Shown piece after piece: positions 1 through 39,550 of a DNA stretch of 39,550 bases (positions within the stretch are counted from its first letter, which is position 1; each line of letters starts with the position of its first letter). Source of the stretch: Nanohaloarchaea archaeon B1-Br10_U2g1 (lineage in GTDB: Archaea > Nanohalarchaeota > Nanosalinia > Nanosalinales > Nanosalinaceae); NCBI GenBank assembly GCA_001563875.1, contig LKMN01000004.1:1-39550 (forward strand), given 5' to 3'. Made by a program: the position numbers and the translations under genes. A model generated the notes under the pieces. The model was not told the DNA's origin and ran no database searches. It saw only the letters and a program-made list of their open reading frames with translations.

Positions 1-2
1 AA

Positions 3-188
3 GAGTATGATGGCGGCCATTTCTCGGTCGAAAATGTGATGGTCAGATACCCTAATACGGAGGAAGACGGGTTAGAACGTCTTAGAAAAATAACGGATAT
101 CTTGGAGGACGAAGGCTTCAACGTTGAGATGAAAGGCTGTAATGGTGTTGAAGGAGACCCTGAAGACTGGGAAGAAGATCTATTCTAG
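3..188 (+). CDS. C-terminal end of an unidentified protein (partial)
   Basis: An open frame enters from the left edge and ends at TAG 186-188, giving the last 61 residues of a protein. The fragment is acidic and reads like a compact alpha/beta domain (it starts EYDGGHFSVENVMVRYPN and ends DPEDWEEDLF). Residue composition matches the other proteins in the window, so I take it as a real gene end. I do not recognise the family, and the start lies outside the window. Confidence 0.6.
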   Translation, partial: EYDGGHFSVENVMVRYPNTEEDGLERLRKITDILEDEGFNVEMKGCNGVEGDPEDWEEDLF

Positions 189-333
189 CAAGTCTAATTC
201 GCTCTATTCTCACATGACATGTCCTTAGTGTAAGAATATATGAAACCAAATTCGAATCGTAGGAGTCATTAGATGTAATGATCTTATTTCGGTCTAGTTT
301 TCTTATGTTTGTCTAGCTTTCTCCTAATTAAAT

Positions 334-610
334 ATGTGGTTGAAGTCTAAATCAATTCTCTTTTGACTCTAGCAAGATATATATTGAAGGTAATAAGATT
401 ATAAAGACTGCAAAGCTAACTATTCCTTTAAAAAGGCTGAAAAAGTATGCTATTGTTGAAGCTAACGTCAAAGACACAGCGTTAACGGTTACAATAGCTC
501 TTACCAGTTTTTTTTCAGGATTTTCTACCATAGAAAACTACTTAACAAGCTATCTTTTTCTAGATACGGTTCTCGGTATACTCGATAACTCCGTCCTATT
601 CTTTTTATGA
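334..610 (+). pseudogene. Possible frameshifted small membrane protein gene
   Basis: An ATG at 334 opens MWLKSKSILF and then hits TGA at 364-366. The +1 frame continues without a stop from there to TGA 608-610. Dropping one T from the TTTT run at 361-364 would join both into a 91-residue protein: a short polar segment with a beta-type pattern (KIYIEGNKIIKTAKLTIPL) followed by two hydrophobic stretches at about residues 48-62 and 70-91. The downstream frame has no ATG, GTG or TTG of its own before the coding-like part. It may be a decayed gene, a base-call error in a homopolymer, or chance. I cannot name the family. Confidence 0.35.
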
Positions 611-632
611 GTTGTAATAGAAACTAGTTTAT

Positions 633-800
633 ATGTCAACACTATACTTTTTGACAGGTTTTCTAAGCGGTATATTCTTAGGTGTAGGACTTTCTATCTT
701 CTATCTTAGATGGAAGGTTAAAACACAGTTAACGGGTATGCAGGATCAGATGGAAGAGATGATGGATATAACAGAGGATTTGAACCGAGAAGAAGAGTAA
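633..800 (+). CDS. Small single-pass membrane protein, 55 aa
   Basis: ATG 633 to TAA 798-800 encodes 55 residues. Residues 4-24 form one transmembrane helix rich in Gly, Phe and Leu with a GxxxG-like spacing (GFLSGIFLGVGL), followed by a basic stop-transfer RWKVK and a charged helical cytoplasmic tail containing MQDQMEEMMDITEDLNREEE. This layout resembles small bacterial and archaeal proteins with one N-terminal helix and a coiled tail, but I cannot assign a function. It lies 10 bp from the convergent DUF378 gene stop. The clean hydrophobic-then-charged layout makes it a likely real gene despite its size. Confidence 0.6.
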   Translation: MSTLYFLTGFLSGIFLGVGLSIFYLRWKVKTQLTGMQDQMEEMMDITEDLNREEE

Positions 801-810
801 GAAGAAAAGG

Positions 811-1044
811 TTATTGTCGGGCATAAAGCTCGTAACCAAAGTAGACCTGGTAAAGACCTGCAAGACCTACAAGAAGGTATAGAGCTGCTTCAGCTTCAGG
901 GACTCCTAAGGCCTGATCGAACAGTAGGTTGAAAAGATTCAAGTTTTCTCCTGTGAAATGGCCTAGTCCTTCAAGACCCCAGTTAATCGCACCTGCTATA
1001 ATAATCACAAGTGAAGCCCAGTCTAGATAGTTAACTTCGCTCAT
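811..1044 (-). CDS. DUF378 family two-helix membrane protein
   Basis: This 77-residue protein matches the DUF378 (YuzA-like) pattern: an N-terminal LDWASLVIIIAGAINWGLEGL, where the A/G-x-NWGL core is the family hallmark, and a C-terminal helix LYLLVGLAGLYQVYFGYEL. It has two transmembrane segments (about residues 7-26 and 54-72) joined by an acidic loop. The family is widespread in bacteria and archaea; its function is unknown. Start: ATG at 1044. It stands alone between a convergent small membrane gene and the upstream histone-fold gene, 56 bp away on the same strand, so it could be co-transcribed with that gene. Confidence 0.8.
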   Translation of the reverse strand: MSEVNYLDWASLVIIIAGAINWGLEGLGHFTGENLNLFNLLFDQALGVPEAEAALYLLVGLAGLYQVYFGYELYARQ

Positions 1045-1100
1045 TAATTCGTATCCCTGTGTTCAGATTTGTCGTGTCTCCTATTTAAAAACAGGCTTAG

Positions 1101-1463
1101 TTACTTTTGCTGCTCCAGTCTTTCCGCTGTCTTCTCCATCTCATCGGAGATACTTCGAAGCTGATCTATGAATGCCTCTGTACGTGCGTTGTACTCTTCC
1201 TCAACCTCTATATCTCTTAGTGCTACTCTCACATGTGATTCTTTAACCTTTGCTAGCATCTCGGCTTGATCCATCGTCTCATCGATAATCTCGTCAAGCA
1301 GTGTTGAAAGAACAGTGTTAACTACGTGAGGAACATCTCCGTCAAGAGTCTGATCTTCATCCATGTTCTCTCTGAAAAGTCTTGCTATACGTCCTTCAGA
1401 AAGAGCGAGGTCGGAGTTTTCGAGCTGTCCATAATCCTTTGGTATAAGTTTCTCCAAGTTCAT
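1101..1463 (-). CDS. Divergent histone-fold protein with C-terminal coiled coil
   Basis: A 120-residue acidic protein I read as a noncanonical histone fold. The expected helix-strand-helix-strand-helix order is visible: alpha1 about 22-33 (SEGRIARLFREN), a long alpha2 about 43-70 (from DVPHVVNTV to QAEMLA), a short K/V-containing loop, then alpha3 about 76-86 (ESHVRVALRDIE). The loop and alpha3 correspond to the 'grkTVkasDVrlALrdi' end of archaeal histones and TAF/NF-Y-like domains. Residues 87-120 form a charged coiled-coil tail not found in ordinary archaeal histones. The usual basic DNA-contact residues are largely absent, so it may bind protein rather than DNA. The fold is an inference from pattern, not from a search. 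Confidence 0.55.
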   Translation of the reverse strand: MNLEKLIPKDYGQLENSDLALSEGRIARLFRENMDEDQTLDGDVPHVVNTVLSTLLDEIIDETMDQAEMLAKVKESHVRVALRDIEVEEEYNARTEAFIDQLRSISDEMEKTAERLEQQK

Positions 1464-1553
1464 TAAGGGTGTTTTAGAACTAAAAATTCAAAAATCAAAC
1501 CAAGACTAATCTGTGATAGAAACGTTTCTGCAAGTTAAAAATTAAAGAAGGAG

Positions 1554-2459
1554 CTATCTGACCGGTTTCTCGTGTAGTATATCTGCGACCTTCTGACTTG
1601 GCAGATCAAATCTTGAAACTATATGCTTGGCTTGTTCTAGATCTCTGTCTTCAATCCTTCTCTCGAACTCCTGAAGCCCGTCCTCGATATAGGCGTCTTT
1701 TTTACGAGGCATAAAACCTTTTTCAGGGTATGTCTCCGCTACCGTGTCCTTACTAAACGAGTTTTTAGGTCTTTCCTTCCGTGGAGCAATATACATCTGG
1801 AAGAAAGCTTTAGATGAGCCATCAAGATCTGAAAGTATATCCGTCGCAATCTGATCTATAACTAGATCCGGTCCGTTCTCATCGAGGTAATCTGTTCTGT
1901 AGAGCTGGTGAAACTCGTCTACAGTTCTTCCATAGTTGAACGAGTCTAGCATGGTGAAGGCTTCCTTGAGATCTTCCTCATCCCTATCCTCTGACTCTAA
2001 AAGGTTGTAAAGTTTCTCATCTACTTTTTGATCAACGTTGAGATCTGCCTTATCGGCATACAAGCTAGCTACCTGGTAGATCCCTCTGTCAAAGAATCTG
2101 TCGAAGAACCATTCTCTCTTCTTTGGACGAGGTTTAACGCCTCTCCGACCTTTCAGCATCAGACTGGCTCTGTCCAAGAATCCTTCATCTAGGGTAGAGT
2201 ACGCTTTCTCAGGTCTCTCGCTCCACCATTTGTAGTCTGTTAGGATATTACCAATCAGTTTCTCAGCAGCCTTGTCTTCTCTTTCCTCTTTCTCCTCTAA
2301 CTTGGAGTCGAACATGTAAAGTCTTGCTGTTTTTTCGGGTTGTTCGCGCCAGTCTTCATAGTCTCTATAGTGATGGGGGAAGTAAGCCATTTCTGTTAAA
2401 CCACCTATACTCTCAACCTGTGTCTCAGATATTAAACCTCTAGATGTATTCGAGAACAC
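1554..2459 (-). CDS. Unknown protein with duplicated DYxxW-PEK motif
   Basis: A 301-residue highly charged soluble protein that I do not recognise. It carries a short internal duplication: DYEDWREQPEKTARLY at 33-48 and DYKWWSERPEKAYSTL at 75-90 (shared D-Y-x-x-W-x-x-x-P-E-K). A basic stretch follows at about 103-117 (KGRRGVKPRPKKREWFF) and the rest is predicted mostly helical with many aromatic residues. No signal peptide, membrane segment or catalytic motif is evident. ATG at 2459 gives the full frame, but Met24 (position 2390, MAYFPHHYRDYEDW) is an equally good start just before the first repeat. It is transcribed away from the DUF123 nuclease gene, with 46 bp between starts. Confidence 0.65.
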   Translation of the reverse strand: MFSNTSRGLISETQVESIGGLTEMAYFPHHYRDYEDWREQPEKTARLYMFDSKLEEKEEREDKAAEKLIGNILTDYKWWSERPEKAYSTLDEGFLDRASLMLKGRRGVKPRPKKREWFFDRFFDRGIYQVASLYADKADLNVDQKVDEKLYNLLESEDRDEEDLKEAFTMLDSFNYGRTVDEFHQLYRTDYLDENGPDLVIDQIATDILSDLDGSSKAFFQMYIAPRKERPKNSFSKDTVAETYPEKGFMPRKKDAYIEDGLQEFERRIEDRDLEQAKHIVSRFDLPSQKVADILHEKPVR

Positions 2460-2505
2460 TGTTTCAAGACCTATCTTTTAATGTTTCTTTAGGTATAACG
2501 GAAAT

Positions 2506-2847
2506 GTGAAAGGAGTATATGCAGTCCTCTTCAGGCTTAAGGAGAGCAAAAGTATAAAGATCGGAGCGCTTGGAGAGATAACTTTTGATCGAGGACTATA
2601 TCTATATACAGGTTCAGGAAGATCTAATGTCGTTAAAAGAATAGAAAGACATTTCAGTGAATCAAAAAATAATCACTGGCATATAGACTACTTCTCACAG
2701 CATGCTGACCCTGAAGACTACTTTATTCTTCCTGAAAAGTCTAGTTTTGAGTGTGTGCTAGCAGATATAACTGGAGCTATCGGTGAACCTGTTAAAGACT
2801 TCGGTGCCAGTGACTGCGGCTGCGAATCTCACTTTTTCAAACTCTAG
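2506..2847 (+). CDS. DUF123 / GIY-YIG-like nuclease family protein
   Basis: A 113-residue protein of the DUF123 family (COG1833), a compact relative of GIY-YIG endonucleases found mainly in archaea. Visible landmarks: GVYAVLF (residues 3-9) and GLYLYTGSG (about 30-38), the two halves of the GIY-YIG core; the catalytic-type Arg in VVKRIERHF; then HWHIDYF and the family signature FGASDCGCESHFF near the C-terminus, whose Cys and His residues may bind metal. The start is GTG at 2506; an AT-rich element at about 2471-2482 fits a leaderless transcript. Its TAG stop shares the bases CTAG with the stop of the convergent regulator gene. The substrate is unknown; nuclease activity is inferred from the family. 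Confidence 0.85.
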   Translation: MKGVYAVLFRLKESKSIKIGALGEITFDRGLYLYTGSGRSNVVKRIERHFSESKNNHWHIDYFSQHADPEDYFILPEKSSFECVLADITGAIGEPVKDFGASDCGCESHFFKL

Positions 2848-3125
2848 ATGCTTGGTCTAGGCTCAAGCTCGTCCATAAGCTCTGTAAAGATCTCAGCCAA
2901 CCTTGCACCTCTATCTGTTAGAGTAACAATCTTTTTCCTACCTCTTTCTTCAAACTCCACAAGGTCGTGTTCAGCCAGCCTTTGAAGTATCTTAACTGTA
3001 TGACTGTATGTTGCGTCAATCTCGGTGGATAACGCTGAGGCATAGTACTCCTTAGGGCTTTGAAGTTTTACAAGGATTTTTACCGGTTTCTCGTGTATGA
3101 ACATGTATTTGAGTTCTTCTTCCAT
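2844..3125 (-). CDS. Winged-helix transcriptional regulator
   Basis: A 93-residue protein built almost entirely of one winged helix-turn-helix. The helix-turn-helix spans about residues 24-52 (SPKEYYASALSTEIDATYSH and following VKILQRLAEHDLV), and the wing is EFEERGRKKIVTLTDRGARLA, as in MarR-like archaeal regulators. A short C-terminal helix could serve for dimerisation. It has no ligand or metal site that I can see. It is convergent with the DUF123 gene, overlapping it by 4 bp, and a 256-bp noncoding region lies upstream. Targets are unknown. Confidence 0.8.
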   Translation of the reverse strand: MEEELKYMFIHEKPVKILVKLQSPKEYYASALSTEIDATYSHTVKILQRLAEHDLVEFEERGRKKIVTLTDRGARLAEIFTELMDELEPRPSI

Positions 3126-3296
3126 ACATATTACCTATCAGTTTTTTTCGACCTCCTAATTAACTAAAACTGTTACACTCGAACACAGTAGACATTGTTT
3201 GGGGTATAGGAACTAAAGAGTAGTTTTACAGGTTTCAAAAAACATCTTATATTGTCTTAGACTGCAAGGGTTGTTTTAATTCTATCTAGCATTAAT

Positions 3297-3373
3297 CAGA
3301 GTTTTCTAAGATACTTTGGCTCTGTGAATCTGTTAGTTACTAAGCAAAAACAGAAGGTCAATAGAAAACTCTG
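3297..3373. repeat. 12-bp perfect inverted repeat with 53-nt loop
   Basis: CAGAGTTTTCTA at 3297-3308 is exactly complementary to TAGAAAACTCTG at 3362-3373; with one bulged T the pairing extends into flanking AAT/GATT. The loop also holds CTCTGTGA, a direct copy of part of the right arm. It lies just past the stop of the minus-strand gene 3382-4212, so it could form a stem at that mRNA's 3' end or belong to a small structured RNA. There is no T-run adjacent, so a simple terminator is not clear. The rest of the 3126-3381 spacer shows nothing else I can name. Confidence 0.5.
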
Positions 3374-3381
3374 TGATTCAA

Positions 3382-4212
3382 TTAATCCTCTAAATACCTG
3401 TCAATCTTATTCATAACATCCTCTAGCTCCCTAGCTATAGTCTGTTCCTCCTTTGAAAACTCTGAAGGACTGATACGTCCATTTTCTCCGTTAATTCGGT
3501 AGCCAAAAACAGGTTCATCCGTATAACGTTCTCCCAAATAACCTAGGGCCACAGGATAATCAAGACCAACATCTATATGTGCGGCAACCTCAATATCTGT
3601 CGTTGACATATCTTCCCAGCTCTTGTAAGGTGATGTATGGGCACGTGTCTCTGCGAAATGTGAACACCCCATATATCTTGATTTGTTGCTCTCTAGGAGG
3701 TCATTGTCAAGAATTTCATTATCGTCCGCCAAGTCTTCTACATAGCTTATTCGTTGCAAACATTCTTCTTTGTTCTGTATCTCGGTTCTCACGGGCTCCC
3801 CCTTCGTCTTAGAACCGTCTTCAGGGTTCTGGCCTCTAACCTCGAACAGAAGCGATCCTTTCTCTATCTCGTTTATGGCTGCTGAAACATCTTTAGCGAG
3901 ATAGTTGGTTGATTCAGCGCCATTCCGCCTTAAGAGGTTTTTAATCTTCTCTAACTGGCCTTTACTTCGTTCCTTTTCAGAGACTTGGAACGGCGTGCCG
4001 TTATGTTCGTACGTGTTCAGCGACTTCGGAGGCCCTCCGTTGATCTGGAGTGCAAACCTTTGTCCCTGATGATCGTACTCTGTTAGATCCAGAGGTATCT
4101 CGGTCGGTGCACGGGGATATCCGTCAAGATCCAAGTTTACGGAGTGTTTTACCGCCTCTCTTAGAAGTCCTTCTTCTGTTCCGTATAGATCGATTCTAAC
4201 TGGCTCAACCAT
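3382..4212 (-). CDS. Unknown acidic protein, 276 aa
   Basis: I do not recognise this soluble 276-residue protein. It begins MVEPVRIDLYGTEEGLL, has a beta-rich N-terminal half including DHQGQRFALQINGGPP, a central helical region (about 75-120) and a C-terminal part with HIDVGLDYPVALGYLGERYTDEPVFGYRI that looks like a small alpha/beta domain, ending in a helix rich in Glu and Asp. Cysteines are few and not paired in a metal motif. There is no signal peptide or membrane segment. It is likely monocistronic: 127 bp separate it from the upstream same-strand gene. Start ATG 4212 is the first in frame. Confidence 0.6.
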   Translation of the reverse strand: MVEPVRIDLYGTEEGLLREAVKHSVNLDLDGYPRAPTEIPLDLTEYDHQGQRFALQINGGPPKSLNTYEHNGTPFQVSEKERSKGQLEKIKNLLRRNGAESTNYLAKDVSAAINEIEKGSLLFEVRGQNPEDGSKTKGEPVRTEIQNKEECLQRISYVEDLADDNEILDNDLLESNKSRYMGCSHFAETRAHTSPYKSWEDMSTTDIEVAAHIDVGLDYPVALGYLGERYTDEPVFGYRINGENGRISPSEFSKEEQTIARELEDVMNKIDRYLED

Positions 4213-4339
4213 GTCTTAACTATCACTATAAAATGAAATCAGATCGGTAGCTTTTAACTAAAATTATAGTAAATATCTGTATATATCCTATAAGGGTTTA
4301 GTACCTTAACAGGGAATTTATGCTATCTTAGAATAACTG

Positions 4340-4615
4340 TTAAACTATATTTAACTGTTCTTCAATCTGGTATACAGTTTTTCTTGCATGTTCCTTAACC
4401 GCATTCTCCTGTCGTAGCACACGTGTAAAACCGGACTTCCTGTCATGTGTCTTTCCATATGTGCTGCGGCTGACCGTTAGAAACGGCTCCTCATCTTTGT
4501 AAAATCTGTAGACTAGTTCGTAGTAGAACAGTTCTGTGACCGCAGTCACTATGTAACGTGAACCGTACTCTAAAGGTCTCTGTTTGCAAATACTTATTTC
4601 AACTATCTCTGTCAT
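4340..4615 (-). CDS. Unknown small protein, 91 aa
   Basis: A 91-residue protein with an aromatic, beta-strand-like middle (YIVTAVTELFYYELVYRFY, about 21-39), a basic loop with TYGKTHDRKSGF, and a C-terminal helix. Unusually for this window it is close to neutral or basic. I find no motif that names it. The start is ATG 4615. It is flanked on both sides by AT-rich spacers of 127 and 173 bp, and the upstream spacer is shared with the divergent TFB gene, so both promoters lie within 4616-4788. Confidence 0.5.
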   Translation of the reverse strand: MTEIVEISICKQRPLEYGSRYIVTAVTELFYYELVYRFYKDEEPFLTVSRSTYGKTHDRKSGFTRVLRQENAVKEHARKTVYQIEEQLNIV

Positions 4616-4755
4616 GGTGGTAGTACCTTTATTCAGATTAAACTAGAATTATGTTGATTTATAATATTTAATTGAGAACAATATACTCGAAAAAGTGTCT
4701 TCAACCGATTAATAAGACTCGAGATGGGTTTTTAGATCTCATTATCGCAGCATTT

Positions 4756-4769
4756 AGTATTTAAGATTT
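4756..4769 (+). promoter_or_regulatory. Candidate TATA box of tfb
   Basis: The AT-rich element AGTATTTAAGATTT is centred about 27 nt before the ATG at 4789. In archaea TATA sits about 25-27 nt before the transcription start, so the tfb mRNA would be nearly leaderless. Identified by position and composition only. Confidence 0.5.
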
Positions 4770-4788
4770 TCTATCCCATGAAAAGGGT

Positions 4789-5766
4789 ATGTCCGAGGTA
4801 GAGAATGGAACTGTAATAGGCGAGGAAACAATACCGGTTAAACGCAACTATACCTCGGGAGAAAACGAGAGAAAATGTCCAAGCTGCGGTTCAGAAGACA
4901 TTGGACATGACAGTGCAAAAGGAGAACTTTTCTGCAGAAAATGCGGGACAGTTATAGATGAAGAACGAATAGATACGTCTCGGGAATGGAGAGCATTCAG
5001 CTCTGAAGAGAAAAGCACGAAATCTCGTGCAGGGAGTCCAATAACATTCACAAAAGCAGACAAAGGGATGAGCACGCAGATAGGTTACAGCGGTGAACTA
5101 AGCAAGGTTTCAGGGCCGCGTAGAGGAAAATATTTCCGTATGAGAAAGTGGGATAGAAGAGCTGCAAGCTCTCAGAGCAGAGGCCTACAAAACGCTTTAT
5201 CCGAACTTGAAAGAATCATATCCGATCTAAAACTCCCTAAATCCGTATACGAGGAGGCAGCAAGATTGACGGAAAAAGCACGGGAAAAGGGCATAATTAA
5301 AGGAAGAGGTATAGAGCCTACAGTAGCTTCACTAGCATATCTTGTAGCACGCAAACAAGGTATACCAAGAACATTGGAAGAGGTCTCAGATGCTGCTTCG
5401 GTATCAGAAAGAAAATTAGGTAAAACGTACCGGTATACGGCCAGGGAACTAGATATGGATATCAAGCCGGCAAGACCGGAAGACTTCATACCAAGGTATG
5501 CCGGAGAACTAAACCTTTCAGGATCTGCTCAGGCTAAAGCTAAAAAGTATATCAAAGAGGCTCGTAAAAGAAAAGTACTTGCCGGTAGAAGTCCAAAAGC
5601 TATTGTAGCCGCAGTACTTTACTTGGCAGCAATAGTTGAAGGAGAGCAGCTTACGCAGAAAAGAGTAGCTGACACAGTAGGGGTTACTTCTGTCACTATT
5701 AGAAAGAACTACCGTGAGATAGCGGAAGCCTTAGAGATCTACGAGGAGGTAGAAAAGTCCCGTTAA
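4789..5766 (+). CDS. tfb: Transcription initiation factor B (TFB/TFIIB)
   Basis: TFB bridges TATA-bound TBP and RNA polymerase at archaeal promoters. The 325-residue protein has the full architecture: an N-terminal zinc ribbon with C-x2-C ... C-x2-C (CPSCGSEDIGHD and FCRKCG, residues 31-58), the B-reader segment SREWRAFSSEE (about 65-75), then two cyclin-like repeats (about 125-220 and 225-320). The length is typical. Cyclin repeat 2 carries the recognition segment QKRVADTVGVTSVTIRKNY, the helix-turn-helix that reads the BRE element. It is transcribed alone, divergent from the 91-residue gene. It is the only TFB in this window. Confidence 0.96.
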   Translation: MSEVENGTVIGEETIPVKRNYTSGENERKCPSCGSEDIGHDSAKGELFCRKCGTVIDEERIDTSREWRAFSSEEKSTKSRAGSPITFTKADKGMSTQIGYSGELSKVSGPRRGKYFRMRKWDRRAASSQSRGLQNALSELERIISDLKLPKSVYEEAARLTEKAREKGIIKGRGIEPTVASLAYLVARKQGIPRTLEEVSDAASVSERKLGKTYRYTARELDMDIKPARPEDFIPRYAGELNLSGSAQAKAKKYIKEARKRKVLAGRSPKAIVAAVLYLAAIVEGEQLTQKRVADTVGVTSVTIRKNYREIAEALEIYEEVEKSR

Positions 5767-5799
5767 GTTGGTTCGATATCTCTCGAACATATACATCCG

Positions 5800-5810
5800 T
5801 CTATAAAAAC
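5800..5810 (+). promoter_or_regulatory. TATA box deciding the start of the secreted protein
   Basis: TCTATAAAAAC is centred about 27 nt before ATG 5832 but only about 12 nt before ATG 5817. This spacing supports the downstream ATG as a leaderless start and argues against the extra five residues MCHLC. Confidence 0.55.
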
Positions 5811-5831
5811 TATGAGATGTGTCATCTTTGT

Positions 5832-6371
5832 ATGAGAAAAGTAACTATTTTAGCTTTAGTAGTGCTTCTCGCAGGTTTGACTCTTGCGGTAGTAGATCAG
5901 CCAGAGCCGGATGACGGAGAAGTAGCCATAACAGATATTGAACAGCAGTTCGACCACAGCTTTAATGTTACAGAAGACCAGTACAACGAGACAGAAACCG
6001 GTTTAATAAACTATGAGGTCCAGAACGGAACAGTAACCTTTGAAGGTGTTCTACAGACACCTACGCCTCCACCATGTAACACTCTACAGGAAGAAGTTAA
6101 TGAAACCGACGACAGCTACCGGTTTGAAATAGATGTACAGGCTTCCGATGATGAAGGACAGATCTGTCCGCAGGTAATCACATACCAAAAGTATAACGCA
6201 ACCTTTGATGCCGAAGAGCCATACAGTCTTGAAATAGTTCATGAAGATGAGGTTGTTGAATCAATAGAGGTTGGAGAGACAGGAGAAGACCTAGATGAAA
6301 CAGAAGATGATAGAAACAGTAACAGAACTGTCTTTGACTCCATAAGAGAGTGGTTTTCTAACCTCTTCTAA
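5832..6371 (+). CDS. Secreted acidic protein with a two-cysteine beta domain
   Basis: 179 residues beginning MRKVTILALVVLLAGLTLA, a clean signal peptide or N-terminal anchor (charged MRK, then a hydrophobic core to about residue 19). There is no lipobox cysteine. The mature part is strongly acidic. About residues 60-140 form one beta-rich domain with two cysteines (PPPCNTL and GQICPQVI) placed to make a disulfide, several N-x-S/T sites for possible N-glycosylation, and a charged C-terminal tail ending in an amphipathic helix. Extracellular or cell-surface location is inferred. The frame could open at ATG 5817, but the TATA position supports 5832. Function unknown. Confidence 0.7.
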   Translation: MRKVTILALVVLLAGLTLAVVDQPEPDDGEVAITDIEQQFDHSFNVTEDQYNETETGLINYEVQNGTVTFEGVLQTPTPPPCNTLQEEVNETDDSYRFEIDVQASDDEGQICPQVITYQKYNATFDAEEPYSLEIVHEDEVVESIEVGETGEDLDETEDDRNSNRTVFDSIREWFSNLF

Positions 6372-6383
6372 AACTGTTCTTTT

Positions 6384-7580
6384 TTACTGGTTTGAAGAGA
6401 TTATCTCTATAACGTCTCGGTGCTCCAGTTCATGGTCTGAACCTATCTGTCTACTATTCCTACAGTCTATTGCGTGTAGGAAGCCTTCACCAATATCGGA
6501 GTGGATATGGTATGCAAACTCCTCTGCAGTAGTCTTTGGAGGCATGAGAAAACAGTCTGGTAGAATATTGCCGTGTTCATCTCCCAGACCATCTGCTCCT
6601 CCTGGAAAAATTGCTATAACACCTAGTTCATTAAAAAGCGCTGTTTCAAGTGCTTTTTGGACGCCTGTTCCTCCGTACTCGTTCATGAACTCTCTAATCT
6701 TTTCAAGTCCTTCCTTTTTCTCTTCAGGCAGATCTTTTTCTATATTAAAGTCGTCTTGACCAGGATAGTAGTCTAAAACTCCTTGTTCTGCCGCGTTTTT
6801 CAGTGCTTTCTCTGCATGGGCACTACAAGGAACAATTTCTAAATGGCTGTACTCCGGGTCTTTGGTGATCTCCTCAAAGTTTTTACGTGCCGCCTCATCG
6901 TCCATCTTGTTTGCGGCGATAACCATAGGTTTAGTATCTTTTCTTATAGCTCGTGCCAGCTCTTTCTCATCTTCTTCGGTCCAGGACGCGGGATCAAGTT
7001 CAAGGTTCTGTGAAAGTATCAGCTGCTTGATCTGGTTTTTGTTTGTCTTAAATGCAGACATCTGTTCTGCTAGTTCTTCCTCTATCTTGACATCTTGTTG
7101 TCTTGTCTTTCCTTCAAAACGTTCTATTCCCTTTCTAAGAATATCTAGATACCACATATCTAGCTCTTTTTCTAGGAAATCAATGTCTTTCCGAGGGTTA
7201 TGTCCTTCAGTAGGTTCTCCTTCAATATCTGTTTTACCGGAAAAGTCTACTATGTGTATCAGGACATCTGCTTCGTTTAAATCTGTCAGGAACTGGTTTC
7301 CAAGTCCTTTACCTTCGTGAGCTCCTGGTATAAGTCCTGCTACGTCCACAAGTTTTACAGGAACATATCTTATTCCTTCTTCGACAAAACCTACTCGTGG
7401 ATCGCTGGTCTCGTCGAAGTCTGGTGCTGCATCCTCTACTCTAACATAGGCCTCTCCAACGCTAGGATCTATGGTTGTGAAAGGGTAATCTCCCTCGGCT
7501 ATATCGTTCATTGTTGCGGCGTTGAAAAAGGTTGATTTTCCGACCGATGGCTTCCCGACAAGCCCGATTTTGTATGGCAT
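6384..7580 (-). CDS. ychF: YchF/Obg-superfamily GTPase with TGS domain
   Basis: A translation-associated P-loop GTPase of 398 residues. G1 is GKPSVGKST (9-17), switch/G2 region DYPFTTIDP, G3 DVAGL followed by IPGAHEGKGLG, G4 NKMD near 223 and G5-like PCSA. A C-terminal TGS domain (about 310-395) holds DCFLMPPKTTAEEFAYHIHSD and GFLHAIDCR. Bacterial YchF has NxxE instead of NKxD and prefers ATP; the NKMD seen here predicts GTP specificity, as in the archaeal members. Members of this family associate with ribosomes. The gene is separated by 12 bp from the convergent secreted-protein gene. The start ATG 7580 places G1 at the usual distance. Confidence 0.92.
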   Translation of the reverse strand: MPYKIGLVGKPSVGKSTFFNAATMNDIAEGDYPFTTIDPSVGEAYVRVEDAAPDFDETSDPRVGFVEEGIRYVPVKLVDVAGLIPGAHEGKGLGNQFLTDLNEADVLIHIVDFSGKTDIEGEPTEGHNPRKDIDFLEKELDMWYLDILRKGIERFEGKTRQQDVKIEEELAEQMSAFKTNKNQIKQLILSQNLELDPASWTEEDEKELARAIRKDTKPMVIAANKMDDEAARKNFEEITKDPEYSHLEIVPCSAHAEKALKNAAEQGVLDYYPGQDDFNIEKDLPEEKKEGLEKIREFMNEYGGTGVQKALETALFNELGVIAIFPGGADGLGDEHGNILPDCFLMPPKTTAEEFAYHIHSDIGEGFLHAIDCRNSRQIGSDHELEHRDVIEIISSNQ

Positions 7581-7612
7581 AAATTTACTGGCCTCAGAAT
7601 TTTTTTATTAGG

Positions 7613-7852
7613 TTAGCTGTAGAAACTTTCCTCGTATCTGAACCCTGCTTCTAGATGCCTGGTTTTAGGGCATCCCTTCTCTGCTATAGCAAGATATTTC
7701 TTTTTTCCGGGTCTATAGCTGTCAACTTCTTTGGTATAGTAAACGTCTTTAAGCTTTTGCCGTAGTCCTTCTTCCTCACATAAATGGCAGTAGAACTTCT
7801 GTTCCATTAACTCTCTAATATCTACGTCGAAGATGTTGTCTCTTGACGCCAC
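7613..7852 (-). CDS. Small putative zinc-binding protein, 79 aa
   Basis: Unrecognised 79-residue protein with C22-x2-C25 (FYCHLCEEEG) and, further on, C61 and H66 (EKGCPKTRH), a spacing that could complete one zinc site. A basic middle (SYRPGKKKYLAIA) suggests nucleic-acid contact. It lies 32 bp upstream of the YchF-type GTPase on the same strand and is probably co-transcribed with it, so a translation-related role is possible but unproven. Divergent from the small membrane gene at 7960. Confidence 0.6.
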   Translation of the reverse strand: MASRDNIFDVDIRELMEQKFYCHLCEEEGLRQKLKDVYYTKEVDSYRPGKKKYLAIAEKGCPKTRHLEAGFRYEESFYS

Positions 7853-7925
7853 AGGAGTTTCTTCTCTGTCAATTGTTAAACCTGTTTTCTCTCCGGATCT
7901 TAACTTATTTGAACTGTAGTGCAGA

Positions 7926-7937
7926 TTTGTTTAAATT
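7926..7937 (+). promoter_or_regulatory. TATA box deciding the start at 7960
   Basis: TTTGTTTAAATT is centred about 28 nt before ATG 7960. The reading frame is open upstream to 7843, but that extension runs through this element and lacks membrane-protein character, so I start the gene at 7960. Confidence 0.5.
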
Positions 7938-7959
7938 AGAGAAGTCATGGAGAGATAGT

Positions 7960-8163
7960 ATGGCAGCTAACAAAGAAACGTACGGAGCAGGGTTCAGTTT
8001 TTCAGCTTTAGGATTCGTGATAATGTCCGCACTTTACATACTACAAACACAGTTCAACCAGCAGTTTGTTACAGCGGCTGAGACAACGCTTCTGGTGGCG
8101 CTTGTAGCAGGTGTAGGAGCTATACTTTTCTACTATGGGGCTAAAGAGGACGAAAGAATATAG
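7960..8163 (+). CDS. Two-helix small membrane protein, 67 aa
   Basis: 67 residues starting MAANKETYGAGFSF. Two transmembrane helices are clear: about 13-30 (FSALGFVIMSALYILQ) and about 42-60 (TLLVALVAGVGAILFYYG), with a short polar loop between and an acidic-basic tail KEDERI. Both ends are predicted on the same side of the membrane. There is no motif that names it. The downstream DUF4186 gene starts 35 bp later but has its own TATA-like element, so the two need not be one transcript. Confidence 0.6.
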   Translation: MAANKETYGAGFSFSALGFVIMSALYILQTQFNQQFVTAAETTLLVALVAGVGAILFYYGAKEDERI

Positions 8164-8198
8164 TTTATTGTTAAAACTTTCGACATCTAACCTTCTGT

Positions 8199-8579
8199 AT
8201 GAGAAAGTTAAAACTCCCGGGAAGAGATTCCACACGTCCAAGGCTGGATGAGAAGGATATCAATCTGGTGGAGGAACTTGGCTTGGCAAAGCTTAAGGAG
8301 CAATCTAATGATATTGTGGAGTCTAAGCTTAGAGAACAGCCAGAAAACGATGGAAACCAGACTCCTAGAGCAGGTAACCCTGTCTATAAAGCGATGCATG
8401 CCTGCAATGCAGAATCTCGTGTAAGTCTTTCCAAGGCTCACCGTATACCTGCAGGTAAGCCACTTACGGACTCTCAAGTCCGGTCTGTTGTCAACTTATT
8501 GGTAAGATGGATAGTAAGAGAACATAACTTCTTCCTACAGGAAAAGGAAAAAAGACAGAAAAACCTTTCTGAATATTAG
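8199..8579 (+). CDS. DUF4186 family protein
   Basis: 126-residue soluble protein whose C-terminal two thirds match DUF4186: NDGNQTPRAGNPVYKAMHAC (about 49-68), then SLSKAHRIPAGKPLTDSQ (about 76-93) and VRSVVNLLVRWIVRE. In typical family members the block is NDGKQTPxxGHPVFxAQHATATCCRxCLxKWHxIPKGxPL; here the CC-x2-C cysteines are lost (NAESRVSLSK) and only one cysteine remains, so any metal site of the family is gone. The function of the family is unknown. A TTGTTAAAACT element about 27 nt upstream suggests a leaderless start. The stop overlaps the hisS stop in TTAG. Confidence 0.75.
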   Translation: MRKLKLPGRDSTRPRLDEKDINLVEELGLAKLKEQSNDIVESKLREQPENDGNQTPRAGNPVYKAMHACNAESRVSLSKAHRIPAGKPLTDSQVRSVVNLLVRWIVREHNFFLQEKEKRQKNLSEY

Positions 8580-9874
8580 AAAAAGTCTTCTGACTTCAAA
8601 TGTTCAACAACTCTGTCTTGATCAAGCTTTTCTTCCTCTCCGGAATCCATATGTTTCATTGTGACTTCTCCGTTTTCGAGATCTCTTTTACCAACAATTA
8701 AAACCCTATCTGAGTTAATACTGTCGGCATAACTTAGCTGTCCTCCAAAACCTCTACCGGTCAGATCTGTTTCAACTGATAAACCTCTGTCTCTGAGTTC
8801 TTTCGCATACTCCAGACCTTTATTCCGGACATCCTCCGAAACTGTTAAGACGTACATGTCTGTTTCAACCTGTTTTAGAGGCCATTTGCCCTCCTTCTTC
8901 AAGAGTTCTATAGTTGGAGAGTAACCGAAAGCAAATCCTACAGCAGGAACCTCTCTGTCGCCGAAAAGTCCAACAAGATCGTCATATCTTCCTCCGCCGA
9001 AAAGTGCTCGCAGCTCACCTTCAGCGTCAAATGCTTCGAACACAAGGCCTGTGTAGTAAGCTAGTCCTCTTACAATTGAAAGGTCGAGTCTACACATCTC
9101 TTCGACTCCATAGGCTTCTAATGCCTCTGCTAGTTCTTCTATTCTTTTTACAGACTCTTCTGCTTCCTCAGGAGTCTTTTCTTTCAGCTCTTCAACAGTC
9201 TCTTTGATAGGGCCTGATATATCAGTGATTTCGTCTACTTTTTTGGCTTCCTCTCTGTTTAGTCCTTCAGATTCAAGGTCTTCTAAGAACTCTTCTCTCC
9301 CCATTTTTTCCTTGTCGTCGATAACAGACATCGCTGCTTCTGCTCTTTCAACTCCTTGAGACTTAAGGATTGATTCCAGAAGCTTTCTATCGTTGATTAA
9401 GAAGTTTACACGGTTTTCTACTCCAAGTTTTTTGTAGATTGTTGCAGCGGTTACAATTATCTCTGCGTCTGCTTCAACACTTTCTATACCGAATATATCG
9501 AAGTCTCCCTGGAAGAACTCTCGGTCACGGCCTTTCTGGACGTTCTCATACCTCCATCTTTTTGAGGTATCATACCATTTAATAGGTGTTTTCAAGTCTT
9601 TTCTCTGCTGTACAAGCCTTGCTCTTGTAGGTGTCTGTTCAGGTATAAGCGTGATTTCCCGATTTCCTTTATCTGCGAAGGAGTATGTCTGATCTAGTAG
9701 TTCGTCCCCTGATTTTACACGGTATAAATCGGTTTTTTCAACGTTGGGGGTATTTATCTCTCTGAATCCGAACTCCTCAGCTGTTTCCTCGACTATGTCA
9801 ATAAGTTTTCTTAACGAAGTATAGTCTTCCGGATAACGGTCATAAAATCCTTTCAGACTTGTTATCTCTGTCAT
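8576..9874 (-). CDS. hisS: Histidyl-tRNA synthetase
   Basis: Class II aminoacyl-tRNA synthetase charging tRNA-His; 432 residues, a normal length. Motif 1 lies in the first 70 residues (GFYDRYPEDYTSLRKLIDIV and IPEQTPTRARLV region), motif 2 is RYENVQKGRDREFFQGDFDIFG (about 107-128), the histidine-specific block is RGLAYYTGLVFEAF (about 270-283), and motif 3 is the GFAFGYSPTIELL segment. The C-terminal anticodon-binding domain covers about 340-430. The insertion domain is rich in Glu and Lys, in keeping with a salt-adapted protein. It is transcribed alone and is convergent with the DUF4186 gene. Confidence 0.96.
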   Translation of the reverse strand: MTEITSLKGFYDRYPEDYTSLRKLIDIVEETAEEFGFREINTPNVEKTDLYRVKSGDELLDQTYSFADKGNREITLIPEQTPTRARLVQQRKDLKTPIKWYDTSKRWRYENVQKGRDREFFQGDFDIFGIESVEADAEIIVTAATIYKKLGVENRVNFLINDRKLLESILKSQGVERAEAAMSVIDDKEKMGREEFLEDLESEGLNREEAKKVDEITDISGPIKETVEELKEKTPEEAEESVKRIEELAEALEAYGVEEMCRLDLSIVRGLAYYTGLVFEAFDAEGELRALFGGGRYDDLVGLFGDREVPAVGFAFGYSPTIELLKKEGKWPLKQVETDMYVLTVSEDVRNKGLEYAKELRDRGLSVETDLTGRGFGGQLSYADSINSDRVLIVGKRDLENGEVTMKHMDSGEEEKLDQDRVVEHLKSEDFF

Positions 9875-9981
9875 TTTTTAGGGCTCCTTGTTGAAACCTT
9901 TGTTCTCTAATGTTTTAAACCGGTTTTGAATGAGGATTTTTCGAAGTATTCAAAAACACGCTAAGTAATACTCTGTATTGT

Positions 9982-10836
9982 ATGGGTTTTCTTTGTATCG
10001 ATATAGGAGGGACTAACACGCTTCTAGGTCTTGGAAACGGCGAGTTCAAAGTTGTTAGGAAAGTTTCGAGCAAAAAATTTCTAGAAAGTATAGACTCAAT
10101 AATAGAGGAATTGAACCAAGACGTAGAGATCGAGAAAGTAGCCGTAGCGGTAGCAGGACCTATAGACCGTGAAAAAGGAGTTTTTTATCCTCCTAACATA
10201 GGTATTGAGAAAATAAATCTTATCGAACCGCTTGAACAATACGGCGAAGTTTCAATAATCAATGACTGCACTTCTGCGGTTCTAGGAGAATACTGTTACG
10301 GAGACCACAACTGTGAAAACTTAATCTATGTAACTATAAGCTCTGGTATAGGAGCAGGAGTTGTATTGGACGGAAGGCTAGTCGAAGGTGCGGACGGCAA
10401 CTTTGGCGAAGTCGGACATATGAAGATAAAAGAAAAAGGTCTTCGTTGCGGATGCGGCGCAGAGGGTCACTGGGAGTCGTTCTGCTCTGGGAACAACTTG
10501 CCGGAGATGGCCGAACAGCTGACAGGTTCAAGCTTCTCGGATGCGAGAGCAGTCTTTGATAAGTACCGAGAAGGAGAACCAGATGCGGAGAAAACAATTA
10601 GAGAGATGAAACAGATTAACGCACAAGGATTCGCCAATCTCGTTAACCTCTATAATCCGGATAAGATTGTTGTAGGCGGAGCTGTAGCATTAAACCATCC
10701 TGATATAGTAGTTGGTGGTTTAGAGGAAGAAGTGGATGTAAAAACAGTCAACTCATCTCCGGAGATAGAAGTATGCGGACTCGGCGACAGATCTGTCTTA
10801 CACGGTTTGAGAGCGATATGCAACGATGAAGTTTAA
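9982..10836 (+). CDS. ROK-family sugar kinase (glucokinase-like)
   Basis: A 284-residue ROK protein that would phosphorylate a hexose such as glucose or an N-acylhexosamine with ATP. Residues 7-12 (DIGGTN) are the phosphate-1 motif; AVAGPID, INDCTSAVLGEY (with the catalytic Asp) and ISSGIGAGVV are the next blocks. The ROK zinc motif reads GHM ... CGCGAEGHWESFCSG, with the usual third Cys (GCxE) replaced by His, as often seen in haloarchaeal members. It has no N-terminal DNA-binding domain, so it is a kinase rather than a repressor. It is followed after 29 bp by the DUF457 gene on the same strand. The sugar cannot be deduced. Confidence 0.88.
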   Translation: MGFLCIDIGGTNTLLGLGNGEFKVVRKVSSKKFLESIDSIIEELNQDVEIEKVAVAVAGPIDREKGVFYPPNIGIEKINLIEPLEQYGEVSIINDCTSAVLGEYCYGDHNCENLIYVTISSGIGAGVVLDGRLVEGADGNFGEVGHMKIKEKGLRCGCGAEGHWESFCSGNNLPEMAEQLTGSSFSDARAVFDKYREGEPDAEKTIREMKQINAQGFANLVNLYNPDKIVVGGAVALNHPDIVVGGLEEEVDVKTVNSSPEIEVCGLGDRSVLHGLRAICNDEV

Positions 10837-10865
10837 CTATGAAAGCCTGCAATTAGATCCTAGCA

Positions 10866-11333
10866 ATGGGAGATTTTAAGGAGCACATACTTTTCGGACT
10901 GCTTACTGCTGCAGTACTAATGTATCTCTTCGAAGAATTCATAGATATAACAGCATTAGAAGCATTATCAGGAGCCTTGGCTGTATTTATAGGCTCAATA
11001 ATGCCGGATATAGATCACAAGAGATCCTATGTTCATAGAGCGGTTAAATCCTTTACAAGTATTTCTGCAGGTATTTTAACGTTTCTAGTAGCGCCTTTGG
11101 AAACTCATCAGAGGTACATAGCGGGTATAACAGTGTTTTTAATGGTTTACTCTTTCTTCTCACGTATTAAGATGAAGCATAGAGGCTTCACCCATACGCT
11201 AACGTTCTGTATTATAGCTACCTCTGTAGGAATTATACTAAGCGTTACGTTTCTTTATACCGTAATACCAGGTCTAGCTCTAGGCGTGGGTATACTGTCT
11301 CATCTCTTGATGGATAGAGAGTTCAAGTTCTAA
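10866..11333 (+). CDS. DUF457-type membrane-bound metal-dependent hydrolase
   Basis: 155 residues, four predicted transmembrane helices (about 22-47, 60-82, 83-98, 112-146) and conserved His/Asp blocks of the YdjM/DUF457 family: an early H in FKEHILFGLL, SIMPDIDHKRSYVH (about 43-56), MKHRGFTHTL (about 100-109) and SHLLMDREFKF at the end. These residues line a predicted metal site in the membrane; the family has been annotated as metal-dependent hydrolase without a proven substrate. It is likely co-transcribed with the ROK kinase. Its TAA stop overlaps the MBF1 stop in CTAA. Confidence 0.85.
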   Translation: MGDFKEHILFGLLTAAVLMYLFEEFIDITALEALSGALAVFIGSIMPDIDHKRSYVHRAVKSFTSISAGILTFLVAPLETHQRYIAGITVFLMVYSFFSRIKMKHRGFTHTLTFCIIATSVGIILSVTFLYTVIPGLALGVGILSHLLMDREFKF

Positions 11334-11776
11334 TTTATGTCTGCAACGTCGCCTAAGGTAGCTTTCTTCTGATTGCCTTTCTCAGAAGTACCATAGTCTG
11401 AGACTTCAGGATTGGTATAAATAGATATACCGAATTTGTCAGAAAGCTTCTTAGCTAGGGACTTATCTGGTTTCAGATCCTGTTTCTCAATCTTACTTAT
11501 TAAGGACTCTTTCTCGTTGAGTTCGTTGGCAACCTCTTTAATCGATAGCTGTTCGCTTTCTCTTGCATCCTTTACTTTCTCTCCGTAGTCAGGAACAAGT
11601 ACTTCTTTACTTGTCCGTTTCTTTGGAGATTTCTTTCTTTTCTTTCTCTTCTTAGAGGTCTTTGAAAGGTCCTCTCCCATGTCTGCACAAGATTCACAGA
11701 CTCTTAGAACAGCGCCTTCGATTTTAGCTTTTTTAACTGATTCAGTGTTCTTACCGCATAGTTCACATGATGGCAT
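11330..11776 (-). CDS. mbf1: Multiprotein bridging factor 1 (MBF1-type regulator)
   Basis: 148 residues with the archaeal MBF1 layout: an N-terminal zinc ribbon (C4-x2-C7 and C27-x2-C30), a very basic linker (about 42-57, KKRKKRKKSPKKR), and an XRE-type helix-turn-helix at about 64-117 (YGEKVKDARESEQLSIKEVA to LSDKFGI). MBF1 is a conserved archaeal factor linked to translation and the ribosome and perhaps transcription. The basic linker stands out in an otherwise acidic proteome and probably contacts RNA. Start ATG 11776 places the zinc ribbon at the extreme N-terminus as in homologues. It is convergent with the DUF457 gene. Confidence 0.92.
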   Translation of the reverse strand: MPSCELCGKNTESVKKAKIEGAVLRVCESCADMGEDLSKTSKKRKKRKKSPKKRTSKEVLVPDYGEKVKDARESEQLSIKEVANELNEKESLISKIEKQDLKPDKSLAKKLSDKFGISIYTNPEVSDYGTSEKGNQKKATLGDVADIN

Positions 11777-11978
11777 TTTAGGTCGTAGAAAAAGTTTTTC
11801 GGATTACTCTCCTTTTTGGTTTGGTTTAATACCAGTTTTTACTCTGTATCGAACAAGTTACACGCCATAATTTAATAACCTTACATATCCGGAAAGCAAT
11901 GATTACATAAGAAAATGTTGTAAGTCCTTAGTAGTCCCTGAAGGCTTATAAAATCGGGCTTAGAGACCATGGAATTAC

Positions 11979-11991
11979 ATTATATATATTT
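11979..11991 (+). promoter_or_regulatory. TATA box of the carbonic anhydrase gene
   Basis: ATTATATATATTT is centred about 28 nt before ATG 12013, fitting a leaderless transcript. A second TATA-like element (GCTTATAAAATC, 11944-11955) lies upstream and could drive a longer transcript. The rest of 11777-12012 shows no gene that I can support. Confidence 0.5.
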
Positions 11992-12012
11992 AGATTATCT
12001 CCTTTCATTCCT

Positions 12013-12795
12013 ATGTCAGAGAAACAAGTATTTGAAGTTCTCAACGAGTTATCCGAAAAAAATGATGAACACGTAGAAGAATTTTCAGACAAACTTAAAC
12101 AGCACTTAGACGGTCAAGATCCTGAAGTAACGACTATTCTGTGCAGCGATTCCAGAGTGATACAGGGAAAGATCTGTGGAAACGAAGTGTTGGGAAGAGA
12201 GTTCTCTCATGAAAGGATTGGCAACCGGACTAACAGTCTGACCTTAGAGGGAGAGGTCGTACCATCAGGAAGTATAGACTATATCCCCGAACATAGTGAC
12301 ACTCCGACCGGAGTACTGGTGATAGGACACACAGGCTGTGGAGCAGTAACAGCAACATACGATACGATACAATCCGCTCTGAAGTCCGAAGAAGTAGAGG
12401 AGCCTGAAGAGATAATTGAGCTGTATGAAAAAGGAGAGATAGACCTAGAAGACTATACAGGAGAGACCAAAGGAATTACAACAGATATCTACCTGCTTAT
12501 GAAGGCGGGTCTAGACAGCTCCTACAAAGAGCTTATGGATGAAGACTTAGAAGACAAAGAAATGATTAACCGTTTAGTAGAGTACAATGTTGATAACCAG
12601 GTTGAGTTTCTGAAAGAACATACCGACTATGAAGACACAGAAATCCTAGGTGCAGTCTACGATATGGAAGGTGTATACGGAGAGAATGGAGGGCTTTACC
12701 TAGTTAACTATGATGGCAGATCAGAAATCGACGAGCTTGAACAACTCTTCTCAGACTACTCGTTCGTTGACGTGGACAGGCAGGACTCTGCCTGA
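12013..12795 (+). CDS. Beta-class carbonic anhydrase
   Basis: 260 residues. Beta-carbonic anhydrase interconverts CO2 and bicarbonate with a zinc held by Cys-His-Cys. The motifs are C44-S-D46-S-R48 and GH106TGC109GAVTA; D46 and R48 form the Asp-Arg dyad of the family. The protein is longer than the smallest clade (about 165-200 residues) because of acidic insertions at about 120-155 and 180-200 and an acidic C-terminus. No signal peptide, so cytoplasmic. It sits alone, four bases from the convergent membrane regulator. Likely role: supply of bicarbonate for carboxylations or pH balance (inference). Confidence 0.9.
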   Translation: MSEKQVFEVLNELSEKNDEHVEEFSDKLKQHLDGQDPEVTTILCSDSRVIQGKICGNEVLGREFSHERIGNRTNSLTLEGEVVPSGSIDYIPEHSDTPTGVLVIGHTGCGAVTATYDTIQSALKSEEVEEPEEIIELYEKGEIDLEDYTGETKGITTDIYLLMKAGLDSSYKELMDEDLEDKEMINRLVEYNVDNQVEFLKEHTDYEDTEILGAVYDMEGVYGENGGLYLVNYDGRSEIDELEQLFSDYSFVDVDRQDSA

Positions 12796-12799
12796 TTCC

Positions 12800-13315
12800 C
12801 TATCTTAATCTTCTTATTAGAAGCCCGTACAAGAGCGCCAAAGCCGAGACTGTTAAAAGCCCTAAACCTACGAGAACCAGTATTTCGCCGGAAACAAAAT
12901 ACTGGCTAGTTTCTGCCGCAGGTTGTGCCTCTAATGCCATTTCATACTCTTCAGCCGGAGCATCGTCTTGAAGAAGACTTATTCTTTCCAAGCCTTGGAA
13001 GCCAACTACTACGCCAGTAACTGCTGAAAGGGCTGATGAAACTATAGAGAACTTTACCTTTTTTTCTCTCCCGCTTACTATCGCTTCAGACTTCTGTGTA
13101 GGGTGGTATACAACTCTTTTTCTTCCTTCTTCCTCTTCTTTTTCAATTAGGTCTGCATCATTAAGTTTTGAAAGATGAGAAGATACTGTAGACTTGCTTT
13201 TACCAGTTTTTTCACTTAAATTGGTGGTTGTAGAAGGTTTATCAAGAAGTTTGTGAAGTATTCTTACTCTTGTAGGTGATGAAAGAGCTTTAACGGTTTT
13301 GAAGTCTATCTCCAT
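12800..13315 (-). CDS. Membrane-anchored ArsR-like winged-helix regulator
   Basis: 171 residues. Residues 5-75 are an ArsR-like winged helix (VKALSSPTRVRILHKLLDKP, then SKSTVSSHLSKLNDADLI, wing EKEEEEGRKRVVYHP). The C-terminal half has two transmembrane helices (about 88-106 and 145-166) separated by an acidic extracytoplasmic loop of about 38 residues. The DNA-binding domain therefore hangs on the inner face of the membrane. Such one-component membrane regulators occur in haloarchaea, but ligands are unknown. It is divergent from the DUF1931 gene and convergent with carbonic anhydrase. Confidence 0.8.
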   Translation of the reverse strand: MEIDFKTVKALSSPTRVRILHKLLDKPSTTTNLSEKTGKSKSTVSSHLSKLNDADLIEKEEEEGRKRVVYHPTQKSEAIVSGREKKVKFSIVSSALSAVTGVVVGFQGLERISLLQDDAPAEEYEMALEAQPAAETSQYFVSGEILVLVGLGLLTVSALALLYGLLIRRLR

Positions 13316-13467
13316 AAAAAATAGTTTAGAGGCTTCCAGGTTTTTAACTATGCTTAGACTTGTTCGAATATTATCGAACGTCTTAAATCCTTCTTGCTGA
13401 TAACCTGATAGTAAAAACCTGTTTCACAGGGCGTGGCAAAGCAGATTTCACGGGTTAATGCCCATAC

Positions 13468-13479
13468 CTATAAAAAAGA
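13468..13479 (+). promoter_or_regulatory. TATA box of the DUF1931 gene
   Basis: CCTATAAAAAAG lies about 38 nt before ATG 13511. It implies a transcription start near 13499, downstream of the alternative GTG start at 13433, and therefore supports the short protein. Confidence 0.55.
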
Positions 13480-13498
13480 GCCCAGACAATACCTTTTT

Positions 13499-13503
13499 GG
13501 TGA
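13499..13503 (+). promoter_or_regulatory. Ribosome-binding site GGTGA deciding the start at 13511
   Basis: GGTGA, complementary to the archaeal 16S 3' end, lies seven bases before ATG 13511. The same word at 30670-30674 precedes a TTG start by seven bases. Confidence 0.5.
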
Positions 13504-13510
13504 ATTGACC

Positions 13511-13678
13511 ATGGTAGACGTACTAAAGAAGTCTGGCGTCCGTGACGCAGCAGAAGGCGTCAACGTTGGATCTGACTTCTACGATGCTCTAGACGATGCA
13601 GTACAAGAAATGATCGAAAGAGCAGTAGAAAGAGCAGAAGAAAACGGACGAAGGACTGTAAAGTCAAGAGACGTTTAA
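13511..13678 (+). CDS. DUF1931 family histone-fold protein
   Basis: 55 residues starting MVDVLKKSGVRDA. The body NVGSDFYDALDDAVQEMIER and AVERAEENGRRTVKSRDV matches DUF1931, a small haloarchaeal and archaeal histone-fold family: alpha1 in the first 12 residues, the long alpha2, then the R-R-T-V-K loop pair and R-D-V start of alpha3. It is shorter than true archaeal histones (about 67 residues) because alpha3 is cut off. The frame is open back to GTG 13433 (81 residues), but TATA and RBS positions and family length favour 13511. Role: probable DNA-associated or stress protein (inference). Confidence 0.8.
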   Translation: MVDVLKKSGVRDAAEGVNVGSDFYDALDDAVQEMIERAVERAEENGRRTVKSRDV

Positions 13679-13687
13679 AACAGTTAA

Positions 13688-13735
13688 ATTGAAGGGGTTG
13701 GGGGGTTGAACCCCGATCTCAATTTTTATCTATTT
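13688..13735 (+). terminator. Hairpin terminator after the DUF1931 gene
   Basis: Stem ATTGAaGGGGTT (13688-13699) pairs with AACCCCgatcTCAAT (13709-13722) across a G-rich loop, directly followed by TTTTTATCTATTTTTA. A GC-rich stem plus T-runs ten bases past the stop is a convincing terminator. It also separates the gene from the convergent minus-strand operon ending at 13739, which reads the same T-rich DNA as A-rich. Confidence 0.65.
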
Positions 13736-13738
13736 TTA

Positions 13739-13954
13739 CTAAAGTTCTTCTTGCCTGCGTTCAACTTCGTTCAAGAACTCTTCCACACGGTTTAAAGACT
13801 CTCTGAGATTCTCGACAGTCTCTAAATCTTCAACAGGAAGTCTTCCAAGATCCCCGTTATTTATTTCGATTACAGCTTTACCGTCTTTAGTACGGGTTGT
13901 AAACTCTAGGACGTCGTAAGGCCCCTCCTCAAACTTGTGTAGTAGTTCGCTCAT
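13739..13954 (-). CDS. Small unknown protein, 71 aa
   Basis: 71 residues: an N-terminal beta-rich part (YDVLEFTTRTKDGKAVIEIN) and a C-terminal helix rich in Glu and Arg (ETVENLRESLNRVEEFLNEV) that could form a coiled coil. No signal, membrane helix or metal motif. It starts 28 bp after the phosphohexomutase stop and is the last gene of the minus-strand sugar operon, though a link with sugar metabolism is only positional. Family not recognised. Confidence 0.6.
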   Translation of the reverse strand: MSELLHKFEEGPYDVLEFTTRTKDGKAVIEINNGDLGRLPVEDLETVENLRESLNRVEEFLNEVERRQEEL

Positions 13955-13982
13955 AATAGTAAGTGGTTGTACTCAAAGGATT

Positions 13983-15278
13983 TTATGGGTTCCGGACAAT
14001 TTTCTCAAGATTATCGGCTTCTTCCTCTGCTTTATGTCTATCTTTGGACTCTGTTACAACCCTGATTTTAGGTGACGACCCGGAAGGCCTTATTAAAGCT
14101 CTTACATCCGGAGACTCTACTTTCAATCCGTCTTTCCTTGATACGATTTTGTATTCTTCTTTAATCCTATTCTCTACCGCTTCCATTCTTTTTTTCTTAT
14201 CCTCTACTTCATAACTTTCTCTTACTGAATGGTGTTCGGGTATCTTATCTAGATATCTTTCTAAGTCGACCCCTGCCAGAATCAAAGCTGCTAGAGTCCC
14301 TGAGTTGTAAGGCACGAAGTTTAAAAATGCATAATGGCCGTTCGGTTCTCCTGCCAGCTCAACATCCTTTTCAATAGCATTATCCATTACGAAAGGATCT
14401 CCAACCCTCGTGTAGAATACCTGCTCTTCAGTTGTCTCTTCCAAAGACTTGGAGGTATCTATAGAGGCCACTACATCACCTTCGAAGATCTGTGAAAAAA
14501 CCGCGAGTACCTTGTTACCATCCACAAAACCATCTTTGTAAAGGGTTACCCGGTCGCCATCCATATCTGTAGCCAGACCTATATCTGCGTTTGTTTCATC
14601 TACTTTTGCCTTAAGCTCCTTTAGATTCTCCGGTCTAGGGTTGGGAGGATCCCTGTAAGGTTTTTCCTCTTTTTCCTCGCCGAGATCTACGACATTCGCA
14701 CCTATAGCTCTTAAAGTCTCGGCGAGTAAGGAATCTGTTGCTCCTCCTAGAGTATCTATGACCACTTTTTTATCAAGATTCTCGGATAGTCTTCTAGCAA
14801 AGAGCTTCAGGTTTTCTTTGTATTCTTCTAAGGCTTCTGGATACTGTTCGACTTTTCCTGTACCTTGACTGAACTCTCTGTTACGGAACCTGTCTTTAAC
14901 ACTGTCTAAATCCGGATTGAGAAATCCGTTTCCTTCAGGATACATAAACTTGAACCCGTTAAACTCTAGAGGAAGATGTGAGGAAGTGACTTGGACAGAG
15001 ACTGTGTCTTTTTCTCTGCCTGTGAAAGCTGCATAATCAGTTGGACCTGAACCTATATCAATAATCTCTACTCCCGTGGATTTTAATCCCTTGATAAAAC
15101 TTTTTTTCAAGGTCTTGGAGGATTCTTTATTGTCTCTACATACCACAACTTTTTTGGGGTAGTTTCTCTGAACGAAAGTTCCTAAAGATTTTCCTAAAAG
15201 ATCTGCAAACTCTTCGTCAAGCTCTTCAGGATACTTTCCGCGTATATCATATCTTTTGAATACTTTTTCAGGTTTCAA
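13983..15278 (-). CDS. Phosphomannomutase/phosphoglucomutase family protein
   Basis: A 431-residue alpha-D-phosphohexomutase converting hexose-6-phosphate to hexose-1-phosphate, the substrate of the nucleotidyltransferases encoded just upstream. Four active-site loops are visible: the phosphoserine loop TSS100HLP (usually TASHNP), the metal loop D238-M-D240-G-D242-R, the sugar-specificity loop EPNGH (311-315; usually GExSGH), and the phosphate-binding loop RPSGSSPKIR (397-406; usually RxSGTEPxxR). All four deviate from consensus at one or more places, but the Ser, the three Asp and the Arg are kept. It overlaps the HAD gene by 4 bp (ATGA), so translation is coupled. Confidence 0.88.
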   Translation of the reverse strand: MKPEKVFKRYDIRGKYPEELDEEFADLLGKSLGTFVQRNYPKKVVVCRDNKESSKTLKKSFIKGLKSTGVEIIDIGSGPTDYAAFTGREKDTVSVQVTSSHLPLEFNGFKFMYPEGNGFLNPDLDSVKDRFRNREFSQGTGKVEQYPEALEEYKENLKLFARRLSENLDKKVVIDTLGGATDSLLAETLRAIGANVVDLGEEKEEKPYRDPPNPRPENLKELKAKVDETNADIGLATDMDGDRVTLYKDGFVDGNKVLAVFSQIFEGDVVASIDTSKSLEETTEEQVFYTRVGDPFVMDNAIEKDVELAGEPNGHYAFLNFVPYNSGTLAALILAGVDLERYLDKIPEHHSVRESYEVEDKKKRMEAVENRIKEEYKIVSRKDGLKVESPDVRALIRPSGSSPKIRVVTESKDRHKAEEEADNLEKIVRNP

Positions 15279-15763
15279 GCTTGTTTTTCCACCTTTTCGA
15301 TAATATCTCCTATGTCGTGTTTATCTCTATCGAAGAGGAGTCCAGGAATATCTACTCTTTCAAGCTCTTCTTCAGAGTCGTCGACTAAGAAGTCTATATC
15401 AACCGTGTCTTTGGACTGGTCATGGACTATGTAGACTCCATCTACATACTCTATAGCCCTAGATCTCTCTATTTTCATGTTTTGGAACCTTTTGTCTCCT
15501 CGAGAGACTATTATTGTGTTTACGTTGTCGGGCAGTCTCTCTAGTTTCTCTATGTCAGGATAGAGAAATTTTTCAGCATTATCTAGTACTCTATATATTT
15601 TTTCTGGACTCACTCCAAGTATCTCAGCATGTCTCTCAGGCTTGTAGACTTTTTTATTGGCTTCAGAATATGTCTCTCCAAAACCTTCTACCTCTTCAAG
15701 TAGATACTTCTTAAACCCGTCTGTATCGAATAGTACTCTGTCAAAATCTATTCCAAGCTTCAA
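15275..15763 (-). CDS. HAD-superfamily phosphatase-like protein
   Basis: 162 residues with the HAD motif I DFD (MKLGIDFDRVLFDTD; nucleophile D6 and D8), motif II-like Ser in TIIVSRGDKRF (about 85-95), and an acidic motif IV LVDDSEEEL (about 126-134). A helical cap lies at about 16-65. Likely removes phosphate from a small molecule. Its position, overlapping both the nucleotidyltransferase and the mutase genes by 4 bp, suggests a sugar-phosphate substrate (inference). Confidence 0.8.
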   Translation of the reverse strand: MKLGIDFDRVLFDTDGFKKYLLEEVEGFGETYSEANKKVYKPERHAEILGVSPEKIYRVLDNAEKFLYPDIEKLERLPDNVNTIIVSRGDKRFQNMKIERSRAIEYVDGVYIVHDQSKDTVDIDFLVDDSEEELERVDIPGLLFDRDKHDIGDIIEKVEKQA

Positions 15764-16956
15764 CTGATTTCACCGTTCTTGAGTACCGAGTTATCCGGCA
15801 GATTCTTCTCTACCTTCTCGTTACAGTCAGTAACAGCTCCAAGACCTACCTTTCTACCCGGCTTAACAGATGTGTTAACACCTAACTTTGTGTTGGAGCC
15901 TATTATACCGCCCAGCTTTTTCCTACCTGTGTCAATCAAATCATTCTTTACCTCCATTTTAACAGGCTTACCGTCGTTTCTCAGGTTTGCGGTCTTAGCT
16001 CCGGCTCCAAAGTTAACATTCTGTCCGATGTAAGAGTCGCCAACGTAGTTGAAGTGAGGTAGCTGTGTCTCTTCTCTTACTACCGAGTTTTTAACCTCGG
16101 AACACCCAACCTTTACGTTTTCTTCAAGAACTGTGTTCTCTCTGATGTGGGCGTTCGGACCTACTTTACAACCTGTCTTTATTATAGCAGGGCCTTCAAT
16201 AATCGTGTTCTCTTTGATTTCAGCGCCTTTCTCTATCTTTACGTCTCCCTTTATTGTGGCTGAAGGATCTATTTCTCCCTTGATATCTTTTTCTGAGTCT
16301 ATTAGTTCCTGGTTAGCGTTGATTAGCTGCCAGGGATAACTGCAGGGGATCCATCTGTCTGCCACAACGTACTCGAGATCTCTCTTTTCTATGTAATCTG
16401 TTAAGGCGTCTGTTATCTCAAGTTCTCCTCTTTCAGACTTTCTAACTTCTTCGAGTAAAGGGAAAAAGTCTTCATCTACTAGGAAACATCCCGTGTTCAC
16501 AAGGTTTGAAGGAGGATTTTCTGGTTTCTCAACTATTCTGTTTACGGTTCCTTGTTCGGTATCCAAAACTCCGTATCTCTCAGGTCTGCTGGACTCTGAT
16601 ACTAGAACACCGGCATCCTTCTTTATCAGATCTCTTATAGAGTTTCCGTATATATCGTCTCCGTTTAATATAAGCGCTCTATTATTGACCAGTGAAGATG
16701 CTTGGAAGGCTGCATCTGCGGTACCTTTCGGCTCTTCTTGCTCAACCACTCTCACATCTGTGTCGTTGAAGTACTCTCTGAAGTCTCGAATTCTGTAGCC
16801 CGCAACAACTATTATCTCTTCTACGAAATCGTCAAGAATATCTATGTTGTGCTGTATAATCGGCTTTCCTGCTACAGGTATCAAGGGTTTAGGAGTGTCT
16901 TCGGTTAAGGGCTTCATACGTGTTCCTCTACCGGCCGCTAGAATTACTGCTTTCAA
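15760..16956 (-). CDS. Bifunctional sugar-1-phosphate nucleotidyltransferase / acetyltransferase-like
   Basis: 398 residues. N-terminal nucleotidyltransferase domain (1-225) with an intact signature: G9-R-G-T-R13-M and P-K23-P-L-I-P-V-A-G-K-P, then LNGDDIYG for the metal Asp and LVNTGCF. The C-terminal 160 residues are hexapeptide repeats of a left-handed beta-helix ending in FNYVGDSYIGQNVNFGAG, TANLRNDGKPV and GGIIGSNTKLGVNTSVKPGR, the arrangement of archaeal GlmU-like enzymes that make UDP-GlcNAc or dTDP/UDP-hexoses. Product unknown. The gene starts 6 bp after its paralogue and overlaps the HAD gene. Confidence 0.9.
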   Translation of the reverse strand: MKAVILAAGRGTRMKPLTEDTPKPLIPVAGKPIIQHNIDILDDFVEEIIVVAGYRIRDFREYFNDTDVRVVEQEEPKGTADAAFQASSLVNNRALILNGDDIYGNSIRDLIKKDAGVLVSESSRPERYGVLDTEQGTVNRIVEKPENPPSNLVNTGCFLVDEDFFPLLEEVRKSERGELEITDALTDYIEKRDLEYVVADRWIPCSYPWQLINANQELIDSEKDIKGEIDPSATIKGDVKIEKGAEIKENTIIEGPAIIKTGCKVGPNAHIRENTVLEENVKVGCSEVKNSVVREETQLPHFNYVGDSYIGQNVNFGAGAKTANLRNDGKPVKMEVKNDLIDTGRKKLGGIIGSNTKLGVNTSVKPGRKVGLGAVTDCNEKVEKNLPDNSVLKNGEIS

Positions 16957-16962
16957 CTCTTA

Positions 16963-18066
16963 TCACTTACTAAGCTCTGATAAATCGGTTCTGGCATCAG
17001 GCACAAATTTTACGCCGTAAACCGAGTTGTTCATCTCTATAAAGCTTCTAGGCCCTATATAGGATTCCCTTATAGAAGTGTTGGATTTTATATCGGTTTT
17101 TTCCGCGATTATAGAGTTTTCTATATGTACTGAAGGATCAACTATATTTCTCTCAAAAAGCAGAGTGGATTCTATGTCACATGATCGAAGCTGCGAGTTT
17201 TTATTGACTGTTGTGTCCTTCAAAGTCGTGTTGGGGCCTATAACGCTGTTCTCGCCGATGAAGACTTTACCTTCTAGAACTGTTCCTGGTTTGACTTCTG
17301 CTCCTGAGGAGATGATCGCCTCTCCAAGAATTTCTACGTTTTCATGTAGTTCTGCATCGTCTTCTACCATTGTCTCCTTTACTATGTATTCTCTCTTTGT
17401 TTTGTCTGCTTCCCAAAGTTTTCTTACGGTCCCTATGTCTATCCAGTAGTCATCAGCTAGTTCGAAATGCACGTCTTCCTCCTGTATCAGCTTCTGTACG
17501 ACCTCTGTCAGGTCTTTCTCTTCCTCTCCCATTTCCTCAAGCACGTTGAATATATCAGGGCTGAAGCCGTAGATACCTGTGTTTACAAGTGTGTTCTCAG
17601 GCTCCTCCGGTTTCTCGGTTAGTCTGTCCACCTTGTCGTTTGTAATGCTTATTACGCCGAACTTCTCTGGTTTGTCTTCTGTTGTGGCCATAAGAGTTGC
17701 GGAAGAACTAGAGTCTTTGTGTTTCTTGATAAGCCTGCTTATGTCGTTCTTAGAGATTACTACGTCACCATTCAAAACCATGAAGTCCTCATCTATAAAG
17801 CTACACTCTTCCAGTGCGGCTCCTGTACCGTTCAAATTCTCTTGTCTCACGGTATTGACGTTGGTATAGTTATCAAACTCTTGTTTAAACATTTCTTCAA
17901 GATGGTTGGTCACAATGTATATATCTTTGACCCCTTCTTCCTGTAAATCTTTTATAACGTGTTTTATCAGCGGTTTACCTGCTACAGGTATAAGAGCAGT
18001 GGGTTTAGACTCAGTAAAAGGATATAATGACTCTTCCTTTGCAGCACACAGTATTACCGCTTTCAT
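16963..18066 (-). CDS. Nucleotidyltransferase paralogue with a degraded catalytic signature
   Basis: 367 residues, same two-domain plan as the downstream gene (nucleotidyltransferase, then left-handed beta-helix repeats). It aligns without gaps to its neighbour over the first 31 residues, but G9-R-G-T-R13-M has become A-K-E-E-S-L and the catalytic Lys of P-K23-P is Thr (KPTALIPVAGKP). The metal-binding LNGD and the LVNTGIYGF block remain. The C-terminal end lacks the TANLRNDGKP acetyltransferase block. I infer a regulatory or structural partner of the active enzyme, in the manner of the GMPPA-GMPPB pair, rather than an active transferase. It is 12 bp from the Gfo/Idh/MocA-like gene. Confidence 0.85.
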   Translation of the reverse strand: MKAVILCAAKEESLYPFTESKPTALIPVAGKPLIKHVIKDLQEEGVKDIYIVTNHLEEMFKQEFDNYTNVNTVRQENLNGTGAALEECSFIDEDFMVLNGDVVISKNDISRLIKKHKDSSSSATLMATTEDKPEKFGVISITNDKVDRLTEKPEEPENTLVNTGIYGFSPDIFNVLEEMGEEEKDLTEVVQKLIQEEDVHFELADDYWIDIGTVRKLWEADKTKREYIVKETMVEDDAELHENVEILGEAIISSGAEVKPGTVLEGKVFIGENSVIGPNTTLKDTTVNKNSQLRSCDIESTLLFERNIVDPSVHIENSIIAEKTDIKSNTSIRESYIGPRSFIEMNNSVYGVKFVPDARTDLSELSK

Positions 18067-18078
18067 TCTTCTATCATC

Positions 18079-19341
18079 TCAGCTTGGTATAAACTCAGTT
18101 TCCTTAGTTTCAAGAACCTTTCTATCTTCTACAGTCAACGAATCGAATACTTCAAGGCCTTTGTCAAGCTCCTCGAGGAACTCTCCACCAGACACCGATT
18201 CCTTAACATCGAATATAGAGTTCATGAAGACATCTATATCCTCAGATATGTTTTGGTCTACATTCTCTTCAGCAGCTGTGACAACTGCCTTTCGGAGAAC
18301 TCTATAGAGCTGGTCATGTAGGTAGTAGTCTGTCTCTATCTCTTCTCCAGTTTCAAGATCGTAGAGTTTCTTGTTCAGCATATCGCCTAAAACTCTTCTA
18401 CTTCCTTCTAGAATGAAGAAACGTGCTTCCTCTTTAACATAGGCGGTCTCATCTATTTCAGAGTACTTTCGGCTGAACGGTCTATGTCCGGTTATTTCTC
18501 TAATCTCTTTCGCCTTCTGCAGACAGTTATTGCTTAGGCCCATCCAGCCTGTGTTCAGCTCTATCTCTACATCTCTGCTCTTGAGATGCGCGCTTGTTTG
18601 ACCTGTAGCGGTTTCATAGTTAATATCTTGTTCATACCCGCCGTCAATTGAAAGCAGTTTTTCAGAGTTGGGTCTCCAAGGCACGAAATACTTCGTCTCT
18701 GCTTCTTCAAGCTCTAGATCAGGTTCTTGACCTGCGCTCTTAAGTATGTCTAATATGTAGACTTCGTTAGTCATTTTGTCAAGTATATCTCCGCCTTTAA
18801 CTCCGTGTCTGCCTACAGGATCTAGCATTTTTTCAATTCCTACACTGCTCTCTCTAAACACTTCTATACGTTCTATAGTTTGGTTTTCAATTATCTCAAT
18901 GGTTTTCTTAACGACAGGGTTTTCTCTTTCTATGAAATCAGTTTTCCACATCGCATTGTTTCTCTCTGCCAGCCTCTTCTCCTTTAGATGTTGCTCTCTT
19001 TTCATAGAAGGAGGCTTCTCTGCGGTGTGGAAGAAGCCGTACCTCATGGACCGGTAAATGTTCTCTGCATGCTCATCTGAAGGACCGGTATCGTATACCA
19101 TCACAGGGTTTTCTGTATCTCCTGCTCTCTGGTACATCAAATCTATGTTTTCAAAAGTCTCGATGCTGATGTCTTGAGATTCTGCAAACTTTTCAGCTCT
19201 TTCAAGTCTCTTCGGATCTGTATCACAGACGGCCTTGAGCCTTACATCAACATCTCCAAAATGTTTGTGGAGTTCAATAAGTCTTTCGAAACCGTAACGA
19301 CCAAAACTTCCAAGACCTATATGATAAACCTCCAGTTTCAC
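18079..19341 (-). CDS. Gfo/Idh/MocA family oxidoreductase-like protein
   Basis: 420 residues, the first gene of the sugar operon. Rossmann fold start IGLGSFGRYG (8-17) for NAD(P), then AVCDTDPKRLERAEKF (37-52), DTGPSDEHAENIYRSM (84-99), and E108-K-P with the conserved lysine of the family (TAEKPPS). The C-terminal half has a beta-sheet region (about 230-270) and a long helical tail of about 100 residues not typical of the family. Likely oxidises or epimerises a (nucleotide) sugar; substrate unknown. The strand-opposite gene at 19435 leaves a 93-bp divergent promoter region. Confidence 0.8.
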   Translation of the reverse strand: MKLEVYHIGLGSFGRYGFERLIELHKHFGDVDVRLKAVCDTDPKRLERAEKFAESQDISIETFENIDLMYQRAGDTENPVMVYDTGPSDEHAENIYRSMRYGFFHTAEKPPSMKREQHLKEKRLAERNNAMWKTDFIERENPVVKKTIEIIENQTIERIEVFRESSVGIEKMLDPVGRHGVKGGDILDKMTNEVYILDILKSAGQEPDLELEEAETKYFVPWRPNSEKLLSIDGGYEQDINYETATGQTSAHLKSRDVEIELNTGWMGLSNNCLQKAKEIREITGHRPFSRKYSEIDETAYVKEEARFFILEGSRRVLGDMLNKKLYDLETGEEIETDYYLHDQLYRVLRKAVVTAAEENVDQNISEDIDVFMNSIFDVKESVSGGEFLEELDKGLEVFDSLTVEDRKVLETKETEFIPS

Positions 19342-19390
19342 ATTTTTTACTTGTCTACCGTGGTTTAAAACACCGGACCATTACACTGGA

Positions 19391-19400
19391 CTATATAAAC
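19391..19400 (+). promoter_or_regulatory. TATA box of the RHH-like gene
   Basis: CTATATAAAC lies about 40 nt before ATG 19435, leaving a short leader that contains AGGAG at 19425-19429, five bases before the ATG. This gene therefore uses a Shine-Dalgarno leader. Confidence 0.55.
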
Positions 19401-19434
19401 ACTGTTTATGTCAACGTTCTAAATAGGAGCCTAT

Positions 19435-20043
19435 ATGGTGGATGAAGATGACTACGGAGATATAGATGTCGAACTCCCTGAAAACATGGTTTACAAGCTT
19501 GGTAGGCTGGAAAAAGAAGGCTATGTAGATGATATGGGAGAGGTTGTAGAAGCCGCACTGAGTTATAGAGAGCCTTCAGAAGGGTTCAGTATAGATCCGT
19601 CTATCAAGCACAGGCTCTCGGAACTTAACTTCATAGAAGAAAAGGTTGCAGAAGACAGATCTATGAGAGAAAATCCTGCTGTTGAGATGTTTGCAGACAA
19701 CACTTACTACACTCAGAAGTTCGCCAGATTATCGGTTGATGAAGACTTTCAGAGAAGAAAGGAGCTGGAAAGCAAAGGACTGGATGAAGATGTAATCGAA
19801 GAGAAACTCTGGAGAAGAGATATCGAACAACAGCTAGCTCTGATTGACAATGCAGTAAGTTATTATGGGGAAGACAGTATCCGTAACGATGAGAAAGGTT
19901 TCACAGTTGGCACCATAGGATTCATGGAGAAGTTCCGTGCTTTCGCCCAGTATCAGGGTCTTCGAAATATCGATGAAGAGCTGGAAGATTTCCTAGACAG
20001 ATACTTTTCTGGCGGAGAACTGCGTGAAGACATCGATCTTTAG
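19435..20043 (+). CDS. Unknown protein with ribbon-helix-helix-like N-terminus
   Basis: 202 residues, very acidic. Residues 9-45 (IDVELPENMVYKLGRLEKEG then DDMGEVVEAALSY) have the strand-helix-helix pattern of ribbon-helix-helix DNA-binding or antitoxin-like proteins. The remaining 155 residues are helical, with DNTYYTQKFARLSVDEDFQR and TIGFMEKFRAFAQYQGLRN, and are not recognisable. No toxin gene is adjacent, so an antitoxin role has no support. It begins with a clear TATA and Shine-Dalgarno (see 19391) and is followed 52 bp later by rpl10e. Confidence 0.55.
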   Translation: MVDEDDYGDIDVELPENMVYKLGRLEKEGYVDDMGEVVEAALSYREPSEGFSIDPSIKHRLSELNFIEEKVAEDRSMRENPAVEMFADNTYYTQKFARLSVDEDFQRRKELESKGLDEDVIEEKLWRRDIEQQLALIDNAVSYYGEDSIRNDEKGFTVGTIGFMEKFRAFAQYQGLRNIDEELEDFLDRYFSGGELREDIDL

Positions 20044-20050
20044 CCTACCC

Positions 20051-20061
20051 TATATAAAATT
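20051..20061 (+). promoter_or_regulatory. TATA box of rpl10e
   Basis: TATATAAAATT lies 35-45 nt before ATG 20096; GAGGT at 20083-20087 sits eight bases before the ATG as ribosome-binding site. Confidence 0.6.
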
Positions 20062-20095
20062 TAAGTTACAGCGTCTACTTTAGAGGTTTTCAAAA

Positions 20096-20617
20096 ATGGG
20101 AGATCGTCCAGCAAGAATATACAGAGAACAACCAGGTCAGCCCTACACAAGACAGTCACAGAGAAAAAACGATAACTACATTAAAGGGGCTCCTGCACCA
20201 AGAATAACACGTTATGAACAAGGAGTACAAGATGAAGAGTTTGAGACATCAGTGGTTCTAAAGGCTGGAGAGGACTGCTCTATCAGAAGCGAAGCACTGG
20301 AGTCAGGACGTATCGCAGCAAACTCATACTTAAGTAAAGTTCTAGATCCTGAAGAAGACTACTTCCTAAAGATATATCCTTATCCGCACCATGTCCTAAG
20401 ATATCACCCATTAGCAGGTGTAGCACAGGCAGACCGTTACTATGAAGGTATGCGTAAACCTTTCGGAAGGCCTATTGGAAGAGCATCTCTTGTAGACGAA
20501 GAACAAGTTATCTACAGAGTAAGAGTTGATGAAGGAGATGTTCAAGAAGCCAAGAAGGCGCTTGAAAGAGCCAACCACAAGATGCCAATAAGCTGTGACG
20601 TGTTAATCGACGAGTAG
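20096..20617 (+). CDS. rpl10e: Large-subunit ribosomal protein L10e (uL16)
   Basis: 173 residues, the normal archaeal length. L10e (bacterial L16) lies by the peptidyl-transferase and tRNA A/P sites. The N-terminal RPARIYREQPGQPYTRQSQR and IKGAPAPRITRYEQG match the family start; FLKIYPYPHHVLRYHPLAG and YYEGMRKPFGRPIGRASLV form the conserved core. The protein is more acidic than bacterial L16, in keeping with a halophile. It stands with its own TATA and RBS rather than in a ribosomal operon. Confidence 0.97.
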   Translation: MGDRPARIYREQPGQPYTRQSQRKNDNYIKGAPAPRITRYEQGVQDEEFETSVVLKAGEDCSIRSEALESGRIAANSYLSKVLDPEEDYFLKIYPYPHHVLRYHPLAGVAQADRYYEGMRKPFGRPIGRASLVDEEQVIYRVRVDEGDVQEAKKALERANHKMPISCDVLIDE

Positions 20618-20658
20618 ATTCCGGTAATTATTAATTCCGGTAGTCCGCGAATCTATCT

Positions 20659-22161
20659 ATGGTTCAGTGGAAGGGAAAACTTGAAGGAGATGTAGGAAGT
20701 AAAGCAGAGAATCTTGAGAAACTTGAAGGGTTTAAAATACCTAACTTTTTTGTTATAACTCCTGAAGAATCTAGTAGACTTTTCAAAGGTGCGGAAACTG
20801 CTGAAGAAGTTCTGAACACGGGTTTGGAATCCAGAAAGAGAGAAGAGATTAAGAACGCATACAAAGAAATTGGGATGAGCTCCGAAGTTAGAACTGCTGC
20901 AGGAAAAGCCAAGAGCCTTGTAGGAGGTCAGAGAAACGGCCAAAAAGTATCTATACGTATCTCCGATCACGGTCAAGGAATGTATGAGTACCGTCTGAAT
21001 ATAGGATCTTCAGGGCTGTTCAATGCTTTGAAACAGGTAGCTGCATCATACTACAAAGAGAGAGACGGTCATCCGTCTATAATAGTACAGAAAATGGTGG
21101 AGCCTGATTATACAGGTGCTGTGGTGGCTGATTATTCTGATGGTTCGATAGTAGAAGTAGTTGAAGGTCTGGGACATTCTTTGGAGAGAGGAACTACTGA
21201 GCCATTTGTCTACTTATTCCAAAATAGTCTTGAAGATGTTCTCGTTCCTAAAGAACATCTTAAAATAACTAGAAACCCTATGAACGGAGAAAACAGACGT
21301 AAGAAACTTAGAAATCCTGGTAAACCGTTTTCGGAGCAGGAGATATCTAACTTCCATCAGAAAGTATTTGAGAACAATGCTAGCGTTAAGTTTGTCTACA
21401 AAAGAGGTAGCTTCTACATAGTGGATGCTTGGAGGCCTGAAGATAACGGTATAAGAAATATTATGGAGTTTGAGGGACTGAAAGTTTCTCCAGGAGATAT
21501 TTCGGGCGTTGTAGGTAAGAGTATAATCTACTCTGATTCAACACATAGTCCAGATGGTTACGAAAAAGTGCTTATAGCTGATAAAGGAGGATATACCTCA
21601 ACTGATGCACAAAAAGCTCGTAGAGATGGCAAAGCCGCTGTATTCAGTTACAAAGGAGATATAAATAGAGGTGAGACCGTTAACAAGAAGTCTGAGTATA
21701 GAGAGGAACCTAATAACCGAAGCGTTGAGAAAGAAGATTCTCGAACAGGTCTTACTGAAGCAGGTCTAACGACTGGTTCGGAAGTGCTTCCTCTAAATCC
21801 TTCTAGAGGGAGAGGTCTTTATACAGAACCGCCGTTTGGAGAAGGGTACCAGGTATCAAGAAGAGGAATACCCGAGGAGAACTATTTAGAAACGTGTTCT
21901 GACGTATTCCGTTTCCAAGGTGAGAAAGTGGTTCTGGACACTCGAAGAATAGATTCTGAGGCGGTAGAAAACGTGATTGAATATATAGATGCGGAGTTCA
22001 AGGCAGTCATCTTTGAACAGCCTGATCTTTCTGAAGTTCTGAAAGCAGTGGAGAACGGTTTTGAACTGTTTGTATCTGATAAGAGATCAGCCTCTGAACT
22101 AAGAGAGAAAGTGTTTAGGGCGGAGAAAAGGTTTATCATGGACAAACTGAGAGAGAACTAG
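20659..22161 (+). CDS. PEP synthase-like protein lacking the catalytic histidine
   Basis: 500 residues. Residues 10-240 resemble the PEP/pyruvate-binding (ATP-grasp) domain of PEP synthase and PPDK: GSKAENLEKLEGFKIPNFFVI, VSIRISDHGQG (in place of V-x-R-S-S), HPSIIVQKMVEPDYTGAVV. A central swivelling-like domain (about 270-330) carries GGYTSTDAQKARRDGKAAVF where active enzymes have GGxTSHAAIVAR; the phospho-histidine position is T315. The C-terminal TIM-barrel domain of about 300 residues is missing or replaced by about 130 unrelated residues. It cannot be an ordinary PEP synthase (about 750-800 residues). It starts 41 bp after rpl10e with a TATA-like element (about 20624-20637). Confidence 0.7.
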   Translation: MVQWKGKLEGDVGSKAENLEKLEGFKIPNFFVITPEESSRLFKGAETAEEVLNTGLESRKREEIKNAYKEIGMSSEVRTAAGKAKSLVGGQRNGQKVSIRISDHGQGMYEYRLNIGSSGLFNALKQVAASYYKERDGHPSIIVQKMVEPDYTGAVVADYSDGSIVEVVEGLGHSLERGTTEPFVYLFQNSLEDVLVPKEHLKITRNPMNGENRRKKLRNPGKPFSEQEISNFHQKVFENNASVKFVYKRGSFYIVDAWRPEDNGIRNIMEFEGLKVSPGDISGVVGKSIIYSDSTHSPDGYEKVLIADKGGYTSTDAQKARRDGKAAVFSYKGDINRGETVNKKSEYREEPNNRSVEKEDSRTGLTEAGLTTGSEVLPLNPSRGRGLYTEPPFGEGYQVSRRGIPEENYLETCSDVFRFQGEKVVLDTRRIDSEAVENVIEYIDAEFKAVIFEQPDLSEVLKAVENGFELFVSDKRSASELREKVFRAEKRFIMDKLREN

Positions 22162-22196
22162 AGCTTTAACACGTGGTCGTTCCTGTCACAAATATC

Positions 22197-22208
22197 TAAC
22201 TAAAAAAG
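22197..22208 (+). promoter_or_regulatory. TATA box deciding the start of dph2
   Basis: CTAACTAAAAAA-type element centred about 28 nt before ATG 22231. The frame is open from TTG 22210, but that start would sit on the element, so the leaderless ATG is preferred. Confidence 0.5.
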
Positions 22209-22230
22209 TTTGGCCCACAAAAAGTTCTTT

Positions 22231-23238
22231 ATGACAGAGCAAAAACAGGAACGAGAATCCTGGAACTATGAATCACTTGAAGAGATAATAGAAGCCATAA
22301 GAGACCAAGAACATGATTACGATACTATAGGGCTTCAGGGACCAGACGGTATAAAACCTAAAGTCATAGAGTACGCTAACCGTCTAAGAGAGGAAGGTTT
22401 CGAAACTGTTATTGTAGGAGCCTCAACATTCGGAGCCTGCGGCATAGCTGATGAGAAGGTAAAGAGGATGGGGGCAGATGCATTAATCCATATCGGACAT
22501 ACAAGGTTTTTACATCCGGAAAAGGCGGATATGAAGGACTACGACGTCTACTACCTGCCTTACAGAGAGGATAGGGAGATAATGCCTATACTTGAGGAAC
22601 ATTACGAAGAGATAGACAAAGACGAGAAAATTGGTCTAGTGGGTGTGACTCAGTACATGGACAGGGCTGAAGAAGCACGGGAGTTCTTAGAGAGTAAAGG
22701 TTATGATGTCGTAGAGGGAACCACGGGCCTAAGAACAACTGAGACAGGTCAGGTATTGGGCTGTGACGCAGGTGCAGCACACAACGTCTCACACAAAGTT
22801 GATGCATTTGTGTTCTTGGGAAGCGGACATTTCCATCCTTCACAGGTATCCGAAACCGGGAAGAAAGTGTATGTGGTTGATCCTTACCAAGAACATATCT
22901 GGATAGAGCCTCCAAACTCGCTAGAAGACGAGATGCAAGCAGAATACGCAAGAGTGATCAAACACAAAGACAAGAAGAAGTGGGGTATAGTAACTTCCAG
23001 CAAGAAAGGACAGAACTACATGATGGCTGTAGAGATAGCTAAGGAGAAACTTGAATCCTACGGCAAAGATGTGTATGTATTTGTTGAGGACAGGATATTC
23101 GAGTCGGACTACAAAGGTTATGGTATCGATATCTACGTTAACTGTGCTTGTCCAAGGATGACAAAAGACTGGAGAGACATGGCTTTTGTATCTCCAAAAG
23201 CATTAGAAGTACTTGATGAACTTGAGATAGAGCATTAG
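22231..23238 (+). CDS. dph2: Diphthamide biosynthesis enzyme Dph2
   Basis: 335 residues. Archaeal Dph2 is a homodimeric radical enzyme that transfers the 3-amino-3-carboxypropyl group of S-adenosylmethionine to a histidine of elongation factor 2, the first step of diphthamide. The three cluster cysteines are visible: C70 in STFGACGIAD, C178 in VLGCDAG, and C307 in VNCACPRM. They bind the noncanonical 4Fe-4S cluster. Three similar domains follow one another, as in the family. The start could be TTG 22210 (adds seven residues), but TATA position favours 22231. A hairpin follows the stop directly (23241-23286). Confidence 0.95.
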   Translation: MTEQKQERESWNYESLEEIIEAIRDQEHDYDTIGLQGPDGIKPKVIEYANRLREEGFETVIVGASTFGACGIADEKVKRMGADALIHIGHTRFLHPEKADMKDYDVYYLPYREDREIMPILEEHYEEIDKDEKIGLVGVTQYMDRAEEAREFLESKGYDVVEGTTGLRTTETGQVLGCDAGAAHNVSHKVDAFVFLGSGHFHPSQVSETGKKVYVVDPYQEHIWIEPPNSLEDEMQAEYARVIKHKDKKKWGIVTSSKKGQNYMMAVEIAKEKLESYGKDVYVFVEDRIFESDYKGYGIDIYVNCACPRMTKDWRDMAFVSPKALEVLDELEIEH

Positions 23239-23240
23239 CT

Positions 23241-23286
23241 CACAGCCTAGATCTGTCAAAATGGCAGGTTCTAGATAAAGGCTGTG
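23241..23286 (+). terminator. Nested hairpin after dph2
   Basis: Outer stem CACAGCC (23241-23247) with GGCTGTG (23280-23286); inner stems CTAGA (from 23247) with TCTAG (23270-23274) and CTGTC (23253-23257) with GGCAG (23263-23267, one G-U). It starts two bases after the dph2 stop. No T-run follows, so it may act as an mRNA 3'-end structure rather than a classical terminator. The rest of the gap to 23346 is empty. Confidence 0.5.
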
Positions 23287-23346
23287 GAGATACAATGCGG
23301 TTGGTCATCTATCTTTACGGATAAGAGAAGAAGGATTAGAACTTAT

Positions 23347-24537
23347 TCAGTTGTAGTAAGATTTCTCTAGAAGCTTTTCCTTATCTTCCACAGTTACTCT
23401 GTTCTTTATCATTTCTCTAAGCTCTTCTTGTCCTTTAGTAAAACCTATCATTACAGCTCCAACTAGTCTATCGTTATCGAAGAAGAGTCTTCTGTAGTGT
23501 TGGTCTCCGTAACTTTTTGAGATAGGTTCGCCCGACCAGTCTCCTATAGCGAGGAACTGTGAGCTGAAATGCCCCACTCCATAAGTGTTAACGTAGTCGA
23601 ACACCTTTTCTTCGCCAACCATGTTTTTGGCGGCGGTTTTACCCATCTGTTCGGAGTGGTCCCATGCGCCGTTCACTGTTTTGTCGCCAAATATCGGGTG
23701 TCTGTACTCTACCATGTTTCCTGCAGCGAATATATCTTTTTCAGATGTCTCTAAGTGTTCGTCGGTCTTTATCATGTTTTTACGGTTTTTTCCGACATTA
23801 ACTAGCTCAGAGTTAGGTATCTGTCCGATTGCGACAGCTAATGCATCGCAGCTGAACACTTCTCCATTAATGGTTTCCACTGACTTTACTTCTCCTTCAG
23901 AGCTGTTTAGAGATTCAACCTCTGACTCTGTTACAACGTTGACGCCTTTCTTCTCCAGCTGTTCGTGTATAATTGATGCTCCTTCTCTGTCCAGGCCTCG
24001 GCTCCACCAGTTCTTACCTCTTATCAGGTAGTGGGTCTCTACATCGTTCTCTGCGTACGCTACAGCGAAGTCGATACCGAGTAACCCGCCTCCGACCACT
24101 ACTGCTTTCTCCGAGTTTTCAGCAGATTTCTTGATCTGATCAGCGTCTTCCATAGTCCACATATAATGTAGGTTACTGTATCCTTCATCCTGTGGAAGCT
24201 TTCTGGGACGTCCTCCGGTAGCTACTAGGACTTTGTCATAGTCGTGTTTCTCTCCCTTTTCGGTTTCAACCTTTTTTGTCTCCGAGTTGACGGTAGATAT
24301 CCGTGTATTTAATGAAAGCTGTATGTCCCTTTTCTCGTACCAGTTGCTGTCATGTACACGGGTGTACTGTTTAGGTAGTCGGCCTTTCATGTAGGTCTTT
24401 AACATTATACGGTTGTAGAGCGGGTTAGGTTCGTCCGTGAATACTTTTATCTCTGCTTCTTCATCTAGTTTTCCAAGCTCTTCAGCTGCAGAAGCTCCGG
24501 CTATACCGTTTCCAACTATAACATATTTCTTTGGCAT
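23347..24537 (-). CDS. FAD-dependent pyridine nucleotide-disulfide oxidoreductase
   Basis: 396 residues from MPKKYVIVGNGIAGASAAEEL, where GNGIAGASAAEEL is the FAD-binding GxGxxG fold. The second Rossmann fold is VVVGGGLLGIDFAVAYAEN (NAD(P)H), followed by the FAD Asp block SEKDIFAAGNMVEY. It resembles rubredoxin/ferredoxin reductases and the NirB FAD domain (Y-N-R-I-M-L pattern in NPLYNRIMLKTYMKG). No redox-active CxxC is present, so electrons probably go to a separate ferredoxin or rubredoxin; a 2Fe-2S ferredoxin lies at 27457. The frame is open to 24636, but a TATA-like element at 24562-24572 fits a start at 24537. Confidence 0.88.
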   Translation of the reverse strand: MPKKYVIVGNGIAGASAAEELGKLDEEAEIKVFTDEPNPLYNRIMLKTYMKGRLPKQYTRVHDSNWYEKRDIQLSLNTRISTVNSETKKVETEKGEKHDYDKVLVATGGRPRKLPQDEGYSNLHYMWTMEDADQIKKSAENSEKAVVVGGGLLGIDFAVAYAENDVETHYLIRGKNWWSRGLDREGASIIHEQLEKKGVNVVTESEVESLNSSEGEVKSVETINGEVFSCDALAVAIGQIPNSELVNVGKNRKNMIKTDEHLETSEKDIFAAGNMVEYRHPIFGDKTVNGAWDHSEQMGKTAAKNMVGEEKVFDYVNTYGVGHFSSQFLAIGDWSGEPISKSYGDQHYRRLFFDNDRLVGAVMIGFTKGQEELREMIKNRVTVEDKEKLLEKSYYN

Positions 24538-24561
24538 CCTATACCAAACATTTTTGCTACA

Positions 24562-24572
24562 AAAATTATAAA
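24562..24572 (-). promoter_or_regulatory. TATA box of the FAD oxidoreductase gene
   Basis: Read on the minus strand as TTTATAATTTT, centred about 30 nt before ATG 24537, which makes that ATG a leaderless start. Confidence 0.5.
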
Positions 24573-24645
24573 TTGAGACATTACGTCTAATGGTCGCGTC
24601 TTTATCAGTCTCAAACTCAACCCGTTTATAAACCAAAGTTTGTTT

Positions 24646-24656
24646 TAAAAGCGTTA
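24646..24656 (+). promoter_or_regulatory. TATA-like element of the tRNA-Asp gene
   Basis: The AT-rich TTTTAAAAGC stretch lies about 27 nt before the first base of tRNA-Asp (24678), the usual archaeal spacing. Confidence 0.4.
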
Positions 24657-24677
24657 ACGGTTAAACCTGTTCATACA

Positions 24678-24752
24678 GCGGAGCTGGTGTAGTCCGGCCC
24701 ATCATATCACCCTGTCACGGTGATGACGCGGGTTCAAATCCCGCGCTCCGCG
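24678..24752 (+). tRNA. tRNA-Asp (anticodon GTC)
   Basis: A full cloverleaf: acceptor GCGGAGC (24678-24684) with GCTCCGC (24745-24751) and discriminator G; anticodon stem TCACC/GGTGA around loop CTGTCAC with anticodon GTC; T-stem GCGGG/CCCGC around TTCAAAT. The discriminator G73 and anticodon are the known aspartate identity elements. The D-arm has the archaeal tRNA-Asp form with few pairs. There is no intron and no encoded CCA; the next bases are CTA. Confidence 0.95.
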
Positions 24753-24873
24753 CTATCCATATTCAAAACTCTCTTATTGTAGGACAATATTTTCTCCGCG
24801 ACGATCAATTTTCAACAGTATGACGATGTAACATGTAGAAGTTCTGATAGATCGAATTTTACAGGGCCATGAA

Positions 24874-25434
24874 CTAAAATCTTCCTAATATCTCAGATAT
24901 GAAGCCTTCCTGTAAATCTTCCGAGCAAATCCTCTGCTTTTCAGCATTGAGCTCGTCTTCAAGATAATATGCTGCAATCTCTAGGTTCTCATCGGGCTGT
25001 ATAAGACCACGGTCCTTATTGTAGTTGAGCATACCGTGCTCGTCAAGCTTGTCAAGATGAGTCTGATAAAGAGCTACATATACTCTTTTCCGTTCGTCTG
25101 AATCTAGAGCATCCACGGATACGCCTTGCTGATAGGCCGCAACATTTTCTGATATATCTCCTAGAGTGAAAAGTTCGCTGTCTGATTCCATCATATATCT
25201 TAGCACAGCTCTTCTACGGGAATTTCCCAGTAGGCTAAAAAGATCGTCTTTATGTATCCCTTCCCGAGCTTCCTCCTCTAAAAGATTTGATTCTTCAGCA
25301 GTATCTAATTCGCTGCTATCTCCATAACTGCTGTCACCATCTTCCAGCCTTTTAGGTATCTCTCGCAGGGTTTCCAATACGTTTCCACTATAGTCTCCGT
25401 TAGATTCAGGATCCATTTTTATTTCAACATCCAA
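24874..25434 (-). CDS. DUF7344-type winged-helix protein
   Basis: 186 residues with a haloarchaeal DUF7344-like winged helix at about 64-150: DLFSLLGNSRRRAVLRYMME (the LSNSRRRxVL hallmark), TLGDISENVAAYQQGV, ERKRVYVALYQTHLDKLDEH and GMLNYNKDRGLIQP. The first 60 residues are acidic and disordered, with E/D/S-rich runs; the last 35 form a helix. No membrane helix. Likely a transcription regulator; its targets are unknown. It stands alone between the tRNA and superoxide dismutase. This family is characteristic of haloarchaea, which supports the salty habitat or transfer from a host. Confidence 0.75.
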   Translation of the reverse strand: MDVEIKMDPESNGDYSGNVLETLREIPKRLEDGDSSYGDSSELDTAEESNLLEEEAREGIHKDDLFSLLGNSRRRAVLRYMMESDSELFTLGDISENVAAYQQGVSVDALDSDERKRVYVALYQTHLDKLDEHGMLNYNKDRGLIQPDENLEIAAYYLEDELNAEKQRICSEDLQEGFISEILGRF

Positions 25435-25526
25435 TCATTTCTAACATAAATTATATATTTGATGTGTTTTTGCTCAATAAAGTAAAAAGAATAAAAGAGG
25501 AGACTAAGGTTTCCTGTAACTCCTAT

Positions 25527-26126
25527 CTAAAACCTTCCTACAACCTTATTGTACCTATTCTGTACGTCATTCCAGTCTACAAGTTCGAAAAATCCTTCTA
25601 TAAAATCGCCTCTCTCGGGTCCGTAGTCGTGATAGTAGCTGTGTTCCCAGACATCCAAGGCCAGCACCGGATGCGCTCCCCAGACAGCACCCTCATCATG
25701 TCTATCTACTGTGACGTTGTGAAGTTCATCTGAGTAAGGTATATAGACTAGGAGAGCCCAGCCGCTTGCTGCCTTTGCAGCCTCTACAAACTCGTTCTTC
25801 CAGTTTTCGTAGCTTCCAAAGTCTTCTTCGATTCTTTCAAGGAGCTCTCCTTCCGGTTTTCCTCCTCCGTTAGGGCTCATGTTCTGCCAGAAGATATCAT
25901 GAAGTATGTTGCCGCAGAAGTTGTGTGTAAATGAGTTCAGGATACTTCCTGTGCTGGAGAAGTCTCCTGTTTCGCGCTGCTCTTCTAGCCGTTTCTCGGC
26001 TTGGTTCCACCCGTTTACATAGCCTTGGTGGTGTGTGCCGTGGTGCCATTCAACTACTTTTCCGGATATGTGTGGTGCGAGGTCTTCATAGTCATAATCT
26101 ATATCGATTAAGCTGTGTTCTGTCAT
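25527..26126 (-). CDS. sod: Superoxide dismutase (Fe/Mn family)
   Basis: 199 residues. Converts superoxide to O2 and H2O2 using Mn or Fe. The four metal ligands are placed as in the family: H28 (EWHHGTHHQGYV), H76 (GNILHDIFWQNM), D158 and H162 (LDVWEHSYYHDY). GGGKPEG and the short acidic insertions are typical of haloarchaeal SODs. Whether it uses Fe or Mn cannot be decided by eye. It indicates exposure to oxygen. The next gene on the strand, an anchored exported protein, ends 84 bp upstream. Confidence 0.95.
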   Translation of the reverse strand: MTEHSLIDIDYDYEDLAPHISGKVVEWHHGTHHQGYVNGWNQAEKRLEEQRETGDFSSTGSILNSFTHNFCGNILHDIFWQNMSPNGGGKPEGELLERIEEDFGSYENWKNEFVEAAKAASGWALLVYIPYSDELHNVTVDRHDEGAVWGAHPVLALDVWEHSYYHDYGPERGDFIEGFFELVDWNDVQNRYNKVVGRF

Positions 26127-26209
26127 ATAGCATTTATGTGTATGAGGTGACTTAGTGCTTTCGGTTACATAAAATAAAAAGAGAAGTAAATAGGGATTTG
26201 AACGCTGAC

Positions 26210-26938
26210 TTAAGGCTCTTCGAGCTCTATATCTTCTTCATCTAGTTCAAGTTCGTCTCCTTCCGGTTCCTGCATCTCTATATCTTCTTCACCAGGCATC
26301 TCTTCTTCAGGCATTTCTTCCATTCCTTGCATCTGTTCCATCTGTGTTACTGTTTCTTCAATGTTGATTGGGTTCTGCATCATCATGTCTTGGATTTCTG
26401 GGAATAGAAGTTCTGCGTCAGGTGAGACGTAGAATGTTTCTGTCTGTGTCTGTGTCTCGTTCTCCATCTCTACTTCAGCTTCTATTGAAGCGTAGTACAT
26501 TCCGTGAGCCTGTTCAATCTCTGCAATCTCGATGTCTTCAGCTTCTCCAGAGGCTTCGAAAAGACTGTTAATACTGTCTTCTACCTCCTGAGGTGTTGCC
26601 TGCGGGGAGTCGGTTGCTGTGAAACCGAATCCTACTATTAGTCCGAGCACGATTCCTGCTATTAGTCCTCCTGAAAGTACTTGGTTTCTGCTGAAACCGT
26701 CTAGAAAGTTCTCAGTAGTTTCTTCATTTACTGTTTCTACAGTTTCTTCTGTATCCTCTTCAGATTCTTCACTAGTTCCTGTTAACGGTTCGAGGAATTC
26801 TTTGATTGTTTTCCTGTCTCTTCCTTGTTCTTCTGTTTCAAGTAGTTCCTCGTAGTCCGGATCCTCTAGATCTTCTATAGCCTTCTTGGCTTCTTCAACG
26901 TTCTGATCCAGAATCTCTTCATAATCCTTCTCTGACAT
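26210..26938 (-). CDS. Membrane-anchored acidic exported protein
   Basis: 242 residues. A highly acidic cytoplasmic N-terminal region (1-85), one transmembrane helix at about 87-106 (NQVLSGGLIAGIVLGLIVGF) and an extracytoplasmic domain at about 113-190 with EVEDSINSLFEAS and MYYASIEAEVEMEN, then FYVSPDAELLFPEI, a pattern seen at the N-terminal side of archaeal thioredoxin-like DsbA proteins. It has no CxxC of its own and ends in a low-complexity Met/Glu/Pro-rich tail (MEEMPEEEMPGEEDIEMQEP). It may be a scaffold or a remnant of a redox protein (inference). Start ATG 26938; 84 bp from the SOD gene. Confidence 0.65.
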   Translation of the reverse strand: MSEKDYEEILDQNVEEAKKAIEDLEDPDYEELLETEEQGRDRKTIKEFLEPLTGTSEESEEDTEETVETVNEETTENFLDGFSRNQVLSGGLIAGIVLGLIVGFGFTATDSPQATPQEVEDSINSLFEASGEAEDIEIAEIEQAHGMYYASIEAEVEMENETQTQTETFYVSPDAELLFPEIQDMMMQNPINIEETVTQMEQMQGMEEMPEEEMPGEEDIEMQEPEGDELELDEEDIELEEP

Positions 26939-27203
26939 ATGTTTGATATCTTATTAACCAGTCTTTTAAAACTGTAGTTTGTTTAACTCAGTTTTAAGCC
27001 ATTTTAACCCGTTTGTAAAGCTTTCGAACCTCTTTCGATCCATTAGACGTTACTAAACAGTGTTCACATCATCTGAAACTTTTTGAGGATATATTTGAGA
27101 TTCAATAGATCTTTTTAGATTATTTTTGATAAATTTAACCTTTGGAGAAGAGAGGATGGGGCCGAATTTATGATTTTAAATAATTTTACTTATCTTTAAC
27201 CCT
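26939..27203. other. AT-rich spacer without a supported gene
   Basis: 265 bases of AT-rich DNA upstream of the anchored protein gene and the small zinc-finger reading frame. Two TATA-like stretches (about 27172-27185 and 27190-27199) lie before the GTG at 27204. I see no gene, repeat or RNA that I can support in the remainder. Confidence 0.4.
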
Positions 27204-27318
27204 GTGGAGGAGGTAGTTACAAGTCTGGAGAAAGTGTGTAAATCAGGAGTGTGAAAAAATAACTATGCTAGGCTTATGTAATCGTTGCACTTATCAAAGA
27301 GTTAGGAAGTATGATTAA
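27204..27318 (+). pseudogene. Possible frameshifted four-cysteine zinc-finger microprotein
   Basis: GTG 27204 opens MEEVVTSLEKVCKSGV and stops at TGA. The +1 frame, open from 27217 to TAA 27316-27318, contains C-x4-C ... C-x2-C (KCVNQECEKITMLGLCNRC), a plausible zinc knuckle, but has no usual start codon before it. One base less in the AAA at 27231-27233 would give a 37-residue zinc-finger protein. The TAA stop shares TTAA with the stop of the convergent zinc-ribbon gene, the same end-overlap seen in five other pairs here. Alternatives: base-call error, a decayed gene, or chance. Confidence 0.35.
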
Positions 27319-27422
27319 GGGTCACTACAGTCTCTTATGAACCCACAGTTAAAGCATTTAAGTTCGCAGTCAATGTACTCCTCCATTTCATCTCCACAGT
27401 TCCAGCATTGAATATATACCAT
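27315..27422 (-). CDS. Tiny zinc-ribbon protein, 35 aa
   Basis: 35 residues, MVYIQCWNCGDEMEEYIDCE then LKCFNCGFIRDCSDP. C6-x2-C9 and C23-x2-C26 give one zinc ribbon; C19 and C32 are extra. It resembles the many small CPxCG-like zinc-finger proteins of haloarchaea. The frame can be extended back to 27515, into the ferredoxin gene, but that extension lacks conservation-like features; an AT-rich element around 27445-27465 fits a start at 27422. Function unknown, possibly RNA- or protein-binding. Confidence 0.6.
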   Translation of the reverse strand: MVYIQCWNCGDEMEEYIDCELKCFNCGFIRDCSDP

Positions 27423-27456
27423 TCTGGTACACCTATTAGTGTATTGGTTTCCATAT

Positions 27457-27762
27457 CTATATCCATTCGGGCTCTGATATCTTGATATCTCCATATACCT
27501 CTGCCTGACATCCAAGTCTGAAAGGACCGTCTAGTACTTCATCGCCTTGGAAACGTCTTAAAGTATTTTTCTCGTCCTCCTGCATCTCTGAAAGGTTTTC
27601 CATACCTTCTTTAACTTCTATACGACAGGTAGTACAGTTACAGAACCCTCCACAGGCATGAAGCCACTCTACACCTCCCTCTAATAAAGCGTTGAGAACA
27701 TCTTGACCTTCTTCAGCTTCAACTTCTTTATGTCGGTCAACAATTTCGATAGTGTAACTCAT
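27457..27762 (-). CDS. 2Fe-2S ferredoxin
   Basis: 101 residues. Cluster ligands C37, C43, C46 (ACGGFCNCTTC; C41 is extra) and C85 (LGCQ) match adrenodoxin-type/bacterial 2Fe-2S ferredoxins. Further family blocks are EGQDVLNALLEGGVEWL near the N-terminus and RLGCQAEVYGDIKI near the end. It carries electrons between a reductase and an oxidase; the FAD oxidoreductase at 23347 is a candidate partner. It sits 39 bp downstream of the site-2 protease gene, so the two may form one transcript. Acidic surface as in haloarchaeal ferredoxins, but without their N-terminal insertion. Confidence 0.92.
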   Translation of the reverse strand: MSYTIEIVDRHKEVEAEEGQDVLNALLEGGVEWLHACGGFCNCTTCRIEVKEGMENLSEMQEDEKNTLRRFQGDEVLDGPFRLGCQAEVYGDIKISEPEWI

Positions 27763-27801
27763 AGTTCTATCCGAGGTTGGAAATCTAAAAAAGGTTGAGT
27801 T

Positions 27802-28998
27802 TTAGAATCCGAGAAGAACCACCACTATTGTACCTAAGAGTAGTGCCCACATAACAAGTGAGAACTTGTTCAGATACTTGACGTTCTCTTCTCCCCAGAA
27901 CTCGGTTATCAGCGTTTCAACGGTTAGACCGCCGTCAAGAGGCTTTATAGGAACCATGTTAAACAGGCCGATCAAGAAGTTCAGCGTAGCTACAGTAAGC
28001 AACATAGATGTGAACCACTGCAGAGGTGCCTGATACGGTTCCAGAGACTCTCTAATCTCTCTAACTTCTCCTTCGCCTACTTCAACCGTAAACTCTCCTT
28101 CTGACGTATCAACTACTATTTGCTGTCCAATCTCCAGATCTACAGTAGACGCTTCAATATCCTCTATACTCTCAATTTCAAAGCCGTCAATAGAGTAGAG
28201 AGTTCCGTTTCTCATTCCTGCTTGGTATGCAGGACCTTCTTCAGTAGCAATGTATTCTATTCCTTCGTCTCCTTGGAACAACTGTACTCCTATAACTGCG
28301 TCTTCCGTAGTCTCTGCTGCGGCAAAAGTCATTCCTAGAGCTAAACCCAGGAACAGTGCTGCTGTAACGTAGTTTGCAAAGCTTCCTGCACATAATACTT
28401 TGAGACGTGATTTCCAGTCTCCTCCCTCCCAGATTGTATGCGAGCCGGATTCTTCCTGTTCTGAACCAGGGAGCATGTTCTCGCCTTTAGGCTCTACGAA
28501 AGCTCCTGGAAGTATACCCAGTACGAGCCAGCCTACAGAGTTTATCTCAAATCCTTCTGCACGCGCAATAATTGCATGACTCATCTCGTGTACAAACATC
28601 AGCACTGCTATAGAGATAACCCAGTACTCTACAGGCACAAATGTTGCTCCTGCCTGCCACTCTGTCTCTGACTCCAGTCCGGGAAGTATCATTGCTGGTC
28701 CTCCCTCTGTAGATCCTGTATCTATCATGAAGTAGAACGTGAACAGTACCATACCCAGTGCTATTACGATACTTATTAGACCCGTAAGGACACCGAGAGA
28801 TCCGTATGCTTTCCAGAAACGAGGGAATTTACTCGCTATCTGATCAATCTTCTGGAGACCTCTATCGGTTCTCCTGTAGAAAAGTATAAACTGTCTTTCA
28901 ACGTTTTCTCTGTCCCACCAAAGTACTGCTGCAACAACAACGGTAAGTGCCACAGAGAATATCAATCTAGGATTAGTCTCGGCTAAAAGTTCTAACAT
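27802..28998 (-). CDS. Site-2 protease family (M50) intramembrane metalloprotease
   Basis: 398 residues. Intramembrane zinc protease: H137-E-M-S-H141 in a transmembrane segment (IAVLMFVHEMSHAIIARAEGF), and the third ligand in NMVPIKPLDGG (D355). Further helices lie at 10-28, 70-92, about 200-225 and 320-345, and the last at 380-398. A PDZ domain sits between the two active-site halves (about 235-310, EGPAYQAGMRNGTLYSIDGF). Such proteases cut membrane-bound regulators or signal peptides. Two membrane-anchored winged-helix regulators in this window would be plausible substrates (inference). Start ATG 28998. Confidence 0.9.
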   Translation of the reverse strand: MLELLAETNPRLIFSVALTVVVAAVLWWDRENVERQFILFYRRTDRGLQKIDQIASKFPRFWKAYGSLGVLTGLISIVIALGMVLFTFYFMIDTGSTEGGPAMILPGLESETEWQAGATFVPVEYWVISIAVLMFVHEMSHAIIARAEGFEINSVGWLVLGILPGAFVEPKGENMLPGSEQEESGSHTIWEGGDWKSRLKVLCAGSFANYVTAALFLGLALGMTFAAAETTEDAVIGVQLFQGDEGIEYIATEEGPAYQAGMRNGTLYSIDGFEIESIEDIEASTVDLEIGQQIVVDTSEGEFTVEVGEGEVREIRESLEPYQAPLQWFTSMLLTVATLNFLIGLFNMVPIKPLDGGLTVETLITEFWGEENVKYLNKFSLVMWALLLGTIVVVLLGF

Positions 28999-29050
28999 AT
29001 TATCTGTAACACAAGTTGAGGTTTAAAAACCCGGCTCACTCTATAACACT

Positions 29051-29061
29051 CTAATAAAAAT
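29051..29061 (+). promoter_or_regulatory. TATA box of lysS
   Basis: CTAATAAAAAT is centred about 26 nt before ATG 29081, fitting a leaderless mRNA for the lysS operon. Confidence 0.5.
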
Positions 29062-29080
29062 TCAGTTACTACCCGGTATT

Positions 29081-30679
29081 ATGACGGAACAACCTCTCTT
29101 CTGGTCTGATCAGTTAGCTTTCGGAGTGACAAGAAAATTCCCTGACCGTGACACTTACGTATGTGCCTCAGGTATCTCTCCATCTGGAATAGTGCACGCA
29201 GGAAACTTCAGAGAAATAATAACAACAGATTTTGTAGTAAAATCACTTAAGAATAGAGGTGAGGACGTACGTTTTATCTACTCCTGGGACGACTACGACC
29301 GTTTTAGAAAAGTTCCTGCCAACGTACCTGACGAATTCGAAAAATACATCGGGCTACCGTTAAGCAAGGTTCCAAGCCCTGATGAGGGGTACGACTCGTA
29401 CGCAGACTATTTTGAATCCCGTCTGGAAGAGGAGCTTGAAGATATGCATATGGATATAGAGTTTATCCGGCAGACAGAGATGTTCGAAAAATGCGAGTAC
29501 GCAGACCCTATCAAGAGAGCTATGAACAGCCGGGACGAGATCCGAGAGATACTGAACCAGTACCGTTCAGAGCCGCTACAAGAAGAATGGTATCCTCTGA
29601 GAGTTTATTGTGAAAAATGCGAGAAAGACTTTACAGAGGTTAAAGATTACGATGGAGAGTACACTGTAAAATACTACTGTGAAGAGTGCGAGGAAGAAGA
29701 TGAAATAGATTTCAGTGAGAAAGGACTGGTCAAACCTCCTTGGAGAGTTGACTGGCCGATGAGATGGAGCTACGAACAGGTAAGCTTCGAACCAGGCGGA
29801 AAAGAACATAGCGTAGAAGGCGGTTCAAGGACAACCGCAGTAGATATAGTTCAACAGATCTACCAGGATGAGCCACCGGTATACCAGATGTACGAATTTG
29901 TTACGAAAGATGGGGCAAAGATATCAGGTAGCAGCGGGGAAGACGCTTTTACTATATCACAGCTGAAAGAAGTTTACCCGCCAGAGATGATAAGATTCCT
30001 TTTCTCAGAAACCAAACCTAACAAAGCGTTCGAAATACCGTTTGATGAAGATATATTCCAACGTTACGAAAAGTTTGACAAGATAGAGGACGCCTACTTT
30101 AATCCTGAAAAAATGGAGAATGAAAGAAAAAGAAAACACTGGAAAAGAGTTTACGAACTGGCAATGGTCGAAATACCGGATGAAAAACCTTTAAGGGTTC
30201 CGTTCCAACATGCCTCATTTGTATCTCAGACCGTGCCAGAGGAGGAATGGAGCACAAAAGGTATAGAGTCCTTAAAGAGAACAGGCCATATACCGGAAGA
30301 CCTCTCTGAACAAAACGTTGAAAGAGTCCTATCAAGGTTTGAAAGAGCTAAAAACTGGGCTAGAGAACACGCACCGGAAGACTACAGATACTCAATCAAC
30401 TTTGAAGTACCGGATAGCATAGTCTCCGAAATGGAAGAAAGCCAGATTGAGGCAATAAATCTGTTGGCGGAAAGACTGAAGGACCAAAGCTTCGACAACT
30501 CAGACGATCTAGACAAAGCTATATTTGACGTTAAAAAGGAGTCAGAACTGGGGACAGGCGATTTCTTCAACACATCTTACAAAGTATTGCTTGGCCGTGA
30601 ACAGGGTCCTCGTCTTTCCAGGCTGATAATGTCGCTGGGGCAGAAAGAAACAGTAAAGATTCTGAAACAGGTGAATTAG
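29081..30679 (+). CDS. lysS: Lysyl-tRNA synthetase, class I
   Basis: 532 residues. The archaeal class I enzyme, unrelated to bacterial class II LysRS. The HIGH-like motif is PSGIVHAGN (34-42) and the KMSKS-like motif is K280-I-S-G-S-S-G. A zinc-ribbon-like insertion with four cysteines (CEKCEKDF and YYCEECEEED, about 178-207) and the C-terminal helical anticodon-binding domain complete the family layout. Start ATG 29081. It heads an operon: two bases later a small protein, then a rhomboid protease. Confidence 0.96.
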   Translation: MTEQPLFWSDQLAFGVTRKFPDRDTYVCASGISPSGIVHAGNFREIITTDFVVKSLKNRGEDVRFIYSWDDYDRFRKVPANVPDEFEKYIGLPLSKVPSPDEGYDSYADYFESRLEEELEDMHMDIEFIRQTEMFEKCEYADPIKRAMNSRDEIREILNQYRSEPLQEEWYPLRVYCEKCEKDFTEVKDYDGEYTVKYYCEECEEEDEIDFSEKGLVKPPWRVDWPMRWSYEQVSFEPGGKEHSVEGGSRTTAVDIVQQIYQDEPPVYQMYEFVTKDGAKISGSSGEDAFTISQLKEVYPPEMIRFLFSETKPNKAFEIPFDEDIFQRYEKFDKIEDAYFNPEKMENERKRKHWKRVYELAMVEIPDEKPLRVPFQHASFVSQTVPEEEWSTKGIESLKRTGHIPEDLSEQNVERVLSRFERAKNWAREHAPEDYRYSINFEVPDSIVSEMEESQIEAINLLAERLKDQSFDNSDDLDKAIFDVKKESELGTGDFFNTSYKVLLGREQGPRLSRLIMSLGQKETVKILKQVN

Positions 30680-30681
30680 CA

Positions 30682-30906
30682 TTGTCCGAGAAAGGAAGAG
30701 ATCTATTTGAACGGCTTTCAACTTTGGGACTTATGCTGGAAGACAGAGAACAGATTGATCTTCATAGAAAGGCTGCAAAACATTTTGAAGCCGCAGCAGT
30801 ATACGAAAACAAGGAAAAAAAGCCGAACACAAGATACGAGTATGAATCTGCAGAGTACTGCTTAGATCAAATTGAATCGGTTGAAGAGATAGACAAAGGC
30901 TACTAA
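30682..30906 (+). CDS. Small helical unknown protein, 74 aa, TTG start
   Basis: 74 residues beginning at TTG 30682, supported by GGTGA at 30670-30674, seven bases upstream. The sequence is entirely helical with an AAKHFEAAAVYENKEK-like pattern reminiscent of a TPR or MIT-type hairpin (KAAKHFEAAAVYEN ... YEYESAEYCLDQIE). No membrane or metal features. It starts two bases after lysS and ends nine bases before the rhomboid gene, so it is surely part of that transcript. Function unknown. Confidence 0.7.
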   Translation: MSEKGRDLFERLSTLGLMLEDREQIDLHRKAAKHFEAAAVYENKEKKPNTRYEYESAEYCLDQIESVEEIDKGY

Positions 30907-30915
30907 GATTAACAA

Positions 30916-31557
30916 GTGAAAAGACTAGATAATATGACGGATGAAAGATTCGGTTTTACGGCCTTAAAGCTATGTGGAGTTCTTTCGGTTGCCTATGGTT
31001 TACAGGTCTTTGCCGGATTTGAGCCTGCTTTCAATGCTTCAGAGTCAGAGTGGTGGAAATTCTTCACATCTATACTTGGACACAGTGATCTGCAACATCT
31101 CCTGAACAATATGTTCTTTATAGGCCTGTTCGGATCTCTACTTGAACGGTATACCTCCTCCAAAACATTCCTTAAAGTATTCTTTGGATCAGCAATACTT
31201 GCTAACTTTTCAGCATTCATATTTTTCCCGGAATCATATATTATAGGCGCTTCCGGCGGAGGAATGGGTTTGATGGCAGCTTTAGCTGTCTACCGTCCTA
31301 GAAATGTTGGGCTTGCATTAGGTGTTCCTGTACCTATGTGGGCAGCTTTCTTAATCTATGTAGTAATTGATTTGGTAGGTTTATCTGCCACAAATAATGT
31401 TGCGAACGAGGCGCATCTACTTGGAATTCTGGCAGGCTCTGTTGCGGGGCTTTGGCTAAGAGAAGAACCTTACCGGAAGGAAGATGATGACGAGGATGGT
31501 TTCAACGACTGGGAGAGAAAGATAAGAGAATGGGAAGAAAAATGGATGATGAGTTAG
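30916..31557 (+). CDS. Rhomboid family intramembrane serine protease
   Basis: 213 residues with six predicted transmembrane helices. Catalytic Ser113 in GASGGGMG and His167 in NEAHLLGILAGS form the rhomboid dyad; H61-L-L-N-N is the family HxxxN block. A long charged C-terminal tail (about 183-213, EDDDEDGFNDWERKIREWEEKW) is cytoplasmic. The start is taken as GTG 30916; ATG 30934 (MTDERFGF) is an alternative. It ends the lysS operon. It and the site-2 protease at 27802 give the window two intramembrane proteases. Its stop overlaps the stop of the convergent Q-rich gene. Confidence 0.9.
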   Translation: MKRLDNMTDERFGFTALKLCGVLSVAYGLQVFAGFEPAFNASESEWWKFFTSILGHSDLQHLLNNMFFIGLFGSLLERYTSSKTFLKVFFGSAILANFSAFIFFPESYIIGASGGGMGLMAALAVYRPRNVGLALGVPVPMWAAFLIYVVIDLVGLSATNNVANEAHLLGILAGSVAGLWLREEPYRKEDDDEDGFNDWERKIREWEEKWMMS

Positions 31558-31937
31558 CTGTAAGGATTGAAATCTCTTTTTGTTGAGTCTTCCTTACTTT
31601 TTTCCCCTGTTTTTTCTGATCTTCTATCTTTCTGTTGGTTCTCAGTGTTTCTTGGCTTTTCTTCTTGTTGCCTCTGTCTTTTCTGAGAGTTTCTGTTCCC
31701 AGAACTATTTTTTTGTCTTGACTGTCTTTGTTGTTGGTTTAAGGCCTGCTGATTTCTTTCTTGTTCTCTTCTCTGGAACTCTTCTAGGAAACGGTCGGTG
31801 TCGATACCTTCCTCCTCTAAAGCTGTAATATGTCTCTGCAGCTGTTGCTGTACAATATTAAGCAGTCTTGAAAGTTCTTTCTGTTCGTGTAGAAGTGTTT
31901 CTACCGCTCCTTTATGGCGTCCTACTTTCTCGTTCAT
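31554..31937 (-). CDS. Q-rich coiled-coil protein
   Basis: 127 residues. The first half is an amphipathic coiled coil (HKGAVETLLHEQKELSRLLN then VQQQLQRHITALEEEG). Residues 70-127 are low-complexity, rich in Gln, Asn, Arg and Glu (REQERNQQALNQQQRQSRQ), and surely disordered. This composition is rare in the window. It may mediate assembly or bind nucleic acid, but there is no family I can name. Its stop shares TTAG with the rhomboid gene stop; the next gene upstream on the strand (TraB) ends 35 bp away, so both may be co-transcribed. Confidence 0.65.
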   Translation of the reverse strand: MNEKVGRHKGAVETLLHEQKELSRLLNIVQQQLQRHITALEEEGIDTDRFLEEFQRREQERNQQALNQQQRQSRQKNSSGNRNSQKRQRQQEEKPRNTENQQKDRRSEKTGEKSKEDSTKRDFNPYS

Positions 31938-31972
31938 AACTCGGGGTTTCTATTACATCCTTAAAATCTTTG

Positions 31973-33103
31973 TTAGATTGTGGCTATCAGGGATGCTATA
32001 TAACCTGCTCCTACAAATGTTGCTAGAGCTCCGAACAGTGATACTAGTCCGAATGTCAGCAGTATTCTTCCTACCTGGTTGTGCCAGAGATCTCTGTAAC
32101 CGGTTATGTATGCTATATCCTCCAGCTCCTTTACTTTTGGAGGATAGAACCTTCCTTCTACGTATGCCGCCACCATTCCAGCACCTAAAACCGGTGTTAA
32201 AGATGTTAGAGGGGAGCTAAAGAAAACCGCTACCCAGGTTAGGACGTGTGAACGAGCTAATATAGCTCCTAAGAGAGCTCCAAAACTGTTTGCTAGAACC
32301 CAGAAAGTGGTTGCCTCCATACCGGTATCGAAATCTATACCTAAGAAGGCGTAAGCAAGCATCGAAAGTATTACAACAGGTATTCCGTAGTTGGCAATCT
32401 TAAGCCAGGGGATAAACTTTCTTCTCATCTCAGGCAGTTCTGCGCCTTCATCCTCTAACTCATCTATAATTCCTTGTACATGTGCAGCTCCAACAACGAG
32501 TAAAGCGTGGTCGAACTTCTTCTCCTTAAGTTTCTCGACCATGTAGACGTTTCTCTCATCTAAAAATACTTGTTTAACAGATGGGAAGTCCTTCTCCAAA
32601 TCTTTTACAATGCTTCCAACTATATCTTCCTGTTTAAGTTCTTCTATAGATAGATCAAACTCTTCGGTTTGGAAAAAGCTGAAAAGCTTCAGCTTCTCCC
32701 ACAGGGTCAGCTCATCTCTTATTCTTTTGAAGGTCGTATTGATATCACGGTCGACAAGTTCGTAGTCAATATCTTTCTTTTCAGCCTGTTCAACAGCCTC
32801 AAGCATCTCTGCTCCGGGTTTAACTCCTTCCTCCATTCCTAGTCTTCTCTGGTATATACTGAGTAGTAGGTTGAAGAGCAGTAGGTAGCCTTTACCGTCT
32901 CTTATAGCTTCAACTACATCTAGGTCCCTCCATCCTGACTCGTTTCTCAGTGAGTCAAAACGTTGAGAATCAAGCTCTACACCTATCAGATCTGGCTCTA
33001 TATCTTCAACAAGCTCTACAACTTGTTTCCGGCTTTCCTCAGACACGTGAGCGGTTCCAAGAACTGTAACCTTCTTATCGCCTAGATCTACGGTCTTCCT
33101 CAT
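31973..33103 (-). CDS. TraB/PrgY family membrane protein
   Basis: 376 residues. The N-terminal half is a TraB domain, starting KKVTVLGTAHVSEESRKQVV (GTAHVS hallmark) and DLIGVELDSQRFDSL, with a second conserved motif DHALLVVGAAHVQGI (about 197-211). The C-terminal 150 residues hold four to five transmembrane helices (for example about 238-256, 262-285, 288-312 and 345-376). The fold resembles erythromycin esterase-like/TIKI metal-dependent hydrolases; PrgY is known for limiting a peptide pheromone. Archaeal role unknown. Divergent from the small membrane gene at 33219. Confidence 0.88.
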   Translation of the reverse strand: MRKTVDLGDKKVTVLGTAHVSEESRKQVVELVEDIEPDLIGVELDSQRFDSLRNESGWRDLDVVEAIRDGKGYLLLFNLLLSIYQRRLGMEEGVKPGAEMLEAVEQAEKKDIDYELVDRDINTTFKRIRDELTLWEKLKLFSFFQTEEFDLSIEELKQEDIVGSIVKDLEKDFPSVKQVFLDERNVYMVEKLKEKKFDHALLVVGAAHVQGIIDELEDEGAELPEMRRKFIPWLKIANYGIPVVILSMLAYAFLGIDFDTGMEATTFWVLANSFGALLGAILARSHVLTWVAVFFSSPLTSLTPVLGAGMVAAYVEGRFYPPKVKELEDIAYITGYRDLWHNQVGRILLTFGLVSLFGALATFVGAGYIASLIATI

Positions 33104-33189
33104 CGTTGTGCCTACCTATCATGGTTAGATGTTTTAATACTAATAAAACCGGTACGACACCATACAGAACCGGTATAGTTCAACAAACC

Positions 33190-33200
33190 GTTTAAATAAA
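33190..33200 (+). promoter_or_regulatory. TATA box of the 33219 gene
   Basis: GTTTAAATAAA is centred about 25 nt before ATG 33219; the two genes 33219 and 33581 probably share this promoter. Confidence 0.5.
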
Positions 33201-33218
33201 GAGATTTCTTGTCTATCT

Positions 33219-33578
33219 ATGAGTTTGGTAGCCTCTTTCGCAATATTCTTGGTAAGCCTCTTGGTAGGAGGCTTTGGTATCTACGTCGCTGCAAGCATAG
33301 TTGTTGATGTAAAGGATTACTGGGAGGCCGTAGGGACCGCTCTTCTAGGAGCAATAGCGGGAGGTATAGCTGCTTTACTGGTAGGATGGATACCGCTTTT
33401 TGGAACATTCCTGACTCTTTTGGTCTGGATAGGAGTTATTAATTGGCGTTACCCGGGCGGATGGATTGATGCCTTGTTCATAGGTTTTACGGCTTGGATA
33501 GTAACTATTACGGTTCTCATAGTTCTTGGTGCTTTAGGGCTACCTATACAAGATGCTGTAGGTGTAGCCGGTGCTTAA
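33219..33578 (+). CDS. Four-helix membrane protein, 119 aa
   Basis: 119 residues, nearly all membrane-embedded: helices about 5-28, 39-56, 60-75 and 85-106, with small charged loops (VDVKDYWEAVG) and glycine-rich packing (GAIAGGIAALLVGW). Similar small proteins occur in haloarchaea, without known function. Its TAA stop is followed after two bases by the start of the nuclease gene, indicating one transcript and probably coupled translation. Confidence 0.7.
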   Translation: MSLVASFAIFLVSLLVGGFGIYVAASIVVDVKDYWEAVGTALLGAIAGGIAALLVGWIPLFGTFLTLLVWIGVINWRYPGGWIDALFIGFTAWIVTITVLIVLGALGLPIQDAVGVAGA

Positions 33579-33580
33579 AA

Positions 33581-34105
33581 ATGAAAAAAGCAGTTCTGAT
33601 TTCATCGATAATAACTTTAACAGTTTTTTTAGTGGCGGAAAACTTCCAGACAGACGACGTTTTTGAAGCTGAATTAGAGAGGGTTATAGATGGCGACACC
33701 ATTGAAGTTACTTTTAACGGTAGAACGGAGTCTGTAAGACTTATTGGAATAGATACGCCTGAAATACATTCAGAGAACGAACCAGAGTATTTCCAAGGTG
33801 TTCCGGAAACAAGAGAAGGAGAAAAATGCCTGGAAAAATGGGCGGAAAAGTCCACTGACTACGTTGAAAAACGACTGGATACAGAAAATGTTAGAATAAG
33901 TTATGAGGGCGACAGAAGAGACCAGTACGGCCGTTTACGTGCTCATGTATATCTTCCTGGATCTGAAGATACTTTGAACTACGAACTAGTTAAGAAAGGT
34001 TACGCCAATGTTTTCCCTGTGGAGTTTGAACAACGAGAAGAGTTTCAAGAGGCAGAGAAGAGAGCTATTGGAAAAGAGCAAGGGCTGTGGGAGTGTAGAA
34101 CCTAG
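33581..34105 (+). CDS. Exported thermonuclease (SNase-like nuclease)
   Basis: 174 residues. A signal peptide or anchor at 1-20 (KKAVLISSIITLTVFLVAEN) precedes an SNase (OB-fold) domain. The active-site residues of staphylococcal nuclease are present: D37 and D39 (VIDGDT), R53 and D58-T-P-E61 (RLIGIDTPE), and R118 (YGRLRAHVY). A Ca2+-dependent phosphodiesterase cutting DNA and RNA outside the cell is expected. The upstream-extended frame from 33494 runs inside the previous gene and is rejected. For a small host-dependent archaeon, an exported nuclease could release nucleotides for uptake (inference). Confidence 0.9.
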   Translation: MKKAVLISSIITLTVFLVAENFQTDDVFEAELERVIDGDTIEVTFNGRTESVRLIGIDTPEIHSENEPEYFQGVPETREGEKCLEKWAEKSTDYVEKRLDTENVRISYEGDRRDQYGRLRAHVYLPGSEDTLNYELVKKGYANVFPVEFEQREEFQEAEKRAIGKEQGLWECRT

Positions 34106-34902
34106 TTTTTCAAAAATTTGACTACGGATTCACGTTTCTCGGGATTACAGTCTATCCAATCGGTATGTCCTCCTTGCTCAAAAACCTTTTTGGTAGAGTT
34201 TGAGAGGTTGGAACTGAGATAGTCGGTGCTTTCTTTCACTGCAGGCACCTCTCTGTTATCTGTCAGAAGCACCTCTACGTCAATACTGTTTACTTCCGGC
34301 GGATTTTCTAGGTCCGCTAAAGATTTTAGATCATTTTTAACCCCCTCACGTTTCTCAGTTATAGGAGGAACAGTAGACATCAGCCTCTTAAAGTAGTCAA
34401 GCTGCTCAGACTTGGTGACCTGAGAATGTGAAACAAGTCTAAATACGGTTTTTGGGAACAACTTTACCGAAGCCTTCAGAACCTGTTCCGACAGTTTGAG
34501 AGTAAAGCTGTTGTAAGCAATTCTGTGTTCGAAGAACCAGTCCCCAAGATCGTGAGGATGATCGTAGGAAGTTATCACAACAGAGTCTAGGACCGCTTTG
34601 TCAATACTTTCGGGATACTGTTTCATGAACTCGATACCGGGAAGTCCACCGGCGGAGTATGCCACCAAATCTACACTATCTAAAGAGTTCTCATCTAAGA
34701 TCTTCTTGGCTAGCCTAGCCTGATTTTTGGGACTTTTACCCTCCTCTATATCTGTTCCAGGATAGCCTGGACGTGAGAAACTGATAGTTTGGAAACCTTC
34801 ATGCCTCAAAACGTGTCCTAGTAGTTCTGCCTGTTTCAAGCCTCCAAAGCTGCCATGGAATATTATCACTGGTTTTCCGGAGCCGCTGATTCTGTACTTC
34901 AC
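34102..34902 (-). CDS. Alpha/beta hydrolase
   Basis: 266 residues with an alpha/beta-hydrolase fold: oxyanion-hole block IIFHGSFGG (13-21), nucleophile S83 in LVAYSAGGLPG (GxSxG-like, first Gly replaced by Ala), an Asp in LLTDNREVPAV (about 212), and the catalytic His in GGHTDWID (about 247). The middle (120-190) is a helical lid. Substrate unknown; esterase or lipase activity cannot be told apart. Its stop shares CTAG with the nuclease gene. Start ATG 34902. Confidence 0.85.
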   Translation of the reverse strand: MKYRISGSGKPVIIFHGSFGGLKQAELLGHVLRHEGFQTISFSRPGYPGTDIEEGKSPKNQARLAKKILDENSLDSVDLVAYSAGGLPGIEFMKQYPESIDKAVLDSVVITSYDHPHDLGDWFFEHRIAYNSFTLKLSEQVLKASVKLFPKTVFRLVSHSQVTKSEQLDYFKRLMSTVPPITEKREGVKNDLKSLADLENPPEVNSIDVEVLLTDNREVPAVKESTDYLSSNLSNSTKKVFEQGGHTDWIDCNPEKRESVVKFLKN

Positions 34903-34987
34903 ATTTTAACACTGTTCTTAGTCTGTTTTTTAAGCTGTTTTTACTGGCAGGTGTGCTTAGAGCAGGATACCTTTCTCGATATACACA

Positions 34988-34998
34988 ACAAATATAAG
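34988..34998 (+). promoter_or_regulatory. TATA box deciding the start of the GHKL gene
   Basis: ACAAATATAAG is centred about 28 nt before ATG 35022, so that ATG is chosen over the in-frame ATG at 34998. Confidence 0.5.
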
Positions 34999-35021
34999 TG
35001 TTACTACATCATAGTAACATT

Positions 35022-35858
35022 ATGAGTGTGGGCCTTGAAAAAACAGTCGAGAAAGAACTATCCGGTACAAACCTACCAGATCCAGAAACAGTGATCGACC
35101 ATGAGTTCGGCAACCACTTACAACTGAAAATACCTTATACTGATTCTCCAGAAACAGATAATAGGGAGATATGGGAAGCGAGCCCTAGGTACGAATCTGA
35201 CTTCGAGAGCACCCATGTAATTGACTCTCTGAATGAGCTTAAAGGCAGAAATGAAGAAGGATTTGTCAACGAGAAATACGAAGAGTTTTCAGGGCCAGAA
35301 CAGCTTATAGAAGAGTTCACGAAAGATTCTAAAGCACCAGTCTACCCTAGAAGAGTTGCGTTTGAAGGTAAAAATGTCATAGAGAATTCTAGAAAGCTCA
35401 GTGAACCTCTTAGCACAGATGAAGAAACTTCTCTAGACTATATTCTATCAACGTTTGGACACGGCAAGGAAGAAATCTACAGCGATTTGGACATAACCGT
35501 AGATTGTCCTGAAGACGACTTCTACGTAAGAGGCGGATCAGAACTGTGGTTAGCAACACATACAATAAAGAAAAACTGGATAGACCATGGAGAGGGACTG
35601 GAAGACTATTCAGAACTTTTTGTGAATGTAGAGTCAGAAGAAGACTACGTGGAACTGGATATATATGACAACGGACCAGGACTAAACGGTTACAGCACAG
35701 AAGAAATATTTGAGTACGGGGAAGGAGAAAATACAGGGCTAGGTCTTGGAATGGTAAAAGAGCTAGTAGAACTCAACAACGGCTCAGTAGAATACTGCCC
35801 AGCAAACGCCGAGAAAAGAAACGGTATGGGCTATAAAATTAAACTAGAGAAGTCATGA
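35022..35858 (+). CDS. Orphan GHKL ATPase (histidine kinase-like)
   Basis: 278 residues. The C-terminal 130 residues are a HATPase domain: N-box-like THTIKKNWIDHG (second Asn kept), G1 DIYDNGPGLNG, G2 GEGENTGLGLGMVKELVELN. The N-terminal 150 residues are acidic and of unknown fold; I see no clear H-box with the phosphoacceptor His-Glu, no transmembrane segment and no sensor domain. No response regulator gene is nearby. It could be a serine-kinase-like regulator or a chaperone-type ATPase. Start ATG 35022 is supported by the TATA position. Confidence 0.8.
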   Translation: MSVGLEKTVEKELSGTNLPDPETVIDHEFGNHLQLKIPYTDSPETDNREIWEASPRYESDFESTHVIDSLNELKGRNEEGFVNEKYEEFSGPEQLIEEFTKDSKAPVYPRRVAFEGKNVIENSRKLSEPLSTDEETSLDYILSTFGHGKEEIYSDLDITVDCPEDDFYVRGGSELWLATHTIKKNWIDHGEGLEDYSELFVNVESEEDYVELDIYDNGPGLNGYSTEEIFEYGEGENTGLGLGMVKELVELNNGSVEYCPANAEKRNGMGYKIKLEKS

Positions 35859-35859
35859 A

Positions 35860-35904
35860 ACAGTCTAACTAACCGACTATCTTATTATTATCAAGATAGA
35901 CTGT
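35860..35904 (+). repeat. Hairpin-forming inverted repeats after the GHKL gene
   Basis: CTATCTT (35877-35883) pairs with AAGATAG (35893-35899), and ACAGTCT (35860-35866) pairs with AGACTGT (35898-35904); the two stems exclude each other partly. They start two bases after the stop codon, so a 3'-end RNA structure is likely. There is no clear T-run. The remaining 35905-36127 is empty as far as I can see. Confidence 0.4.
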
Positions 35905-36127
35905 CCGCTCTTTCACGTCAGAGGCTATGTGTCGTACTGTTAGTATAGTACTATTCCTTGCTGTTTGACGGCTTCACTACTCTTTTCCATACTTGTTCTA
36001 GAACTCGTGTATATACCAAGGTATTATCCTTAACCTCTCAGGCAGGACATGAGAAACATTTTGTAGTGGATTAATGTATCGTGAATTTCAAGCTTTTAAC
36101 CTGTCTCCTTTCTGTACTGTATTGGTT

Positions 36128-37330
36128 TCACATCCCAACTGGTATGAAAGGTAGGTAGTAGAGTCCTAGCCCTATCAGAACCACTGATGCTAGTAGTGTT
36201 GTCCATGTAACTGCTTTGTCTGGCCCGTACCACAGATTTTTAGTGAGTACGGCAAACAGGAAGATTACTAGTTCTATCAGCATGTACATCATTAGGTAGA
36301 GCAGGATGTAAGAAGTGTATGCTGCTGTGCTGAGCGATACATCCGCTAGAACACCTGTAAACACTAATGGTAGTGCTACTGAACAAGGCAGCTCTACAAG
36401 AGTGATGCCTGCAGCGAAAAGTATTACAGCTCCGGCTATCGCCATAAAACCTGTTGAATCACTGTGTAATCTGTCCGATACCTTGTTCTGGAACTCGCTT
36501 ACGTACTTGTTTCCGGTGGTCTTACAGGTTGGACCGTGCTTATAGAAATCTAGGAACTTTTTGAAGAAGTAAAGTCCTCCTATTAATCCTGCGGCTCCGA
36601 TTAGGATGTTTAGTATGTTAAAGTATCCTACAAAGCTCTCTAATACGTTATACCAGATAAAGATTATGCTGCCGTAGACAGCTACTGTAGTGAAGATGAA
36701 TAGTCCTCCGTAAGTCAGGATTTTTCTTCTTGAATCGAATTTTATCACAATACCTAGGACTAAGAGCAATGCTCCTATACTGCAGACGTTCAACCCATCT
36801 ATGAATCCTAATAGGACTGCTAAACCTGTCAAAGAATAGTCGGCTAAATCAACCTCTCCTAGATACGGTATATAGGCTTTTTCGGACTCTTCTGAACTGT
36901 TTTCTTCACCTTCTGTCTCAGAAGGTTCACCGAGCTCTTTCTCAACAATTGATTCGATATCCTCTCCTACTGAGGGGTTGAAACCCAGAAACTTTTCGCC
37001 TTCAATAAACGTTAGAGGTGTGGCGATCCTACCAACTTCGACACTGTGCTGCTGCTCTAAATCTTCTATCTTATCGATAGTTCTCGGATCATTGATATCA
37101 TAAGACTCTATCACTAAACCAGGATAGTTCTCCTTCAACTCTTCGTGGAAAACCTCCTGGTCCGCACAGTATGGACATCCATCAGCGTATACATAATCTA
37201 TGGTTAAGCTATCATTACTCTGTTCGTATTCTAGATCTCCGGTTTCTCCATTCGCAGCTATTCCTGTAGAAAGTAGCAATGTCAAGATTAAGATTAATTT
37301 CAGGTTATTGATGTTTGGTATACTGTTCAT
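36128..37330 (-). CDS. Glutaredoxin-CcdA fusion membrane protein
   Basis: 400 residues. A signal-anchor (residues 10-26) leads to an extracytoplasmic thioredoxin/glutaredoxin-like domain with C52-P-Y-C55 (YADGCPYCADQEVF) and a cis-Pro block ATPLTFIEGEKFLGF. After an acidic linker (about 133-160) come six or seven transmembrane helices of the CcdA/DsbD type with the two conserved cysteines: FIDGLNVCSIGALL and LVELPCSVALPLVFTG. The protein should pass electrons from the cytoplasm across the membrane to its own outer thiol domain, supporting disulfide reduction outside. The gene next upstream on the strand is a membrane wHTH protein. Confidence 0.88.
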   Translation of the reverse strand: MNSIPNINNLKLILILTLLLSTGIAANGETGDLEYEQSNDSLTIDYVYADGCPYCADQEVFHEELKENYPGLVIESYDINDPRTIDKIEDLEQQHSVEVGRIATPLTFIEGEKFLGFNPSVGEDIESIVEKELGEPSETEGEENSSEESEKAYIPYLGEVDLADYSLTGLAVLLGFIDGLNVCSIGALLLVLGIVIKFDSRRKILTYGGLFIFTTVAVYGSIIFIWYNVLESFVGYFNILNILIGAAGLIGGLYFFKKFLDFYKHGPTCKTTGNKYVSEFQNKVSDRLHSDSTGFMAIAGAVILFAAGITLVELPCSVALPLVFTGVLADVSLSTAAYTSYILLYLMMYMLIELVIFLFAVLTKNLWYGPDKAVTWTTLLASVVLIGLGLYYLPFIPVGM

Positions 37331-37394
37331 ATCCTAGATTTCTGAGAAACGGTTTAAATATGCTCGTTTCAGAAGATGTAACAGCCCGGAAAAA

Positions 37395-37898
37395 CTACTT
37401 TTCAGCCATAATGTCTCTGAGGTCGCCGGCAACCTCTACCTTCTTTGACATACCATTCTCTTCCCTTTCGACTATTTTCCTTTTCTCCATCTTCTTCAGT
37501 GTTCTTGAAACCTTTACCTTACCGAGATCAGTACCTTCCACTATCTCCTTCTGTAAGCTTACTCCCTCTCTATCAATAAGGAAGTTGAGAATACTTCTCT
37601 GTTCCTCAGGCAGAAATCTGGTTGTCTTCAAAGCCTTCTCCCTAAGGTCTTCTTTCTCAGTCCTAAAAGATCCGCTTAAATAGTAGTAGATAGTAATACC
37701 TACAATCACTCCTGTTAAAGACATCCCTACCACTGTCAGAAGTAGCGAATCTCCGCAGTCACAGTAAGGTCCCGTCACAAGACTGTGAACTGTTAGAAAT
37801 CCTCCTGTTACAAGAATCATGAAGGCTGTGAGTATAGTTATAACACCTACCAGTCTCTTCCAGAATCCGTTGAGATCAAGGCTCACTCTTTCCTCCAT
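37395..37898 (-). CDS. Membrane-anchored winged-helix regulator with extracytoplasmic CxC
   Basis: 167 residues. Two transmembrane helices at about 13-37 and 51-75 precede a winged helix at about 95-160 (PEEQRSILNFLIDREGVSLQ, KVKVSRTLKKMEKRKIVERE). The short loop between the helices holds C46-D-C48 (GPYCDCGDS), which would face outside and could be a redox switch. It is 64 bp upstream of the Grx-CcdA gene and on the same strand. I infer a regulator of that gene that senses external thiol state. The order (membrane first, wHTH last) is opposite to the regulator at 12800. Confidence 0.8.
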   Translation of the reverse strand: MEERVSLDLNGFWKRLVGVITILTAFMILVTGGFLTVHSLVTGPYCDCGDSLLLTVVGMSLTGVIVGITIYYYLSGSFRTEKEDLREKALKTTRFLPEEQRSILNFLIDREGVSLQKEIVEGTDLGKVKVSRTLKKMEKRKIVEREENGMSKKVEVAGDLRDIMAEK

Positions 37899-37966
37899 AT
37901 ATCACAGGATAAGATAAAATCTGATTTAAATCAACGGGAAAAAAGAGAAAGCGAAAGCAGATTTTC

Positions 37967-38248
37967 CTATTCCGGATGCGCCATCACATCGAGACCGAGA
38001 TCTCCTTCTTCTAGAAGACCGGAAGCTATCAACGTATAATGTATACTTCCTTCTAACACTAATTCTTGTTCAAGCACTGTATCCTGCTCTCCATGGGCCC
38101 TGATCTCCACATGGTGAGATCCTATATCCAGTTCAACCAACTCTGTTGTTTCTCTAAACCCTACATTTTCAGAAACCGGTTCTCCGTCCACCATTATATC
38201 TACTGAAGGCGCATCCGGCGAAAAATGTCCTATCTGCAACATCGGCAT
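37967..38248 (-). CDS. Single-domain DUF4397 protein
   Basis: 93 residues, one DUF4397 beta-sandwich: IGHFSPDAPSVDIMVDGEPV (the HASPDAPxVDV hallmark), ENVGFRETTELVELDIGSHH, then VLEGSIHYTLIASG. Family members in haloarchaea and bacteria are usually secreted, often with two repeats. This one has no signal peptide and only one domain, so it may be cytoplasmic or exported by another route. 226 bp upstream are empty of genes apart from weak hairpins. Confidence 0.8.
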   Translation of the reverse strand: MPMLQIGHFSPDAPSVDIMVDGEPVSENVGFRETTELVELDIGSHHVEIRAHGEQDTVLEQELVLEGSIHYTLIASGLLEEGDLGLDVMAHPE

Positions 38249-38475
38249 TTACAGTTCACCTGTATACCTATTCGGAGTAGAAAATTTTATGAGAAATTGC
38301 GGTCTCTAACATGCAAAACACCATCGGTGTATGTCTGATGCCAAATAAAGCTCCAGTACTCTACTCAAAGTAAGAAAAATAGAGATTCTACAGGTCCAAA
38401 CCAGTCTATAACTCTATTAAAAGTGGCTTATCATTCCTCTGTACATCAAGTGCTGGACAGAATTATTTCCAAGAT

Positions 38476-39336
38476 TTACATGATTTCGCGGCTGTAAATA
38501 TCCATCTGGTCGGAGAACTCTTCCAACATGTTTTTGAGACCTTCCTCGGAGATACCGTCCAGGCGCTCAGCCATAGAACCATAGTTCCTTTCTCTTACGT
38601 CTTCCCAGGCCTTAGGCTCCGACTCATACAATTCCACAATAACATCTATAGTATCTCTAAAGTTGTCCAGATAAACCGCTACCTGTAAGATATCCGTGGG
38701 AGCATCCAGATATACTTCAGCTCCTTTGTCCGTCTCTGAGACCTCATGATATCCTTCAAGCAGGTGCTCGCCTCTAGGAGCATCTCTATAAACATCTATA
38801 AGTGTTGGATCCATTTTTGAAGTCCAAGGTCCTGTATCTTGGTACAGAACCCATTCTTCGTCGTCTCTACCCCTCAACATATCTGCCCCCAAACCTTCGA
38901 GGCTGCCGAGAGTATCGGTTTCATCGCGGCCTAAATTACTCTTATGAGCGTATCCGTGGTCCTGGCCCTGGATCGCCTGGATGTTGACGGGAAGATGGCC
39001 TCGTCTATCGTCCATCCTTAGATTTGAACCGGTTGTCACATCAGGCTCAATTATCTTCAAAGCGTACATTGTGTACTCTTCTTCGTCACAGGCCCTGATA
39101 ACAAGTTCGTTAGGCTTATCCTTTAGCTGTCCTGCCTCATAGTGGTGAAGTCTGAACACGTCGTACTCTGTTCCCGGGGTTAGCTCGTTGAATGCATTAC
39201 CTAGTTCCTCGTCCATAGAACCGTCTTCAACCTTGAAACCCTCAGAAAAACCGTCTTCAAGTTTAAACCAGGCACGAGGAGCCAGCTCATTTGTCGAAAA
39301 GACATTGTTATTGGATCGATCAGCCATCACAGACAT
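38476..39336 (-). CDS. Unknown acidic soluble protein, 286 aa
   Basis: 286 residues; I do not recognise the family. N-terminal beta-rich region (EYDVFRLHHYEAGQL, NELVIRACDEEEYTMYALKI), a middle with GHLPVNIQAIQGQDHGYAHK, and a C-terminal helical part (AVYLDNFRDTIDVIVELYES, EGLKNMLEEFSDQMDIY). No signal peptide or membrane helix. A TATAAATA element (plus strand 39357-39364) lies about 24 nt before the ATG at 39336, so the start is well placed and the transcript leaderless. Confidence 0.65.
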   Translation of the reverse strand: MSVMADRSNNNVFSTNELAPRAWFKLEDGFSEGFKVEDGSMDEELGNAFNELTPGTEYDVFRLHHYEAGQLKDKPNELVIRACDEEEYTMYALKIIEPDVTTGSNLRMDDRRGHLPVNIQAIQGQDHGYAHKSNLGRDETDTLGSLEGLGADMLRGRDDEEWVLYQDTGPWTSKMDPTLIDVYRDAPRGEHLLEGYHEVSETDKGAEVYLDAPTDILQVAVYLDNFRDTIDVIVELYESEPKAWEDVRERNYGSMAERLDGISEEGLKNMLEEFSDQMDIYSREIM

Positions 39337-39356
39337 TTTAACAATACTAAACTCTG

Positions 39357-39364
39357 TATAAATA
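39357..39364 (-). promoter_or_regulatory. TATA box of the 38476-39336 gene
   Basis: Reads TATTTATA on the minus strand, about 24 nt before ATG 39336. The rest of the right end (39365-39550) shows no gene I can support. Confidence 0.5.
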
Positions 39365-39550
39365 GTTTAGGTTTCATCATAAACTGCTTGGAAACTTTTA
39401 AAAGTGTTTCCTCTGAATTCTCTTGGATAAAAGCCATTATAAAAATAAAGTAGAGGAATTTGGGCCAAACTAGAGACAAGCATCTATAGAGAAACTAGTA
39501 AAGGACAGATTTGAGCTTAAAAAGTTAAGTTGCGGGAGGACACGCGAAAA

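Follow-up and report, generated by a model that had tools for sequence, protein, structure and literature searches.

A membrane-anchored winged-helix protein, a TATA-straddling operator and a CcdA-type reductase: a probable transmembrane thiol circuit in small archaea

Two adjacent genes of a nanohaloarchaeon, together with the operator that lies between them, probably constitute a one-component redox feedback circuit that works across the membrane. The proposed parts are a membrane-anchored winged-helix regulator, a conserved operator and a thiol reductase of the CcdA type. The sequence gives the anatomy of both proteins, the retention of the regulator's cysteines, the linkage of the genes, the operator and its place at the CcdA promoter in cis and in trans. 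How archaea track redox outside their membrane is largely unknown, above all in the hard-to-culture DPANN lineages. The circuit is small and concrete (one protein, one operator of defined sequence, one target), and from sequence alone it allows binding sites and target genes to be predicted in dozens of genomes; the operator could also serve in reporter assays in a laboratory archaeon.

The window, the whole 39,550-nucleotide stretch that was analysed (Nanohaloarchaea archaeon B1-Br10_U2g1, contig LKMN01000004.1, positions 1 to 39,550), carries both genes on its minus strand. The preliminary description had placed the pair at 36128-37898, and both open reading frames are there, at 37898-37395 (167 aa) and 37330-36128 (400 aa), the regulator upstream of the reductase with a gap of 64 bp (Table 1). 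Hydropathy and Pfam agree that the first encodes a membrane winged-helix protein whose only cysteines, C46 and C48, lie between two helices. Its DNA-binding domain scores above the Pfam cut-offs for both DUF7343 (37.9 bits; cut-off 27.6) and MarR_2 (33.1 bits; cut-off 27), and in an alignment of the first seven homologues C46 and C48 are two of nine invariant columns. With these seven as input, AlphaFold returned a model (pLDDT 70.6) consisting of a helix at residues 5-45, a turn at the CxC, a helix at 48-93 and a winged helix (wHTH) at 98-156. The closest Foldseek matches in the PDB are the MarR-family repressors MepR, AbfR and MexR (E about 4e-4 to 5e-4), and OhrR is also among the matches; the alignments cover the wHTH part only. 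As there are two helices and the DNA-binding end is necessarily inside the cell, the CxC loop of about 17 residues should lie outside. The same helix parity is found in nearly all homologues examined.

Table 1. Positions of the features discussed. Entries without a locus name refer to the window.
Feature	Position	Strand	Basis
Thioredoxin-fold–CcdA fusion, 400 aa: signal-like segment, outer CPYC domain, CcdA-type membrane domain	36128..37330	-	ORF, hydropathy, family profile, PDB matches
C52-P-Y-C55 codons, active site of outer thioredoxin-fold domain	37166..37177	-	C52, P53, C55 invariant among 8 aligned proteins
C183 codon, first membrane cysteine (D-G-x-N-x-C motif)	36782..36784	-	D178, N181, C183 invariant among 8 aligned
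C316 codon, second membrane cysteine (x-L-P-C motif)	36383..36385	-	invariant among 8 aligned
Candidate operator array GTTACA-N5-TGAAAC-N15-GTTTCT, in 64-bp gap before reductase	37345..37382	-	2 mismatches to consensus
Half site 1, GTTACA	37377..37382	-	match to array consensus
Half site 2, TGAAAC	37366..37371	-	match to array consensus
TATA box ATATTTAAA, between half sites 2 and 3	37353..37361	-	A+T-rich core conserved, 26 aligned sites
Half site 3, GTTTCT, ends 14 nt before reductase ATG	37345..37350	-	match to array consensus
Membrane-anchored winged-helix regulator, 167 aa: 2 TM helices, C-terminal MarR/DUF7343 domain	37395..37898	-	ORF, hydropathy, Pfam, AlphaFold, homologues
Regulator TM1, residues 16-34	37797..37853	-	hydropathy maximum 2.29
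Regulator C46-D47-C48 codons, CxC of outer loop	37755..37763	-	protein's only two Cys
Regulator TM2, residues 52-70	37689..37745	-	hydropathy maximum 2.28
Regulator winged-helix DNA-binding domain, residues 99-152	37443..37604	-	Pfam DUF7343 and MarR_2; Foldseek
GcvH-like protein after CcdA	L108:4592-4975, L109:4603-4986, L127:7849-8247, L132:425-835, L225:2646-3044, L289:1354-1752		
CCG-domain / LutB-like proteins	L126:1423-2139, L244:4138-4893, L247:4214-4966, L261:2290-3084, L290:1926-3999, L287:1552-2748		

The reductase was previously described as a Grx-CcdA fusion with C52-P-Y-C55 and two membrane cysteines. That architecture holds, while 'Grx' is one label among several: the outer domain has a thioredoxin fold, and its profile matches thioredoxin 1fo5 best (E 7e-6), with glutaredoxin 3ic4 at E 2e-4. 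The N-terminus is signal-like by hydropathy. C52, C55, C183 and C316, of which the last two lie in separate membrane helices, are invariant in all eight aligned proteins, CPHC being the usual active-site motif of the family; a fifth cysteine, C269, was absent from the earlier account. Pfam DsbD_TM has no match anywhere in the window's genome, so the CcdA domain is recognised through relatives. The reductase itself matches neither DsbD_TM nor DsbD_2; among its eight relatives DsbD_2 is found in two and DsbD_TM in one. The AlphaFold model of the reductase (pLDDT 39) is too low in confidence for use on the CcdA fold.

Two further genes lie close by. A DUF4397 protein (4e-15) is encoded at 37967-38248 on the same strand, 68 bp upstream of the regulator; no counterpart was noticed beside the homologues. 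On the opposite strand, at 34998-35858, is a histidine-kinase-type ATPase (HATPase_c, 1.6e-8) with no other recognised domain.

A profile built from the first seven homologues was searched against 394 archaeal genomes and two phyla, and 80 neighbourhoods were examined. Full-length homologues, with two helices followed by a wHTH, occur in many archaeal families. Those relatives that have names belong to the Aenigmatarchaeota and other DPANN groups. A search with a sub-alignment of closer homologues gave six named loci; in three of these, from Aenigmatarchaeota (AUK155, AUK182 and Zod_Metabat.1300), a CcdA gene adjoins the regulator. With CcdA genes near a regulator marked by a CcdA profile, the two genes are neighbours at 21 loci, of DPANN type and from many archaeal families. 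The count includes one locus where a Trx-CcdA gene, judged by eye, is cut by the contig end (L134), one where CcdA lies two genes off (L112) and one found from the CcdA side (L225). Ten pairs are divergent, mostly with 35-69 bp between the genes, and 11 are co-directional; with two gene orders, the linkage is not merely one frozen block. That a short two-cysteine membrane protein just happens to adjoin CcdA in one genome is scarcely credible and was rejected, given that 21 loci are linked, in two arrangements, and that the operator stays with CcdA in trans (see below).

Does the linkage follow the cysteines? The regulators fall into classes with CxC, CxxxC, a wide pair (C-x4..7-C), one cysteine or none in the loop, and the 21 linked to CcdA comprise 17 CxC, 2 CxxxC and 2 single-cysteine proteins. 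The preliminary description had made its proposal depend on linkage to redox genes elsewhere, and such linkage recurs: CcdA lies beside 18 of 26 close-cysteine regulators, and of the 47 others 2 have it as a neighbour (Fisher p 4e-9, L225 left out). This p overstates independence, since the rows are not independent, the base of the tree is unresolved and an independent-pairs test of cysteine pair against linkage has two to three pairs only and no power. Both linked regulators outside the close-cysteine class have a single cysteine, and of the 20 that lack a loop cysteine not one is linked. The same division is seen within single genomes, where L130 is linked and L133, L175 and L182 are not (G279), L125 is linked and L187 (no cysteine) is not (G137), and L225 is linked and L145 (no cysteine) is not (G127).

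Most sampled archaeal CcdA genes are without such a regulator. It adjoins one of 40 further CcdA loci (L225); this one was found regardless of its cysteines and has a CxC. Conversely, L191, one of the six named loci, holds a CxC regulator with no CcdA in reach. A genus mate (G001; L223, G001:C25:1-5000), whose assembly is 79% complete, has the same reductase and neither regulator nor operator, so the circuit is dispensable.

The second line of evidence is at the promoter. A half site, TGAAAC, first seen repeated in upstream regions, proved to be part of a conserved candidate operator, GTTTCA-N5-TGAAAC-N15-GTTTCA, whose half sites bracket the TATA box at the CcdA promoter. In both gene arrangements the array points the same way with respect to CcdA, whichever way the regulator faces, and N15 contains the TATA box. 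The window's array, mismatched at 2 of 18 positions, is the sole match with at most two mismatches in the 710-kb genome; its halves have shuffle p values of 0.01 and 0.005. Counted as TGAAAC-N15-GTTTCA with at most one mismatch and gaps of 12 to 18 allowed, the pattern is present in 16 of 21 linked CcdA promoters versus 2 of 39 other CcdA promoters, and the two exceptions come from genomes (G040 and G093) that have an unlinked CxC regulator. In co-directional pairs none of the nine promoters that belong to the regulator has it, and among promoters of regulators of other cysteine classes it is present at 1 of 47. Where regulator and CcdA nearly overlap in one operon (L163, L225), a similar palindrome stands before the regulator instead. 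A different palindrome upstream of the window's regulator, TGATTTAAATCA, was dropped; homologues do not share it.

A scan of 394 genomes allowing at most one mismatch found 23 operator sites in 21 genomes, compared with two sites for a reversed control pattern. Seventeen of these genomes have a site at a CcdA gene or at an operon that includes one; the G022 site comes directly after the regulator where the contig ends, the next gene missing, which makes 18 of 21 genomes with a site at CcdA or beside the regulator. Four sites fall in the coding sequence of unrelated genes. The search for binding sites called for by the preliminary description thus found a conserved candidate at the CcdA promoter even where regulator and reductase lie apart. 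They are 55 kb apart in G040 and on different contigs in G093, G272 and G106, and in each the site is at CcdA; G062 and G082 have a two-mismatch site about 17 bp before a LutB-like/CCG/CcdA operon in which CcdA comes last. None of these six trans sites was used in defining the motif. Could the half sites be mere promoter elements? They sit on either side of the TATA box, a place where one expects BRE-like sequence, and part of their conservation could reflect promoter function. This explanation is weakened in that 37 of 39 other CcdA promoters and 46 of 47 promoters of other regulators lack them, and by the reversed-pattern control. Linkage and operator together make it very probable that the regulator controls CcdA, and we infer that this protein, not another, binds the operator.

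With the operator in view, the linked set grows to 29 regulators (23 CxC, 2 CxxxC, 4 with a single cysteine) that either adjoin CcdA or have an operator at CcdA. The conservation of the CxC, which had been put forward as decisive, takes a broader form: at least one loop cysteine is kept in 29 of 29. The four operator-linked single-cysteine regulators (G195, G155, G106 and G045) mean that CxC is not strictly needed and that an intramolecular C-x-C disulfide cannot be the sole chemistry. Two of them (L299 and L300, from G106 and G045) share the loop GILCxYVYxTPY, and the CcdA promoter or operon in their genomes has a near-perfect operator. Such versions point to an intersubunit bond or metal binding as alternatives.

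In which direction would the regulator act? Repression is the likelier sign, and rather clearly so, to judge from archaeal promoter anatomy: half site 2 overlaps the place where BRE normally stands, and half site 3 falls between the TATA box and the start, so binding should block TBP/TFB. The regulator might instead be an activator that, reduced or oxidised, recruits TBP/TFB from the palindrome just upstream of TATA. Archaeal activators can act from a position upstream of BRE/TATA, and the 17-bp palindrome GTTTCA-N5-TGAAAC occupies that place in all aligned sites. The third half site, however, lies downstream of TATA and is conserved as well as the other two, which fits blocking better; we consider activation unlikely.

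The presence of a loop cysteine in all 29 linked regulators, and a target that moves reducing power outwards, make thiol sensing the simplest reason for this retention, and we infer that the loop cysteines sense thiol state. In the circuit that we propose, two helices would anchor the regulator in the membrane, a short outer loop bearing the close cysteine pair, while inside the cell its winged helix would bind the three-half-site operator across the TATA box of the reductase gene. Excessive oxidation at the outer face would lead the loop cysteines to form a disulfide, within the CxC or between the subunits of a dimer; the winged helices would shift, the promoter would be freed and CcdA would be made. 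CcdA would then pass electrons outwards through its membrane and outer cysteines until the loop has returned to its reduced state and the gene is switched off.

The same regulator of CcdA could sense a metal if the two CxC loops of a dimer came together outside as a site of four cysteines, at which Cu+, Zn2+ or some comparable thiophilic metal would bind and change DNA binding. Bound metal would tolerate varied spacings, and single cysteines of two subunits could share a ligand site. A ZIP transporter is found near a CxC regulator in three loci by Pfam tally, and by eye there are CDF-like proteins in L111, L114 and L115 and a CopA-like ATPase in L112. The conserved operator, however, is at CcdA and not at metal-transport promoters, the ZIP genes lie downstream of CcdA in one related group only, and no outer histidine or methionine is conserved alongside the CxC. 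We think metal sensing improbable, a little more so than activation. Less probable again is that the loop cysteines are a substrate or structural pair kept reduced by CcdA, the regulator answering some other membrane signal. The outer domain of CcdA and the loop do share a compartment, and the cysteine spacing varies; yet all linked regulators keep a cysteine, whereas sisters of the same fold without cysteines, whether lost or never had, are unlinked.

Paired Fe-S ATPases of MinD/NUBPL type account for 16 of 106 neighbours of CxC regulators, and among 102 control neighbours they do not appear in the top families; ZIP, GcvH-like and AhpD-like proteins are also abundant beside CxC regulators. 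The ATPase pairs, which have ferredoxin inserts, show strong enrichment there, as do Nitro_FeMo-Co small proteins (L111, L114, L118, L119, L127-L130, L137 and L163). Several loci encode, after CcdA, a GcvH-like protein with a lipoyl domain, frequently accompanied by an AhpD-like CxxC protein and in one or two cases by a lipoate ligase; a lipoylated protein might thus donate electrons to these CcdA proteins on the cytoplasmic side. Another possible electron source is found in CcdA operons of other lineages, which include iron-sulfur proteins of the CCG-domain (HdrB/LutA-like) and LutB-like types.

A sister class with the same two-helix winged-helix build conserves a C-x5-7-C pair in its loop, frequently as CSHGxxCPMW, and does not adjoin CcdA (L143, L148, L149, L158, L164, L168, L172, L176, L181, L182 and L184). 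HMA, ArsP, TauE, FtrD-like or ferric-reductase genes are present in some control neighbourhoods. The sister class may sense something else, such as a metal. We tentatively suggest, at slightly less than even confidence, a widespread archaeal class of two-helix, short-loop winged-helix proteins that read outside chemistry through one or two loop cysteines and each directly control one promoter. The CcdA circuit, with its fixed TATA-straddling operator, would be a minimal transmembrane thiol thermostat, and the C-x5-C or cysteine-less sisters the same device tuned to other signals.

The individual elements have known counterparts. The reductase resembles CcdA, DsbD and ScsB in its two membrane cysteines and outer thioredoxin-fold CxxC partner, and in the literature we found no description for these proteins of a dedicated transcriptional regulator reading outer thiol state. 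Within open-licence PMC, where absence is not proof, we found no paper on DPANN with CcdA among 5.39 million, none on DUF7343 and none joining these elements, in keeping with the preliminary description, which knew of no described example. This probable outside-redox thermostat of tiny archaea seems to be undescribed so far. With the MarR thiol switches OhrR, AbfR and MexR the regulator shares the winged-helix fold and, by our reading, would share a palindromic operator and cysteine-based control. Those proteins are soluble with cysteines inside the cell, whereas the regulator's cysteines should lie across the membrane from the DNA. ArnR and ArnR1 of Sulfolobus are, like the regulator, archaeal membrane-bound one-component proteins with two membrane helices (PMC6396743). 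Unlike it, ArnR begins with an HTH, has its HAMP-like and sensor domains inside the cell, and ends with two helices; the regulator's order, helix-helix-wHTH, is the reverse. ArnR acts on archaellum and pili genes, with no cysteine switch described.

The bacterial membrane-integrated transcription factors ToxR, TcpP and CadC have an N-terminal wHTH of the OmpR type. Like them, the regulator should have its DNA-binding domain inside and its cysteines outside. In CadC the disulfide C208-C272 of the outer domain changes activity (PMC3096576), the outer disulfide of ToxR depends on DsbA/DsbB (PMC3483227), and in TcpP outer cysteines steer the inner DNA-binding domain (PMC7017273). These three, however, cross the membrane with a single helix, have a folded outer domain and act on targets that are not related to thiol reductases, whereas the regulator has a C-terminal MarR/DUF7343-like wHTH, two helices, a loop of some 17 residues and, as its putative target, a thiol reductase. 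The steering of inner DNA-binding domains by outer cysteines is thus already known; build, family and target differ here. Next to ToxR and CadC, the archaeal circuit would be a second, independent kinase-free route by which an outer thiol signal reaches DNA.
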